Source: Clostridia bacterium
GTDB taxonomy: Bacteria; Bacillota; Clostridia; Oscillospirales; Acutalibacteraceae
Length of the DNA stretch: 34,410 nucleotides
NCBI GenBank assembly: GCA_017407755.1
Contig: JAFQVY010000002.1
Coordinates: 1-34,410, forward strand
Direction: 5' to 3'
Shown here: positions 1 through 34,410 of the stretch, one piece after another
How positions within the stretch are numbered: the stretch's first letter is position 1
Layout of the letters: each line of letters opens with the position of its first letter
Notes under the pieces: model-generated
The model's database searches: none
What the model was told of the DNA's origin: nothing
The model's input: the letters and a program-made list of their open reading frames with translations, nothing else
Translations under genes and position numbers: made by a program

Positions 1-299
1 CCATAGTCCAAGGCAAGTTCTGTGCCTTCGATGATCGGTGCAAGTTCTTCAAGCTCGGTACGAATTTCCTGTTCAGAAGGACACACCTCAATGCCTGACT
101 GCTTGAACATAGAGAGGCTATAATACTCTCTTGCCCAATTGGGATGCAGCTTCAAAAATTCCTCATTGGATGCATTGATGCCGAGGTTCGGATTGCCGTA
201 TTGGTCTTCCGTGTCATACACCATTTCGATGCTTCCGTCTTCCATAAGGATTTTCATACCTGCCTTGATTTCCTTGCCATTCTTATCAAAATACTGCAT
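1..299 (-). CDS. Unrecognised small protein, C-terminus cut by window edge
   Basis: An open frame runs from ATG at 299-297 to the left edge without a stop, about 99 residues. The start is set by an AAAGGAGA ribosome site eight bases upstream. The product begins MQYFDKNGKEIKAGMKILM and goes on with short charged stretches, a DQYGNPNLGINAS motif and a glutamate-rich end. It has no signal peptide or membrane segment. I recall similar small proteins from accessory or conjugative regions of Clostridia, but that is an impression, not a family assignment. Three terminator-like hairpins separate it from the tRNA-fMet gene, so it is probably a separate transcription unit. Function unknown. Confidence 0.7.
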   Translation of the reverse strand, partial: MQYFDKNGKEIKAGMKILMEDGSIEMVYDTEDQYGNPNLGINASNEEFLKLHPNWAREYYSLSMFKQSGIEVCPSEQEIRTELEELAPIIEGTELALDY

Positions 300-361
300 G
301 GGACATTTCTCCTTTCCGATTTATTTACTCATCCTCATGGTTGGAGGAGGGAGTACAAAAC

Positions 362-400
362 AAAAAAGGAGGTTGCGCGTAAAATGTAAGCGCAACCTCC
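362..400 (-). terminator. Rho-independent terminator-like hairpin
   Basis: A perfect 11-bp stem (arms 368-378 and 390-400, GGAGGTTGCGC) with an 11-nt loop. On the minus strand it is followed by a six-T run (complement of 362-367). What it terminates is unclear, because no gene lies between it and the next hairpin at 438-477. It sits upstream of the small gene starting at 299 and would shield it from readthrough. Confidence 0.65.
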
Positions 401-432
401 CAAGACATAAACATTTAACAATTAGAAAAACG

Positions 433-477
433 AAAAAAGGGGCAGATCCTACGAAATAAATCGCAAAATCTGCCCCT
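433..477 (-). terminator. Terminator-like hairpin
   Basis: Arms AGGGGCAGAT (438-447) and ATCTGCCCCT (468-477) form a 10-bp stem with a 20-nt loop. On the minus strand it runs into six T (complement of 433-438). The loop is longer than usual for an intrinsic terminator. It is the second of three minus-strand T-run hairpins between the tRNA gene and the left-edge gene. Confidence 0.5.
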
Positions 478-564
478 AAAAGCCCAGGTATTTAGTTCAA
501 GTCCTCCCCAAAGGTCGTTTTTGGGAAATGATATCTTTTGAATTCCACCTTGAAAAATGGCACG

Positions 565-599
565 AAAAAACCCAGAAACCGTTGTGGTTTCTGGGTTTT
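565..599 (-). terminator. Terminator of the tRNA-fMet transcript
   Basis: A perfect 14-bp stem (567-580 with 586-599; AAAACCCAGAAACC) around a 5-nt loop. On the minus strand it ends in a T tract (complement of 565-570). It lies just downstream of the minus-strand tRNA and is the best candidate for ending that transcript. The plus strand also has a short T run after the stem, so it may work both ways. Confidence 0.75.
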
Positions 600-600
600 C

Positions 601-624
601 CGAACCGATATCTTTTTCGGTTCG
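601..624 (-). other. Perfect 8-bp hairpin in the tRNA trailer
   Basis: CGAACCGA (601-608) and TCGGTTCG (617-624) pair perfectly around an 8-nt loop. It lies seven bases past the encoded CCA of the tRNA. It has no T run of its own, so it may be a processing or stability element of the tRNA 3' trailer. This is inference from structure only. Confidence 0.45.
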
Positions 625-630
625 CAATGT

Positions 631-708
631 TGGTTGCGGAGGAAGGATTTGAACCAACGACCTCCGGGTTATGAGCCCGACGAGCTAACCAGGCTGCTCT
701 ACTCCGCG
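631..708 (-). tRNA. Initiator tRNA-fMet (anticodon CAU)
   Basis: The minus strand gives a 78-nt cloverleaf with encoded CCA (complement of 631-633). Initiator identity rests on the unpaired C1-A72 at the acceptor tip and three consecutive G-C pairs in the anticodon stem around loop CTCATAA (anticodon complement 671-673). The D-stem GAGC/GCTC is intact. One oddity: the T-stem arms GTTGG and CCTTC leave two adjacent U-U oppositions, although the loop TTCAAAT is standard. It is transcribed from the promoter at 741-769 and probably ends at the hairpin at 565-599. Confidence 0.95.
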
Positions 709-740
709 ATATATTAGGATTCCTTTGAGGAACGTTATTT

Positions 741-769
741 ATTTTAGCATAGCAAAAAGCTTTTGTCAA
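741..769 (-). promoter_or_regulatory. Sigma-A promoter of tRNA-fMet
   Basis: On the minus strand, TTGACA (complement of 764-769), a 17-bp spacer and TAAAAT (complement of 741-746), with TGC directly before the -10. This is a near-ideal extended -10 promoter about 33 bp upstream of the mature tRNA end. The block CTATGCTAAAAT recurs in the divergent promoter at 823-851. Confidence 0.85.
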
Positions 770-822
770 TAGCAAAGAGCTATTTTTGCAGAAAAAGCCT
801 TCGATAAAATCCGACAAAGTTA

Positions 823-851
823 TTGACTATCCTGATAGACTATGCTAAAAT
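823..851 (+). promoter_or_regulatory. Sigma-A promoter of the Cys-rich protein gene
   Basis: TTGACT (823-828), a 17-bp spacer and TAAAAT (846-851), with an extended TGC before the -10. Transcription would start near 858, almost at the Shine-Dalgarno sequence, so the leader is very short. Confidence 0.8.
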
Positions 852-873
852 GCTTTTAAAAGGAGGCATATTT

Positions 874-1815
874 ATGAAATATATTTCTGCAAACAAAATC
901 TCAGATTTCGTTTTTCACGATGCAGTTTTTGAGCTTACAAGTTTTAAAAACAACGATTTAACAGTAAGCGCACAACTTCTTAATATACACAAAACCGCTG
1001 AGCAAAACCCCTTTGATGCAGATATGGAAATTAACAAAGCAAAAATCACCTTTAAAAATTTTCGTATTGTTTCCTTTAAGGAAGGCGACTGCAAAACAAG
1101 AAACGAAAACGGCGAATGGGTAATCAAGAAAACTTTTGACACGCTTTACAGCAAAGAGGCTCTTGATGCCTTTATAAATGAATTTGAAGATTCGCTTACG
1201 GTTTATTATTTGGGCAAAGAAAACGAAAATGAATATATGATAGATGCCATGGGTGCCTCCCCCTATTTTACTGTAATTTTCGGTTGCAGTGATGTAATTA
1301 TAGAGTGGGACGAATACCGAAAAAAGGCTTGGTATGAGCTTCACAGGCAATACAAATTCCCCGTTGCACTCGCAACCTTTGAGGGAGATATAAAAACCGA
1401 CTTGCATATTATATGCCACGATGAGGACGTTTATTGTCAGGGTCAGCTTGAGAAAGCTCCTGTTATAACTGCAGGTCTTAAGTATAAAGATAAAGAAATA
1501 TGGGGTAACGGCAAAGATACCTTGTGGGTTGACGCTATTGCTGATTTGCAAAAGAAACTGCCCGAAAAAATAACGCTCAAGTGCTGTCTTACCTGCCGAT
1601 TCGGCAATATGTGCCCCTTTGGAAACAAAGCAGGAGAGGTGTTCTGTACCAAAGGCAAGTCTGTTTTCTCAAAGCAGGACGTGTGCAATTTATTTGATAA
1701 CTCTGCGGATATGGAAAAGCTTTCCCGAAGCTACACCGACATTTGCGAAAATTTTGAAGCACAAACCAAAGAGCACTATACATACAACGACTTTTTATAT
1801 CAGCTTGAAAAATAA
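874..1815 (+). CDS. Cys-rich protein of unknown function, 313 aa
   Basis: I do not recognise the family. The start ATG at 874 has AAAAGGAGG eight bases upstream; an in-frame ATG further upstream would lie inside the promoter, so it is rejected. The product is soluble, acidic and has no signal peptide or membrane segment. Its first ~230 residues look like a beta-rich domain. Residues 237-258 hold a Cys cluster, CC-x2-C-x5-C-x10-C, with further Cys at 271 and 291; this could bind zinc or an iron-sulfur cluster. It is a single-gene unit with its own promoter and terminator, convergent with the Nudix gene. The name is limited to what is seen. Confidence 0.85.
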   Translation: MKYISANKISDFVFHDAVFELTSFKNNDLTVSAQLLNIHKTAEQNPFDADMEINKAKITFKNFRIVSFKEGDCKTRNENGEWVIKKTFDTLYSKEALDAFINEFEDSLTVYYLGKENENEYMIDAMGASPYFTVIFGCSDVIIEWDEYRKKAWYELHRQYKFPVALATFEGDIKTDLHIICHDEDVYCQGQLEKAPVITAGLKYKDKEIWGNGKDTLWVDAIADLQKKLPEKITLKCCLTCRFGNMCPFGNKAGEVFCTKGKSVFSKQDVCNLFDNSADMEKLSRSYTDICENFEAQTKEHYTYNDFLYQLEK

Positions 1816-1837
1816 TCGAAATTAGAGTAACAAACAA

Positions 1838-1867
1838 GGGCTGCCTCGTTCTTTAATGAGGCAGCCC
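1838..1867. terminator. Bidirectional terminator between convergent genes
   Basis: GGGCTGCCTC (1838-1847) and GAGGCAGCCC (1858-1867) pair perfectly around a 10-nt loop, followed on the plus strand by a T-rich tract. It sits between the stop codons at 1815 (plus) and 1874 (minus). The plus-strand side looks stronger. Confidence 0.75.
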
Positions 1868-1873
1868 CTTATT

Positions 1874-2593
1874 TTATATATTAGCTTTTTTGGCAAGGTG
1901 GTCTTCGTAGTATTCTCTTGCCTTGTCAATAACCCTAAGGTCGTTTTCGTAGGTACAAACCCGCTTTGCATCGCTAAGCTTTACCCACGTGTAGCTTTCG
2001 ATTTCAGATTCCTGAATTTTCACCTTGTTGCTTTTTGCGGCGGCAAGGAAGAACACAACCCTTTTGCGGATTTTGCCGAAAGGACAATAGTCGCTTATTT
2101 CACGGAAATTATCGAGAATTTCAACGTCAAGGTCGGTTTCTTCTTTAATTTCTCTAACGGCAGTTTCTTTCTCGTTTTCCCAAAGCTCAACGTGGCCTTT
2201 TGGAAAGCTCCAGAACCTGCCCTTTTGATTTTTAACCAAAAGTATGCTTGCTTCGCTGTCGTCTTTTTCTTTATAAAGAATAACCGCGCCGCAGCTTTTT
2301 TCGTAAAGACAACTGAGCTTTTCTATATTTAAGAATCTTACTGTGCTGAGCCTCTGCCTTATTTCGGGCTCATACATAATATCCTGCTTTTGGGTAACAA
2401 CGTACTTTTCACTGCCGTCGCTCTGGGTAATTACGGCAGTAACAACGCCGTAAATATAATCCCCCACAGGCCTTCTTGAAAGAATATATACACGCTCGCC
2501 TGAGCACGCCTCGCTGGTTATATAACCTGAATACACGCCGCTTTTTTCATTTAAAGAGCCGTATATTTCGGCTTTAACTTCTTTGGATAACAC
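1874..2593 (-). CDS. Nudix hydrolase with N-terminal extension, 239 aa
   Basis: The Nudix box spans residues 133-155 with G133, E139, R147-E148 and E151-E152 in the metal-binding pattern; the usual Gly near the end is D154. It resembles the Ap4A-hydrolase branch in having FPKGHVE, so likely substrates are dinucleoside polyphosphates or other NDP-X compounds, but specificity cannot be read. Residues 1-80 are a separate domain. Its YILSRRPV and GVVTAVITQSDG stretches recall the N-terminal part of clostridial inorganic pyrophosphatases; that is a weak match by eye. The start is GTG at 2593-2591 with AGGAGAG upstream. It lies 28 bp behind the DHHW gene and is probably co-transcribed with it. Confidence 0.88.
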   Translation of the reverse strand: MLSKEVKAEIYGSLNEKSGVYSGYITSEACSGERVYILSRRPVGDYIYGVVTAVITQSDGSEKYVVTQKQDIMYEPEIRQRLSTVRFLNIEKLSCLYEKSCGAVILYKEKDDSEASILLVKNQKGRFWSFPKGHVELWENEKETAVREIKEETDLDVEILDNFREISDYCPFGKIRKRVVFFLAAAKSNKVKIQESEIESYTWVKLSDAKRVCTYENDLRVIDKAREYYEDHLAKKANI

Positions 2594-2621
2594 TTTTATC
2601 TCTCCTCTCAGACGCCATTAA

Positions 2622-3926
2622 TCAGCCGAATACATTTGATATTGAATCAACCTGAGAGGCAGTGTTTGCAGACATAGTATTGTTTAAGAACAATACTTCC
2701 TTGATGCCGTTGTCCTTTAAATACTGGTTAAGGTCACCGTACCAGTAGCGGTAGTCAATAAGGTGAACCTCGTCGTAGTTTGCAGAAAGGTAAGGGGCAA
2801 AGGCATTGGCAAAGCTGTCCTTAACCACGGCAATTTTTCTGCCTGTAGTGCAGTCGGAATGAATTACAAACTGTGCAGTATCACCCCAACAGAAAATGCC
2901 GTAGGTAAGCTCGCCTGCCGCACCGGCAGGATAGTAAACATCAACCGTTAGAGCTGTGCCGCCCTGACGCTCGTTCATAATTGCATAGGTATTGTTGGGC
3001 AGGCTGTAGTAGTCTACAGTATCGGTATTGTTTGAAAGCACTGAACTGCCCGTAGCAGTATAAAGAGAACCCAAAAAGCCGTCAACGCTTGATTTTTCGC
3101 TCTTTGTAATATCCATAGGAGTAAGACCCAAGGTTTCACAGAAGGCTTCATAGCCATAGTAAGCACCTAAGGCTGTCCAATGGTGGTCTGTACCGTAGAA
3201 AATATATTCGTTGCAATGCTCAGAAAGATTATTGTAGCAGTCAATGGGAGTTACTCTGTCGCTCAGATTATCTATTATATGTTTAATATTATCTGACTGA
3301 GAGTCGGTCTCTATTCCGCTTTTTATAAGTCTTTCGGGAAGTCCAAACTCAGTATGGTTGCCAACAACCATATTGTAAACCTTTACGTCCTTAGAAAGCT
3401 TATTGGCGTAGCCGTTAATGGCATCGGCGTAATATTTTGCCGCCTTGTTGCCGCTGTAGAACAGATTGAACGCCTTGTTGTTCCATATACAAATTGTATT
3501 TGTAGCCATTACCGCGTCACTTCCGTCGTCAATAACAGCAGGCTTAATATGCCCCTCAACAACAGGAGTTATGGCGGTGGTTTCTACCACAGTTGTTTCT
3601 GCCACGGTGGTTTCTACCGCAGTTGTCTCTGCCTCGGTAGGCGCTTCAGTTGTTACTGCGGCTGTGGTTTCAATAACCGCTACTTCGTCTTTTGTAGCTT
3701 CGTCAGGAGTAGCTGAGGCAAGGCTTGCAAAAAAGGGCACAAGCACAAAATAAGTAAGTGCCGCAATTCCTGCCACTACTAAAACTGCAGCGGCAATAAT
3801 CAGTGCTCTGAACAGTAATTTTTTCTGAACCCTCTTTTTTCTTTTTCTGTGTTTTCGGTTTACTGTGTAGCTTGAGCCCACCATACCGATAAAAAATTCA
3901 TCGTTTCCCCTTCGTCTTCTTCTCAT
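2622..3926 (-). CDS. Membrane-anchored DHHW/SGNH-type protein, 434 aa
   Basis: The start ATG (3926-3924) is preferred over an upstream in-frame ATG because GGAGG lies 7 bases before it. The order is a very basic cytoplasmic tail (1-37), one membrane helix (about 38-66), a Thr/Glu-rich repeat linker (72-121) and an extracellular catalytic-type domain. That domain carries DHHW (247-250) and the C-terminal KDSFANAF motif (369-376), hallmarks of the DHHW family related to the AlgX/AlgJ SGNH fold. Family members usually work with an MBOAT acyltransferase in O-acetylating surface polysaccharides. No MBOAT gene is in this window, so the partner is unknown. The Nudix gene follows 28 bp downstream. 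Confidence 0.87.
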   Translation of the reverse strand: MRRRRRGNDEFFIGMVGSSYTVNRKHRKRKKRVQKKLLFRALIIAAAVLVVAGIAALTYFVLVPFFASLASATPDEATKDEVAVIETTAAVTTEAPTEAETTAVETTVAETTVVETTAITPVVEGHIKPAVIDDGSDAVMATNTICIWNNKAFNLFYSGNKAAKYYADAINGYANKLSKDVKVYNMVVGNHTEFGLPERLIKSGIETDSQSDNIKHIIDNLSDRVTPIDCYNNLSEHCNEYIFYGTDHHWTALGAYYGYEAFCETLGLTPMDITKSEKSSVDGFLGSLYTATGSSVLSNNTDTVDYYSLPNNTYAIMNERQGGTALTVDVYYPAGAAGELTYGIFCWGDTAQFVIHSDCTTGRKIAVVKDSFANAFAPYLSANYDEVHLIDYRYWYGDLNQYLKDNGIKEVLFLNNTMSANTASQVDSISNVFG

Positions 3927-4002
3927 GGCGTTTCCTCCAAAAAAATCCTTTTCCTTGCTCTGGCTGATGCTTTCAGACAGATTTAGACATTTATACATTA
4001 TA

Positions 4003-4032
4003 ACTATACAACAAAGAATACCGAAAAGGCAA
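4003..4032 (-). promoter_or_regulatory. Probable promoter of the DHHW-Nudix unit
   Basis: On the minus strand, TTGCCT (complement of 4027-4032), an 18-bp spacer and TATAGT (complement of 4003-4008). It lies about 77 bp upstream of the start codon. An overlapping TATAAT nearby could be an alternative -10, but it lacks a good -35. Confidence 0.45.
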
Positions 4033-4100
4033 TAAAAGTAACCGAATTGTGATTATTTTCACCTTAAAAAAGTCGGATTGTAACTGTTTTTGAAAAAAAT

Positions 4101-4129
4101 TTGCACATTGCGAATATATATGATAAAAT
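4101..4129 (+). promoter_or_regulatory. Promoter of the aminotransferase-trpS operon
   Basis: TTGCAC (4101-4106), a 17-bp spacer and TAAAAT (4124-4129), with TGA just before the -10. It is placed 35 bp upstream of the aminotransferase start, in a very A/T-rich intergenic region shared with the divergent DHHW unit. Confidence 0.7.
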
Positions 4130-4163
4130 AAATTTTATATTAAATGAAGCGAGAGGCGTTATT

Positions 4164-5348
4164 ATGAACTATACATTTTCCCATAGAGTTAACACTCTTA
4201 AACCCAGTGCTATACGCGAAATCTTCAAGTATGCCGCCGACCCTGAGGTTGTGTCTCTTTCTGCAGGCAATCCTGCTCCGGACGCTTTCCCCGAAGAGGC
4301 TATAAGAGAAATTTCTGAAAAGCTTTTAAAAGAAAACCCCGTGCTGGCACTTCAGTACGGTCTTACTGAGGGTTATTTGCCTTTAAGAGAAACCCTCAAA
4401 AAATATATGACAGAAAAATACAACGTAAACTTTGAGGGCAACGACCTTATTATTACCTCAGGTGCTCAGCAGGTTATGGATTTGGTGACAAAATCCCTTG
4501 TAAATGAGGGCGACGTGGTTATTACCGAGGCACCTTCCTTTATCGGCTCACTTAACACCTTCAGAAGCTACAACGCTAAGCTTGTAGGTGTGGCTATGGA
4601 CGACGACGGAATGAATATGGAGGCTTTGGAAAAAGCACTTTCTGAAAATGAAAATGTCCGCTTCATCTACACAATCCCCAACTTTCAGAACCCTTCTGGC
4701 ATTACAATGAGCCTAACTAAGAGAAAGAAAATGTACGAGCTTGCCAAAAAGTTTGGTGTGCTTATTTTAGAGGATAACCCCTACGGCGAGCTCAGATATA
4801 AAGGCGAAAATCTTCCCAACATCAAATCCTTTGACGACAGCGGTCTTGTTATTTATGCAGGCTCCTTCTCGAAGGTTATCTCACCCGGTATGCGAGTTGG
4901 CTGGTGTATGGCTCCTAACGAAATCATTCAGAAAATGGTTGTTTGCAAGCAGGGTGAGGACGTTCACACAAATATGTGGTCTCAGGTAATTTGCAATGAG
5001 TTTATGACAAAATACGACTTTGAGGCACACCTCGAAATGCTACGAAATCTCTACAGAGAAAAACTTGAATATACAATGAACCTCTTAAAAGAAAACCTCA
5101 GTGAGAAAATCACCTGCACTGACGTTGAGGGCGGTTTATTTATATGGTGCACACTGCCAAAAGACGTTGATATGAACGCTTTCTGCCTTGAGCTTGTAAA
5201 GAACAAGGTTTGTGTAGTTCCCGGCAACGCATTTCTTACAGACGAAAAAGAAATTTCCCACAACTTCCGCATTAATTTCTCAACACCCTCAAACGAACAG
5301 CTTAAGAAGGGCATTGAGATTTTAGGCAGAGTTTCAAAAACACTTTAA
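4164..5348 (+). CDS. PLP-dependent aminotransferase, class I/II, 394 aa
   Basis: A fold-type I aminotransferase of the 2-aminoadipate/MocR-catalytic-domain type. Key features are the NPSG motif (176-179), the EDNPYGELR stretch (D204, Y207) and the PLP lysine K237 in SFSKVISPGMRVGW, with R244 in place for the substrate carboxylate. The usual N-terminal helix-turn-helix of MocR regulators is absent, so it is a free enzyme. It should transfer an amino group between an amino acid and 2-oxoglutarate; the substrate (aromatic, branched-chain or 2-aminoadipate) cannot be fixed from sequence. The start ATG follows a GCGAGAGG site; a longer in-frame start overlaps the promoter and is rejected. trpS follows 15 bp later. 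Confidence 0.93.
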   Translation: MNYTFSHRVNTLKPSAIREIFKYAADPEVVSLSAGNPAPDAFPEEAIREISEKLLKENPVLALQYGLTEGYLPLRETLKKYMTEKYNVNFEGNDLIITSGAQQVMDLVTKSLVNEGDVVITEAPSFIGSLNTFRSYNAKLVGVAMDDDGMNMEALEKALSENENVRFIYTIPNFQNPSGITMSLTKRKKMYELAKKFGVLILEDNPYGELRYKGENLPNIKSFDDSGLVIYAGSFSKVISPGMRVGWCMAPNEIIQKMVVCKQGEDVHTNMWSQVICNEFMTKYDFEAHLEMLRNLYREKLEYTMNLLKENLSEKITCTDVEGGLFIWCTLPKDVDMNAFCLELVKNKVCVVPGNAFLTDEKEISHNFRINFSTPSNEQLKKGIEILGRVSKTL

Positions 5349-5363
5349 GCGAGGATTTTTAAA

Positions 5364-6377
5364 ATGGAAAATACAGCAGAAAAGAAAAAAATAGTTTACA
5401 GTGCCATTCAGCCTTCAGGCACAATCACCTTAGGCAACTACCTTGGTGCACTTAAAAACTGGGTGGTTATGCAGGAGGAAGGCACTCACAACTGCATTTA
5501 CACTCTTGCAGATTTACACACAATCACAGTTCGTCAGGAGCCCGCAAAAATGCGTAAAAACGTTCTTGACGCTTACGCTTCAATCCTTGCTTGCGGTGTT
5601 GACGTTGAAAAAAGCATTTTCTTTATCCAGAGTCACGTACATCAGCACGCTGAGCTTGCCTGGATTTTAAACTGCTACACTCAGTTTGGCGAGCTTTCCA
5701 GAATGACTCAGTTTAAAGACAAATCCGCAAAGCACGCTGACAACATCAATGCAGGTCTTTTCACCTACCCCTGCCTTATGGCGGCTGATATTTTGCTTTA
5801 TCAGGCTGACCTTGTTCCCGTTGGTGCTGACCAGAAGCAGCATATTGAATTAGCAAGGGACGTTGCAGGCAGATTCAACTCCATTTACTCCCCCACCTTT
5901 ACTGTTCCCGAAGGCTTTATTCCCAAAAACGGTGCAAGAGTTATGAGCCTTCAGGACCCCACAAAGAAGATGAGCAAATCAGACGAAAATGTAAACGCCT
6001 GTGTTTCACTTCTTGACTCTCCGGACGTTATCCTCAAAAAGTTCAAACGTGCCGTTACCGACAGCGAAGCTCAAGTCCGTTACGGCGAAGGTAAAGACGG
6101 CATCAACAACCTTATGGGTATTTACTCCGTTGTTACAGGCAAGTCTATGGAGGACATCGAAAACGAATTTGCAGGCAAAGGCTACGGCGACTTTAAGGTA
6201 GCCGTTGGCGAAGCTGTTATTGAGGAGCTCAGACCCATAAGAGAAAGGTACGAAAAGCTCATTGCCGATAAAGCATATCTTGAAGAAAGCTACCGCAAGG
6301 GTGCAGAAATTGCAGAAAGAATGGCTCAGCGTACACTTGACAAGGTAATGAAGAAAATCGGCTTTATCCATAAATAA
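5364..6377 (+). CDS. trpS: Tryptophanyl-tRNA synthetase
   Basis: A class I aminoacyl-tRNA synthetase of usual bacterial length (337 aa). The HIGH-equivalent TLGN lies at 22-25 after QPSGT, and KMSKS is intact at 202-206. The TrpRS-type ADLHT and GADQKQHIELARD stretches are also present. It charges tRNA-Trp in the cytosol. It is transcribed behind the aminotransferase with only 15 bp between, and a terminator follows the stop. There is no T-box leader before it, which fits its second position in the operon. Confidence 0.97.
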   Translation: MENTAEKKKIVYSAIQPSGTITLGNYLGALKNWVVMQEEGTHNCIYTLADLHTITVRQEPAKMRKNVLDAYASILACGVDVEKSIFFIQSHVHQHAELAWILNCYTQFGELSRMTQFKDKSAKHADNINAGLFTYPCLMAADILLYQADLVPVGADQKQHIELARDVAGRFNSIYSPTFTVPEGFIPKNGARVMSLQDPTKKMSKSDENVNACVSLLDSPDVILKKFKRAVTDSEAQVRYGEGKDGINNLMGIYSVVTGKSMEDIENEFAGKGYGDFKVAVGEAVIEELRPIRERYEKLIADKAYLEESYRKGAEIAERMAQRTLDKVMKKIGFIHK

Positions 6378-6381
6378 GCTA

Positions 6382-6410
6382 AACCCCACCGAAATTGGTG
6401 GGGTTCGTTT
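6382..6410. terminator. Terminator after trpS, shared with the HAD gene
   Basis: AACCCCACC (6382-6390) and GGTGGGGTT (6397-6405) form a 9-bp stem with a 6-nt loop, then CGTTTTATATT on the plus strand. The minus-strand HAD gene stops at 6410, so the hairpin probably serves both convergent genes. Confidence 0.8.
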
Positions 6411-7039
6411 TATATTAAAGTAAAGTCTTTAATTTCCAAAATTGCTTTATCACACTTTGCTCCAACGGCTACAAACGCCATATCAGCATTTTCACAAGCC
6501 TTAAGTCCTGCTATGGAATCCTCGAAAACAAGGCAATCTTTAGCTTCAACTTTTAAAAGCTCAGCGGCTTTAAGAAAAACTGCAGGGTCGGGCTTTTTAG
6601 GTAAACCTAAGTTTCCGTCAGCAACAACTGAGAAATATTTTGTAAGCCCCACTTTTTTAAGCAGTTCTGTTGTAGTAGATGCCGAAGATGCAACGGCGAT
6701 TTTCTTATCCTCTTTTTTAAGCTTAATAAGAAACTCCTCAACACCATTTATAAGCAGGCTTTTGTCCACATTTTTGCAAAGCTCCTTGAAATATTCGTCT
6801 TTGACTTTGCAGATTTTCTCGGCTTCCTGCTCGCTTATTTCTCTGCCGATTTTATGTGAGAAAGTATTTACAATATGCTTTCTGCCTGTGCTTTTAAGGG
6901 GCAGATATTCCTCCTCGGTTAAGGTACTGCCCAAATGCGAAAAGCCTTTGTTCCACGCTTTGAAATGCAGACTCTCGGTATCCATAACTACGCCGTCAAA
7001 GTCGAAAATATAAGCTTTGTAATTTTTTATATCAATCAT
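6410..7039 (-). CDS. HAD-family phosphatase, beta-phosphoglucomutase-like, 209 aa
   Basis: The haloacid dehalogenase motifs are in order: nucleophile motif I DFDGVVMD with D13 and D15, motif II Ser (118/119) in VASSAS, motif III lysine in LPKKPDP (148-149), and motif IV FEDS (E173, D174). An alpha-helical cap lies between about 20 and 85. This is the subclass IA pattern of beta-phosphoglucomutases and sugar-phosphate phosphatases. It stands downstream of the ROK kinase on the same strand, with a hairpin between, so a role in sugar-phosphate handling is reasonable but inferred. The start ATG has AAGAGG upstream. Confidence 0.92.
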   Translation of the reverse strand: MIDIKNYKAYIFDFDGVVMDTESLHFKAWNKGFSHLGSTLTEEEYLPLKSTGRKHIVNTFSHKIGREISEQEAEKICKVKDEYFKELCKNVDKSLLINGVEEFLIKLKKEDKKIAVASSASTTTELLKKVGLTKYFSVVADGNLGLPKKPDPAVFLKAAELLKVEAKDCLVFEDSIAGLKACENADMAFVAVGAKCDKAILEIKDFTLI

Positions 7040-7062
7040 AATTACCTCTTAAGGATAATTTT

Positions 7063-7093
7063 AAACCCCGCCGTTTATGAAACTGCGGGGTTT
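7063..7093 (-). terminator. Hairpin between the ROK and HAD genes
   Basis: AAACCCCGC (7063-7071) and GCGGGGTTT (7085-7093) form a 9-bp stem with a 13-nt loop. On the minus strand the run after it is only TTTAAAATT, so termination may be partial and the HAD gene could be transcribed by readthrough. I see no clear separate promoter for the HAD gene. Confidence 0.6.
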
Positions 7094-7137
7094 TATCAAC
7101 GTTTTAAAGGCGGAATCGCCCTCAAGCGGCTAACTTG

Positions 7138-8100
7138 TCAGTATAAATCACCCAGAAAAGCCGCACCGATAAGACCGGCATCGTTGCCAAGACTTGCTTT
7201 GCAGATAACTGTCTGCTTGGGGTTGTGCTTGGTGTAACGCTCTTTCTCAATAATTGCTCTTAAGGGAGCAAGCAGGGTTTCGCCCTCGTTTGAAACACCG
7301 CCGCCGATGCAAAGCACATCAGGCTGGAAAATGTTGATTACATTGATAATTCCGCAGGCAAGGTAGCCGATATACTCGTCAACCACAGCCTTACCGCTGT
7401 TATCACCTGCTCTCATAGCATCAAAAGCAGTTCTGCCGTCAACCTTGTTGATATCGCCGTCAACGGATTTAAGCATATATGAAAAATCGGGTTTTTCCTT
7501 TAAAATAGCGTCCTTTGTCATATTGATAAGACCTGTTGCAGAAGCGTAAGCCTCCCAACAACCCTCTCTGCCGCAGGCACACTCTTTGCCGTCTTTAACA
7601 ATTACCATGTGGCCAAGCTCTGCACCTGCAAAGTTAGAGCCTGAATAAATCTTGCCGTCGATAATAATACCGCCGCCAACACCTGTGCCGATTGTAATAG
7701 CAATTGCATTTTTAGCACCCTTTGCACTTCCTGCAAGGTACTCGCCGTAAGCGGCAGCGTTAGCGTCGTTTTCGATAATAACTTTTTTGCCATTAAGGCG
7801 CTCCTGCATCATATTTGTAACTGCCCAGTTGTGGAAGAAAAGGTTAGCAGAATATTCAATAATACCTGTTTCGGGGTTAACTGCACCGGGAACACCGATA
7901 CCAACGGAGTCAACATCGTCTAAAGTAATACCTGCTTCATTAATTGCGGCTAAGGCAACCTCTGCCATAGAGTCGCAGATTTCACTTTCAGGGCGGGGAA
8001 CGGCGGTTTTGCACTGTGCCTTTGCAACAATTTCATAGTTTTCGTTTACAACGCCGGCAACAATGTTTGTGCCGCCAAGGTCAATACCAAGTCTGTACAT
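7138..8100 (-). CDS. glcK: ROK-family sugar kinase, probable glucokinase, 320 aa
   Basis: The N-terminal phosphate-binding motif GIDLGGTNIVAG (5-16) and GTGVGGG (138-144) belong to the actin-like ATPase fold. The ROK signature is complete: N111-D112, H164 and the zinc site CACGREGC (C174, C176, C181) followed by E183. It phosphorylates glucose or a related hexose with ATP in the cytosol. The start ATG at 8100-8098 has AAGGA six bases upstream; an in-frame ATG 18 bp further out lacks a good ribosome site. Substrate choice among glucose, mannose and GlcNAc cannot be proven here. Confidence 0.93.
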   Translation of the reverse strand: MYRLGIDLGGTNIVAGVVNENYEIVAKAQCKTAVPRPESEICDSMAEVALAAINEAGITLDDVDSVGIGVPGAVNPETGIIEYSANLFFHNWAVTNMMQERLNGKKVIIENDANAAAYGEYLAGSAKGAKNAIAITIGTGVGGGIIIDGKIYSGSNFAGAELGHMVIVKDGKECACGREGCWEAYASATGLINMTKDAILKEKPDFSYMLKSVDGDINKVDGRTAFDAMRAGDNSGKAVVDEYIGYLACGIINVINIFQPDVLCIGGGVSNEGETLLAPLRAIIEKERYTKHNPKQTVICKASLGNDAGLIGAAFLGDLY

Positions 8101-8159
8101 AAAAAATCCTTCTTTCATATTTACTACGCCTGTGCTCTCAGACGTTTAAATCCAATATA

Positions 8160-8188
8160 AGTATACCACACCGAAAGCCCGATATAAA
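8160..8188 (-). promoter_or_regulatory. Promoter of the ROK kinase gene
   Basis: On the minus strand, TTTATA (complement of 8183-8188), a 17-bp spacer and TATACT (complement of 8160-8165), preceded by an extended TGG. The weak -35 is offset by the extended -10. The start codon is about 60 bp downstream. Confidence 0.55.
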
Positions 8189-8251
8189 GAGGGAATTTCA
8201 AGTTTTGAGTCTTTTTTAATTACAAAAATGTAATTTTAATAAAAATAGCAA

Positions 8252-8291
8252 ATGAGTATTCGGGAGCATTTAAGAGTATTTTAAAGCATTT
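8252..8291 (+). repeat. Two tandem 20-bp imperfect repeats upstream of rplM
   Basis: Copy 1 (8252-8271) and copy 2 (8272-8291) agree at 15 of 20 positions: both have GAGTATT at the start and AGCATTT at the end with the same 20-bp period. They end 43 bp before the rplM -35. This may be a regulator or UP-type site, or chance in an A/T-rich region. Confidence 0.45.
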
Positions 8292-8334
8292 TGAAGATGT
8301 TAAAGGAGTAAATTAATTTTTTCTAAAAAAGGTG

Positions 8335-8363
8335 TTGACATTGGTTTTTGCCTGTGTTATTAT
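8335..8363 (+). promoter_or_regulatory. Promoter of the rplM-rpsI operon
   Basis: TTGACA (8335-8340), a 17-bp spacer and TATTAT (8358-8363) with TGT before the -10. Transcription should start near 8370, leaving a leader of about 35 nt. That is too short for a structured ribosomal-protein leader of the L13 type. Confidence 0.85.
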
Positions 8364-8404
8364 ACTGAGGCACGAAAAAAAGAAATATCAGGAGGTTTTT
8401 TGCT

Positions 8405-8833
8405 ATGTCAACTTTTATGGCTAAAAAAGGCGAAATCGACCGCAAGTGGTATGTAATAGATGCAGCCGGCAAGCCCCTCGGTAAGGTTGCTGCTCAGGCA
8501 GCTACACTTCTTAGAGGCAAGCACAAGGTTACTTTTACTCCCCACGTTGACTGCGGCGACCATGTTGTTATCATCAACTGCAAGGATGTAGTTCTTACAG
8601 GTAACAAGCTCACTCAGAAAAAGTGGTACAGACACACAGGTTACGTTGGTCACCTCAAAGAGGTTGATTACAAAACACTTATGGCTACAAAGCCCGAAAA
8701 GGCTATGGAGCTTGCAGTTAAGGGTATGATTCCCTCTAACTCTTTAGGCAGAGATCAGATGCTCAGACTCAGACTCTTCGCAGGTGCTGAGCACAACCAT
8801 CAGGCACAGAAGCCTGAGGCTTTTGAAATGTAA
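8405..8833 (+). CDS. rplM: 50S ribosomal protein L13
   Basis: The product is 142 aa, the normal L13 length, with recognisable L13 blocks: [19 protein letters not shown] near the start, [19 protein letters not shown], and the C-terminal [19 protein letters not shown]. It is an early-binding protein of the large subunit. AGGAGG lies nine bases before the ATG. A second ATG four codons in is possible but further from the ribosome site. rpsI follows after 17 bp, the conserved L13-S9 pair. Confidence 0.97.
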
Positions 8834-8850
8834 GGAAGGAGGACACAACA

Positions 8851-9252
8851 ATGTACGATAAGGCACCTTATTTCTATGGTACAGGCAGAAGAAAGAGCTC
8901 TGTTGCTCGTGTTCGCCTCTATCAGGGTACTGGTAAAATTACAATCAACGACAGAGACATCGACGATTACTTCGGTCTCGAAACACTCAAACTCATTGTT
9001 CGTCAGCCTCTTGAGCTTACAGAGACAGGCGCAAAGTTTGACGTAGTTTGCAGAGTTGCAGGCGGCGGTGTTACAGGTCAGGCTGGTGCAATCCGTCACG
9101 GTATCTCCCGTGCACTTCTCCAGTACGACAGCGAAGCACTCCGCAGCGCACTTAAGAAGGCTGGCTTCCTCACACGTGATCCCAGAATGAAAGAGCGTAA
9201 GAAGCCCGGTCTCAAAGGCGCAAGACGTGCTCCCCAGTTCTCAAAGAGATAA
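8851..9252 (+). CDS. rpsI: 30S ribosomal protein S9
   Basis: The product is 133 aa with the S9 hallmarks [15 protein letters not shown], the [19 protein letters not shown] core and the basic tail ending QFSKR, which reaches the P site of the small subunit. AAGGAAGGAGG precedes the ATG. The last codons and the stop lie inside a 29-bp direct repeat (9240-9268) that recurs at 10318-10346, so the 3' end of this gene is a duplicated target; the reading frame stays intact. Confidence 0.97.
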
Positions 9253-9268
9253 TTTTATATTTCTTATA
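9240..9268 (+). repeat. 29-bp direct repeat, left copy (attL-like, in rpsI 3' end)
   Basis: This segment, beginning CTCAAAGAGATAATTT, is identical over 29 bp to 10318-10346. It covers the last three sense codons and stop of rpsI plus 16 bp beyond. A duplicated gene 3' end flanking foreign-looking DNA is the usual footprint of tyrosine-recombinase integration, and the rpsI 3' end is a known integration target in Firmicutes. Confidence 0.85.
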
Positions 9269-9276
9269 CAAACAAA

Positions 9277-9309
9277 AAACCCCGAAACCATCAAGGTTTT
9301 CGGGGTTTT
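9277..9309 (+). terminator. Terminator after rpsI (island copy)
   Basis: AAACCCCGAAACC (9277-9289) pairs with GGTTTTCGGGGTTT (9295-9308) apart from one extra T, then continues in T. It is inside the repeat-bounded segment, so it may have come with the island; another terminator stands after the right repeat. Confidence 0.8.
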
Positions 9310-9331
9310 ATTTGTGCCTTATTTTATGCTT

Positions 9332-9350
9332 TGGTGCAAACCTGGTGCAA
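9332..9350 (+). promoter_or_regulatory. Tandem TGGTGCAA sites, possible integrase arm sites
   Basis: TGGTGCAA occurs at 9332-9339 and again at 9343-9350, an 11-bp period, about one helical turn. The position is just inside the left repeat of the island. Short direct repeats at this place are typical of arm-type binding sites for tyrosine recombinases; binding is inferred. Confidence 0.4.
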
Positions 9351-9353
9351 GTT

Positions 9354-9857
9354 TTATTTTGTAATCATTTCAGCAACTTTGCTATATGTACCTTCGGGCA
9401 TTTTATAATATTTTTGGAAAGATGTCATCGGCATAGCAGTATAGACCATATAGTCGTTTTCGTGAATCCAAAAGACACCGTAAAAATGCTCTTCTGACAC
9501 TGCAAGAGCATCAGATATTTCTGCTTTCGGCTCTTGGCTTAAAACGAGTAATGGCTCTCCGTCTTGAAAAGACAGATAAATATCATCTTGCTCGGTTCTG
9601 TCAACTTCAGTTTCCTCTGCCTTTTCCCATTGCTCCATTATGTATGTGTACAATACCTTTGCATTATCATCTTTTATGACAAATTCTGTTTCATGGTCGG
9701 TTGAACAAACACACTTGAAATCAACAATAGTAGAAACATCTTCGGGATATGTTACAATGGCATCATTATTGTTTTCCTTTGAACAACCAAACAAGGATAT
9801 TAAACAAGCAACCACACAGAGCAAACCAATAACTCGCAACATTTTGTTATTCAACAT
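9354..9857 (-). CDS. Small lipoprotein of unknown function, 167 aa
   Basis: The start ATG (9857-9855) follows GGAGGG by seven bases. The product has a short N-terminus, a hydrophobic stretch and a lipobox ending LFGC, so it should be exported, diacylated on that Cys and held on the outer face of the membrane. The mature part is acidic with no domain I know; it includes a pair of nearby Cys (FKCVCS). It lies inside the rpsI island, 16 bp after the zinc-ribbon gene and in the same transcription unit. Codon use looks more A/T-rich than in neighbouring core genes. Confidence 0.85.
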   Translation of the reverse strand: MLNNKMLRVIGLLCVVACLISLFGCSKENNNDAIVTYPEDVSTIVDFKCVCSTDHETEFVIKDDNAKVLYTYIMEQWEKAEETEVDRTEQDDIYLSFQDGEPLLVLSQEPKAEISDALAVSEEHFYGVFWIHENDYMVYTAMPMTSFQKYYKMPEGTYSKVAEMITK

Positions 9858-9873
9858 TGTAATCCCTCCAATT

Positions 9874-10155
9874 TTATTTCCATCGGTTGATGGCAATGTC
9901 GTTCTCCTTAACTTCTTTTATGGTGTAGGTCTTATCACATTTGTTGCAACGAAAGACGGTCCTTATGAATTTGATATTCCCGACCATAAATCCATCGCCG
10001 TTTGAAAAATCATAGTTTTTTGCTTCTTCCGATTCTGAATTTACAATTGTTTCTGTTTTTGTTTTTTCTAAACGTTCATTACAATAGGGACAATAATGCT
10101 TTTTCATGCAAAAAATCGGGTGAGACCATTCGCGCTTTACACCATGTATTTTCAT
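9874..10155 (-). CDS. Zinc-ribbon protein of unknown function, 93 aa
   Basis: Two Cys pairs, CPYC and CNKC about 50 residues apart, form a likely zinc ribbon, with a hydrophilic middle. There is no signal peptide or membrane segment. The start ATG at 10155-10153 has GAGGTG ten bases upstream; a longer in-frame start would run into the promoter. It is the first gene of the island unit and is followed by the lipoprotein gene. Its job is unknown; nucleic-acid binding is possible, as for many small zinc-ribbon proteins. Confidence 0.82.
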   Translation of the reverse strand: MKIHGVKREWSHPIFCMKKHYCPYCNERLEKTKTETIVNSESEEAKNYDFSNGDGFMVGNIKFIRTVFRCNKCDKTYTIKEVKENDIAINRWK

Positions 10156-10180
10156 AAAGCTAGCACCTCGCTTTTTTCTT

Positions 10181-10209
10181 ATTATAGTATAAGATTGTGA
10201 ATTTTTCAA
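10181..10209 (-). promoter_or_regulatory. Promoter of the island genes
   Basis: On the minus strand, TTGAAA (complement of 10204-10209), a 17-bp spacer and a perfect TATAAT (complement of 10181-10186), about 25 bp before the zinc-ribbon start codon. The island thus has its own sigma-A transcription. Confidence 0.8.
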
Positions 10210-10317
10210 TATTTTGCAATCTTCTTGAGTCATAACAATTCTTATTAGAATAACTATGACTCTTTGTCTTAAACATAGAGTAATTTAGGTTACACGATAT
10301 AAATGGTACACCGAAAA

Positions 10318-10346
10318 CTCAAAGAGATAATTTTATATTTCTTATA
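10318..10346 (+). repeat. 29-bp direct repeat, right copy (attR-like)
   Basis: Identical to 9240-9268. It encodes a non-translated copy of the rpsI terminal codons and stop. The sequence before it, CACCGAAAA, does not match the rpsI coding sequence, so the duplication is limited to these 29 bp. It is followed directly by a strong plus-strand terminator that is probably the original rpsI terminator. Confidence 0.85.
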
Positions 10347-10349
10347 TTA

Positions 10350-10380
10350 CAAGCTCCGTTTTCACGGGGCTTGTTTTTTT
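10350..10380 (+). terminator. Probable ancestral rplM-rpsI terminator
   Basis: CAAGCTCCG (10350-10358) and CGGGGCTTG (10365-10373) pair with one G-T, loop 6 nt, then seven T. It lies 3 bp after the right 29-bp repeat, which is where the rpsI terminator would be if the island were absent. Confidence 0.85.
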
Positions 10381-10388
10381 ATATGCAA

Positions 10389-10414
10389 AAACCGCAGGAG
10401 TATTCCTGCGGTTT
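10389..10414. terminator. Terminator of lepA, active both ways
   Basis: AAACCGCAGGA (10389-10399) and TCCTGCGGTTT (10404-10414) form a perfect 11-bp stem with a tetraloop, with T runs on both strands. It ends lepA from the right and backs up the rpsI terminator from the left. Confidence 0.88.
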
Positions 10415-10419
10415 CTTTT

Positions 10420-12231
10420 TTAATCGGTATCAAGCTTAAGCACAGCCATAAATGCCTCCTGAGGCACTTCAACAGTACCTAACTGGCGCATACGCTTTTT
10501 GCCCTCTTTCTGCTTCTCTAAAAGCTTCTTCTTTCGGGTAATGTCGCCGCCGTAGCACTTGGCAAGAACGTCTTTTCGCATTGCCTTAACGGTTTCTCTG
10601 GCGATAATCTTGCCGCCGATACAAGCCTGAATGGGCACTTCGAAAAGCTGACGGGGGATTTTATCCTTAAGCTTTTCTGCCATTTTCCTTGCTCTGGGGT
10701 AAGCTTTGTCGGCGTGGATAATAAATGAAAGTGCATCTACAACCTCGCCGTTAAGCATAATGTCAAGCTTAACAAGCTTGCTTTCCTGATAATCCTTAAG
10801 CTCGTAGTCAAAAGAGGCGTAACCCCTTGTTCTTGCTTTTAAGGTGTCGAAAAAGTCGTAGATAATCTCAGCAAGAGGAAGCTCATAGTGAATATCTACT
10901 CTTGCCTCGTCGATATAGGTCATACCCTTGAAATTGCCTCGTCTGTCCTGACAAAGCTCCATAATATTGCCAACGTACTCGGTGGGAGAATAAATATGAG
11001 CATTTGTAATAGGCTCCTCGGTGCTTTGGATAAGGGCAGGGTCAGGATAGTTTGTAGGGTTATCAATCATCTTCACAGTGCCGTCGGTAAAGGTTATGCG
11101 ATAGCTAACAGACGGTGCTGTTGTAATAAGGTCAAGGTTAAATTCTCGCTCTAAACGCTCCTGAATAATTTCCATGTGAAGGAGGCCAAGAAATCCGCAA
11201 CGAAAACCAAAGCCCAAAGCAACCGAGGTTTCTGCCTCGTAAGTAAGGGATGCATCGTTAAGCTTGAGCTTTTCAAGAGCATCTCTGAGGTCACCGTAGC
11301 GTGCACCGTCGGCAGGATAAACACCGCAGAAAACCATTGACTGAATTTCGCGGTAACCCGGCAGAGGTTCGTCGGCAGGGTTTGCGGTTAAGGTAACCGT
11401 GTCGCCAACCTTAGCGTCGCCTAAGGTTTTGATAGAAGCGGTAATGTATCCAACCTCGCCTGCTTTCAGCTCCCCTATAGGGTCAAGAGAGGTGGCAAGC
11501 ATGTGTCCGCACTCAACAACGTTAAATACGGAGCCCGTCTGCATCAATTTAAACTCATCGCCAACCTTTATAGTACCCTCTTTAACTCTTACGTAAATAA
11601 TTACACCCTTGTAGGAGTCATAGTAGGAGTCGAAAATCATAGCCTTTAAGGGAGCATTTTCGTCACCGGTGGGTGCAGGCACCATATTTACAATCTGCTC
11701 TAAAACATCGTGGATATTGATATTTGCCTTTGCTGAAATTTCGGGGCAATCCTCAGCGGGAATGCCGATAATATCCTCAATTTCGTTCTTAACCCTTTTG
11801 GGGTCGGCACTGGGCAAATCAATTTTATTTACAACAGGCAGAATTTCTAAGCCTGTGTCAACTGCAAGGTAGGTATTTGCAAGGGTCTGAGCTTCAATAC
11901 CCTGTGAAGCGTCAACAACCAATACCGCGCCCTCGCAAGCAGCTAACGAACGGCTAACTTCGTAGTTGAAGTCAACATGGCCTGGGGTATCGATAAGGTT
12001 AAAAAGGTAGTCCTCGCCGTCGTCTGCCCTGTATTTAAGAGTAACAGCACGAGCCTTAATGGTGATACCACGCTCACGCTCCAAATCCATATTATCAAGA
12101 AGCTGACTCTGCATATCCCTCTCGCTTACTGCAGAGGTATGTTCTAAAATTCTGTCAGCAAGGGTAGATTTGCCGTGGTCAATGTGGGCAATAATGCTGA
12201 AATTTCTTATTTTATCCTGTGGAAAGTTCAA
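10420..12231 (-). CDS. lepA: Elongation factor 4 (LepA)
   Basis: A translational GTPase of 603 aa. G1 is AHIDHGKST (15-23), the switch has RGITI (54-58), G3 DTPGH (81-85) and G4 NKID (135-138), and the LepA-specific C-terminal domain ends in a Lys-rich region. It acts on stalled or mistranslocated ribosomes. I choose TTG at 12231-12229 as start: AGGTGAG lies five bases before it and the product then begins [11 protein letters not shown] as in other LepA proteins, at normal length. Upstream in-frame starts would add about 30 hydrophobic residues with no ribosome site. Confidence 0.95.
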
Positions 12232-12312
12232 ATTTCTCACCTGTTTCTGAAAATAAAGCTTATACATTAAAATTATAACATAGATTAAAAAAATTAACAA
12301 TATATTTGCAAT

Positions 12313-12341
12313 AAAAAACAGGCACCTCAAAGAAGTGCCTG
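12313..12341 (-). terminator. Terminator of gdhA
   Basis: CAGGCAC (12319-12325) and GTGCCTG (12335-12341) form a stem around a 9-nt loop, and the minus strand then reads TTTTTT (complement of 12313-12318). It stands between the gdhA stop and the lepA start, so lepA needs its own promoter. I could not place that promoter with confidence in 12232-12312. Confidence 0.8.
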
Positions 12342-12378
12342 CCTTAAATCTGAATTTATTACGCTAAAAGTATAGGGA

Positions 12379-13731
12379 TTAAACGCAGCCCTGAGCCTTC
12401 ATAGCCTCTGCAACCTTAATGAAACCAGCAATGTTAGCACCTGCAACCAGGTCGCCCTCCATGCCGTACTCCTTAGCTGCATCGTAGGAGTTCTTGTAGA
12501 TAGCCTTCATAATGCTCTTGAGCTTCTCGTCAACTTCCTCAGCAGACCAGTTGTAGCGCATAGAGTTCTGGCTCATTTCAAGACCACTTACTGCAACGCC
12601 GCCTGCATTAACTGCCTTAGAGGGAGCAACAACTACCTTGTTCTCCTTAAGGAATTCAACAGCCTCGTTAGTTGTGGGCATGTTGGAAACCTCAACGTAG
12701 TACTTAACACCGTTTGCTACAATCTTCTCAGCCTCAGCCATACCTACCTCGTTCTGAGTAGCACAAGGCATAATAATGTCAGCCTTAACGCCCCAAGGCT
12801 TCTCGCCTGCATAGAAGGGAACGCCGAATTTGTCAGCATAATCCTGAACCTTATCACGGCAGGAATCACGCATCTCTAACATATAGTTAATCTTCTCGTC
12901 GGTTGTGATACCGTCCTCGTCGTAGATGTAACCGTCAGGACCTGAAAGTGTAACAACCTTACCGCCGAGCTCCTTAACCTTCTTAACTACACCCCAAGCA
13001 ACGTTACCGAAGCCTGAAACAGCAACTGTCTTTCCCTCAAGTGTTTCGCCGAATGTGTTGAGCATCTCAACTGTATAGTAAACAGCACCGAAGCCTGTAG
13101 CCTCAGGACGGATAAGAGAACCGCCGTACTGTAAGCCCTTACCTGTTAATACGCCTGTGAACTCGTTCTTAAGTCTCTTGTACTGACCGAACATATAGCC
13201 AATCTCACGTGCACCTGTACCGATATCGCCTGCAGGAACGTCGAGGTTAGGGCCGATGTGTCTGTAAAGCTCTGTCATAAAGCTCTGGCAGAAACGCATA
13301 ACTTCGCCGTCGGACTTACCCTTGGGGTCGAAGTCGGAACCGCCCTTGCCACCGCCCATAGGAAGGGTTGTAAGGGAGTTTTTGAAAGTCTGCTCAAAGC
13401 CGAGGAACTTGATAATAGATGCATTAACAGAGGGGTGAAGTCTGATACCGCCCTTGTAAGGACCGATAGCAGAGTTAAACTGAACTCTGAAACCGCGGTT
13501 AACCTGAACCTTGCCGTTATCGTCAACCCAAGGAACACGGAAGAAAATCTGTCTCTCAGGCTCTACGATTCTCTCTAAAACGCCTGCCTCAACGAGGTCG
13601 GGTCTCTTTTCTACAACGGGCTCAAGGGAGGTTAAAACCTCAGTAACTGTCTGAATAAATTCGGGCTCGCCGGGATTTCTTTTCTTTACTCTCTCCAATA
13701 AATCAAGGAGATATTCGTTCTTAAGTGCCAT
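12379..13731 (-). CDS. gdhA: Glutamate dehydrogenase, hexameric NADP-type
   Basis: The enzyme interconverts 2-oxoglutarate plus ammonia and glutamate. The product (450 aa) has the family length of the small hexameric GDH. The substrate-site block PMGGGKGGSDFDP (124-136) carries the catalytic Lys, and the dinucleotide-fold GFGNVAWG follows in the middle. NADP preference is inferred from resemblance to anaerobe NADP enzymes. The ATG at 13731-13729 is chosen; a GTG nine bases upstream is too close to the GGAG site. It is a single-gene unit with its own promoter and terminator, well suited to ammonia assimilation. Confidence 0.95.
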   Translation of the reverse strand: MALKNEYLLDLLERVKKRNPGEPEFIQTVTEVLTSLEPVVEKRPDLVEAGVLERIVEPERQIFFRVPWVDDNGKVQVNRGFRVQFNSAIGPYKGGIRLHPSVNASIIKFLGFEQTFKNSLTTLPMGGGKGGSDFDPKGKSDGEVMRFCQSFMTELYRHIGPNLDVPAGDIGTGAREIGYMFGQYKRLKNEFTGVLTGKGLQYGGSLIRPEATGFGAVYYTVEMLNTFGETLEGKTVAVSGFGNVAWGVVKKVKELGGKVVTLSGPDGYIYDEDGITTDEKINYMLEMRDSCRDKVQDYADKFGVPFYAGEKPWGVKADIIMPCATQNEVGMAEAEKIVANGVKYYVEVSNMPTTNEAVEFLKENKVVVAPSKAVNAGGVAVSGLEMSQNSMRYNWSAEEVDEKLKSIMKAIYKNSYDAAKEYGMEGDLVAGANIAGFIKVAEAMKAQGCV

Positions 13732-13784
13732 TTTTGTCACGGCTCCTTCAAATAAAAATTTTTCGCTATTTTAAGCATAGGTAG

Positions 13785-13813
13785 ATTATACATCATAATA
13801 AGCTTAATTTCAA
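13785..13813 (-). promoter_or_regulatory. Promoter of gdhA
   Basis: On the minus strand, TTGAAA (complement of 13808-13813), a 17-bp spacer and TATAAT (complement of 13785-13790), about 54 bp before the start codon. The rest of the 290-bp gap to pyk is A/T-rich with no other clear structure. Confidence 0.75.
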
Positions 13814-13956
13814 GAGAAAATATGAAATTTTTTCCTTTAATTCCTGCAAATTTTAAGGGTTTTTAGGCTTATTTTCCGTCAAAATGAATGAAAAAGCTAA
13901 AAATTCTGCACAAAATTGCAAAAGTATAAAATTAACAAAAGTTTTAAATTATTATT

Positions 13957-13985
13957 TGTAATAGTGCTTTCTTTGTGGTATCATA
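13957..13985 (+). promoter_or_regulatory. Promoter of pyk
   Basis: TTGTAA (13957-13962), a 17-bp spacer and TATCAT (13980-13985) with an extended TGG before the -10. The leader to the ATG is about 30 nt. Confidence 0.65.
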
Positions 13986-14021
13986 TAAATAAGAACCAAA
14001 TCAAAATCACAGGTGATATAT

Positions 14022-15455
14022 ATGAGAAAAACTAAAATTGTATGCACATTAGGCCCCGCCTGTAACGACAAAGAAACCCTTAAAAAAATGATTATGGCAG
14101 GTATGAACGTTGCCAGAATCAATATGTCTCACGGCGTTTATGACGTGGTTAAAAATCAGGTGGAAATGCTAAACGCCGCCGCCAAAGAATGCGGCAAAAA
14201 CGTGGCAATCTTGCTTGACACAAAGGGCCCTGAGGTAAGAATAGGCACCTTTAAAAACAAAAGCGTTGAGCTAACCGCCGGCCAGAGTTTTGAGCTTTAC
14301 AAGGAGCCCACTGAGGGCAGTGAACAAGGTATCAGCATAAGCTATCCCCGCCTTGTTGACCTTTTATACGCTGACAAAACCGCCGTTGGCAGACAGCTCT
14401 TACTCGACGACGGCAAAATTGTTATGAGCGTGCAGAGTGTAACAAAAGAGAAAATCACCTGTATTGTTATTCAGGGCGGCACCCTTTCAAACCGCAAGTC
14501 AATAAACATTCCCGATTATCATATCAATATGCCCTTCGTCAGTGCACAGGACAGAAAAGACCTTGAGTTCGGACTTTCTTTAGGCGTAACTTACGTTGCC
14601 GCTTCTTTTGTAAGAAGTGCTGACGACGTTATAACAATGCGCGACTTTATCGACAGCTTAGGCTACGAGGGCGTTGAGATTATCTCTAAAATTGAAAATC
14701 AGAGCGGTGTTGACGATATTGACAACATCATCAAAGTAAGCGACGGTATTATGGTAGCAAGGGGCGATATGGGCGTTGAGATTCCCTTTATAAAAATCCC
14801 CGAACTTCAGAAAACCATTATAAGAAAAGTTGTTTATGCAGGTAAGTATGTTATTACCGCAACCCAAATGTTAGAGTCTATGACCCACTCTCCCAGACCT
14901 ACCAGAGCAGAAATCAACGACGTTGCCAATGCGGTTTATGACGGCACCTCTGCCGTTATGCTTTCAGGCGAAAGTGCCGCAGGCGAATTCCCCGTTGAAA
15001 GCGTTGAGACTTTGGCAAACATCTGTTATCAGGCTGAAAAGCACACAGAGTATCACATCTTAAAAGATGTCCACGGAAATATCGAGAAGAAAAACTCTTT
15101 CAGAGAAAACATCTGCAACGCCGCAAAAAACATTGCCGAAAATTTAGGTGCTTCTGCAATTATTGTTGAAAGCAAAACAGGCTCCGTTGCCCGTGCAATG
15201 GCAAGGTGCCGCCCCGACTGCGACATTATCGGTGTTGTAACAAGCATGGACGTTTGCAAAAAGCTCAGCCTTAACTGGGGCATTACCACAGTTTTAGGTA
15301 AAGAAATGAAAGAAAGCGACGACATCACCCGTCAGGCTATGGACAAGGCTATGGAAACCGGCATTGTTAAGAAGGGCGATACAGTCATTGTTATTTCTTC
15401 AAACAAAACTGTTCCCACCTCAGGCACAGATACGCTTAACATCAGAGTAATCTAA
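14022..15455 (+). CDS. pyk: Pyruvate kinase
   Basis: Converts phosphoenolpyruvate and ADP to pyruvate and ATP, the last step of glycolysis. Of 477 aa, it carries the TIM-barrel motifs: RINMSHG (32-38), LLDTKGPEVR (64-73), the catalytic Lys K223 in IISKIEN, the metal site ARGDMGVE (246-253) and TQMLESM (281-287). The C-terminal allosteric domain is present; the PEP-utiliser-like extra domain of some Bacilli is absent. The start ATG follows AGGTGA by four bases; an in-frame GTG that overlaps that site is rejected. Single-gene unit. Confidence 0.96.
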   Translation: MRKTKIVCTLGPACNDKETLKKMIMAGMNVARINMSHGVYDVVKNQVEMLNAAAKECGKNVAILLDTKGPEVRIGTFKNKSVELTAGQSFELYKEPTEGSEQGISISYPRLVDLLYADKTAVGRQLLLDDGKIVMSVQSVTKEKITCIVIQGGTLSNRKSINIPDYHINMPFVSAQDRKDLEFGLSLGVTYVAASFVRSADDVITMRDFIDSLGYEGVEIISKIENQSGVDDIDNIIKVSDGIMVARGDMGVEIPFIKIPELQKTIIRKVVYAGKYVITATQMLESMTHSPRPTRAEINDVANAVYDGTSAVMLSGESAAGEFPVESVETLANICYQAEKHTEYHILKDVHGNIEKKNSFRENICNAAKNIAENLGASAIIVESKTGSVARAMARCRPDCDIIGVVTSMDVCKKLSLNWGITTVLGKEMKESDDITRQAMDKAMETGIVKKGDTVIVISSNKTVPTSGTDTLNIRVI

Positions 15456-15468
15456 CCTCTAAATAAAA

Positions 15469-15500
15469 AAAGTCCCCGAACAACATTGTTCGGGGACTTT
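15469..15500 (+). terminator. Terminator of pyk
   Basis: A nearly uninterrupted 15-bp inverted repeat (15469-15483 with 15486-15500, core AGTCCCCGAACAA), followed by CTTATTGTAT. It lies right before the IS200 element. Confidence 0.85.
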
Positions 15501-15561
15501 CTTATTGTATAGTGAAAACCACGCGATAGTCGCGTGGTTCTAAAAAGGTTAACCGATAAAC

Positions 15562-15627
15562 AAAAACCTCCGTCTGTGATAGAATTGAAGTGACCTGCCA
15601 GTCAACTTCAAAGAAAACAAACGGAGG
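15562..15627 (+). promoter_or_regulatory. RNA hairpin masking the tnpA ribosome site
   Basis: CCTCCGT (15567-15573) is exactly complementary to ACGGAGG (15621-15627), the Shine-Dalgarno of tnpA. An inner stem (15585-15594 with 15601-15611, one bulge) brings them together. The folded leader would block translation, as described for Salmonella IS200. Confidence 0.7.
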
Positions 15628-15635
15628 ATTTTTAA

Positions 15636-16109
15636 ATGAAAAAAGAAAGTATAAATACAACGAGTAGTTTAGCACACACCAAATGGAATTGCAAGTATCA
15701 TATAGTATTTGCGCCAAAGTATAGAAGAAAGGTATTTTACGCAGAAAAAAGGTATGAGATAAGAGAGATACTGAGACAGTTATGCCAATGGAAAGGGGTA
15801 GAAATAATAGAGGGAGAAGTGTGCCCCGACCACATACATATGTTGGTGAGCATCCCGCCCAAAATGAGTGTTTCGGGATTTATGGGATATCTTAAAGGAA
15901 AAAGTGCATTGTTGATATTCCAGAAATGGGGAAATATGAAATTTGCGTACAGAAATCGCGAGTTTTGGTGCAAGGGATATTACGTAGATACCGTGGGTAA
16001 AAATACTAAAGCGATAAAAACATATATAGCAGATCAGTTGAAAAGAGATCAGGAAAGTGATCAATTGAGTATGTTTGACCCACGGGACCCATTTATGGGT
16101 AGTAAGTAA
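15636..16109 (+). CDS. tnpA: IS200-type Y1 transposase TnpA, 157 aa
   Basis: Single-strand DNA transposase with the HUH pair H66 and H68 in DHIHMLV and the probable catalytic tyrosine Y130 with Q134 in the last helix (YIADQ). The GYLKGKSA and FWCKGYYVDTVG stretches are typical of IS200 proteins. It has full length and no frameshift, so it may be active. The ATG is eight bases after GGAGG, which can be sealed by the leader hairpin. No tnpB accompanies it. Confidence 0.93.
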   Translation: MKKESINTTSSLAHTKWNCKYHIVFAPKYRRKVFYAEKRYEIREILRQLCQWKGVEIIEGEVCPDHIHMLVSIPPKMSVSGFMGYLKGKSALLIFQKWGNMKFAYRNREFWCKGYYVDTVGKNTKAIKTYIADQLKRDQESDQLSMFDPRDPFMGSK

Positions 16110-16189
16110 CAGTTGCATGGCTGGCAGGCCAACAAAAAACGCACTTGTGCGTAGCCAGTAATATTAGGGCTATGCCCGAAAATGAAATA

Positions 16190-16208
16190 CCCCCCGTTTT
16201 ACGGGGGG
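16190..16208 (-). terminator. Terminator of the ABC exporter operon
   Basis: CCCCCCG (16190-16196) and CGGGGGG (16202-16208) form a 7-bp all-G/C stem with a 5-nt loop, 4 bp after the ABC stop codon on the minus strand, followed by TATTTCATTTT. It could also be read as part of the IS200 right end. Confidence 0.65.
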
Positions 16209-16212
16209 ATAT

Positions 16213-18126
16213 TTATTCAAGCTCGAAGGCTCCTGTGTAAAGTTTGTAGTACTGACCTTTCTGCTTAATAAGGTCGTCGTGAGTGCCTCGCTCGATAATT
16301 CTGCCCTGCTCCAAAACCATAATAACGTCAGAGTTTTTAACGGTTGAAAGCCTGTGGGCAATTACAAAAACAGTTCTACCCTTCATCAACGCGTCCATAC
16401 CCTTCTGCACCAAAGCCTCGGTGCGGGTATCGATTGAGGAGGTTGCCTCGTCAAGTATCATAACAGGCGGGTCGGCAATTGCCGCTCTTGCAATGGAAAT
16501 AAGCTGACGCTGACCCTGCGAAAGGTTAGCACCATTCTCCAAAAGCTCGGTGTCATAACCCTGAGGAAGTCTCGATATAAAATCGTGGGCGTTGGCAAGC
16601 TTTGCGGCAGCTATAATTTCATCTTCTGTAGCAGAAAGCTTGCCGTAGCGGATATTGTCAGCAACTGTGCCTGTAAAAAGGTTAGTATCCTGCAAAACTA
16701 TACCCAAAGAACGCCTTAAATCGCCTTTTTTAATTTTATTGAGGTTAATTCCGTCATAGCGGATTTTGCCGTCTTCAATATCATAAAAACGGTTAATAAG
16801 GTTTGTGATTGTAGTTTTGCCTGCACCTGTGGCACCTACAAAAGCAACCTTCTGACCGGGTTTTGCATAAAGGGTAATATCGTGAAGCACGGTCTTGCCT
16901 TCTACATAAGCAAAGTCAACTTCAGAAAGCTTAACCTCGCCCTTAAGCTCGGTGTAAGTCAAGGTGCCGTCCTCGTGAGGATGCTTCCACGCCCAAATGC
17001 CTGTATGCTCTTTGCACTCGGTTAAATTGCCGTTTTCATACTTTGCATTTACCAAGGTAACATATCCGTTGTCTTCTTCACTTTTTTCGTCTAAAAGGTC
17101 GAAAACTCGCTTTGCACCAGCTAACGCCATAACAATGGCGCCTGCCTGCTGAGAAACCTGATTAATAGGCATAGAAAAGCTTCTGGAGCTTACAAGGAAG
17201 GTTGCAATTACGCCTAAGGTAAGTGTAGGGTCTAAGCCAGAAATTGCAAGTATACCGCCGAAAACAGCAATCAGAACATACTGTAAATGACCGAGGTTGC
17301 CGTTAATGGGGCCTAAGATGTTTACAAATTTATTAGCCTTATAAGAGGTGTCGCAAAGGCTGTCGTTTAATTTGTCAAAGTCCTCTTTGGCTCTTTCTTC
17401 GTGGTTAAACACCTTAACTACCTTCTGGCCGTTTATCATTTCTTCGATAAAGCCGTTTTCCTCGCCCAAAGCTTTTTGCTGATGCACGAAAAACTTTCCG
17501 CTTTTGCCTGCCACCTTTCCTGAAATAAGCAAAGTAAATGCCACAAACAAAAGCACAAAAAGGGTGAGCCACACGTTGGTAGCAAACATCATAATAAGGT
17601 ACACCACAATGTTGATAACCGAGCTCATAAGCTGAGGAATCGACTGGGAAATCATCATTCTCAAGGTGTCGATATCATTTGTGTAGTAGCTCATTACGTC
17701 GCCGTGGGTATGGGTGTCGAAATATTTAACGGGTAATGTCTGCATGTGGTCAAACATCTCGTCGCGGACGCCTTTCATAACACCCTGAGTAATTCTGACC
17801 ATAAGAAGCTGCTGAGAAAGAGTTGAAACTATGCCCACAAGAAAAATTACCGCCATTGTAATAATGGCACTGATAAGGTCAGAATAATCGGGCACGCTCA
17901 TTTTCAGCAGAGGAGTAATATAGTCATCAATAATATTTCCGATAAAAAGTGCACTTGCCGCACTTACCACGGCGTTAACTATAATGCACAGAAAAACCAC
18001 AATGAAGCTTAGCTTATACTTCTTGGTAATAAGACCTAAAAGCCTTTTAAGGGTCTGCCCCTGACTTTTGTCCATTGTAAGCTTTTTGCCCATTACTGCG
18101 GGGTCGTATCTTTTAGGACCTGCCAT
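16213..18126 (-). CDS. ABC exporter half-transporter, catalytically intact subunit, 637 aa
   Basis: Six membrane helices (about 40-330) precede a nucleotide-binding domain. Walker A GATGAGKT is at 431-438, Q-loop Q479, signature LSQGQ at 535-539, Walker B VMILDE at 555-560 with catalytic E560, and switch H591. An acidic insert of about 45 residues (350-395) links the two domains, as in many clostridial paired exporters. The TAA of the upstream ABC gene overlaps this ATG by one base (TAATG), so the two are translated together and should form a heterodimer exporting lipid, drug or peptide; the substrate is unknown. Confidence 0.94.
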   Translation of the reverse strand: MAGPKRYDPAVMGKKLTMDKSQGQTLKRLLGLITKKYKLSFIVVFLCIIVNAVVSAASALFIGNIIDDYITPLLKMSVPDYSDLISAIITMAVIFLVGIVSTLSQQLLMVRITQGVMKGVRDEMFDHMQTLPVKYFDTHTHGDVMSYYTNDIDTLRMMISQSIPQLMSSVINIVVYLIMMFATNVWLTLFVLLFVAFTLLISGKVAGKSGKFFVHQQKALGEENGFIEEMINGQKVVKVFNHEERAKEDFDKLNDSLCDTSYKANKFVNILGPINGNLGHLQYVLIAVFGGILAISGLDPTLTLGVIATFLVSSRSFSMPINQVSQQAGAIVMALAGAKRVFDLLDEKSEEDNGYVTLVNAKYENGNLTECKEHTGIWAWKHPHEDGTLTYTELKGEVKLSEVDFAYVEGKTVLHDITLYAKPGQKVAFVGATGAGKTTITNLINRFYDIEDGKIRYDGINLNKIKKGDLRRSLGIVLQDTNLFTGTVADNIRYGKLSATEDEIIAAAKLANAHDFISRLPQGYDTELLENGANLSQGQRQLISIARAAIADPPVMILDEATSSIDTRTEALVQKGMDALMKGRTVFVIAHRLSTVKNSDVIMVLEQGRIIERGTHDDLIKQKGQYYKLYTGAFELE

Positions 18127-19886
18127 TACTGCTCAACCCCCTTTACCTGAGAGGAATAAACCTCTTTGTAAATTTCGCTGTTTTCAAGAAGCTCCTCGTG
18201 ACTGCCGACATCAATTACCTTGCCGCCGTCCATAACGATTATTTTATCGGCGTGCTCAACTGAGGAAATACGCTGGGCAATTATAATCTTCGTAGTCTTG
18301 GGCAAATACTCCTTCATAGCGTTTCTTATATATGCATCAGTCTGGGTATCAACAGCACTGGTGGAGTCGTCAAGAATAAGGATTTTGGGATTCTTTAAAA
18401 GTGCACGGGCTATACAAAGCCTCTGCTTCTGACCGCCTGAAACGTTGGTGCCTCCCTGCTCAATATATGTGTCAAGGCCTTGGGGCATTTTCATAACAAA
18501 ATCATAAGCACAAGAGGACTTGAGTGCAAGCTCAATTTCCTCATCCGTGGCGTTTTCATTACCCCATTTTAAATTCTCACGGACAGTTCCTGAGAAAAGC
18601 ACGTTTTTCTGAAGCACCATTGCAACCGCATCGCGAAGGGTTTTTACGCAGTATTTCTTAACATCTAATCCGCCTACTAAAACCTCGCCTGAGGTCGCAT
18701 CGTAAAGCCTTGGGATAAGCTGAACCAAAGTTGACTTTGAGCTGCCTGTACCGCCGATAATACCAACGGTTTCGCCGGATTTTATAGAAAGGTCAACATC
18801 AGTAAGGCAAAGCTTATTCATATTCTTAGAATAGCTGAAGTTAACGTCTTTAAACGTAATTGAACCGTCTTTGATTTCTGTAACAGGGTTTTTGGGGTCA
18901 GTGATATCGCTTTCTTCGTCTAAAACCTCGACAATTCTTGATGCACTTGCTCTGGACATTACAATCATCATAAATACCATTGAAAGCATCATAAAGTTCA
19001 TTAAAATCTGCATGGAGTAGGTAAACATACTTGTAAGCTCACCTGTAGTAAGCTCGCTTTCACCTGTGCCCACCACAAGGTTTGCACCAAGCCATGCAAC
19101 AAGAAGCATTACGCCGTAAATACAAACCTGCATCAGGGGCATATTAAAGGCAATTATACGCTCTGCCTTTGTAGCAAGGCGATAGGTGTCATCGCTTACT
19201 TCGCCGAATTTTTCTCTTTCCTTGTCTTCTCTGACAAAGCTTTTTACAACTCTTATACCTCTTAAATTTTCCTGCACAACTCGGTTAAGCTTATCATAGG
19301 TTTTAAGCATAAACATAAAAATCGGGTGTGCAAACTTCATAATCACAAGAAGGCCTATGGCAAGAAGCGGCAAAACTCCTATGAAAATCACACCCAGCTT
19401 GGGACTTATAATAAACGCCATAACAAGGGAAAAAATCATCATCAGAGGACTTCTTATGGCAATTCTTATGATCATCTGATAGGAATTCTGCACGTTTGTA
19501 ACGTCAGTGGTTAAACGTGTAACCAAGCTTGACGTGGAAAATTTGTCGATATTTGCAAAAGAAAAATTCTGAATACGATAGTACATATCGTGCCTTAAAT
19601 TTCTTGCAAAGCCTGTTGAGGCTTTGGCGGCAAAGTCACCTGCAAGGACACCGCAGGTAATAGAAACAAGCACCAAACCTACAAGGATAAGACCAATCTG
19701 CCAAAGGCTTTGAATGTTACCCACCACTTCGCCTGCGGCATTTTTATAGTTAATACCTTCGTCTAAAAGCTTTGCCATAACCATTGGGATAATAACCTCC
19801 ATGGTAACCTCGCCTGCAATAAACAAGGGGCAAAGAATTGAAGCAAGCTTATATTCACGAACACTTTTCGCAAGCTTTTTTATCAA
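18126..19886 (-). CDS. ABC exporter half-transporter, degenerate-site subunit, 586 aa
   Basis: Six membrane helices (to about 310) and one nucleotide-binding domain: Walker A GGTGSSKS (378-385), signature VSGGQ (482-486) and Walker B ILILDD (502-507). The catalytic Glu is replaced by D507 and the switch His by Q538, so one ATP site of the pair should be weakly hydrolytic. This is the known asymmetry of heterodimeric exporters such as BmrCD and TM287/288. The start is TTG at 19886-19884 with GGAGG nine bases before. It is first in the operon, and its partner's start overlaps its stop. Confidence 0.94.
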   Translation of the reverse strand: MIKKLAKSVREYKLASILCPLFIAGEVTMEVIIPMVMAKLLDEGINYKNAAGEVVGNIQSLWQIGLILVGLVLVSITCGVLAGDFAAKASTGFARNLRHDMYYRIQNFSFANIDKFSTSSLVTRLTTDVTNVQNSYQMIIRIAIRSPLMMIFSLVMAFIISPKLGVIFIGVLPLLAIGLLVIMKFAHPIFMFMLKTYDKLNRVVQENLRGIRVVKSFVREDKEREKFGEVSDDTYRLATKAERIIAFNMPLMQVCIYGVMLLVAWLGANLVVGTGESELTTGELTSMFTYSMQILMNFMMLSMVFMMIVMSRASASRIVEVLDEESDITDPKNPVTEIKDGSITFKDVNFSYSKNMNKLCLTDVDLSIKSGETVGIIGGTGSSKSTLVQLIPRLYDATSGEVLVGGLDVKKYCVKTLRDAVAMVLQKNVLFSGTVRENLKWGNENATDEEIELALKSSCAYDFVMKMPQGLDTYIEQGGTNVSGGQKQRLCIARALLKNPKILILDDSTSAVDTQTDAYIRNAMKEYLPKTTKIIIAQRISSVEHADKIIVMDGGKVIDVGSHEELLENSEIYKEVYSSQVKGVEQ

Positions 19887-19917
19887 AACTATCTACCTCC
19901 AAAAAAGTTTACTCTTA

Positions 19918-19946
19918 ATTATCCTACTTTTTCAAACTCAAATCAA
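19918..19946 (-). promoter_or_regulatory. Promoter of the ABC exporter operon
   Basis: On the minus strand, TTGATT (complement of 19941-19946), a 17-bp spacer and GATAAT (complement of 19918-19923), 31 bp before the TTG start. No regulator gene is adjacent. Confidence 0.65.
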
Positions 19947-19975
19947 GGGGAATTTATATTTTTTACAAAAAGTTA

Positions 19976-20005
19976 ATACCCGAGGAAAACCCTCGGGTAT
20001 TTTTA
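19976..20005 (-). terminator. Terminator of valS
   Basis: ATACCCGAGG (19976-19985) and CCTCGGGTAT (19991-20000) form a perfect 10-bp stem with a 5-nt loop, directly after the valS stop. The plus strand has the better T run; on the minus strand the tract is TTAACTTTTTG. Confidence 0.7.
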
Positions 20006-22636
20006 TCAGCCTAAAGCTTCAATAGCGTTTTTAATAAGAGCGATTTTTTCTCTTTCTTTCTCTGCCTGCATACGGATTTTTTCTACAACCGCCTCAGGTG
20101 CCTTTGCCATAAAGCCTGCATTATTAAGCTTTCCTTCGTCCTGAGAAAGCATCTTTTCAACCTGCTGGAGCTCCTTATTAAGACGCTTGAGCTCAGCATC
20201 CTTATCAACAAGCTCGTTCATAGGAATGTAGATTTTTGCATCACCAGTAACAATTGTTACTGCACCCTCTACGTCAAAGCTTTCGCCAATCTCAACCTCA
20301 CTTGCAGAAGCAAGCTTTTCGAAGAACTTCTTGCCTTCTTCAAAGGTAGAGGTGCATTTTGTAGCAATGTAAACCTTAGCCTTCTTTGAGGGAGGAATAT
20401 TCATCTCGTTACGACGGGTGCGGATTGCAGTAATAGCCTCCATAACCTTAGCCATTTCAGCCTCAGCCTCAGGGAAGTTAAGAGCTTCATCAAACTCAGG
20501 GAATTTCTGGGTCATAATGGTTTCGCCCATACCCTCTAAGGGTAAGGTCTGCCAGATTTCCTCAGTAATAAATGGCATAAAGGGGTGTAAAAGTCTTAAC
20601 ATTCTCTCAAGAACCCAAACAAGAACACATCTTGCATTTTTAGCGTCCTCGCCCCCTGCCTGAAGTCTGGGCTTAGCAAGCTCAATGTACCAGTCGCAGT
20701 AGCAGCTCCAGATAAAGTCGTAAACCTTACTAACTGCAATACCCAGCTCGAATTTCTCTAAGTTGTCTGTAATTTCCTTTGCAAGAGTATTTACGGAAGA
20801 AACAATCCACTTGTCCTCGGTTGTAAGAGTATCGGGAAGCTTACACTCAACCTCAAAATCGTCAATATTCATGTGAACAAAGCGGCTTGCATTGTAAAGC
20901 TTGTTTGCAAAGTTACGGCAGCTTTCAACTCTTTCTTCACTAAATCTCATATCGTTTCCGGGTGAGTTACCTGTAGCTAAGAAGAAGCGAAGTGCATCGG
21001 CTCCGTATTTGTCAATAAGCTCAAGGGGGTCAACGCCGTTGCCTAAAGACTTACTCATCTTTCTGCCTAAGGCGTCACGGATAATACCATGAATGAAAAC
21101 TGTGTCAAAGGGCTGGGCGTTCATGTGCTCACAGCCGCTGAAAATCATTCTGGCAACCCAGAAGAAGATAATATCATAACCTGTAACAAGGGTGTTTGTG
21201 GGGTAGAAGTACTCAAGCTCCTCGGTCTTTTCGGGCCAGCCTAAGGTTGAGAAAGGCCATAAAGCAGAAGAAAACCAAGTGTCAAGGGTGTCAGGGTCCT
21301 GAGTGATATGAGTTTTACCGCACTTGGGACAAACTGTAACTTCCTCTTTAGAAACTACCATTTCGCCGCAATCAGCACAATAATAAGCGGGAATTCTGTG
21401 ACCCCACCAAAGCTGACGGGAAATACACCAGTCGCGGATGTTTTCCATCCAGTGGAAGTAAACCTTTTCAAATCTTTCGGGAACAAACTTTGTTTTGCCG
21501 CTCTTTACACAATCGATTGCAGGGCCTGCAAGGGGTTCCATCTTAACAAACCACTGCATAGAAACACGGGGTTCAACAGTGGTACCGCAACGATAGCAGG
21601 TGCCAACGTTGTGAGAGTGTGGCTCAATCTTTACAAGGAAGCCGCCTTCTTCGAGGTCTTTTACAATAGCTTTTCTGCACTCGTAACGGTCCATACCCTT
21701 GTACTTTTCGCCTGCAGCCTCGTTCATGTGAGCTGTGTCGTCCATTACGTTGATAATGGGAAGATTATGGCGAAGACCAACTTCAAAGTCGTTAGGGTCG
21801 TGAGCAGGAGTAATCTTAACAACGCCTGTACCGAACTCCATATCAACATAGCTGTCGGCAACAACGGGGATTTCTCTGCCAACAATGGGAAGTGTAACTG
21901 TCTTGCCAACGTAATCTTTATATCTTTCGTCCTCAGGGTTAACTGCAATAGCAGTATCGCCAAGTAAGGTTTCGGGACGTGTGGTAGCAAGCTCAACAAA
22001 GCCACTGCCGTCTGTAAGAGGATAACGAAGATGCCAGAAGAAGCCGTCCTGCTCCTCAAACTCAACCTCTGCATCAGAAATGGAGGTACAGCAATGAGGA
22101 CACCAGTTGATAATTCTTTCGCCTCTGTAAATTAAGCCTTTTTCGTAAAGACGAACAAAAACTTCCTTAACTGCTTCACTGCAACCTTCGTCCATTGTAA
22201 AGCGTTCACGCTCCCAGTCGCAGCTTGTGCCAAGCTTTTTGAGCTGGTTGCAGATACGTCCGCCGTACTCTCTTCGCCAGTCCCAAGCACGCTCTAAGAA
22301 AGCCTCTCTGCCGATGTCTTCTTTTGTAAGACCCTCAGCCTTCATAGCCTCAACAATCTTAGCCTCGGTAGCAATTGAAGCGTGATCAGTTCCGGGAAGC
22401 CAAAGAGCTGAGTAACCCTGCATTCTACGCCAGCGGATAAGAATATCCTGCAAAGTGTTATCAAGTGCATGGCCGATGTGAAGCTGACCTGTAATATTTG
22501 GAGGAGGCATAACAATTGTGTAAGGTTTCTTGTCCTTGTCTACCTCAGCGTGAAAATATCTGCCTTTAAGCCAGAAGTCATATATTTTGTCCTCAACCTC
22601 TTTTGGGTTGTAGGACTTAGCAAGCTCTTTTGCCAT
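20006..22636 (-). CDS. valS: Valyl-tRNA synthetase
   Basis: A class I synthetase of 876 aa, the normal length. HIGH is at 53-56 in [13 protein letters not shown] and KMSKS at 526-530. The editing domain (about 200-350) has the [12 protein letters not shown] block, followed by a zinc-type insertion with two Cys pairs (CADCG and CPKCG, near 415-440), the anticodon-binding domain, and a C-terminal coiled coil. The ATG is preceded by a weak AAGGG. The leader is only about 30 nt, so there is no T-box control. Confidence 0.97.
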
Positions 22637-22672
22637 AGCAAAAACCGCCCTTTCGCAATAAATATTCAGTAT

Positions 22673-22701
22673 ATTATCTCATTTTAAGCAGATTTTGTCA
22701 A
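22673..22701 (-). promoter_or_regulatory. Promoter of valS
   Basis: On the minus strand, TTGACA (complement of 22696-22701), a 17-bp spacer and GATAAT (complement of 22673-22678), with TGA before the -10. It begins right after the terminator of the upstream anti-sigma unit. Confidence 0.8.
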
Positions 22702-22708
22702 TATAAAA

Positions 22709-22737
22709 TACCCTCCCTTAAACCAAAAGGGAGGGTA
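22709..22737 (-). terminator. Terminator of the first sigma/anti-sigma unit
   Basis: TACCCTCCCTT (22709-22719) and AAGGGAGGGTA (22727-22737) form a perfect 11-bp stem with a 7-nt loop, then TTTTATATT on the minus strand. Confidence 0.85.
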
Positions 22738-22751
22738 TAATTAAACCTTTG

Positions 22752-23738
22752 TTAAATTTCTATATTTTCAAAGACAGTAAGTGCGCCTTTTTCCATATTA
22801 TTTTTGTCATACACCGAAACGCTGAGCACTTCTGCCTCAGAAGGCTCAAAGTAGTGTTTTAAAATATATCCGCCCTCGGTCTTTTCGCGGTTTCCTAAAA
22901 TAAATCCAAGGGTGTTGCCCTTTTCGTCAGTTACCACAGAAACAAGACTTGTCTGCTTTTCGCTTTCGGGCACGAAAATCTCAACACATACTCCGCCCTT
23001 GGAAGCAGTAAGTCCCATAAAAGACACCTCTTCTTTGCTTGCATTTCCGTTATACACAAGAGTTGAGGGAGCACTTTTCTTGACATAAAAGCTAAAGTCA
23101 AAGCTTTTGTCAATTGTGTCTATAACTTTAAAGTCAGCATCTACCGCTTCAAGGTAAGGGATATTTATCTCAACTTCCAAATTTTCGTCTATGGTGGGGT
23201 AAATAAACCCAAGTACCCCTGCAAATCCCGCCTCGGAATTAAAAAGCGAAAAGCTGTAGCCTGTAATATCGGCTTTAACAAATTCGCCGTTTATCTTAAC
23301 ATAACCGTCAGAACCGTTGTAGAAAAAGCGGTCAATGCCCTCGGCATTTTCATACTCTCCTGCAAAAGAAATGTACAGGTAAGCTCCGTCGAAGTAAGCT
23401 TCTTGCACTTTAACCGCAAGTCCGTGAGCCGAAGCGGTCAGCTTACTGCCCTCTGTTATTAAAAGGGAGCTTTCGTCTAACTCTTTATAATAATTTACGG
23501 TTTTCTGCGGATACTGACTGCCGTATTCTTCTGCACCTTCAAAGGCAGTATAAATTTTATTTGCTCCTACAAGAATAGCCACCGCAAGCAAAACACTTAG
23601 GCAAGCGGCAAGAGCAACCACCCTTTTAACAGGGAATTTAACTACCTTTTTATTTTCGATGTCAAGGCAGCTTTTTATTGCATCTTCAGGAGCAATAATC
23701 TTTGAATACATTTTGCGGATATTATCGGTATTACTCAT
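22752..23738 (-). CDS. Membrane anti-sigma-like protein, 328 aa
   Basis: A cytoplasmic head of about 38 residues, one membrane helix (39-58) and a large extracellular domain. The outer part has the alternating beta pattern of DUF4179-type anti-sigma factors, but this is by resemblance. Its start (AAGGAGG, ATG 23738-23736) overlaps the 3' end of the ECF sigma gene by 8 bp, so they are translationally coupled, the classical arrangement of a sigma factor and its membrane inhibitor. It should hold the sigma until an envelope signal releases it. The signal is unknown. Confidence 0.85.
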   Translation of the reverse strand: MSNTDNIRKMYSKIIAPEDAIKSCLDIENKKVVKFPVKRVVALAACLSVLLAVAILVGANKIYTAFEGAEEYGSQYPQKTVNYYKELDESSLLITEGSKLTASAHGLAVKVQEAYFDGAYLYISFAGEYENAEGIDRFFYNGSDGYVKINGEFVKADITGYSFSLFNSEAGFAGVLGFIYPTIDENLEVEINIPYLEAVDADFKVIDTIDKSFDFSFYVKKSAPSTLVYNGNASKEEVSFMGLTASKGGVCVEIFVPESEKQTSLVSVVTDEKGNTLGFILGNREKTEGGYILKHYFEPSEAEVLSVSVYDKNNMEKGALTVFENIEI

Positions 23739-24210
23739 AAAAATCCTCCTTAATTTGATTTTTAAGAAGCTCCCGTGCACGTGAAAGCTGTGTTCGGACA
23801 GTAGCGTAATTTCGCTTTAAAATATGAGCAGTTTCTTTTATGTCGTACCCCTCGTAATAGTAAAGAAGGATTACCGTGCGGTACTTTTCATCAAGACTCA
23901 TAACCTTTTTGAAAATATTCGTTTCCTCGCTATTTTCAGCAAAAAGAGTATTCGCCACCTCATCTAAGGACACTTTTTGCATCTTTGCATTTTGGCTTAA
24001 AAGCCGTCTGCTTTCGTTTACCGTAACCCTTATAAGCCAAGCCTTGATGTGCTCCTCGCTTTCAAAGGTGTTCTGCTTTTTATAGTACCTGAGGAAAACA
24101 TTCTGCATACAGTCTTTGCTGTCTTCTTGGTTTTTAAGGATATTAAAAGCCACGCGGTAAACGGTATCCGAAAAGGTAAGCACCGCTTCTTCAAAGGAGA
24201 TTTTGCTCAT
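23731..24210 (-). CDS. ECF-type RNA polymerase sigma factor, 159 aa
   Basis: Region 2 (about 10-65) with the DCMQNVFLRYYK and IKAWLIRVTVN stretches, and region 4 (about 103-155) with a helix-turn-helix that includes YYYEGYDIKETA and RTQLSRARE. There is no region 3 or extra tail, as usual for group IV sigma factors. The ATG at 24210-24208 has GGACGGTGAG upstream. It is coupled to its anti-sigma partner and divergent from a second ECF gene. It probably controls its own operon from the promoter at 24236-24262. Confidence 0.93.
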   Translation of the reverse strand: MSKISFEEAVLTFSDTVYRVAFNILKNQEDSKDCMQNVFLRYYKKQNTFESEEHIKAWLIRVTVNESRRLLSQNAKMQKVSLDEVANTLFAENSEETNIFKKVMSLDEKYRTVILLYYYEGYDIKETAHILKRNYATVRTQLSRARELLKNQIKEDFYE

Positions 24211-24235
24211 ATTCTCACCGTCCTTTCATAAGTAA

Positions 24236-24262
24236 TACCCTAAAAGAAGTATAAATGTTTCA
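24236..24262 (-). promoter_or_regulatory. Candidate ECF-type autoregulatory promoter
   Basis: On the minus strand, TGAAAC (complement of 24257-24262), a 17-bp spacer and GGTA (complement of 24236-24239). TGAAAC is the -35 core used by several Firmicutes ECF sigma factors; the usual -10 is CGTA at 16 bp, so the match is approximate. The remaining 24263-24426 gap is A/T-rich; a TATAAT at 24349-24354 could serve the divergent gene but has no good -35. Confidence 0.4.
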
Positions 24263-24426
24263 GGCAATTTATTAAACTGCTCTATTTGTACAAAATAGAC
24301 TAATTATTTTGTAGATTTTTGTGAATAGTAAAAGAATATGAAAAAAGTTATAATTTTGCTGTGAGTTTTTTTAAAAACCTGCGTCTAATAAGTGAAAGAG
24401 CCAAACGAGGGGAAAGGAGTATATCA

Positions 24427-24981
24427 ATGGATAACGGTGCCGGTAGCTACCGCCGTTTCCTTGATGGTGATGACAACGGCTTTGTCGATATTATTAAAGA
24501 CTATAAGGACGGACTGATACTTTACATTAACAATTTTACTGAAAACATATTTACTGCGGAGGATTTGGCAGAGGACACCTTTGTCAAGATAGTTACCAAA
24601 AAACCACGGTTTTCCGGTAAATCTTCATTTAAAACATGGCTTTATGCCATTGGCAGAAACGTAGCTTTAGACTACTTAAGACGGACAAAAGCAAAGGAAA
24701 TTTCCTTTGATGAGCTTCCTGAAATTAAAGAGGAAGTGCTTAGTCTTGAGCAAGAGTACATAAAAAAGGAAGAAAACATTACTCTGCACCACGCTATGGA
24801 AAAGCTAAATCCCCAGTACAAGCAGGTTCTCTGGCTTGTGTATTTTGAAAATTTCAGCAACAGAGAAGCCGCAACGGTTATGAAAAAATCAGTCAGAAAC
24901 ATAGAAACACTTTTGTATCGAGCAAAACAGTCGTTGAAATCAGAACTTAACAAGGAAGGCTTTGAATATGAAAAATTATAA
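24427..24981 (+). CDS. ECF-type RNA polymerase sigma factor, 184 aa
   Basis: Region 2 spans about 18-88 with AEDLAEDTFVKI and FKTWLYAIGRNVALDYLRR, and region 4 about 118-172 with NPQYKQVLWLVYFENFSNREAATVM split over its helix-turn-helix. The start ATG follows AAAGGAG. It differs clearly from the divergent sigma factor, so the two are separate systems, not a recent duplication. Its 3' end overlaps by 14 bp the gene for a membrane protein, its likely inhibitor/sensor. Confidence 0.93.
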   Translation: MDNGAGSYRRFLDGDDNGFVDIIKDYKDGLILYINNFTENIFTAEDLAEDTFVKIVTKKPRFSGKSSFKTWLYAIGRNVALDYLRRTKAKEISFDELPEIKEEVLSLEQEYIKKEENITLHHAMEKLNPQYKQVLWLVYFENFSNREAATVMKKSVRNIETLLYRAKQSLKSELNKEGFEYEKL

Positions 24982-26044
24982 AGATATGGCAGAGGCTGTA
25001 TTTCGCCGACGAGACGAATACGTTGCCGAAGTCAGACGAAAAAAGAAAGTCGCGCTAAACGCGAGCCTTTCCCTATGCGCCGTTTGTTTGGCGGTTTTAG
25101 GCGCATTCGGTATATGGAAAACAGGCATTTTGGAGCCTGACCCCAATGTAATAGGCACCAAGCCCCACAGCTTTACTGAGACTACCGACGTAACAATGCA
25201 GAGTCTCAGCGGCAACGCCGCAAGCGAGGGCAAAACAACAGAAAACACCGAGGCTGTTTCGGGCAATAGTGTAACTACACCCGAAGGCACTAAAAATCCT
25301 CAGGCAAGTGTAGTTGCAACAGACCCTCAGGAAAAGCCCGATAACCCTACAGTCAAACCCACAATACCTGCGATTAAACCTACCATACCTTTACTTCCTA
25401 CGCTTCCCATAGGGCCTAACCTGCCGTCTTTCCCGTCGGTAGCACCCGATGTTCCCCCTACAAGCGGTGACTACCCCAAACCTAAGCCGCCTGTAGTATT
25501 GCCTACAGACCCTGTAGAGCCTGAAGCAACAGATGCTACAAGCGAAAACGAACCCGCAACAGACATTACGTGGGTACCGTCATACTCCCCTGTGCCAACA
25601 ACCGCAGGTTCTGACCATGCCGGTTCAGACGCAGTACCCGACTCTACACAAGTACCTACAGAAAACGAGCCCGGCTACCCCGGCAGACCCGACGAGGTAC
25701 CTGATTTAGAAGAACCTACTGAGCCTACGGAGTCTCCTGTGCCTCCAACCGAAGGTGTTACTCCCGACATACCGCTTACCTCAGTAGAGGTTAACAGAGT
25801 AGAGGGCAAGGTACTTGACCAATACGGCAACCCCGTAAAAGGTGCAGTTGTAAAAGTGTATTATGACGGAGAAGTTGACGGCACTCGTACCACAGACAGT
25901 AACGGATATTTCTATATATCAAAATTCCGTGCTCCCGCCACCATAAAGGTATATTCTGTACCAGATGGCTATACCCTCTCAGGATTAAGTTGCAGCATAT
26001 CAAAAGGAAATAGCAACGTTGTTTTAATCTGCAATAAAAAATAA
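24968..26044 (+). CDS. Membrane sensor/anti-sigma candidate with stalk and beta-sandwich end, 358 aa
   Basis: A short basic N-terminal helix inside the cell (1-27), one membrane helix (28-50), then a stalk to about 270 made of Pro, Thr, Glu and Ser with KPT-type repeats. Residues 272-358 form a CarboxypepD_reg/Cna-B-like beta-sandwich, from VEGKVLDQYGNPVKGAVVKV to the end. The start overlaps the ECF sigma gene by 14 bp, so it is the probable partner of that sigma. The 27-residue inner part is unusually short for an anti-sigma domain. The shape (sigma binder, stalk, outer domain) recalls RsgI proteins of clostridia that sense polysaccharides, but the domains differ. The dockerin gene follows 25 bp later. 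Confidence 0.82.
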   Translation: MKNYKDMAEAVFRRRDEYVAEVRRKKKVALNASLSLCAVCLAVLGAFGIWKTGILEPDPNVIGTKPHSFTETTDVTMQSLSGNAASEGKTTENTEAVSGNSVTTPEGTKNPQASVVATDPQEKPDNPTVKPTIPAIKPTIPLLPTLPIGPNLPSFPSVAPDVPPTSGDYPKPKPPVVLPTDPVEPEATDATSENEPATDITWVPSYSPVPTTAGSDHAGSDAVPDSTQVPTENEPGYPGRPDEVPDLEEPTEPTESPVPPTEGVTPDIPLTSVEVNRVEGKVLDQYGNPVKGAVVKVYYDGEVDGTRTTDSNGYFYISKFRAPATIKVYSVPDGYTLSGLSCSISKGNSNVVLICNKK

Positions 26045-26069
26045 TCTCTACACTTAGGAGGTGTAAATT

Positions 26070-27161
26070 ATGAAAAAAACCTTTATTTCGATTTTCGCTT
26101 TGTCTCTTGTAATTATTCTTTCGCTTTCGGCAGTTTTGCCTGCTTCGGCAGCTGAAACAAAACCTCAGAGCTACGAAGAATACTTTTGGCAGAAATTAGG
26201 CCAGTACAGAGAAGAGATGACCCAAAAATACGAGGATTTCGCTTTGCCCGATCACTTCTATTACGAGGAGCTTTTCAGGTATTATTCGGGTAATGAGGGT
26301 GCTACTCCTGATTTTGTTTTGGTGGACACCACATATTATTACAACTCTCCTCCCTTTGCTTACCGATATAGCTTCGGCGAATACATTTACGACAGCAGTG
26401 AGCTTGGCGACAAATGCTTCATATATCTTCCTAAGGAAGACATAGTTTACACTCTAAAAGAAGCCTACTATAACCGCATTGAAGGTTTAGAAGAAGCCTT
26501 CGCTCAGATTTATTGCCTTGCTTTGGGTAAAATCGGCGACGTTGACGGCAATATGGAGGTAACTATCCAAGACGCCACCTATCTGCAAAAACATCTTGCC
26601 CATCTTATTGAATGCGGAAACTCCAACCCTTATGTAAATGCAAACCCACAGCTTTTCAAGAAAGTTTGCGACGTAAATGCTGACCGCATCATAAATGTTA
26701 AAGACGCTACTATGATTCAAAAGCAGCTTGCAAAGCTTCTTACTTCCACAGTTTACGACAAAGTTCCTGCATCTTGTGACAGTGTAGAGTACACTGAGGT
26801 CAATATGGGCTATGGCTTCGCGGATTTGGCTTACTCTGACAGATTGATTACAAATATTAATCAGTGGAACTCCTATCCTAACAACACAGCGAAAGACTAT
26901 ACCGAAGAGTTTTTCGAAGAAAATGCCGTGGTTCATATTTTCCGCACCTACTACTCAGGTATGGTAAAGGGCTTTATTGACGGAGTTTACAGAGAGGGCG
27001 ACACCCTTTACGTTAAGTACCGCGAGGTACACCCTGCAGGCGGTGCAGTAACTGACGACATGGGTGTATTTAACGTAGCTCTCGAAATTGACAAGGATTT
27101 ACTTGAGGGCGTTAATAAGCTTGTTATCGACCAGAACAGGTACCATCGGGTACAAAACTAA
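26070..27161 (+). CDS. Secreted protein with internal dockerin-like domain, 363 aa
   Basis: A signal peptide (1-28, cut near ASA-AE) opens the protein. Residues 155-225 hold two calcium-loop repeats, DVDGNMEVTIQDAT (157-170) and DVNADRIINVKDAT (201-214), each followed by a helix: a type I dockerin, which binds cohesin modules in cellulosome-like complexes. The dockerin is internal rather than C-terminal. Residues 30-150 are an unrecognised domain. Residues 235-363 have a pattern that might be related to PrcB-type domains; that is weak. AGGAGGTG precedes the ATG. Its position 25 bp after the sensor gene suggests shared expression. No cohesin gene is in the window. Confidence 0.85.
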   Translation: MKKTFISIFALSLVIILSLSAVLPASAAETKPQSYEEYFWQKLGQYREEMTQKYEDFALPDHFYYEELFRYYSGNEGATPDFVLVDTTYYYNSPPFAYRYSFGEYIYDSSELGDKCFIYLPKEDIVYTLKEAYYNRIEGLEEAFAQIYCLALGKIGDVDGNMEVTIQDATYLQKHLAHLIECGNSNPYVNANPQLFKKVCDVNADRIINVKDATMIQKQLAKLLTSTVYDKVPASCDSVEYTEVNMGYGFADLAYSDRLITNINQWNSYPNNTAKDYTEEFFEENAVVHIFRTYYSGMVKGFIDGVYREGDTLYVKYREVHPAGGAVTDDMGVFNVALEIDKDLLEGVNKLVIDQNRYHRVQN

Positions 27162-27219
27162 ATTAATTTTGATAGTTCCTTTTTAGAGATGTGTGATATA
27201 ATTTGACCCCCTTAAGGCG

Positions 27220-27250
27220 AAAGCTCCCTCGGTAAAACCGAAGGAGCTTT
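27220..27250 (+). terminator. Terminator after the dockerin gene
   Basis: AAAGCTCC (27220-27227) pairs with GGAGCTTT (27243-27250), and the inner TCGGT (27229-27233) with ACCGA (27237-27241), one mismatch between them. A T-rich tract follows. It also separates the convergent GtrA gene. Confidence 0.75.
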
Positions 27251-27256
27251 TGTCGT

Positions 27257-27760
27257 TTATTTTTTAGATTTTTCTTTTTTAAATACAATGAGCTTGCTTA
27301 AAATGTAGTTAAGTATAACCACAATAACGCTTACAAGCACTTTTGCAACCATTCCCTCTACTCCGAAGATGGTCTGGTTAAGACCAAGCCACACAAGCAA
27401 AGGAACTCCCACCCACTCAACGGCACCTGATATAAGGCGTGAGCCTACAAAAAGGCCTAATTCCTTAAAGAGGGTTGTGGGTTTAAAGCTTTTGCTTTCG
27501 AAAACAAAGAGCTTGTTTGTAATGTATGCGAAAAGCACCGCAGTAACCCAAGAAAGCACGTTTGCCACCGCTACCAAAACGTTAACGTCAACAATGGCTT
27601 TTTTAAAAACACTTTCAAAAACCGCGTAGCTTCCCCAGCTTACAACCGTTGTAAGCACGCCAAACACAAGGTACATTATAATTTCCTTGTGCTTTATAAA
27701 CATCCTTTTTATAAAGCCCTGCTTTTTTTCGGACTTTACATCCTTATTATTCTCAGCCAT
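27257..27760 (-). CDS. GtrA-family membrane protein, probable lipid-linked sugar flippase, 167 aa
   Basis: Four membrane helices with the GtrA pattern: YLVFGVLTTVVSWG near residue 30, LSWVTAVLFAYITNKLFVFES in the second helix pair, and a basic tail. GtrA/GtcA proteins are thought to move polyprenyl-phosphate sugars across the membrane. It lies 3 bp after the family-2 glycosyltransferase and a little way from the divergent YfhO-type gene, the same trio as Bacillus GtcA, CsbB and YfhO. A GAGAGG site precedes the ATG. A symbol is not given because orthology is inferred. Confidence 0.92.
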   Translation of the reverse strand: MAENNKDVKSEKKQGFIKRMFIKHKEIIMYLVFGVLTTVVSWGSYAVFESVFKKAIVDVNVLVAVANVLSWVTAVLFAYITNKLFVFESKSFKPTTLFKELGLFVGSRLISGAVEWVGVPLLVWLGLNQTIFGVEGMVAKVLVSVIVVILNYILSKLIVFKKEKSKK

Positions 27761-27763
27761 TTT

Positions 27764-28702
27764 TTACCTCTCAGGTTTTTCGATGTTCTTCACTTTTGCA
27801 ATGTAAATCGGTCTGCTCTTAACCTCAAAGTAAACTCTGCCTAAGTATTCGCCGATAATTCCCAGCGAAATTTCCAACAAACCGCCTACAAACAGGATAG
27901 CAGTAAGAATTGGCAGGAAGTAACCTGCAAAACCCTGAGCAATTGCCATAACAATCATAGCAACCGAGGTGCCCACGCCGCCTAAAAGCATAAGTATTCC
28001 CAAAACATAAAGAAGCTTTAAAGGAGTAACCGAAAAAGCGGTAAAGCCGTCAAAGGCGTATTTGAAAAGTCCCCAGAAGCTCCAGCTTGATGTGCCGATT
28101 GTACGCTCAACATTTTCGTAAGGAAGCCACTTTGTATCAAAGCCTACCCAGCAGAAAATGCCCTTTGAAAAACGCTGAACCTCGCCCATTTTAAGGATTG
28201 AGTCAACCATTTCACGCTTCATAACTCTGAAGTCAACTGCACCATTGGGCATTTTTACTTTAGAGGTTGCATTCTGCAACGAGAAAAACATCTTGGAAAC
28301 TGCCTGTCTTATAAAGCTTTCGCCCTTCTGTTTTTCTCTGTATAAAGCACAGCAGTCATGACCCTTTTCGATTTCTGCAAGCATTTTAGGAAACATTGCA
28401 GGGGGGTGCTGCAAATCAGCGTCCATAACAATTACAAGGTCGGCATCTGTGTGCTCTAAACCTGCATACATTGCGCTTTCTTTGCCGAAATTACGGGAAA
28501 AAGATATGTACTTAACGTTATCAAACTTTTCGGCAAGCTCCATCATAACAAGCAGCGTGTTATCTCTGCTTCCGTCGTTAACTAAAATATATCTGAATTT
28601 ATAATCGGGGAGTGTAGCAATTACCTTGTTTGTCTCTTCCACAAAGGTGGGCAAAACCTCTTCTTCGTTGTAGCAAGGTACAACCAAATCAACAGTTTTC
28701 AT
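27764..28702 (-). CDS. Polyprenyl-phosphate glycosyltransferase, family 2 (CsbB/GtrB type), 312 aa
   Basis: An N-terminal GT-A domain begins VVPCYNEEEVLP and has NDGSRDNT (42-49) and the metal site DADLQHPP (94-101). Two C-terminal membrane helices (about 230-300) place it in the DPM1/GtrB/CsbB group, which loads a sugar from a nucleotide donor on undecaprenyl phosphate at the inner face of the membrane. AGGTGATG lies before the ATG. It is the first gene of the unit with the GtrA protein. The sugar (glucose or GlcNAc) cannot be determined. Confidence 0.93.
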   Translation of the reverse strand: MKTVDLVVPCYNEEEVLPTFVEETNKVIATLPDYKFRYILVNDGSRDNTLLVMMELAEKFDNVKYISFSRNFGKESAMYAGLEHTDADLVIVMDADLQHPPAMFPKMLAEIEKGHDCCALYREKQKGESFIRQAVSKMFFSLQNATSKVKMPNGAVDFRVMKREMVDSILKMGEVQRFSKGIFCWVGFDTKWLPYENVERTIGTSSWSFWGLFKYAFDGFTAFSVTPLKLLYVLGILMLLGGVGTSVAMIVMAIAQGFAGYFLPILTAILFVGGLLEISLGIIGEYLGRVYFEVKSRPIYIAKVKNIEKPER

Positions 28703-28725
28703 TTTTCATCACCTCAATAGATTAT

Positions 28726-28754
28726 ATTATAGCAAAGTCTACAGAAAAAGTCTA
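28726..28754 (-). promoter_or_regulatory. Promoter of the GT2-GtrA unit
   Basis: On the minus strand, TAGACT (complement of 28749-28754), a 17-bp spacer and TATAAT (complement of 28726-28731) with an extended TGC. On the plus strand TTGATA (28765-28770) with TTTACT 17 bp later (28788-28793) is a weaker candidate for the divergent YfhO-type gene. Confidence 0.6.
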
Positions 28755-28856
28755 TGGTTTTTATTTGATATATTTTCGAAAAACATATTTACTCTAAATG
28801 TGAAAAGTGTTATTATTAATATGTATGTAAAAATCTCAGCTGAAAAAGGAGATATT

Positions 28857-31841
28857 ATGACTATCGCAAAGAAATTTTCAAAATCTGCTTCGGGCAAAAA
28901 ACTTACCCCCAAAGCAGAGAAACAGGGATTTTTCTATAATAACAGATTTATACTTCTGTCATTTATAGTTCCCTTTGTAATTATGGCAGTAGGCTTTGCC
29001 TGTTACGACATTGCCCCCTTCGGAATTTTCAAGACTATGGTAGACTCGGTTGCCCACGGTCTTTCGCAGATTTTCCCCTCTTGGGGCATTACTACCCCTA
29101 AGCCCGATTGGTCTAACCCTTGGGGAGACAAGCAGATGCTGGTTATTGACCTTTGGCATCAATACTACCCCTTCCTTGTTGAGCTTCACGAAAAGCTTCA
29201 GTCAGGTGGCAGTCTGCTTCACTCGTGGGTAATCGGTATGGGCTCTAACTTTATTTTAGTTATGTCCTACTACCTTTTAAGCCCCCTTAACTTCCTGTCG
29301 GTAATTGTGCCTGAAGCTTGGCTTGTTGAGTACCTTGCCCTTATAACAGTAATAAAGATTGCCTGTATGGGCGGCTTTACTGCAATTGCCTTCAGAATAA
29401 TCACCAAGCGGGACGATTTGTCATTGGTTGTATTTTCAATGATGTTCTCTTTCTGTGCCTTTAATATGGGCTATTACTGGTGTGTTATCTGGCTTGATTC
29501 TGTGGCACTGCTTCCTCTTTGTGTTGGCGGTACTGTTGCACTTCTTCGCGACGGCAAGTTTAAGCTCTTTACCATTTCGCTTGCTTTAGCTGTTGTTTGT
29601 AACTACTTCATCGGTCTTTTTATATGTGTAGGCGTGCTTTTCACCTGTATAGGCTACGAATGCTCCCGCTGGGGCGGTTTCAGAAAAGCCTTCAAAGACC
29701 TTGCCCGTACCGCCTTCTTTACGGTATCGGCACTTTTGATGACGGCTCCTGTTACCATTCCCACCTATTTGGGACTTCAGAACACCTACAAACAGACAAT
29801 GGGTATGCCCAAAAGCTTTGTAATTAACGTAGTGTCAGCCACAGGCTCAAACACCACCATTACAAACCCCGATGCCAATGAGGTATTAACCGCTATTTCT
29901 GAGATTTTCTCAAATATGTTCTCTTTTATAAGTCCTTCTGACAAGGAAGGTCTTCCCAACATTGCCTGCGGTGTGCTCTGCATTATACTTGCAGTTGTGT
30001 TCCTTTGCTCCAAAAAGATAAGGCTTGGCGAAAAGATTTTCTGCTCTACTACTTTACTCTTCCTTGTTGCAAGCTTCTTTATCCGCCACCTTGACTTTAT
30101 CTGGCACGGCTTCCACTATCCCAATATGCTTCCTTCACGCTTCAGCTTCCTTTTCAGCTTCCTGCTGATTTATATGGCTTTCAGGGCATATACCTTTATT
30201 GAGCACAGCCACTACCTTGACGTTGTGGTTTCTGTACTTGTATTTGTTCTTTTGGTGCTCACTTACTTTACAAGAGATGCCGAATCCTACGCTCCTCTTA
30301 TTGCTTCATCTATTGTTGCAGGCGTTTACGTTATTTTACTCCTGCTTTACAACTTCAAGCTTCTTAACTTACGTACACTGACCCTTATTCTTTGTTTTGT
30401 TGTTTTCGGCGAAATGGTTGCAACCTCAATTATGGGTGTAAGAACCGTAACAACCACCTCTATGTCGGGCTATCCCAGAGACGAAAAGAATATGGACACT
30501 TTGCTTGAGCATATTGAAGCTATTGAAGCAACAGGAGAGCCTGATATTTACCGCACAGAAGTGCTTTCAACCCAGACTCTTAATGACAGTGCCCTTAACA
30601 CCTACAACGGCGTTTCCATGTTCAACTCTATGGCAAACGTTAACATCACCAAATATCTTGAGCGTATCGGCGTCGGTGCATGGCAGGCAGGTAACCGCTA
30701 TACCTACTACGAAAGCTCACCTGTTACAAACACCTTGCTTAACCTTAAGTATCTTATTTCCCGCGACGGCAAGTTCTATAACTCAGACTACACAACTGTG
30801 CTTAATAAAACAGGCAACACCACACTCCTTGAAAACACCGCTTATCTGCCTATTGGCTACGTGGCAAACGAGGAGCTTTCAAACTGGGGCGACGAAGAAT
30901 TCAGCGCATCAGGCTCTAACGGCAAAAACGACAATCCTTTCCTTGAGCAGATTGAGTTCTGGCAGCTTGCCACAGGCATTGAAGAGCCTCTTTACACTGA
31001 GCTGATTGTTAAAGACCAAGGCCACACCTCTTCATCAATTCTGGAAGTTGGCAGAACCTCAACAGGTCATTACACCACAAAGGTTATTGACAAAACCGCC
31101 GACATTCACACCAAGTTCAACTACTATCCCGAAGAAGGCGGCACAATCCTTTTCTACTTCAAGGCTGACAACACCAAGGATAAAAAGGTAAAGATTCTTA
31201 TTAACGACCAGGACAACGGCACCCGTACACTGAGCCGCCCCAACATCGGCGTTGCTGGTGTTGTAAACGCCGGCGACAAGGTTTCTGTTTACACCGATTT
31301 TGAAAAAGGCAAGTCCACTTCCATTACTATTTACTGCTATCGACTTAACGACGAGGTCTTCAAGAAAGGTCTTGAGATTCTTTCTAAGGGCGGTATTACC
31401 ACCACAAAAAGCAGTGACACAAAAATCCAGGGTACAGTTAATGCTGACAGAGACGGCTTGTTCTTCACCTCTATCCCCTATGAAAAAGGCTGGAAGGCTT
31501 ACGTAGACGGCGTTGAGGTTGAGGTTACTCCCATTGCAAACGCTATGGTGGCTTTCCCCATTACAGAGGGCGTGCACGAGATTACTCTTAAATTTATACC
31601 CGATGGCTTTATTATCGGCGTAACCGCCTTTGGTATTGGTCTTCTTATGTTAGCCGCTGCTTGGTTTGTTACTTCAAAATATATGAAAGAAAACCGGGTT
31701 AAGGCTATGGCGACCACTTTCTTTAAGGCTGACGTTAAAGTTAAAGAAAAACCTGCACCTGAGATTGAAGAATCTTCAGAAGATCTTACTACAGAAGAAA
31801 ACACAAACGAAAATGTCAAAGGAGCTGACACAAATGAGTAA
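28857..31841 (+). CDS. YfhO-type membrane glycosyltransferase, 994 aa
   Basis: A large polytopic membrane protein with about a dozen helices in the first 540 residues, a long extracellular part (about 560-900), one more helix near 925-945 and an acidic cytoplasmic tail rich in Glu and Lys. The FSFCAFNMGYYWCVIWLDS segment and the FFTSIPYEKGWKAYVDG block near the end of the outer domain are YfhO hallmarks. In Bacillus, YfhO transfers sugar from a flipped lipid donor to lipoteichoic acid. Here the GT2 and GtrA genes are divergent neighbours. AAAAGGAG precedes the ATG at 28857. The stop overlaps the next small gene by 8 bp. Confidence 0.93.
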   Translation: MTIAKKFSKSASGKKLTPKAEKQGFFYNNRFILLSFIVPFVIMAVGFACYDIAPFGIFKTMVDSVAHGLSQIFPSWGITTPKPDWSNPWGDKQMLVIDLWHQYYPFLVELHEKLQSGGSLLHSWVIGMGSNFILVMSYYLLSPLNFLSVIVPEAWLVEYLALITVIKIACMGGFTAIAFRIITKRDDLSLVVFSMMFSFCAFNMGYYWCVIWLDSVALLPLCVGGTVALLRDGKFKLFTISLALAVVCNYFIGLFICVGVLFTCIGYECSRWGGFRKAFKDLARTAFFTVSALLMTAPVTIPTYLGLQNTYKQTMGMPKSFVINVVSATGSNTTITNPDANEVLTAISEIFSNMFSFISPSDKEGLPNIACGVLCIILAVVFLCSKKIRLGEKIFCSTTLLFLVASFFIRHLDFIWHGFHYPNMLPSRFSFLFSFLLIYMAFRAYTFIEHSHYLDVVVSVLVFVLLVLTYFTRDAESYAPLIASSIVAGVYVILLLLYNFKLLNLRTLTLILCFVVFGEMVATSIMGVRTVTTTSMSGYPRDEKNMDTLLEHIEAIEATGEPDIYRTEVLSTQTLNDSALNTYNGVSMFNSMANVNITKYLERIGVGAWQAGNRYTYYESSPVTNTLLNLKYLISRDGKFYNSDYTTVLNKTGNTTLLENTAYLPIGYVANEELSNWGDEEFSASGSNGKNDNPFLEQIEFWQLATGIEEPLYTELIVKDQGHTSSSILEVGRTSTGHYTTKVIDKTADIHTKFNYYPEEGGTILFYFKADNTKDKKVKILINDQDNGTRTLSRPNIGVAGVVNAGDKVSVYTDFEKGKSTSITIYCYRLNDEVFKKGLEILSKGGITTTKSSDTKIQGTVNADRDGLFFTSIPYEKGWKAYVDGVEVEVTPIANAMVAFPITEGVHEITLKFIPDGFIIGVTAFGIGLLMLAAAWFVTSKYMKENRVKAMATTFFKADVKVKEKPAPEIEESSEDLTTEENTNENVKGADTNE

Positions 31842-31983
31842 ATACGAAACTCCCATAATCAAAATCACAGCTTTTGTTAACGATGAGCTTGTGGTTGCCA
31901 GCACAGACACCCCCGAAGACAAGCTTGATAACGGCGGCGTTGTAAACACAGTTCCCGACGTTGATTTCAATGCATTTACCTGA
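31834..31983 (+). CDS. Small acidic protein of unknown function, 49 aa
   Basis: The ATG at 31834 has AAAGGAG eleven bases upstream and overlaps the last codons of the YfhO-type gene, so it should be translated by coupling. It begins MSKYETPIIKITAF and then has a Thr/Asp/Val-rich acidic tail. There is no Cys, signal peptide or membrane helix. I recall short clostridial proteins with a similar K-Y-E-x-P-x-I beginning, of unknown role, often beside envelope genes; this is recollection, not a search. The 3' neighbour starts 7 bp later. Confidence 0.65.
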   Translation: MSKYETPIIKITAFVNDELVVASTDTPEDKLDNGGVVNTVPDVDFNAFT

Positions 31984-31990
31984 TAAAGCT

Positions 31991-32533
31991 ATGAAATTTT
32001 TAATTGCAAGCGACATTCACGGCTCAGCGTACTACTCCCAAAAGCTTTTAGAAGCCTACCAAAAAGAAAATGCCGACAAAATCATTTTGCTTGGGGATAT
32101 TCTTTACCACGGGCCAAGAAACGATTTGCCCAAAGAATACAACCCCAAGGCAGTTATTGCTATGCTTAATCCCCTTAAAGATAAAATTCTTGCAGTACGG
32201 GGCAATTGCGACTGTGAAGTTGACCAGATGGTGCTTGAGTTTCCTATTTTAGCAGACTATGCTATAATTACCGCGGGCAAAACCCTTATTTACATTACCC
32301 ACGGTCATAACTTTAACAGTGCCAATCTGCCGCCTCTGAGCAAAGGCGATATTCTGCTTCACGGCCACACTCACGTGCCTGCAGCCGAAAAGCACGCTAC
32401 TTTCACCTACTTAAACCCCGGCTCGGTTTCTATTCCTAAGGAAAATTCCCCTCATAGCTATATGACCTTTGACGGCAAAACCTTTTTGTGGAAAACCTTA
32501 GAAGGTGAAATTTATAAATCCTTTGAGATATAA
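31991..32533 (+). CDS. YfcE/MJ0936-family metallophosphodiesterase, 180 aa
   Basis: All motifs of the small calcineurin-like phosphodiesterases are present: DIHG (D8, H10), GDILYHGP (D36), GNCD (N72), H104 and HGHTH (H124-H128). The family hydrolyses phosphodiesters with two metals; the natural substrate is unknown. The MKFLIASDIHG start at 31991 matches the family, but there is no clear Shine-Dalgarno, so it probably depends on reinitiation after the 49-residue gene. An ATG seven codons upstream overlaps that gene and is possible. It ends the operon at a terminator. Confidence 0.92.
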   Translation: MKFLIASDIHGSAYYSQKLLEAYQKENADKIILLGDILYHGPRNDLPKEYNPKAVIAMLNPLKDKILAVRGNCDCEVDQMVLEFPILADYAIITAGKTLIYITHGHNFNSANLPPLSKGDILLHGHTHVPAAEKHATFTYLNPGSVSIPKENSPHSYMTFDGKTFLWKTLEGEIYKSFEI

Positions 32534-32536
32534 AAG

Positions 32537-32567
32537 AACCGCTCCGATTGTTCGGAGCGGTTTTTTT
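32537..32567. terminator. Terminator between the phosphodiesterase and MATE genes
   Basis: AACCGCTCCGA (32537-32547) and TCGGAGCGGTT (32552-32562) form a perfect 11-bp stem with a 4-nt loop, then a run of T on the plus strand. The minus-strand MATE gene ends at 32566, so it may serve both. Confidence 0.88.
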
Positions 32568-33894
32568 ATTTATTAATACCTTTTGTACGCCATTTGCCGC
32601 TTCGCCAACGAAAAAGCATCAAAATTCCTCTTAAGACCTCGTCGGCGGCTATTGCAATCCACAAGCCGTAAATACCCATATCAAAGACAACGGCAAAAAT
32701 ATATGAGCCTAATGTGCTTACAAGAATCATAGAGAAAACTGCACATATTGTTGGGAAGTATACGTCACCTGCACCTCTTAGGCAGCCGATAATTACAAGG
32801 TTTGTGGTTCGACCCATTTCAAGGAAAATGTTTATAATAAACAGATTTGCACCCATGGCAATAACCTGAGTGTCGTCGGTGAAAATGCTCACAAGATTTT
32901 TACCGAAAATTATACCCAGAACGCTTATGGTCATTGTAATGGACAGCGCGTAAAGATAATATCTGTACGCCCTTTTCTTAACCTCGTCAAGCTCCTTGGC
33001 ACCTACCAAATGGCCCGTAATAATCTGGCTTGCCTGAGAAATTGCGACGGTGAATATGTAGAAGAACATGGTTATGTTCTGCACATAAGTCCTTGTAATA
33101 AGCTCAGCATCTGTCAGGCAATTAAGCACAATGGAGGTAATAACCACCTGAGAAACGTTATAGAGGAAGGTCTCAAAGGCGGAAGGTACACCGATTTTTA
33201 CAATATTTTTAACGTCTTCTTTTGGAAAAGGCTTCAGGAGCTTGAATATTGAAGGCTTTTCAACCTTTTTGAAAAGCACCACCGCAAGCACAACTGTGCC
33301 CACAATACGGGAAAAGGTAGTTGCAACCGCAACGCCCAAAACGCCCATTTTTGGAAAACCGAAAAGTCCCAGTACGAACACAACGTCTAAGGCGGTGTTC
33401 ATAATATTCATACCCAAAGTAACGTACATAGAAATCTGGGTCATTCCGTGGTTTCGGATAATTACAGACATTGAAGAAAGCAGCGCCTGCAAAAATATAA
33501 ATCCGCCTACCACCGACAAATACTGAGAGGCAAAATCCAAAACCTGACCCTTGGCGCCGATAAATGAAAGGATAGGCTTATTGAAAAGCAAAAATACCGA
33601 ACTTATAATTACGCCGAAAACAAGGTGAAAGGTTATGGAAAGTGCCGCAATGCGAGAGGCGTTTTCTCTTTTCTTTGCACCTAAATACTGGGAAATAAGC
33701 ACCGCACTGGCGGTAGAAATAACCGTAAACACAATGGTGGTTATGGAAATCGCCTGATTGGCAGTGTTTACAGAGGAAGCCGCAAGGTCATCATATTTAC
33801 TTAAAACAAAAACGTCAACAAAGCCTAAAAGCATAAAGAGCAGGGTCTCTACAAATATAGGCCACGCCAAATTAAAAAGCTTTAGTTTTTTCAT
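32566..33894 (-). CDS. MATE-family multidrug/metabolite exporter, 442 aa
   Basis: Twelve membrane helices in two six-helix halves, with the MATE blocks FVDVFVLSKYDDLAASSV and VTTAISQAS-like ISQASQIITGHLVGA regions near helices 1-2 and 7-8. These exporters swap cationic compounds or metabolites for Na+ or H+. The length is typical. A GAGG site precedes the ATG. It is a single-gene unit with a promoter at 33924-33951; the substrate is unknown. Confidence 0.94.
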   Translation of the reverse strand: MKKLKLFNLAWPIFVETLLFMLLGFVDVFVLSKYDDLAASSVNTANQAISITTIVFTVISTASAVLISQYLGAKKRENASRIAALSITFHLVFGVIISSVFLLFNKPILSFIGAKGQVLDFASQYLSVVGGFIFLQALLSSMSVIIRNHGMTQISMYVTLGMNIMNTALDVVFVLGLFGFPKMGVLGVAVATTFSRIVGTVVLAVVLFKKVEKPSIFKLLKPFPKEDVKNIVKIGVPSAFETFLYNVSQVVITSIVLNCLTDAELITRTYVQNITMFFYIFTVAISQASQIITGHLVGAKELDEVKKRAYRYYLYALSITMTISVLGIIFGKNLVSIFTDDTQVIAMGANLFIINIFLEMGRTTNLVIIGCLRGAGDVYFPTICAVFSMILVSTLGSYIFAVVFDMGIYGLWIAIAADEVLRGILMLFRWRSGKWRTKGINK

Positions 33895-33923
33895 ACACTT
33901 AACCTCATAAAAAATCTAACCCC

Positions 33924-33951
33924 ATTATACACCATTATATAAATTTTACAA
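33924..33951 (-). promoter_or_regulatory. Promoter of the MATE gene
   Basis: On the minus strand, TTGTAA (complement of 33946-33951), a 16-bp spacer and TATAAT (complement of 33924-33929), with TG close before the -10. The rest of the 33895-34050 gap shows nothing else clear. Confidence 0.6.
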
Positions 33952-34044
33952 TAATGCAAATTCTGACAAATATTGATTTTTGGTGCCTACGGTTTTATAA
34001 TATTGTTAATAATAAGGAAAGGTGTATAAATTTAGTTACAAGGC

Positions 34045-34075
34045 AAAAAAATAAAGGCTGTGCAAAGCACAGCCT
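34045..34075 (-). terminator. Terminator of the right-edge gene
   Basis: AGGCTGTGC (34055-34063) and GCACAGCCT (34067-34075) form a perfect 9-bp stem with a 3-nt loop. On the minus strand it continues into TTTATTTTTTT. Confidence 0.88.
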
Positions 34076-34082
34076 GAGGTTT

Positions 34083-34406
34083 TTATTCAACCCTTACAAG
34101 GTATTGGCAATAAACGTAAACGTTTTGAATTTTCTTAGCCTCTACTCCGTCGTCAGCCTGAATTACGGGCTGGGTCTCAGAGGGCGTTGTGTAAAGCTTG
34201 AAAACAATCGCATTCTGAGAAGGACGCATATTTCTGATTTTCTTATACTCGAAATTACGCTTTGTAACACCTAAGTAATTAAAAATTACAGTCTCAATGT
34301 CGGGGTTTGAAAAACATTTGATAAACTCGTCTTCGTCGTGCATTTCGAGAAGATGCTTTGCCTCCTCAAAGGAAATGTTGTAGCATTTGAACTGACCCTC
34401 GTTCAT
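34083..34406 (-). CDS. Small protein possibly related to DUF1874, 107 aa or more
   Basis: The frame ends at 34083 and an ATG is present at 34406-34404, but only four bases of upstream sequence remain, so the true start may lie outside the window. The pattern ISFEEAKHLL, then NPDIETVIFNYLGV, then NAIVFKLY recalls the DUF1874 fold first seen in archaeal-virus B116-type proteins and also found in bacteria. This is a resemblance by eye. There is no signal peptide or membrane helix. It is a DNA-binding candidate only if the resemblance holds; its function is otherwise unknown. Confidence 0.75.
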   Translation of the reverse strand: MNEGQFKCYNISFEEAKHLLEMHDEDEFIKCFSNPDIETVIFNYLGVTKRNFEYKKIRNMRPSQNAIVFKLYTTPSETQPVIQADDGVEAKKIQNVYVYCQYLVRVE

Positions 34407-34410
34407 AACG

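Follow-up and report, generated by a model that had tools for sequence, protein, structure and literature searches.

In the window, that is, the whole 34,410-base stretch of DNA analysed here (one complete contig, C6, out of the 22 that make up a 1.56-Mb draft genome), a short segment with two genes lies behind the ribosomal protein gene rpsI, raising the question of whether it is a mobile element and, if so, what moves it. A sequence-only reading had described an island bounded by a 29-bp duplication of the rpsI 3′ end, and this duplication proved exact: two identical 29-nt direct copies stand 1,078 bp apart, against a chance expectation of ~4e-9 such pairs, and no 20-mer outside them is directly repeated anywhere in the window. 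Across the genome, the first 20 bases of this core were found in the two copies and at one further place with 3 mismatches; a reversed control also gave 1. We consider it probable, with some reserve, that a tyrosine recombinase placed this 1,078-bp segment, a small integrated element, in the rpsI 3′ end and that the segment belongs to a family of gut-Clostridia islets whose ends are shared but whose cargo can be exchanged.

Both minus-strand genes that had been read between the repeats, for a predicted lipoprotein and a Cys-rich protein, were recovered as ORFs (Table 1). The cargo promoter fared less well: a sigma-70-like site agreeing at 11 of 12 positions is present on the minus strand, but the promoter scan overall was not above chance, with 4 sites found and 3.7 expected. 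Similarly, the idea that rpsI has its terminator solely beyond the second copy holds in part, in that a hairpin does follow this copy, but a hairpin and then TTTTATTT also stand directly behind the first (seen by eye on the plus strand; the terminator scan flagged the minus strand only). Three features are additions to that reading, namely, the inverted repeat behind the first copy, a double TTGGTGCAA motif, and an imperfect palindrome. Inspection by eye also revealed an imperfect inverted repeat, AAGAGATA/TATTTCTT, within the left core. A core with inverted repeats, direct arm repeats, and a fixed distance between them would fit the attachment-site layout of a tyrosine integrase.

Table 1. 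Features of rpsI and the islet behind it, in window coordinates
Feature	Position	Strand	Basis and remarks
rpsI (ribosomal protein S9), target gene	8851..9252	+	ORF; last 13 bases inside left core
Left core (attL), first 29-bp copy	9240..9268	+	Repeat search; rpsI stop inside core
Hairpin with terminator features (CCCCGAAACC..GGTTTTCGGGG), islet left end	9269..9316		Inverted repeat 9269-9287/9298-9316
Putative left arm-type integrase sites, TTGGTGCAAACCTGGTGCAAG, double TTGGTGCAA motif	9331..9351	+	Motif searches, fixed spacing
Cargo 1, predicted lipoprotein, 167 aa	9354..9857	-	ORF; 90.2% DNA identity over 417 bp to L052
Cargo 2, Cys-rich, zinc-ribbon-like protein, 93 aa	9874..10155	-	ORF; Pfam matches all below cut-off
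Cargo promoter-like site, TTGAAA-17-TATAAT	10181..10209	-	Promoter scan, 11/12 match
Imperfect palindrome common to other islets	10227..10262		Sequence comparison
Conserved right end, ACACGATATAAATGGTACACCGAAAA	10292..10317	+	Right-end searches
Right core (attR), second 29-bp copy	10318..10346	+	Repeat search
Terminator-like hairpin right of islet	10349..10374	+	Terminator scan

Comparison within the genus provided a site that lacks the islet. A match to rpsI was obtained in 48 of 60 genus genomes, and 30 rpsI loci, the window included, were read. One of these (L008, in genome G045) harbors a 787-bp islet whose ends are those of the window islet but whose cargo differs; among the other 28, 26 were without the motif and two (L014 and L020), ending within 90 bp, were left out. 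Whole-genome searches placed the left motif in 2 of 161 genus genomes, and likewise the right end (2/161). Only L006 among the genus loci, from a sister genome, has lepA near rpsI, as in the window, where lepA stands beyond the right-hand hairpin. L006 aligns with the window on the rpsI side (94.3% over 88 bp), at the right core and its continuation (91.7% over 36 bp), and on the lepA side (90.0% over 60 bp). Because it is the right copy, not the left, that continues like L006, the hairpin to the right of the islet is probably the native rpsI terminator. The empty sites expected in relatives thus materialized in part: L006 has no islet, yet it is not a plain empty site, as another gene lies between rpsI and lepA. 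Relatives do differ here, rather than all carrying the same genes and repeats.

To what extent do such islets occur elsewhere? A scan of 84,980 species genomes for the left motif returned 25 stretches, all of them titled as Clostridia, Oscillospiraceae, or Ruminococcus MAGs, with the ruminant gut named in 16. A search of the family located the motif at 19 places, spread over 18 of 398 genomes (with the own genome counted) and 14 of 135 genera; a reversed control gave none. Merging by sequence left 35 loci, comprising the 25 from the species-genome scan, the window, and 9 new ones from the family search; the left motif was measured in 33.

Their left ends share one order, core, hairpin, and double TTGGTGCAA motif, followed by cargo that varies. 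As the motif was the search key, its conservation is partly by construction; the distance from core to motif is independent of the pattern used in both motif searches. This distance, counted from the core start, is 91 bp in 26 of the 33 loci and 90, 94, and 103 bp in one each, the other 4 having no core within 130 bp. The rpsI stop codon lies 80 to 93 bp ahead of the motif in 20/33 loci. In eight more (L044, L046, L048, L054, L057, L176, L177, and L178), the rpsI end is 236 to 582 bp ahead of it, with a second core copy ahead of the motif in five and none within 130 bp in L044, L048, and L176. The retrieved sequence lacks rpsI in the last five: L045, L059, and L066 extend no more than 236 bp upstream, 1.7 kb of L051 yields just a 14-residue match with the end of rpsI, and L050 has a satellite element upstream. 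The same hairpin precedes the motif in related islets, including L050, whose neighbor is this satellite and not rpsI. In L186, which was found via the right arm, the left motif is degraded but sits at the same distance from the core (counted by eye).

With regard to the right side, a clear core within 4 kb was seen in 3 of the 22 islets having at least 1.5 kb downstream (window, L049, and L055). L063 retains the right end, its core being diverged, and the remaining 18 showed nothing beyond 3-mismatch matches; L186 has both cores. This scarcity fits decay as well as mobility; note that the islet hosts are draft genomes and that several islets are cut by contig ends. In the family search, the right end was found in 3/398 genomes, corresponding to the islets of L188, L055, and L186. 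A second motif occurs near the right end in L172 (the islet of L063), in L180, and, with a degenerate right end, in L169. No excised circle was seen.

The cargo is diverse. Above-cut-off Pfam names across the islets are S41 peptidase, AMP-binding enzyme, NUDIX, YjbR, ion channel, DUF4304, DUF6560, zinc ribbon, and HTH; many proteins have none, and neither protein of the window islet matched above cut-off. The zinc-ribbon gene of the window has relatives in the islets L042, L057, and L064, with different neighbors in all four; a search of plasmids for its protein found none. Weak matches to 2 proteins were all that PADLOC returned for the 10 proteins submitted. The 162-aa gene of L186, which we take to be ToxN/AbiQ-like, was without a match in Pfam and PADLOC. 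Integrase, conjugation, or mobilization families had no Pfam match among 27 cargo proteins (the 2 of the window and 25 further ones). In this respect the proteins scanned are like the cargo of a CIME, and the window islet is, again as in a CIME, flanked by attL and attR in the form of the 29-bp repeat.

We then asked how similarity between islets relates to that of the rpsI genes beside them. Among the 528 pairs formed by 33 islets, 464 lack an alignable stretch of at least 100 bp; of the 64 alignable pairs, 34 are comparable in that both rpsI genes are available, and 30 are not. The longest islet alignment was more alike than rpsI in 33 of the 34, the exception being L046-L057, where rpsI is identical. 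Illustrative islet versus rpsI identities, with the islet figures being best local alignments, which favor high values, are 90.2 versus 71.9% for window-L052, 97.7 versus 83.6% for L042-L057, and 92.4 versus 75.2% for L055-L061, and, between different genera, 97.8 versus 79.9% for L173-L176 and 89.7 versus 79.3% for window-L064. The difference is small in some pairs, e.g., L178-L181 (80.8 versus 77.6%), and the palindrome and tail, aligned end to end, fall below rpsI in identity in the pairs that involve the window and in many others. It is the excess of islet over rpsI identity, read from sequence, that shows the islets to have moved horizontally between hosts. Together with the sister site without an islet and the islets with other cargo, it supports the earlier suggestion that an element without a recombinase is integrated at the 3′ end of rpsI.

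A possible source of the missing enzyme lies next to one of the islets. In genome G169, rpsI is followed by ∼160 bp, a 6.2-kb element, a core, and the islet; the element stands behind rpsI in L157/L248, and the tandem of islet and satellite is that of L050/L157. On the reverse complement of L157 (about 52-6245), this satellite encodes a 377-aa integrase identified by Pfam and has the same core at both ends, the left one being a copy ∼160 bp behind rpsI and not the rpsI end itself. TGATGTC repeats lie near both ends and, by eye, a hairpin near the left end. We read its other genes, without a scan, as small-terminase-like, ATPase, AlpA-like, and HTH. The satellite thus resembles the islets in its core, left-end hairpin, double arm repeats near both ends, and position near rpsI; it differs in having an integrase and several other genes and in its TGATGTC arms. 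Between two cores in L044 (517-800) lies a 269-bp unit in which no gene was called; it has TGATGTC repeats and resembles a microCIME.

Homologs of the satellite integrase beside TGATGTC repeats and the core were found in L193 (98%), L196 (91%), L194 (79%), and the viral L225 (90%), four loci in which no rpsI was found. In L225 (1004-7297), an integrase-bearing, satellite-like element of 6.2 to 6.3 kb, like that of L157, again lies between two cores with TGATGTC repeats. L195, with 61% integrase identity, instead shows TTGGTGTTT repeats and no core within 2 mismatches. As the arm repeats thus seem to track the integrase, TTGGTGCAA would belong to an unseen member of this clade.

The sequence-only reading had proposed looking for an integrase whose element uses the same core. 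Here, an integrase-bearing element with TTGGTGCAA arms was absent from every search, which took in viral contigs, species and family genomes, and integrase loci; no parent ICE or IME with islet arms came up either. Among viral contigs, the rpsI core plus motif, the left motif, the right end, and the right arm returned 0 stretches each. A looser motif gave two matches there, both set aside, one beside an actinobacterial-looking integrase and one inside a phage gene. Phage records searched with the right end yielded 34 weak partial matches only (E limit 10).

Tyrosine recombinases are present in all 25 carrier genomes scanned, many of them Xer-sized, with none inside the islet by contig comparison. 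PF00589 exceeded its cut-off on the islet contig only in G169, through the adjoining satellite, and in G161, ∼19 kb away. When arms and core were sought in the integrase loci of these carriers and in L034 and L035, the sole finds were the islet adjoining the satellite (L108) and a 5-mismatch match in L098. Clustering of 64 integrase-like ORFs gave one group of 41, mostly of 295 to 334 aa, and other groups of at most 4. Of 30 loci encoding a relative of the satellite integrase, not one had TTGGTGCAA arms within 5 mismatches, the core being present in L193, L194, L196, and L207; for 11 related viral loci, the core was found only in L225 and TTGGTGCAA arms in none.

Among known elements, the CIME comes closest, and CIMEs at rpsI have already been described in streptococci. 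PMC7563491 reports Streptococcus salivarius CIMEs with 1.2 to 13 kb of cargo, gene-free microCIMEs of 130 to 220 bp, and tandems at rpmG, rpsI, fda, and rplL; a CIME is defined in PMC5704250 as the decay product of an ICE or IME. CIMEs and microCIMEs of Streptococcus (PMC7563491, PMC5704250) share with the islets the kept attachment sites, cargo without integrase or transfer genes, the rpsI 3′ end, and the tandems. The islets differ in that hosts from at least 14 genera have islets with these ends, at a fixed spacing and with cargo that is exchangeable, and in that a parent with these arms was not found. IMESag-rpsI is also integrated in the rpsI 3′ end, but is described in PMC5090054 and PMC5704250 as a 9.1-kb element with its own tyrosine integrase, a MobV relaxase, and a Rep_Trans protein. 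CALINs and MITEs are, like the islets, helper-dependent hitchers without their own enzyme; as outlined in PMC11389934, CALINs are attC cassette arrays using the integron integrase and MITEs use transposases, whereas in the islets the core, with its arm-like repeats, points to an integrase of the phage type. A literature search, mainly by listings, brought up nothing naming this islet family in gut Clostridia.

Might the islets be CIMEs in the strict sense, i.e., decayed remnants of an ICE, IME, or satellite with kept attachment sites, moved only in cis by an adjoining element? The precedent of cargo CIMEs and microCIMEs in tandem at rpsI (PMC7563491), the L050/L157 tandem with an integrase-bearing satellite, the satellite-type ends of the L044 unit, and the right core not seen in 18/22 islets would all agree with this. 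We nevertheless regard it as a minority prospect, if a serious one: none of the 27 cargo proteins scanned matched an integrase or transfer-gene family, identical ends and spacing recur with unrelated cargo, and the adjoining satellite has different arms. A single ancestral rpsI insertion, inherited by many genera with its cargo replaced by homologous recombination, would account for most hosts sharing the site, but the patchy occurrence in family and genus (18/398 and 2/161 genomes) and the excess of islet over rpsI identity in 33/34 pairs render it very improbable.

Equally hard to credit is a resident integrase unrelated to the satellites as the helper, for instance, the 406-aa integrase common to both islet carriers of the genus, encoded at G000:C13:1-258 (L035, partial, at a contig edge) and at L132 1011-2231. 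The two copies are 98.8% identical over 86 aa. However, the family is widespread (47/161 genus genomes, with at least 11 matches in two genomes, some in rows on one contig), no arm or core turned up in 14 kb of sequence next to either copy, and no close copy exists among the integrase-like ORFs of the other 24 carriers.

Our best reading is instead that the islets may be non-autonomous elements moved in trans by an unseen integrase of the satellite clade; what the sequence comparisons indicate as real is that the window islet is a member of a CIME-like, integrase-less family moving between hosts. A tyrosine recombinase would insert the islet at the short core in the rpsI 3′ end, and recombination at the core would restore the rpsI end and leave a core on both sides. 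The element itself would consist of a terminator-like hairpin, arm-type sites made of directly repeated TTGGTGCAA, cargo under a promoter, and the conserved right end, and would lack an integrase. The integrase would bind the TTGGTGCAA repeats, belong to the clade of satellites with TGATGTC or TTGGTGTTT repeats, and act in trans when a helper element is in the same cell. More tentatively, the rpsI end might be a cassette-like gene-exchange site, where islets of one or a few genes, each with hairpin, promoter, core, and arms, are put in and at times stacked by a phage-type integrase that another element provides in trans; this would resemble an integron in Gram-positive gut bacteria, but with attachment sites of the phage type. 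If movement in trans holds true, units of one or a few genes could cross gut-bacterial genera although they encode no mobility function, and integrase-based surveys are blind to them. The shared ends offer a simple handle for listing islets and seeking the helper integrase.

Other observations concern the islets' internal sequence and arrangement. The imperfect palindrome of the window and other islets precedes the cargo promoter, and in several islets a long, AT-rich tail accompanies it; within 3 mismatches, the palindrome was found in 9 of 26 genomes, as a single copy in each. Rfam had no match in 5 loci tested. L187 contains an apparent array (11794-14762), with three full cores in a row and one degenerate core, an HTH gene, and other cargo. 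By eye, an inverted copy of the rpsI 3′ end stands behind a hairpin, downstream of rpsI in L044, L048, and L176 and at the right end of L188.
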